Shown here piece after piece: positions 1 through 10,265 of a stretch of DNA of 10,265 nt. Each line of letters begins with the position of its first letter. The first letter of the stretch is position 1. The stretch comes from Desulfobacteraceae bacterium (GTDB lineage: Bacteria > Desulfobacterota > DSM-4660 > Desulfatiglandales > Desulfatiglandaceae), in assembly GCA_020349865.1 (NCBI GenBank), contig CP070700.1:3618902-3629166 (forward strand). The letters are read 5' to 3'. The notes beneath the pieces are model-generated. The model saw only the letters and a program-made list of their open reading frames with translations, did not search any database and was not told the DNA's origin. The translations under genes and the position numbers were made by a program.

Positions 1-3000
1 TTCCCTGGTAATTATTTTTGTGATGAGTGTGGCCATAAACTAAGTCTTCCGACTGAAGCTCCACCAACAGAACTCTCCTTTGATGAAAAACTTTCCAAGA
101 TCCAACGTTACCTCCCTAAGGGCCTAACCGAGAAGATCCTTTCCCAAAGGGATAGAATCGAGGGAGAACGTAAGCAGGTCACGGTAATGTTCTGTGACAT
201 GGAAGGGTTTACCCACCTTTCTGAAAGACTCGGCCCTGAGGAAGCTTACACTATCATGGATCAGGTTTATGAGATCCTGATTCACAAAGTCCACGATTAT
301 GAAGGCACGGTCAATGAGTTTACCGGTGACGGGATCATGGCGCTTTTTGGTGCGCCTATTGCACTGGAAGATGCACCCCAGCGGGCCATCCGATCCGCCT
401 ATGCCATCCATAGAGAGATATCTCAGTTCAGCGACAAAGTGACGCAAAAGAAACAGGATATACCTCGCTTTAGAATGCGGATCGGCGTTCACACTGGCCC
501 TGTGGTGGTGGGCGCTTTGGGTAACGATCTCAGGGTGGAGTTTAAGGCAGTCGGTGACACGGTCAATCTGGCTTCCCGGATGGAGGGGTTGGCAGAGCCG
601 GGCAGCACTTATGTTTCGAAAGATACCTTTCGGCTTACAGAGGGTCTTTTTCGATATGAGGCTCTGGGTGAATATGCAGTCAAAGGTAAAGCAGACGCAG
701 TCAAAGCGTATCGTGTCATTGCCCCCAGCACCAGTAGAACTCGATTTGATGTCAGTGCCGAAAGGGGGTTGACGCCATTTGTCGGAAGGGAGAGAGAGCT
801 CGAGCTTTTGTTGGATGGATTTGAACGTGCCAAGGCAGGTCGAGGCCAGGCAATATCAATTATGGCGGAAGCAGGAGTTGGCAAATCAAGGCTTTTGTAT
901 GAGTTCAGAAAAGCGGTGTCCAATGAAGATGTGACCTTTCAGGAGGGTAAATGTCTTTCTTACAGTCGTGGTGTGGCCTATCAACCGGTAATAGACATCG
1001 TGAAAGCAAACTTTGATATTGTCGAGGGCGATGGTGATCTTGAGATCAGGCAAAAGCTCAACCGGGGCCTGAAGATATTGGGTGCTGATGAAGCTTCGAC
1101 GCTGCCGTATCTTATGGAGTTATTATCGGTCACGGACAGCGGTATCGACACAATCACCTTAAGTCCTGAAGCGAGGAAGGATCGAATCATCGAATCCTTA
1201 AATCGAATGACCCTTAAAGCTTCGGAGATTCGGCCCCTGATCATGGCAGTTGAAGACCTTCATTGGATCGATAGGAGTTCTGAGGATGTATTTAAATATC
1301 TTTTAGATAGCATTACCGGGGCAAGGGTATTTTTAATACTTACCTATCGGCCTGAGTTTGTACAGATTTGGGGTACAAAATCATATCACAGCCAGGTGAA
1401 TCTGAATCGGCTTTCAAATCGGGAAAGTCTTGCAATGGTTGCCTATCTATTGGGCACCAAAGATATCGACAGGGAACTTGAAGAATTGATACTTGAAAAG
1501 ACAGAAGGAGTTCCCTTTTTTATCGAAGAGTTTATAAAATCCCTCAAAGACTTAAAGATCATCGAAAAAAAGAATAATGCATACCATTTGGCAAAAGAAG
1601 TTCAGGAAGTGACAATCCCTTCCACGATTCAGGATGTGATCATGGCCCGGGTAGACACGTTGCCTATGGCTGCCAAAGAAGTACTTCAAACCGGATCGGT
1701 TATTGAAAGGGAGTTTAGCTATGAATTAATCAAGACAGTGTTGGGTCAATCAGAGCAGGAACTACTGTCTCGACTATCGGTGTTGAAAGATGCAGAGCTT
1801 CTCTATGAAAGGGGCATCTATCCAGAAACCAGCTTGATTTTCAAACATGCTTTAACACAAGAAGTGGTTTACGATTCGATATTAACTCAAAAGAAAAAGG
1901 AACTTCATAACAAAATCGGTCAATCCATTGAGGATCTATACCAAGATAATCTTAACGAATACTATGGGGTGTTAGCCGAGCATTTTATCAACAGTGAAAA
2001 TTTTGAGAATGGGGCTGAATATTGCAAATTGGCTGGGAGGAAAGCTGAGAAAGCGGGATCTCTGAATGATTCGACAATTTATGGGGAAAAACAAATTATC
2101 TGTCTTGAGAGATTGCCGCAAACAGAGGAGGTTGAGAAGAGTTTAATCGATGCCCGGACGACGCTTGGCCTTTATTACTCCCAGATGGCCCAGATTATTA
2201 AAGCTAAAGCGGCTGTTGATCCGATAGTAGATCTGGCAATAAAGCAAAATTATAAAAAAAGGATTTCGCAGATAAATACCATAATCGGTATGTATCATTA
2301 TATGGTTGAGGAGAATATCACAACAGCATTCGAAACTCTGGAGAAAGCATTGAAGATCGGAGAGGAGTTAAATGACATACTCTCTTTGGTCTTGATTAAG
2401 ACTTACTTGGGTATAGGTTTCTGGTACACTTGTGAATTTGCGAAAGCACTCCATTATTTCACAAAAGCATTAGAAATTAATGTTTCGGCAAATGCCCTTT
2501 GGGGGATATCATCGTTAAAGGCTTGGATAGCAGAGGTTATTATTACTCAAGGAAAGATTGATCTTGGTTATGACACAAGCCATGAGTCATTAAGGATTGC
2601 TGATGAAAGTGGTGATCAATATTCAAAGGGGTGTGCATATACTGCCCATGGTTGGTCTTATTATTTTAGAGGATATTTTAAAAAAGCAGAAGAATACCTC
2701 ATAAGGGGTGTCGATATTACAGAAGGGATAAATCAGTTAAAATGGGCTGCTGATGCAGGTTTTGGATTGGGAATGACTTACTTTGAGATGGAAGAATATA
2801 AACTATCTCAGAAGCAGTATGAAAGCGTAATTTCTATATATCTACGTGGGAGTGTGTTCCCATCTTTTGTCAATTTGTTTAAAATTGCTTCAGCCCTGTC
2901 AAAAATGATGAACAATGAGATTGATGTCAGCAAAAATGAAATATTTAGATGCTATCAGGATAGTAAAATAAAATTGGCTAAAGTATGGATGCTGAGTTTT

Positions 3001-3261
3001 ATCACTGAGATTCTGCTAAACATGGACGATCAACAATCATTTGAAGCGGAGGATTGGATCAAGAGAGCCATCGAAGCGCACAATCAATACAGCATGATGT
3101 GGCATTTAGCCAAAGATTATGCGCTGTATGCGGAATTGTTTAAACGAAAAGGCGATCTGTCGAAAGCCAGAGCACACTTTAGCAAGGCAATTAATATCTT
3201 CAAAGAATGCAGTGCTGATGGATGGGTGGAAAAATATGAAATGAAACGGGCAGCGCTTTAA
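1..3261 (+). CDS. Class III nucleotide cyclase / AAA ATPase / TPR protein, copy 1 (5' partial)
   Basis: The frame is open from base 1, so the gene starts outside the window; against copy 2 about 35 residues are missing. From the first visible codon, residues 7-10 are the last CxxC of a zinc ribbon. A cyclase domain follows (about 57-240) with metal-binding Asp66 and Asp110 and transition-state Asn189 and Arg193. The ATPase has a Walker A AEAGVGKS at 289-296 and a Walker B ending in Glu418-Asp419. A helical TPR-like region runs from about 600 to the end. No signal peptide or membrane helix is visible, so it is probably cytosolic. By family, such proteins make a cyclic nucleotide under control of the ATPase/TPR sensor. 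Glu106 and Lys182 occupy the purine-recognition sites, so ATP or GTP preference cannot be assigned. A methionine at 187 is the first ATG in frame but lies inside the cyclase domain and is not the true start. Confidence 0.9.
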   Translation, partial: FPGNYFCDECGHKLSLPTEAPPTELSFDEKLSKIQRYLPKGLTEKILSQRDRIEGERKQVTVMFCDMEGFTHLSERLGPEEAYTIMDQVYEILIHKVHDYEGTVNEFTGDGIMALFGAPIALEDAPQRAIRSAYAIHREISQFSDKVTQKKQDIPRFRMRIGVHTGPVVVGALGNDLRVEFKAVGDTVNLASRMEGLAEPGSTYVSKDTFRLTEGLFRYEALGEYAVKGKADAVKAYRVIAPSTSRTRFDVSAERGLTPFVGRERELELLLDGFERAKAGRGQAISIMAEAGVGKSRLLYEFRKAVSNEDVTFQEGKCLSYSRGVAYQPVIDIVKANFDIVEGDGDLEIRQKLNRGLKILGADEASTLPYLMELLSVTDSGIDTITLSPEARKDRIIESLNRMTLKASEIRPLIMAVEDLHWIDRSSEDVFKYLLDSITGARVFLILTYRPEFVQIWGTKSYHSQVNLNRLSNRESLAMVAYLLGTKDIDRELEELILEKTEGVPFFIEEFIKSLKDLKIIEKKNNAYHLAKEVQEVTIPSTIQDVIMARVDTLPMAAKEVLQTGSVIEREFSYELIKTVLGQSEQELLSRLSVLKDAELLYERGIYPETSLIFKHALTQEVVYDSILTQKKKELHNKIGQSIEDLYQDNLNEYYGVLAEHFINSENFENGAEYCKLAGRKAEKAGSLNDSTIYGEKQIICLERLPQTEEVEKSLIDARTTLGLYYSQMAQIIKAKAAVDPIVDLAIKQNYKKRISQINTIIGMYHYMVEENITTAFETLEKALKIGEELNDILSLVLIKTYLGIGFWYTCEFAKALHYFTKALEINVSANALWGISSLKAWIAEVIITQGKIDLGYDTSHESLRIADESGDQYSKGCAYTAHGWSYYFRGYFKKAEEYLIRGVDITEGINQLKWAADAGFGLGMTYFEMEEYKLSQKQYESVISIYLRGSVFPSFVNLFKIASALSKMMNNEIDVSKNEIFRCYQDSKIKLAKVWMLSFITEILLNMDDQQSFEAEDWIKRAIEAHNQYSMMWHLAKDYALYAELFKRKGDLSKARAHFSKAINIFKECSADGWVEKYEMKRAAL

Positions 3262-3292
3262 ATTAGAAATTATATTCTATACATCGGAATTG

Positions 3293-3323
3293 ACTAAGTT
3301 CAAGTAGCATGGTGAACTTTAGT
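3293..3323. repeat. Imperfect inverted repeat downstream of cyclase copy 1
   Basis: ACTAAGTTCA (3293-3302) pairs with TGAACTTTAGT (3313-3323) with a single extra T, leaving a 10-nt loop. It lies in the 170-nt gap between cyclase copy 1 and the ABM-like gene. No clean T-run follows, so a rho-independent terminator is not supported. A TTGACT at 3290-3295 overlaps the left arm, but no convincing -10 box is placed 17 bp away. It could be an operator or a weak transcript end. Confidence 0.4.
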
Positions 3324-3431
3324 TGGCCTTTGTTATCAACGTTCAACATGGAGCGACGTTTATATGACAGACTAGGGGATAGTCGAACATCTGTTTATCC
3401 GATCGGTAAACCGTAAAGGAGGTCACAAACC

Positions 3432-3722
3432 ATGTGGGTGAGACTAATTGAGGCTAAAATTCAACTTGACAAAATGGATGAGATGAGGAGAATCTACAAT
3501 GAAGAGATTGTGCCTGTAGTAAAGGCCCAGAAGGGAAACATAGATATCTTCCTGATGAAATCGGCAGATAGGGAAGGGCAGATTATCTCTTTTACTTCCT
3601 GGGAAAATAAAAACGCCGGCGATGCATATGAGGAAAGCAAAACGTATGCCAAGATGTTTAACAAGCTGAGGCATACTTTTGATGGTGCGCCGACGCTGTG
3701 GTCATACGAGGTTATGAAGTAG
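3432..3722 (+). CDS. ABM-like dimeric alpha/beta-barrel small protein
   Basis: This 96-residue protein has the length and pattern of the antibiotic biosynthesis monooxygenase (ABM) / dimeric alpha-beta barrel superfamily. It has an opening beta strand (WVRLIEAKI), a helix with EMRRIYNEEIVPVVK, a GNIDIFLMKS strand, an IISFTSWEN strand, and a second helix around ESKTYAKMFNKL. Members are small cytosolic proteins that may oxidise or degrade small aromatic or haem-like substrates, or only bind ligands; nothing here fixes a substrate. The ATG is set by a near-perfect AAAGGAGGT at 3415-3423, 8 nt upstream. Its TAG stop overlaps the ribosome binding site of cyclase copy 2, which argues for co-transcription and translational coupling. 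A ligand-binding partner for the cyclase is possible but is inference. Confidence 0.75.
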   Translation: MWVRLIEAKIQLDKMDEMRRIYNEEIVPVVKAQKGNIDIFLMKSADREGQIISFTSWENKNAGDAYEESKTYAKMFNKLRHTFDGAPTLWSYEVMK

Positions 3723-3725
3723 GAG
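3721..3725 (+). promoter_or_regulatory. Ribosome binding site fixing a GTG start
   Basis: AGGAG shares its first two bases with the TAG stop of the ABM-like gene and lies 6 nt before GTG at 3732. This supports GTG as the start of cyclase copy 2, because the codons right after it encode the first CxxC of the zinc ribbon. Confidence 0.7.
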
Positions 3726-3731
3726 AAAACA

Positions 3732-6700
3732 GTGAAATGCCTAAAATGCCAGTTTGTTAATCGTGAAGGGGCTAAATTTTGTCTTAAATGCGGTGAGAAG
3801 CTGGAAATTAAATGTTCTAAATGTGGTAAACATTTACCCGTTGAGGCAATTTTCTGTGATGCCTGTGGCCACAAACTAAGTCTTCCCTCCGAAGCCCCGC
3901 CCAAAGACCTCTCCTTTGATGAAAAACTCACAAAAATTCAACGTTATCTTCCTAAAGGCCTTACGGAGAAGATCCTATCTCAGAAGGAAAAAATCGAAGG
4001 GGAACGGAAGCAGGTCACGGTGATGTTCTGTGACCTGGAAGGGTTCACCCAGTTTTCGCAAAGAATTGGTCCTGAGGAAGCTTACGCTGTCATGGATCAG
4101 GTCTATGAGATCCTGATTCACAAAGTCCACCATTATGAGGGTACCGTCAATGAGTTTACGGGCGACGGGATTATGGCTCTTTTTGGAGCACCTATTGCCT
4201 TAGAAGATGCTCCGCAAAGGGCGATTCATGCCGCGCATGCGATTCATCGTGAGATGGCAAAGTTCAGCGTTGGACTCAAGCAGAAGAAAAAGATAGCATC
4301 TGCTCTTAAAATGCGAATCGGTATTCATACCGGTCCCGTGGTGGTAGGTACTTTAGGCAATGATTTGCGGGTAGAGTTCAAGGCGGTCGGGGATACCGTG
4401 AATATGGCATCCAGAGTGGAAAATCTCGCCGAATCTGGAACAACTTATGTTACCGAAGCGACTTTCAAATTAACCGAGGGTCTTTTTCGATTTGAAGCTC
4501 TGGGAAAAAGAGATGTTAAAGGAAAGATAGAAGCTGTTGGGGTTTACAGGGCAATTGCACCCAGCACGAGAAGGACAAGGTTTGATGTCAGTACCGATCG
4601 GGGTCTAACGCCATTTGTAGGAAGGGAGCGCGAGTTAGAGCTCTTGCTCGATGGTTTTGAGCGAGCAAAGCTCGGTAGGGGACAGGCTTTTTCAATTGTT
4701 GCTGAAGCAGGAGTTGGTAAATCCCGGCTTTTATATGAGTTTAGAAAGGCTGTGGCTCACCAGGATGTCACGTTTTTAGAAGGAAGGTGTCTTTCTTACA
4801 GCAAGGGCGTCGCGTATCATTTGCAGACAGACATCCTAAAAGCAAATTTCAATATTATAGAGAGTGACAGGGATTCAGAAATCAGGGCGAAAGTTATCAA
4901 AGGATTAAAAATACTGAAAGCCGATGAACCTTCAACTTTGCCTTATCTTCTGGAGATTTTAGGCGTAAAAGACAGCGGCATCGACCAGATTCTCATAAGC
5001 CCTGAGGCCAGGAAAGACCGCATCATCGAGGCATTGAAGCGCATTGTTTATAAAGGATCTGAAATTCGAACGCTAATTCTGGCCTATGAAGACCTGCATT
5101 GGATGGATAAAAGTTCAGAAGATGTGTTGAAAAATTCATTGGATTATATACCCGGGGGAAGGGTATTATTTATATTCACCTATCGCCCCGAATTTGTGCC
5201 TTCCTGGGGCGGTAAATCCTACCATAACCAATTAACCTTGAACCGGCTTTCGAATCGAGAAAGCCTTGCCATGGTAGCTTATCTGCTCGGCACCGACTCG
5301 CTTGATGAAGATCTTGAAAACCTGATTTTGGAGAAGGCTGAAGGGATTCCCTTTTTCATTGAGGAGTTTGTCAGGTCTCTAAACGATCTCAAACTTTTAG
5401 AGGAAAAGGGCGGAAAATATTGGCTGGCCAAAGATTATCAAGATGTGACCATTCCTTCTACCATCCAGGATGTCATCATGGCCAGAGTGGATTCGCTGCC
5501 CGAAAATGCCAAAGATGTCCTGCAGACAGGCTCAGTAATTGAAAGAGAGTTCGACTATCGGTTGATAAAGCGAGTGACTGACCTTCCAGAACAAGAATTG
5601 TTGTCCAGTCTGTCGATTTTAAAGGAAGCTGAGCTTATCTACGAACGGGGCATATATCCGGAAACCACCTATATCTTCAAACATGCCCTTACCCGGGAGG
5701 TGGTTTATGATTCCTTATTAACCAAACGAAAGAAAAAGCTTCATGAAAAGATAGGCAATGCAATCGAGGATTTGAACAAAGAGAATATTGGCGAGTTTTA
5801 TGGGGTTCTCGCCGGACATTTTATTGAAAGTTGGAATTATGAAAGGGGAGCTGAGTACTGCCAATTGTCAGGTAAAAAGGCCGTCAAAGCGGGTTCATAT
5901 AGAGATGCGATCGAGTATGCCAAGAAAAGAGTCTTATGTCTCGAGCGATTACCAAAAACAGATGCGACTCAGAGGAAAATCATTGACGCCAGAACGGTTC
6001 TTGCAGGTTATTATATGAGTTTGAGTCGCCTTGTGGATGCAAAAGAGGCTGTTACCCCAATAGTTGATTTGGCTTTAGCGCTCAATCATCAAAGAAGGCT
6101 TCCAGGGATTCATGTTGCCATTGGGCTGTATAGTCTTTGGGGCGAAGAGGATAATTCGAAAGGATTTCGACAATTAAACGAGGTATTTAAGATCGCAGAG
6201 AAAGTGGATGATGAATTAGTCTTTTATATGCCTTTGTGGTTTGCGAATTATTATCTAGGAGCTACCCTGAGTTTTAATTGTGAATTTGAAGGAAGTCTTG
6301 AGTATCTTAAAAAATGCATGGATTTGAGTAAATTAGCAAATGATTTGGTTGGGATACCATTTGCGAAAGGTGTCATATGCCTTAACTATGTTTTTCAAGG
6401 AAAAATAGACGCTGCCTATAAAATAGGCGGAGAAGCGTTACAAGTGGCAAAAGAAATCGGTGGTATGTTTGTTAAAGGGATGGCCTATACCGCTTATGGG
6501 GTGTCTTGTTATTTTAAAGGGTTTTTTGATGAAGCGGAAAGTAAGCTTCTCAAAGGGTCAGATTATTGTGAAAAAACTACTCAGGCTGTCTGGGGACCCT
6601 GGGCACCTTTTTCATTGGGTCATATGTATTGTGATATGGGAAAATATGAAAGGGCAACGGGTTATTATCAAAAAGCAATTTCGATTCTGGAACCTGGTAG

Positions 6701-7112
6701 AATTTTACCCTCCTGGGTGAAAATGTTTGAAGTCGCGACAGCGAGGGCAAAGGCACTCAATAGAGATCAGGGCATCAATCTAAGTGAGCTATTCAAATAT
6801 TATAAGGATAATAAACACAAGGTTTTTGAAGGCTGGGCCGCGAGATATATTGGAGAGATTTTGTTGAATATTGATGACTCTCACATATCTGAGGCGGAGG
6901 ATTGGGTCAAGAAGGCTATCAAAGCCGACAAACGGAATCGCACAGTGTGGTCCTTAGGCGGTGATTATGCCCTTTACGCCGAACTGTTTAAACGAAAAGG
7001 TAATCTGCCAAAAGTCGGTGAGAACCTAAGTAAGGCAATCGAAATCTTCAAAGAATGCAGTGCTGATGGATGGGTAAAGAAATATGAAAAGGAACTGGCA
7101 GCAATTTCTTAA
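3732..7112 (+). CDS. Class III nucleotide cyclase / AAA ATPase / TPR protein, copy 2
   Basis: This 1,126-residue protein is complete and starts at GTG. Two zinc ribbons come first (Cys3, 6, 17, 20 and Cys28, 31, 42, 45), then a short helical linker. The cyclase domain (about 92-275) has metal ligands Asp101 and Asp145 and transition-state Asn224 and Arg228. The ATPase (about 295-560) has Walker A AEAGVGKS at 324-331, Walker B ending Glu453-Asp454, and a conserved YRPEF strand. The rest (about 640-1126) is TPR-like helical repeats. It resembles copy 1 closely through the cyclase and ATPase, diverges in the TPR part, then matches again in the last 45 or so residues. Family knowledge suggests signal-gated synthesis of a cyclic nucleotide in the cytosol. 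Glu141 and Lys217 replace the usual Lys and Asp/Thr that read the purine, so the product is uncertain. It is the middle gene of a likely three-gene operon. Confidence 0.92.
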   Translation: MKCLKCQFVNREGAKFCLKCGEKLEIKCSKCGKHLPVEAIFCDACGHKLSLPSEAPPKDLSFDEKLTKIQRYLPKGLTEKILSQKEKIEGERKQVTVMFCDLEGFTQFSQRIGPEEAYAVMDQVYEILIHKVHHYEGTVNEFTGDGIMALFGAPIALEDAPQRAIHAAHAIHREMAKFSVGLKQKKKIASALKMRIGIHTGPVVVGTLGNDLRVEFKAVGDTVNMASRVENLAESGTTYVTEATFKLTEGLFRFEALGKRDVKGKIEAVGVYRAIAPSTRRTRFDVSTDRGLTPFVGRERELELLLDGFERAKLGRGQAFSIVAEAGVGKSRLLYEFRKAVAHQDVTFLEGRCLSYSKGVAYHLQTDILKANFNIIESDRDSEIRAKVIKGLKILKADEPSTLPYLLEILGVKDSGIDQILISPEARKDRIIEALKRIVYKGSEIRTLILAYEDLHWMDKSSEDVLKNSLDYIPGGRVLFIFTYRPEFVPSWGGKSYHNQLTLNRLSNRESLAMVAYLLGTDSLDEDLENLILEKAEGIPFFIEEFVRSLNDLKLLEEKGGKYWLAKDYQDVTIPSTIQDVIMARVDSLPENAKDVLQTGSVIEREFDYRLIKRVTDLPEQELLSSLSILKEAELIYERGIYPETTYIFKHALTREVVYDSLLTKRKKKLHEKIGNAIEDLNKENIGEFYGVLAGHFIESWNYERGAEYCQLSGKKAVKAGSYRDAIEYAKKRVLCLERLPKTDATQRKIIDARTVLAGYYMSLSRLVDAKEAVTPIVDLALALNHQRRLPGIHVAIGLYSLWGEEDNSKGFRQLNEVFKIAEKVDDELVFYMPLWFANYYLGATLSFNCEFEGSLEYLKKCMDLSKLANDLVGIPFAKGVICLNYVFQGKIDAAYKIGGEALQVAKEIGGMFVKGMAYTAYGVSCYFKGFFDEAESKLLKGSDYCEKTTQAVWGPWAPFSLGHMYCDMGKYERATGYYQKAISILEPGRILPSWVKMFEVATARAKALNRDQGINLSELFKYYKDNKHKVFEGWAARYIGEILLNIDDSHISEAEDWVKKAIKADKRNRTVWSLGGDYALYAELFKRKGNLPKVGENLSKAIEIFKECSADGWVKKYEKELAAIS

Positions 7113-7138
7113 AAAGTTCAACGAAGAAGGAAAAAATC

Positions 7139-8047
7139 ATGCTTGAACAAAAAAAGCCTTTCAACTTCACTCGGACTCGATCAGATTTTATGAGTCAGGG
7201 CGTCAGGTGTGCAGCAGACCTGTATTTGCCAACCGCTGTTGACAAGCCACCCATCGTTATCATGGCACATGGATTGGGGGCTGAAAGAAGCTTCGCACTG
7301 CCTGCCTACGCCGAATATTTTGCGAACCAAGGGATGGCAGTACTTCTGTTTGATTACCGCTGCTTCGGCGATAGCGACGGCAAACCCAGACAACTGGTGC
7401 TCCCCACACATCATTTGCAGGATTGGCAGGCCGCTATGCGCCATGTCCAGTCAATACCGACTGTAGACACAGGCAGGATTGCGCTCTGGGGCAGTTCATA
7501 CAGCGGTGGTCACGTCATCGTTACAGCTGCAAAAGAACCGAGCATTGCAGCGCTTGTCAGCCAAGTACCAGCTGTCGATTCCTTGCAACACTTGCTTGGC
7601 AAGGGTTTGGGCTTTATTTTAAAGGTAACGGTTCACGGTATTTATGATGTGTTACGAATGGTGATAGGGCTTTCAGCACATTGCGTCCCGCTAATTGGCA
7701 AACCCAAAGAATTTGCCGTGCTGAATTCGCATGATGCTTACGACGGCTATATGTCACTGGTGCCGGAAGGCTCCACATGGGAGAATAAAGTACCTGCCAG
7801 GCTGGCTTTAACAGCGCCATACCGCCCAATCAAATCAGCCGCTAAAGTTTCCTGTCCTGCTCTTGTGGTTATTGCAGAAAATGATTCGATTATACCAGCA
7901 ACATTGCAGGAAGAAATGGCTGCCAAAATTTCCAAAGCCGAGGTTGTCAAATATCCCATTGGTCATTTCGATATCTATACTGGGGATAAATTCGAGGAAA
8001 CCGTCAGAACACAAGCAGCCTTTCTCAAGAAGCATTTATACGATTAA
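7139..8047 (+). CDS. Alpha/beta hydrolase family protein
   Basis: The 302-residue protein shows the full alpha/beta hydrolase layout. The oxyanion-hole HG is His44-Gly45 in IVIMAHGLG. The nucleophile elbow is GSSYSGG with Ser120 as nucleophile, the acid is Asp249 (ENDSIIP), and the catalytic histidine is His276 (GHFDIY). A lid-like insert lies between about 150 and 230. No signal peptide is seen, so it is probably a cytosolic esterase-like enzyme; the substrate cannot be told from sequence alone. The elbow has Ser where the classical GxSxG has its second Gly, a variant seen in this group of hydrolases. The ATG follows AAGGA (7127-7131) by 7 nt and lies 26 nt after cyclase copy 2, so it is likely in the same operon. 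Confidence 0.85.
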   Translation: MLEQKKPFNFTRTRSDFMSQGVRCAADLYLPTAVDKPPIVIMAHGLGAERSFALPAYAEYFANQGMAVLLFDYRCFGDSDGKPRQLVLPTHHLQDWQAAMRHVQSIPTVDTGRIALWGSSYSGGHVIVTAAKEPSIAALVSQVPAVDSLQHLLGKGLGFILKVTVHGIYDVLRMVIGLSAHCVPLIGKPKEFAVLNSHDAYDGYMSLVPEGSTWENKVPARLALTAPYRPIKSAAKVSCPALVVIAENDSIIPATLQEEMAAKISKAEVVKYPIGHFDIYTGDKFEETVRTQAAFLKKHLYD

Positions 8048-8090
8048 TGCAATAAAGTAATTGGGTTTGTCACGACTTTAAGTAATATGA

Positions 8091-8160
8091 GACCCACAAG
8101 GGGTCAGATCTTTAATTTTGACAAAATCGTTTAAAGATGCTGATTTTCATATCAAATCAG
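8091..8160. repeat. Cluster of three short hairpins
   Basis: Three perfect stems follow one another: GACCC/GGGTC (5 bp, loop 5), ATCTTTAA/TTAAAGAT (8 bp, 8108-8115 with 8131-8138, containing a nested ATTTT/AAAAT), and CTGATTT/AAATCAG (7 bp, loop 7). The GGGGTCAGATCTTTAATTTT stretch resembles the REP-type repeats that I associate with deltaproteobacterial genomes. That is recall, not a search result. One of the stems may end transcription of the hydrolase operon. Confidence 0.45.
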
Positions 8161-8165
8161 ATTGT

Positions 8166-8292
8166 AAAATTAGGGACGGGTATTGATATATTGATATGGT
8201 GAATGGAAACGTGTCTTCTTTTTACATTGGTAGATTGCAATGAAGGAATTACTCTTTATCAATCAATATATCAATACCCGTCCCCTAATTTT
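8166..8292. repeat. 127-bp imperfect palindrome, REP/MITE-like element
   Basis: The left arm (8166-8196) and right arm (8257-8292) are reverse complements over about 30 bases. Both begin AAAATTAGGG, then ACGGGTATTGATATATTGAT. The right arm has one extra G and a 4-base insertion near its inner end. The 60-nt centre carries a smaller hairpin, CATTG/CAATG (8225-8242). The inner arms contain TATTGATA twice in tandem. No transposase is present, so the element would be non-autonomous. A REP/BIME unit mobilised by a RAYT-type transposase elsewhere is the best guess; a MITE is the alternative. Confidence 0.65.
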
Positions 8293-8293
8293 C

Positions 8294-8335
8294 TATCTTA
8301 AAAATTTTTAAATAAAAGATTATGTATTTAAGATA
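8294..8335. repeat. Inverted repeat next to the DUF3795 ribosome binding site
   Basis: TATCTTAAA (8294-8302) and TTTAAGATA (8327-8335) form a perfect 9-bp inverted repeat ending 5 nt before the GAGGAGG ribosome binding site (8341-8347). The left arm overlaps a 14-bp perfect palindrome, TTAAAAATTTTTAA (8298-8311). It could be an operator or part of the promoter region. The bases are almost all A/T, so chance is a real possibility. Confidence 0.35.
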
Positions 8336-8354
8336 CGAATGAGGAGGCATACAT

Positions 8355-8912
8355 ATGGAAGGATGGACTGAAGAAGAGATTAGAAACAAGGATTTAATGT
8401 CACCCTGCGGGCTATACTGCGGTGTATGCGCGGTTTACATTGCAACGAGAGATAAAAATGAAAAATTAAGGGCAATTATAGGAAACCTTTACGGAACAAA
8501 ACCCCAAGAAACGGAGTGTTTAGGGTGCATGCAATCCGATCCGCCGAAAAAGCTCTATGGCTATTGCAAGATGTGCAAGATAAGGGATTGCGTAAAATCC
8601 AAAGGATATTACTCTTGCCACCAATGTGAAGAATGGCCATGCAGTATCACAGAAAGTTTCTCTATTACAACTGGCGCAAGAGTTATGAAAAGAACGATAC
8701 CTCTATGGCGAGCTAAAGTAGCTGAGCACGGCGATGAGGCGGGCAGCATAGAATGGGCACGGTCAGAATGTGAACGTTATCATTGTTTTTCATGTGGTGA
8801 ACCGCTTTTTAGAGGTGCCCAACGTTGCAGGGCCTGCAAAAAGGATATCGCCAATGAATTAGATGGATCCTTTGCTGGGTCAACAACCAAATTTTTCCAA
8901 CAATCTTTCTGA
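8355..8912 (+). CDS. DUF3795-type cysteine-rich protein with C-terminal zinc ribbon
   Basis: The 185-residue protein opens with the DUF3795 signature CGLYCGVC (Cys18, 22, 25). More paired cysteines follow: Cys55/58, Cys71/74/79 and Cys88/91/96. This family is common in anaerobes, is of unknown function, and probably binds metal or an Fe-S centre. After a linker, Cys144/147 and Cys158/161 (CFSC and CRAC) form what looks like an added zinc ribbon. In total there are 16 cysteines, and no signal peptide or membrane span. The ATG is set by GAGGAGG (8341-8347) 7 nt upstream. It stands alone, with gaps of more than 300 nt on both sides. A metal-binding regulatory or chaperone role is possible, but I would not assign one. 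Confidence 0.8.
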   Translation: MEGWTEEEIRNKDLMSPCGLYCGVCAVYIATRDKNEKLRAIIGNLYGTKPQETECLGCMQSDPPKKLYGYCKMCKIRDCVKSKGYYSCHQCEEWPCSITESFSITTGARVMKRTIPLWRAKVAEHGDEAGSIEWARSECERYHCFSCGEPLFRGAQRCRACKKDIANELDGSFAGSTTKFFQQSF

Positions 8913-9242
8913 AAGAGCCGTCAGTTCAGCCTTTTCATCAATACAATACAAAAAATGAAGACTTGACATGTCGCCCCATGATATGACATTGGTGATAAAA
9001 AGCTATTTTTACTTTGAACAGAAATAAAGAAATTCTTATCAGCACCTATGCGCCATTCTGAAGCAACTTCTCATTTGCAAGACAACTCACGTTCGGCTGA
9101 GGATCTCCAGAGTCATCCGTGCTGATTTTTCATTGTTTCTTTAATGGGCGCCCCACCAAGTTTCAAAGCGAAGAAAGGAGGGTAGACCACGTTATAGGGT
9201 TATACGATATATTTAAAGCGTATAAAAAAGGAGGTAAAGAAA
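8913..9242. other. 330-nt intergenic region, no convincing gene
   Basis: No gene family is recognisable in any frame. It holds an 8-bp perfect inverted repeat, ATCAGCAC (9038-9045) with GTGCTGAT (9119-9126), followed by TTTTT. It also has an A/T-only stem TAAAAA/TTTTTA at 8996-9011. TTGAAC (9014-9019) and TATCAG (9037-9042), 17 bp apart, form a weak sigma-70-like promoter candidate about 200 nt before the VOC gene. The long leader this implies is unexplained. The ribosome binding site of the VOC gene lies at its end (9226-9235). Confidence 0.6.
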
Positions 9243-9698
9243 ATGGCTCAGATTAGCGGAATGCATCATGCGTGTATCATTGTTCCCGAGATTGAAGAAG
9301 CAAAAAAATGGTATCAGGATGTACTTGGTCTAAAATTAATGGCGGAATTTGATCTTGCATCGCCAGAGGTGGGAACAGGGGTAGCAGTACCAAATGCACA
9401 TCTCTTGGGGGCCATGCTCCAATGGGGTGAAGCAGAGGGTGCTACCATGGTGGAGTTAATAGAATACGCGAATCCAGCAGGTCAAAAATTCGATCCCGAC
9501 ACACCCTCAAATGCTCAAGGAGTTGCGCATATAGCCTTTTCTACTGTAGATGCCATTGATGAACTTTATAGTGAATTTGTTGCCAAGGGTGTCAAATTCT
9601 ATTCTCCGCCTCAATCTGTAGAAGTGGGCGGGGCCGTGGTCAAGTTCTGCTATTTCCAAGATCTTAACGGTGCCAAATTGGAGTTTATTGGGACCTGA
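9243..9698 (+). CDS. VOC superfamily (glyoxalase/bleomycin-resistance/dioxygenase fold) protein
   Basis: The 151-residue protein has the two beta-alpha-beta-beta-beta modules of the vicinal oxygen chelate fold. The first opens with HHACIIVPEIEEAKKWYQDV and the second with GVAHIAFSTVDAIDEL. The likely metal ligands are all present: His9, Glu71, His96 and Glu147. A single divalent metal and a small hydroxy-, thio- or CoA-linked substrate are therefore expected. The sequence resembles the lactoylglutathione lyase / methylmalonyl-CoA epimerase-like branch, but the reaction cannot be fixed. The ATG is set by AAAAGGAGGT (9226-9235) 7 nt upstream. It is 198 nt from the next gene with palindromes between, so co-transcription with the MerB-like gene is uncertain. 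Confidence 0.85.
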   Translation: MAQISGMHHACIIVPEIEEAKKWYQDVLGLKLMAEFDLASPEVGTGVAVPNAHLLGAMLQWGEAEGATMVELIEYANPAGQKFDPDTPSNAQGVAHIAFSTVDAIDELYSEFVAKGVKFYSPPQSVEVGGAVVKFCYFQDLNGAKLEFIGT

Positions 9699-9767
9699 TC
9701 TAATTAAAATTTTTCGTGGAGCTGCGGAGTGGCAAGTTTCTAATGAAATCAAAAAGGCCAAAAGGGG

Positions 9768-9778
9768 CGTCCCTAATT
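9768..9778 (-). repeat. 11-base match to the head of the 127-bp palindrome
   Basis: CGTCCCTAATT here is the exact reverse complement of AATTAGGGACG in the left arm of the palindrome at 8166-8292. It may mark a second, degraded REP-like unit in the gap between the VOC and MerB-like genes. No second arm is seen nearby. Confidence 0.3.
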
Positions 9779-9797
9779 GAGCTTTAATAAGAATTCT

Positions 9798-9844
9798 TTT
9801 ACTTGATTGTTCTCTTGGTAGCTTAATCCCCTCGATCAAGTAAA
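9798..9844. repeat. 10-bp inverted repeat upstream of the MerB-like gene
   Basis: TTTACTTGAT (9798-9807) and ATCAAGTAAA (9835-9844) are perfect reverse complements with a 27-nt loop. The repeat sits 53 nt before the ATG of the MerB-like gene. No T-run follows, so it is more likely an operator or RNA structure than a terminator. Confidence 0.4.
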
Positions 9845-9896
9845 CACTCTGAAAAGGAAATTCTCATAAACCCACTCAAATAAAGGAGATGGTGCT

Positions 9897-10265
9897 ATGA
9901 ATGAACCCAGCCAAAAGGACAGAACCTTCCAAATCATAATGAAACGCATGGTGGAGACAGGGCAAGCGCCTCACTATACGGAGCTTGCAGTCGAGTTAGG
10001 AGTCACACCCGAAGAAGGACGCAAAGCCCTTCATGAGCTTTTTTCCCGCAACTTTCCAGGTTGGTTGTTCCCCAATACCGATTACATCGTCTCTTTTCCA
10101 CCGTTCAACCACCTTCCCACCCAGTATCGCATTACGATAGAGGGTCAGCAGAAGTGGTTCGCCCAGTGAGGGTTCGAGTCGCTGGCGGTCAGCTGGCTTT
10201 TTCCGGGCAAAATTGTCCAGATTGATGCTCCGTGCCTTGATTGTGGGTCGCCAATCAGAGTGGAA
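9897..10265 (+). CDS. MerB-like (organomercurial lyase family) protein with in-frame TGA, probable selenoprotein (3' partial)
   Basis: The ATG follows AAAGGAGAT (9882-9890) by 6 nt. Residues 1-50 form a helix-turn-helix-like N-terminal domain, then PTQYRITIEGQQKWFAQ leads into a TGA at codon 91. Reading on, GFESLAVSWLFPGKIVQIDA and PCLDCGSPIRVE continue to the window end without another stop. Aligned by eye to plasmid MerB, whose active-site strand reads LYAWCALDTL, codon 91 falls on catalytic Cys96. Cys113 falls on Cys117. Glu94 stands where MerB has Asp99. Members of this family break carbon-mercury bonds or act on related substrates. A hairpin just after the TGA fits a SECIS. I infer selenocysteine at residue 91. 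A nonsense mutation, pseudogene or base error remains possible, in which case the product ends at 10169 with 90 residues. The second catalytic cysteine (Cys159 in MerB) would lie beyond the window. Confidence 0.75.
10167..10169 (+). other. In-frame TGA, probable selenocysteine codon
   Basis: TGA is codon 91 of the MerB-like frame and sits at the position of the catalytic cysteine of MerB. Family-like sequence continues in the same frame for 32 more codons to the window edge. TGA differs by one base from TGC/TGT, so a mutation or read error is the main alternative. Confidence 0.65.
10170..10204 (+). promoter_or_regulatory. SECIS-like hairpin directly after the in-frame TGA
   Basis: GCTG (10181-10184) pairs with CAGC (10190-10193) around a 5-nt loop GCGGT. 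Below a bulged T (10194), GAGTC (10176-10180) pairs with GGCTT (10195-10199) using two G-U wobbles. GGG (10170-10172) can close with TCC (10202-10204). The loop starts with G, 16 nt after the TGA, near the short end of the spacing usual for bacterial SECIS elements. These elements bind SelB to recode UGA. Confidence 0.55.

Follow-up and report, generated by a model that had tools for sequence, protein, structure and literature searches.

MerB is the textbook enzyme for breaking methylmercury, and it grips the metal with two cysteines. Soft metals are bound more strongly by selenolates than by thiolates. The MerB active site is a triad of Cys96 (the catalytic residue), Asp99 and Cys159. Solved chains were compared for MerB (PDB 3f0o, 3f2f, 3f2h, 3fn8 and 5c0t) and MerB2 (PDB 5c17). 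A selenocysteine (Sec) form of the MerB superfamily is already catalogued. This protein, SaoL, has one Sec, in a CU motif and at a site other than the one read in the DNA studied here, and it is the sole protein named MerB-like among the 119 families and subfamilies of Table 1 of PMC13188914. The SaoL model of NCBIfam (NF040728) is named 'organometallic lyase' by NCBI. No published description of a double-Sec MerB turned up, the literature covered for SaoL being Table 1 of PMC13188914.

The window is the whole 10,265-nt stretch of DNA that was analyzed. An ATG at 9897-9899 starts a frame of 90 codons that is closed by a TGA at 10167-10169 (codon 91), and past this TGA the frame stays open for 32 more codons, up to the window end (codon 123). 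The original prediction saw MerB-like features on both sides of the TGA, and the read-through window protein scores 32.3 bits against the Pfam MerB family (PF03243), above the gathering cut-off of 27. It also held that a gene caller would return a 90-residue fragment and lose the identity of the gene. This was borne out: the 90-aa fragment alone has no Pfam or NCBIfam match at E ≤ 0.001, and among the matches listed at least two 90-aa database entries (96% and 87% identical) end at codon 90. The features of the gene are as follows.

9882..9888, + strand: likely ribosome-binding site AAAGGAG, 8 nt 5' of the start codon, from the sequence
9897..10265, + strand: 5' part (codons 1-123) of the predicted double-Sec MerB-like gene, which continues beyond the window end
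10167..10169, + strand: TGA, almost certainly Sec91, at the place of the MerB catalytic Cys96, from the alignment and the relatives
10176..10178, + strand: GAG codon of Glu94, which occupies the position of Asp99 in MerB and does not vary in alignment A4
10181..10197, + strand: proposed SECIS-1 hairpin with a 6-bp stem and the loop GGTCA, which starts 17 nt past the TGA
10233..10244, + strand: conserved CLDC, from alignment A4

Within CLDC, Cys113 and Leu114 are invariant in alignment A4, and Asp115 and Cys116 are present in at least 90% of its sequences. Upstream of the gene lie a UilS-like alpha/beta hydrolase (7139-8047; it scores 153 bits, where the cut-off is 400), a DUF3795 protein (8355-8912) and a glyoxalase/VOC protein (9243-9698). 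The 5' part of the window holds two similar large ORFs in tandem, at 1-3261 (1086 codons, truncated at the window start) and 3732-7112 (1126 codons), with an ABM-domain protein at 3432-3722 between them; judging from their sequences, the two presumably resemble class III cyclase plus ATPase/TPR proteins.

Scanning genome contigs yielded 74 loci, and 71 of these were countable at the column of the first TGA. The match misses the column or crosses it in fragments only at the other three (L071, L072 and L074), and the L072 fragment has TGA at column 91. The original prediction called for a search for homologues with Cys or TGA at this column. The codon is TGA at 65 of the 71 loci, TGC at five and TGT at one, and no other codon occurs. 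The in-frame UGA is thus aligned with Cys of homologues, which is the pattern that the selenoprotein test looks for. The titles of the locus records include Deltaproteobacteria, Desulfobacterales, Syntrophaceae, Chloroflexi/SAR202, Poribacteria, Abyssobacteria, Nitrospinota and Alphaproteobacteria. The nearest locus, L001, is from a Desulfosarcina MAG and is 81% identical over 123 aa.

A second in-frame TGA was present near codon 156 at 70/70 loci whose contig continues far enough (the contig of L045 ends too early for this count), and it aligns with Cys159 of MerB. The window stops short of this site, and the second TGA was read in relatives only. TGA occupies the second site in each of the six Cys91 loci for which DNA is available. 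The tail after the second TGA is conserved, mostly starts with xxM(N/T/L)(L/F)FRSEEH and is 55-93 aa long where complete; complete relatives have 211-250 codons. The final stop codon is TAG at 26, TAA at 23 and TGA at 20 of the 70 loci, and one lies off its contig. Differences among loci at the first, second and third codon positions were 0.26/0.16/0.56 per position in the 40 codons after the first TGA, 0.37/0.28/0.52 in the 35 codons after the second, and 0.75/0.75/0.75 past the final stop. The window compared with the 71 loci 3' of its own TGA gave 0.17/0.12/0.55. Coding constraint runs through both TGAs and ends at the third stop codon. The original prediction of a Cys-to-Sec swap at the catalytic thiol stands for the Cys96 site and is incomplete beyond it: in the relatives the other mercury-binding Cys is replaced by Sec too, which makes the protein a double selenoprotein rather than a simple Cys-to-Sec swap. 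By analogy with these relatives, the window copy very probably carries Sec156 as well, past the window end.

The full-length relative L001 was used for comparison with solved chains, and its Pfam MerB score is 72.6 bits. A PDB search with the 123-aa window fragment returned designed proteins only, and L001 found MerB chains. The sequence matches were weak, with E = 0.0007 for MerB2 and 0.12-0.37 for MerB; the identity of the double-Sec protein to MerB is 15-17%. In the alignment of L001 to the solved chains codon 91 corresponds to Cys96, codon 156 to Cys159 and Glu94 to Asp99 of MerB. Column 91 falls on the C of '..FAWCAISTL' in MerB2 and '..YAWCALDTL' in MerB, which upholds the original placement of the TGA on the catalytic Cys96. 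An AlphaFold2 model has the MerB fold and matches solved MerB in structure, and MerB2 is the best-scoring solved relative both by sequence and by Z (16.7); lower rows of the fold searches were not counted as evidence. The site differs from those of the solved enzymes. MerB has Cys96/Asp99/Cys159 and MerB2 has Cys/Ser/Cys, whereas the window has Sec91-Glu94 and the relatives have Sec91/Glu94/Sec156. L001 also falls far below the cut-offs of the MerB equivalogs, with 34.5 bits against 193 for NF009710 and 24.6 bits against 200 for NF033555.

The gene shares with SaoL its place in the MerB superfamily, the replacement of a catalytic Cys by Sec and bacterial UGA recoding. However, against NF040728 the window fragment scores 32.9 bits, four full-length relatives score 36.2-40 and the overall range is 32.4-40, compared with a cut-off of 140, and none of 21 genomes searched had a SaoL above it. 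Two Sec sites in the relatives also differ from the single-Sec CU motif, as does the second site, which has no C before Sec: the preceding residue there is A, S, R, N or M in the relatives' loci displayed, and at the first site in the window it is Q. From its sequence, the window gene looks to work as a protein of the MerB/SaoL type, but by score, motif and Sec count it is not a SaoL. A gene from the sampled phylum of G001, the L001 genome, does exceed the SaoL cut-off (L141, at G174:C54; 175.2 bits versus 140). Its Cys96 site retains Cys and its Cys159 site reads 'C-Sec'. The match to the SaoL model stops at the residue that precedes Sec, so the NCBI model apparently represents a truncated protein.

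The distribution of MerB domains was surveyed with PF03243. The 49 genomes of the relatives contain 61 such places, 53 with two TGAs, seven with one and one with none. Sampling 297 genomes of the G001 phylum gave 42 places in 34 genomes (27 with two TGAs, three with one TGA, one with TAA and 11 with none), and the TGAs are at both MerB columns in all 27 two-TGA places (20 fetched regions and seven family loci). The place with an internal in-frame TAA, L130 (G268:C180), is possibly a decayed copy. The 301 genomes of the G013 phylum gave 51 places, three of them under the cut-off: five had two TGAs, 13 one TGA, one TAG, one TAA and 31 none. TGA positions in this phylum were read for G013 (L043) only; the 13 places with exactly one in-frame TGA are perhaps single-Sec MerBs.

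Three sets of Sec-containing sequences were distinguished. Clade A, which includes the window, is Sec/Glu/Sec with one member, L138, that has Asp. Clade B, with 11 genes, is Sec/Asp/Sec, as in L131 ('..AAUAVDAIATPFVQ..QFURKSVFFWSEEH'). Its members are L131 (G001:C1), L132 (G005:C1), L115, L124, L126-L129 and L134-L136, and many of them have a hairpin with the loop CGTGC after the first TGA and one with GGTC after the second. In the third set (L139-L143), Cys96 is retained and only Cys159 is replaced by Sec. Within it, L139 (G015:C138:19000-20600) is a near-canonical MerB with AWCALDTL; its NF009710 score is 173.6 bits (cut-off 193), and only its Cys159 position holds an in-frame TGA. The tree separates clade A from clade B and puts Cys/Cys sequences beside A. 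The Sec/Sec label requires five changes, three of them forced by well-supported branches. The branches are long and the root is weak and uncertain, so separate origins of A and B are a reading only.

Hairpins that could direct recoding were sought by codon and folding analyses in 67 of the 70 genes, L024, L064 and L068 having been left out because they contain ambiguous bases or run into a contig end. Synonymous conservation at codons +4 to +8 after the first TGA was 1.53, 1.13, 0.90, 0.65 and 1.03 bits in 62 TGA loci, over a background of 0.21 bits (sd 0.14). At codons +5 to +9 after the second TGA it was 1.77, 0.68, 1.56, 1.75 and 0.72 bits in 67 genes, over a background of 0.33 bits (sd 0.17). 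It is likewise raised at the two codons that flank the second TGA, -1 (0.95 bits) and +1 (1.01 bits), which lie outside the hairpin, and this is perhaps a recoding context.

The SECIS-1 consensus is GCTGGC-GGTCT-GCTGGC with the loop 17 nt past the TGA and 98.7% paired. The first two loop positions are G in 65/65 loci and the loop is GGTC in 41/65. The window version is GCTGGC-GGTCA-GCTGGC, in which the 6 bp comprise four G-C/C-G pairs and two G-U wobbles; the minimum-energy fold of the window favors an overlapping hairpin at 10176-10199 with the loop GCGGT. Pair counts gave no covariation for SECIS-1, and its mean folding z against synonymous shuffles was -0.28, with no clear signal (-1.10 for the window itself). 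The SECIS-1 proposal therefore rests on synonymous conservation and the loop match. Among five Cys91 loci, the SECIS-1 codon pattern is lost in L050, L066 and L067 and largely kept in L049 and L065.

SECIS-2, read in the relatives, is CTCTTCC-GGTC-GGAAGAG, a 7-bp stem that is 99.4% paired, with its loop 19 nt past the TGA and GGTC in 64/68. It has 22 double-changed cells and a covariation score reached by 0/500 shuffles, although 20 of the 22 cells belong to a single pair and may stem from a small number of events, and two of five covariation measures were not, or barely, beyond shuffles (the count of further pair types was not beyond). The folding z was -1.65 against synonymous shuffles, compared with -0.48 to +0.23 at eight control sites. 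In clade B, the loop-closing pair of the second hairpin is T-A in 8/11 and C-G in 3/11, and the loop is GGTC in 11/11. The bSECIS model given in PMC13188914 has a loop of 3-9 nt with G in the first two positions, 16-37 nt past the UGA, on a stem of 4-16 bp. The consensus loops and spacings of both hairpins fall within this model as described there, and covariation accompanies SECIS-2 only; the fit was judged by loop, spacing and stem. In Rfam, searched with 9850-10265 at E ≤ 10, there was a single match, on the opposite strand (E = 4.1) and far under its gathering score.

SelB and tRNA-Sec were searched in 49 genomes, which cover 50 of the 71 loci, and in 14 control genomes. SelB was over its cut-off in 45/49 genomes of the relatives and 2/14 controls; of the remaining four, G002, G023 and G014 have partial pieces and G036 has no SelB over the cut-off. 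tRNA-Sec exceeded its gathering score in 39/49 (37 of these at ≥59 bits) and 5/14 controls. SelA was found in 16/16 genomes of the relatives and 1/14 controls, and SelD in 13/16, all 13 with a copy that has an in-frame TGA, and in 2/14 controls. In the sampled phylum, SelB is present in 263/297 genomes and in 18 of the 20 with a two-TGA MerB; the other two, G059 and G161, gave no SelB match at E ≤ 1e-70. SelB is common throughout the phylum, so its presence discriminates weakly and amounts to an expected component of the system rather than strong evidence. The original prediction had named selA, selB, selC and selD as a check, and the presence of this machinery in most genomes searched, all of them from relatives, speaks in its favor, as does the frame that continues in the relatives.

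Residues at the two columns were also read in 189 database proteins aligned to L001, among the matches listed (the best 120 of 2029 and the best 120 of 222). Among these 189, at least 127 have Cys91 and end before, or are unaligned to, column 156, at least 53 have Trp at both columns, at least three have Cys at both, and at least six have other combinations. P0002, P0017 and P0019, among the matches listed, are Cys91 entries of 155-156 aa that are called 'organomercurial lyase' or are unnamed. From their sequences, the 155-156-aa entries were probably cut off at the second UGA (Sec2), because the Cys91 proteins end before column 156 or are unaligned to it, and the Cys91 loci have TGA there without exception.

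The reading of the TGAs was weighed against two alternatives. The Trp/Trp database entries would be expected if the TGA encoded tryptophan under genetic code 4. However, all 434 Trp codons in the 67 genes are TGG and the frames run to full length without a further TGA, which shows that TGA is not Trp here. Cys is the residue at column 91 in the loci with a sense codon and at both columns in the three Cys/Cys proteins among the 189, and TGA is itself the final stop in 20 of the 69 observed cases. The tryptophan reading has practically no probability left and was rejected, and the Trp/Trp entries, it seems, are UGAs translated by automatic callers with code 4. The other alternative is a pseudogene truncated by the TGA, or a sequencing error, in the window. 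The gene caller does give a 90-aa ORF there, and the window sequence is a single copy. Against this, the TGA recurs in 65/71 loci from many genomes and assemblies, the 90-aa entries noted above end at the same codon, and coding constraint goes on past it. Truncation or error is thus very improbable and was likewise rejected. The TGA at codon 91 is almost certainly read as Sec.

A different question is the job of such a protein. The MerB fold together with the two metal-binding positions suggests carbon-metal bond cleavage, and the gene likely encodes a MerB-fold lyase with Sec as both metal-gripping residues, acting on organomercurials or other organometals. Chances are about even that organomercury is the main substrate. 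It is plausible, if somewhat less than probable, that a real double-Sec MerB fold serves another purpose and acts on another organometal, on organo-arsenic, -tin or -selenium, or as a metal chaperone or redox protein. The gene looks like an orphan: among 536 ORFs of ≥80 aa within 4.5 kb around the 71 loci and the window, no constant neighbor was found, and the commonest cluster (a CCG-domain protein) occurs in 9/72 sequences, followed by an ABC/TOBE transporter (8), an FAD oxidase (7), an acyl-CoA dehydrogenase (6) and C_GCAxxG_C_C (6 loci). MerA was over its cut-off in 1/16 genomes. With no shared neighborhood and so rare a MerA, mercury as a substrate is read from the fold alone. Replacement of Asp99 by Glu also favors another job, as does the NCBI label for SaoL, the nearest selenoprotein relative on record, since that label is not 'mercury lyase'. 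On the other side, both MerB metal-binding positions and the whole fold are kept. The mercury methylation protein HgcA was over its cut-off in 9/16 genomes. It is present in 10/20 genomes with a two-TGA MerB versus 72/277 without (Fisher p = 0.035) and in 9/16 clade A genomes versus 73/281 (p = 0.017); both tests are post hoc and ignore kinship and genome size, and the association is a lead only.

The mechanism proposed for the double-Sec lyase starts with SelB and tRNA-Sec, which would decode both UGAs. The substrate bound by the two selenolates would be an organometal R-M, most likely an organomercurial, for instance methylmercury. A proton from protonated Sec or from Glu94 (Asp99 in MerB) would allow cleavage of the carbon-metal bond, and M(II) would stay on Sec91 and Sec156 until a thiol or other carrier takes over. 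More speculatively, and as a rather unlikely extension, the family could be a widespread Sec-based organomercurial lyase, possibly arisen more than once (clades A and B), that provides MerA-independent demethylation or self-protection in anaerobic bacteria, many of them mercury-methylating.

Because gene callers take the UGAs as stops, the relatives appear in databases as fragments of 90 aa and 155 aa or, apparently, with wrong Trp readings, and the double-Sec MerB family could be overlooked or miscounted when demethylation genes are surveyed. Such a family, large and natural and with selenium in both MerB positions, would make it easy to compare the metal chemistry of selenolates with that of thiolates, and it may bear on the breakdown of methylmercury by anaerobes in which MerA was rarely found (1/16 genomes).
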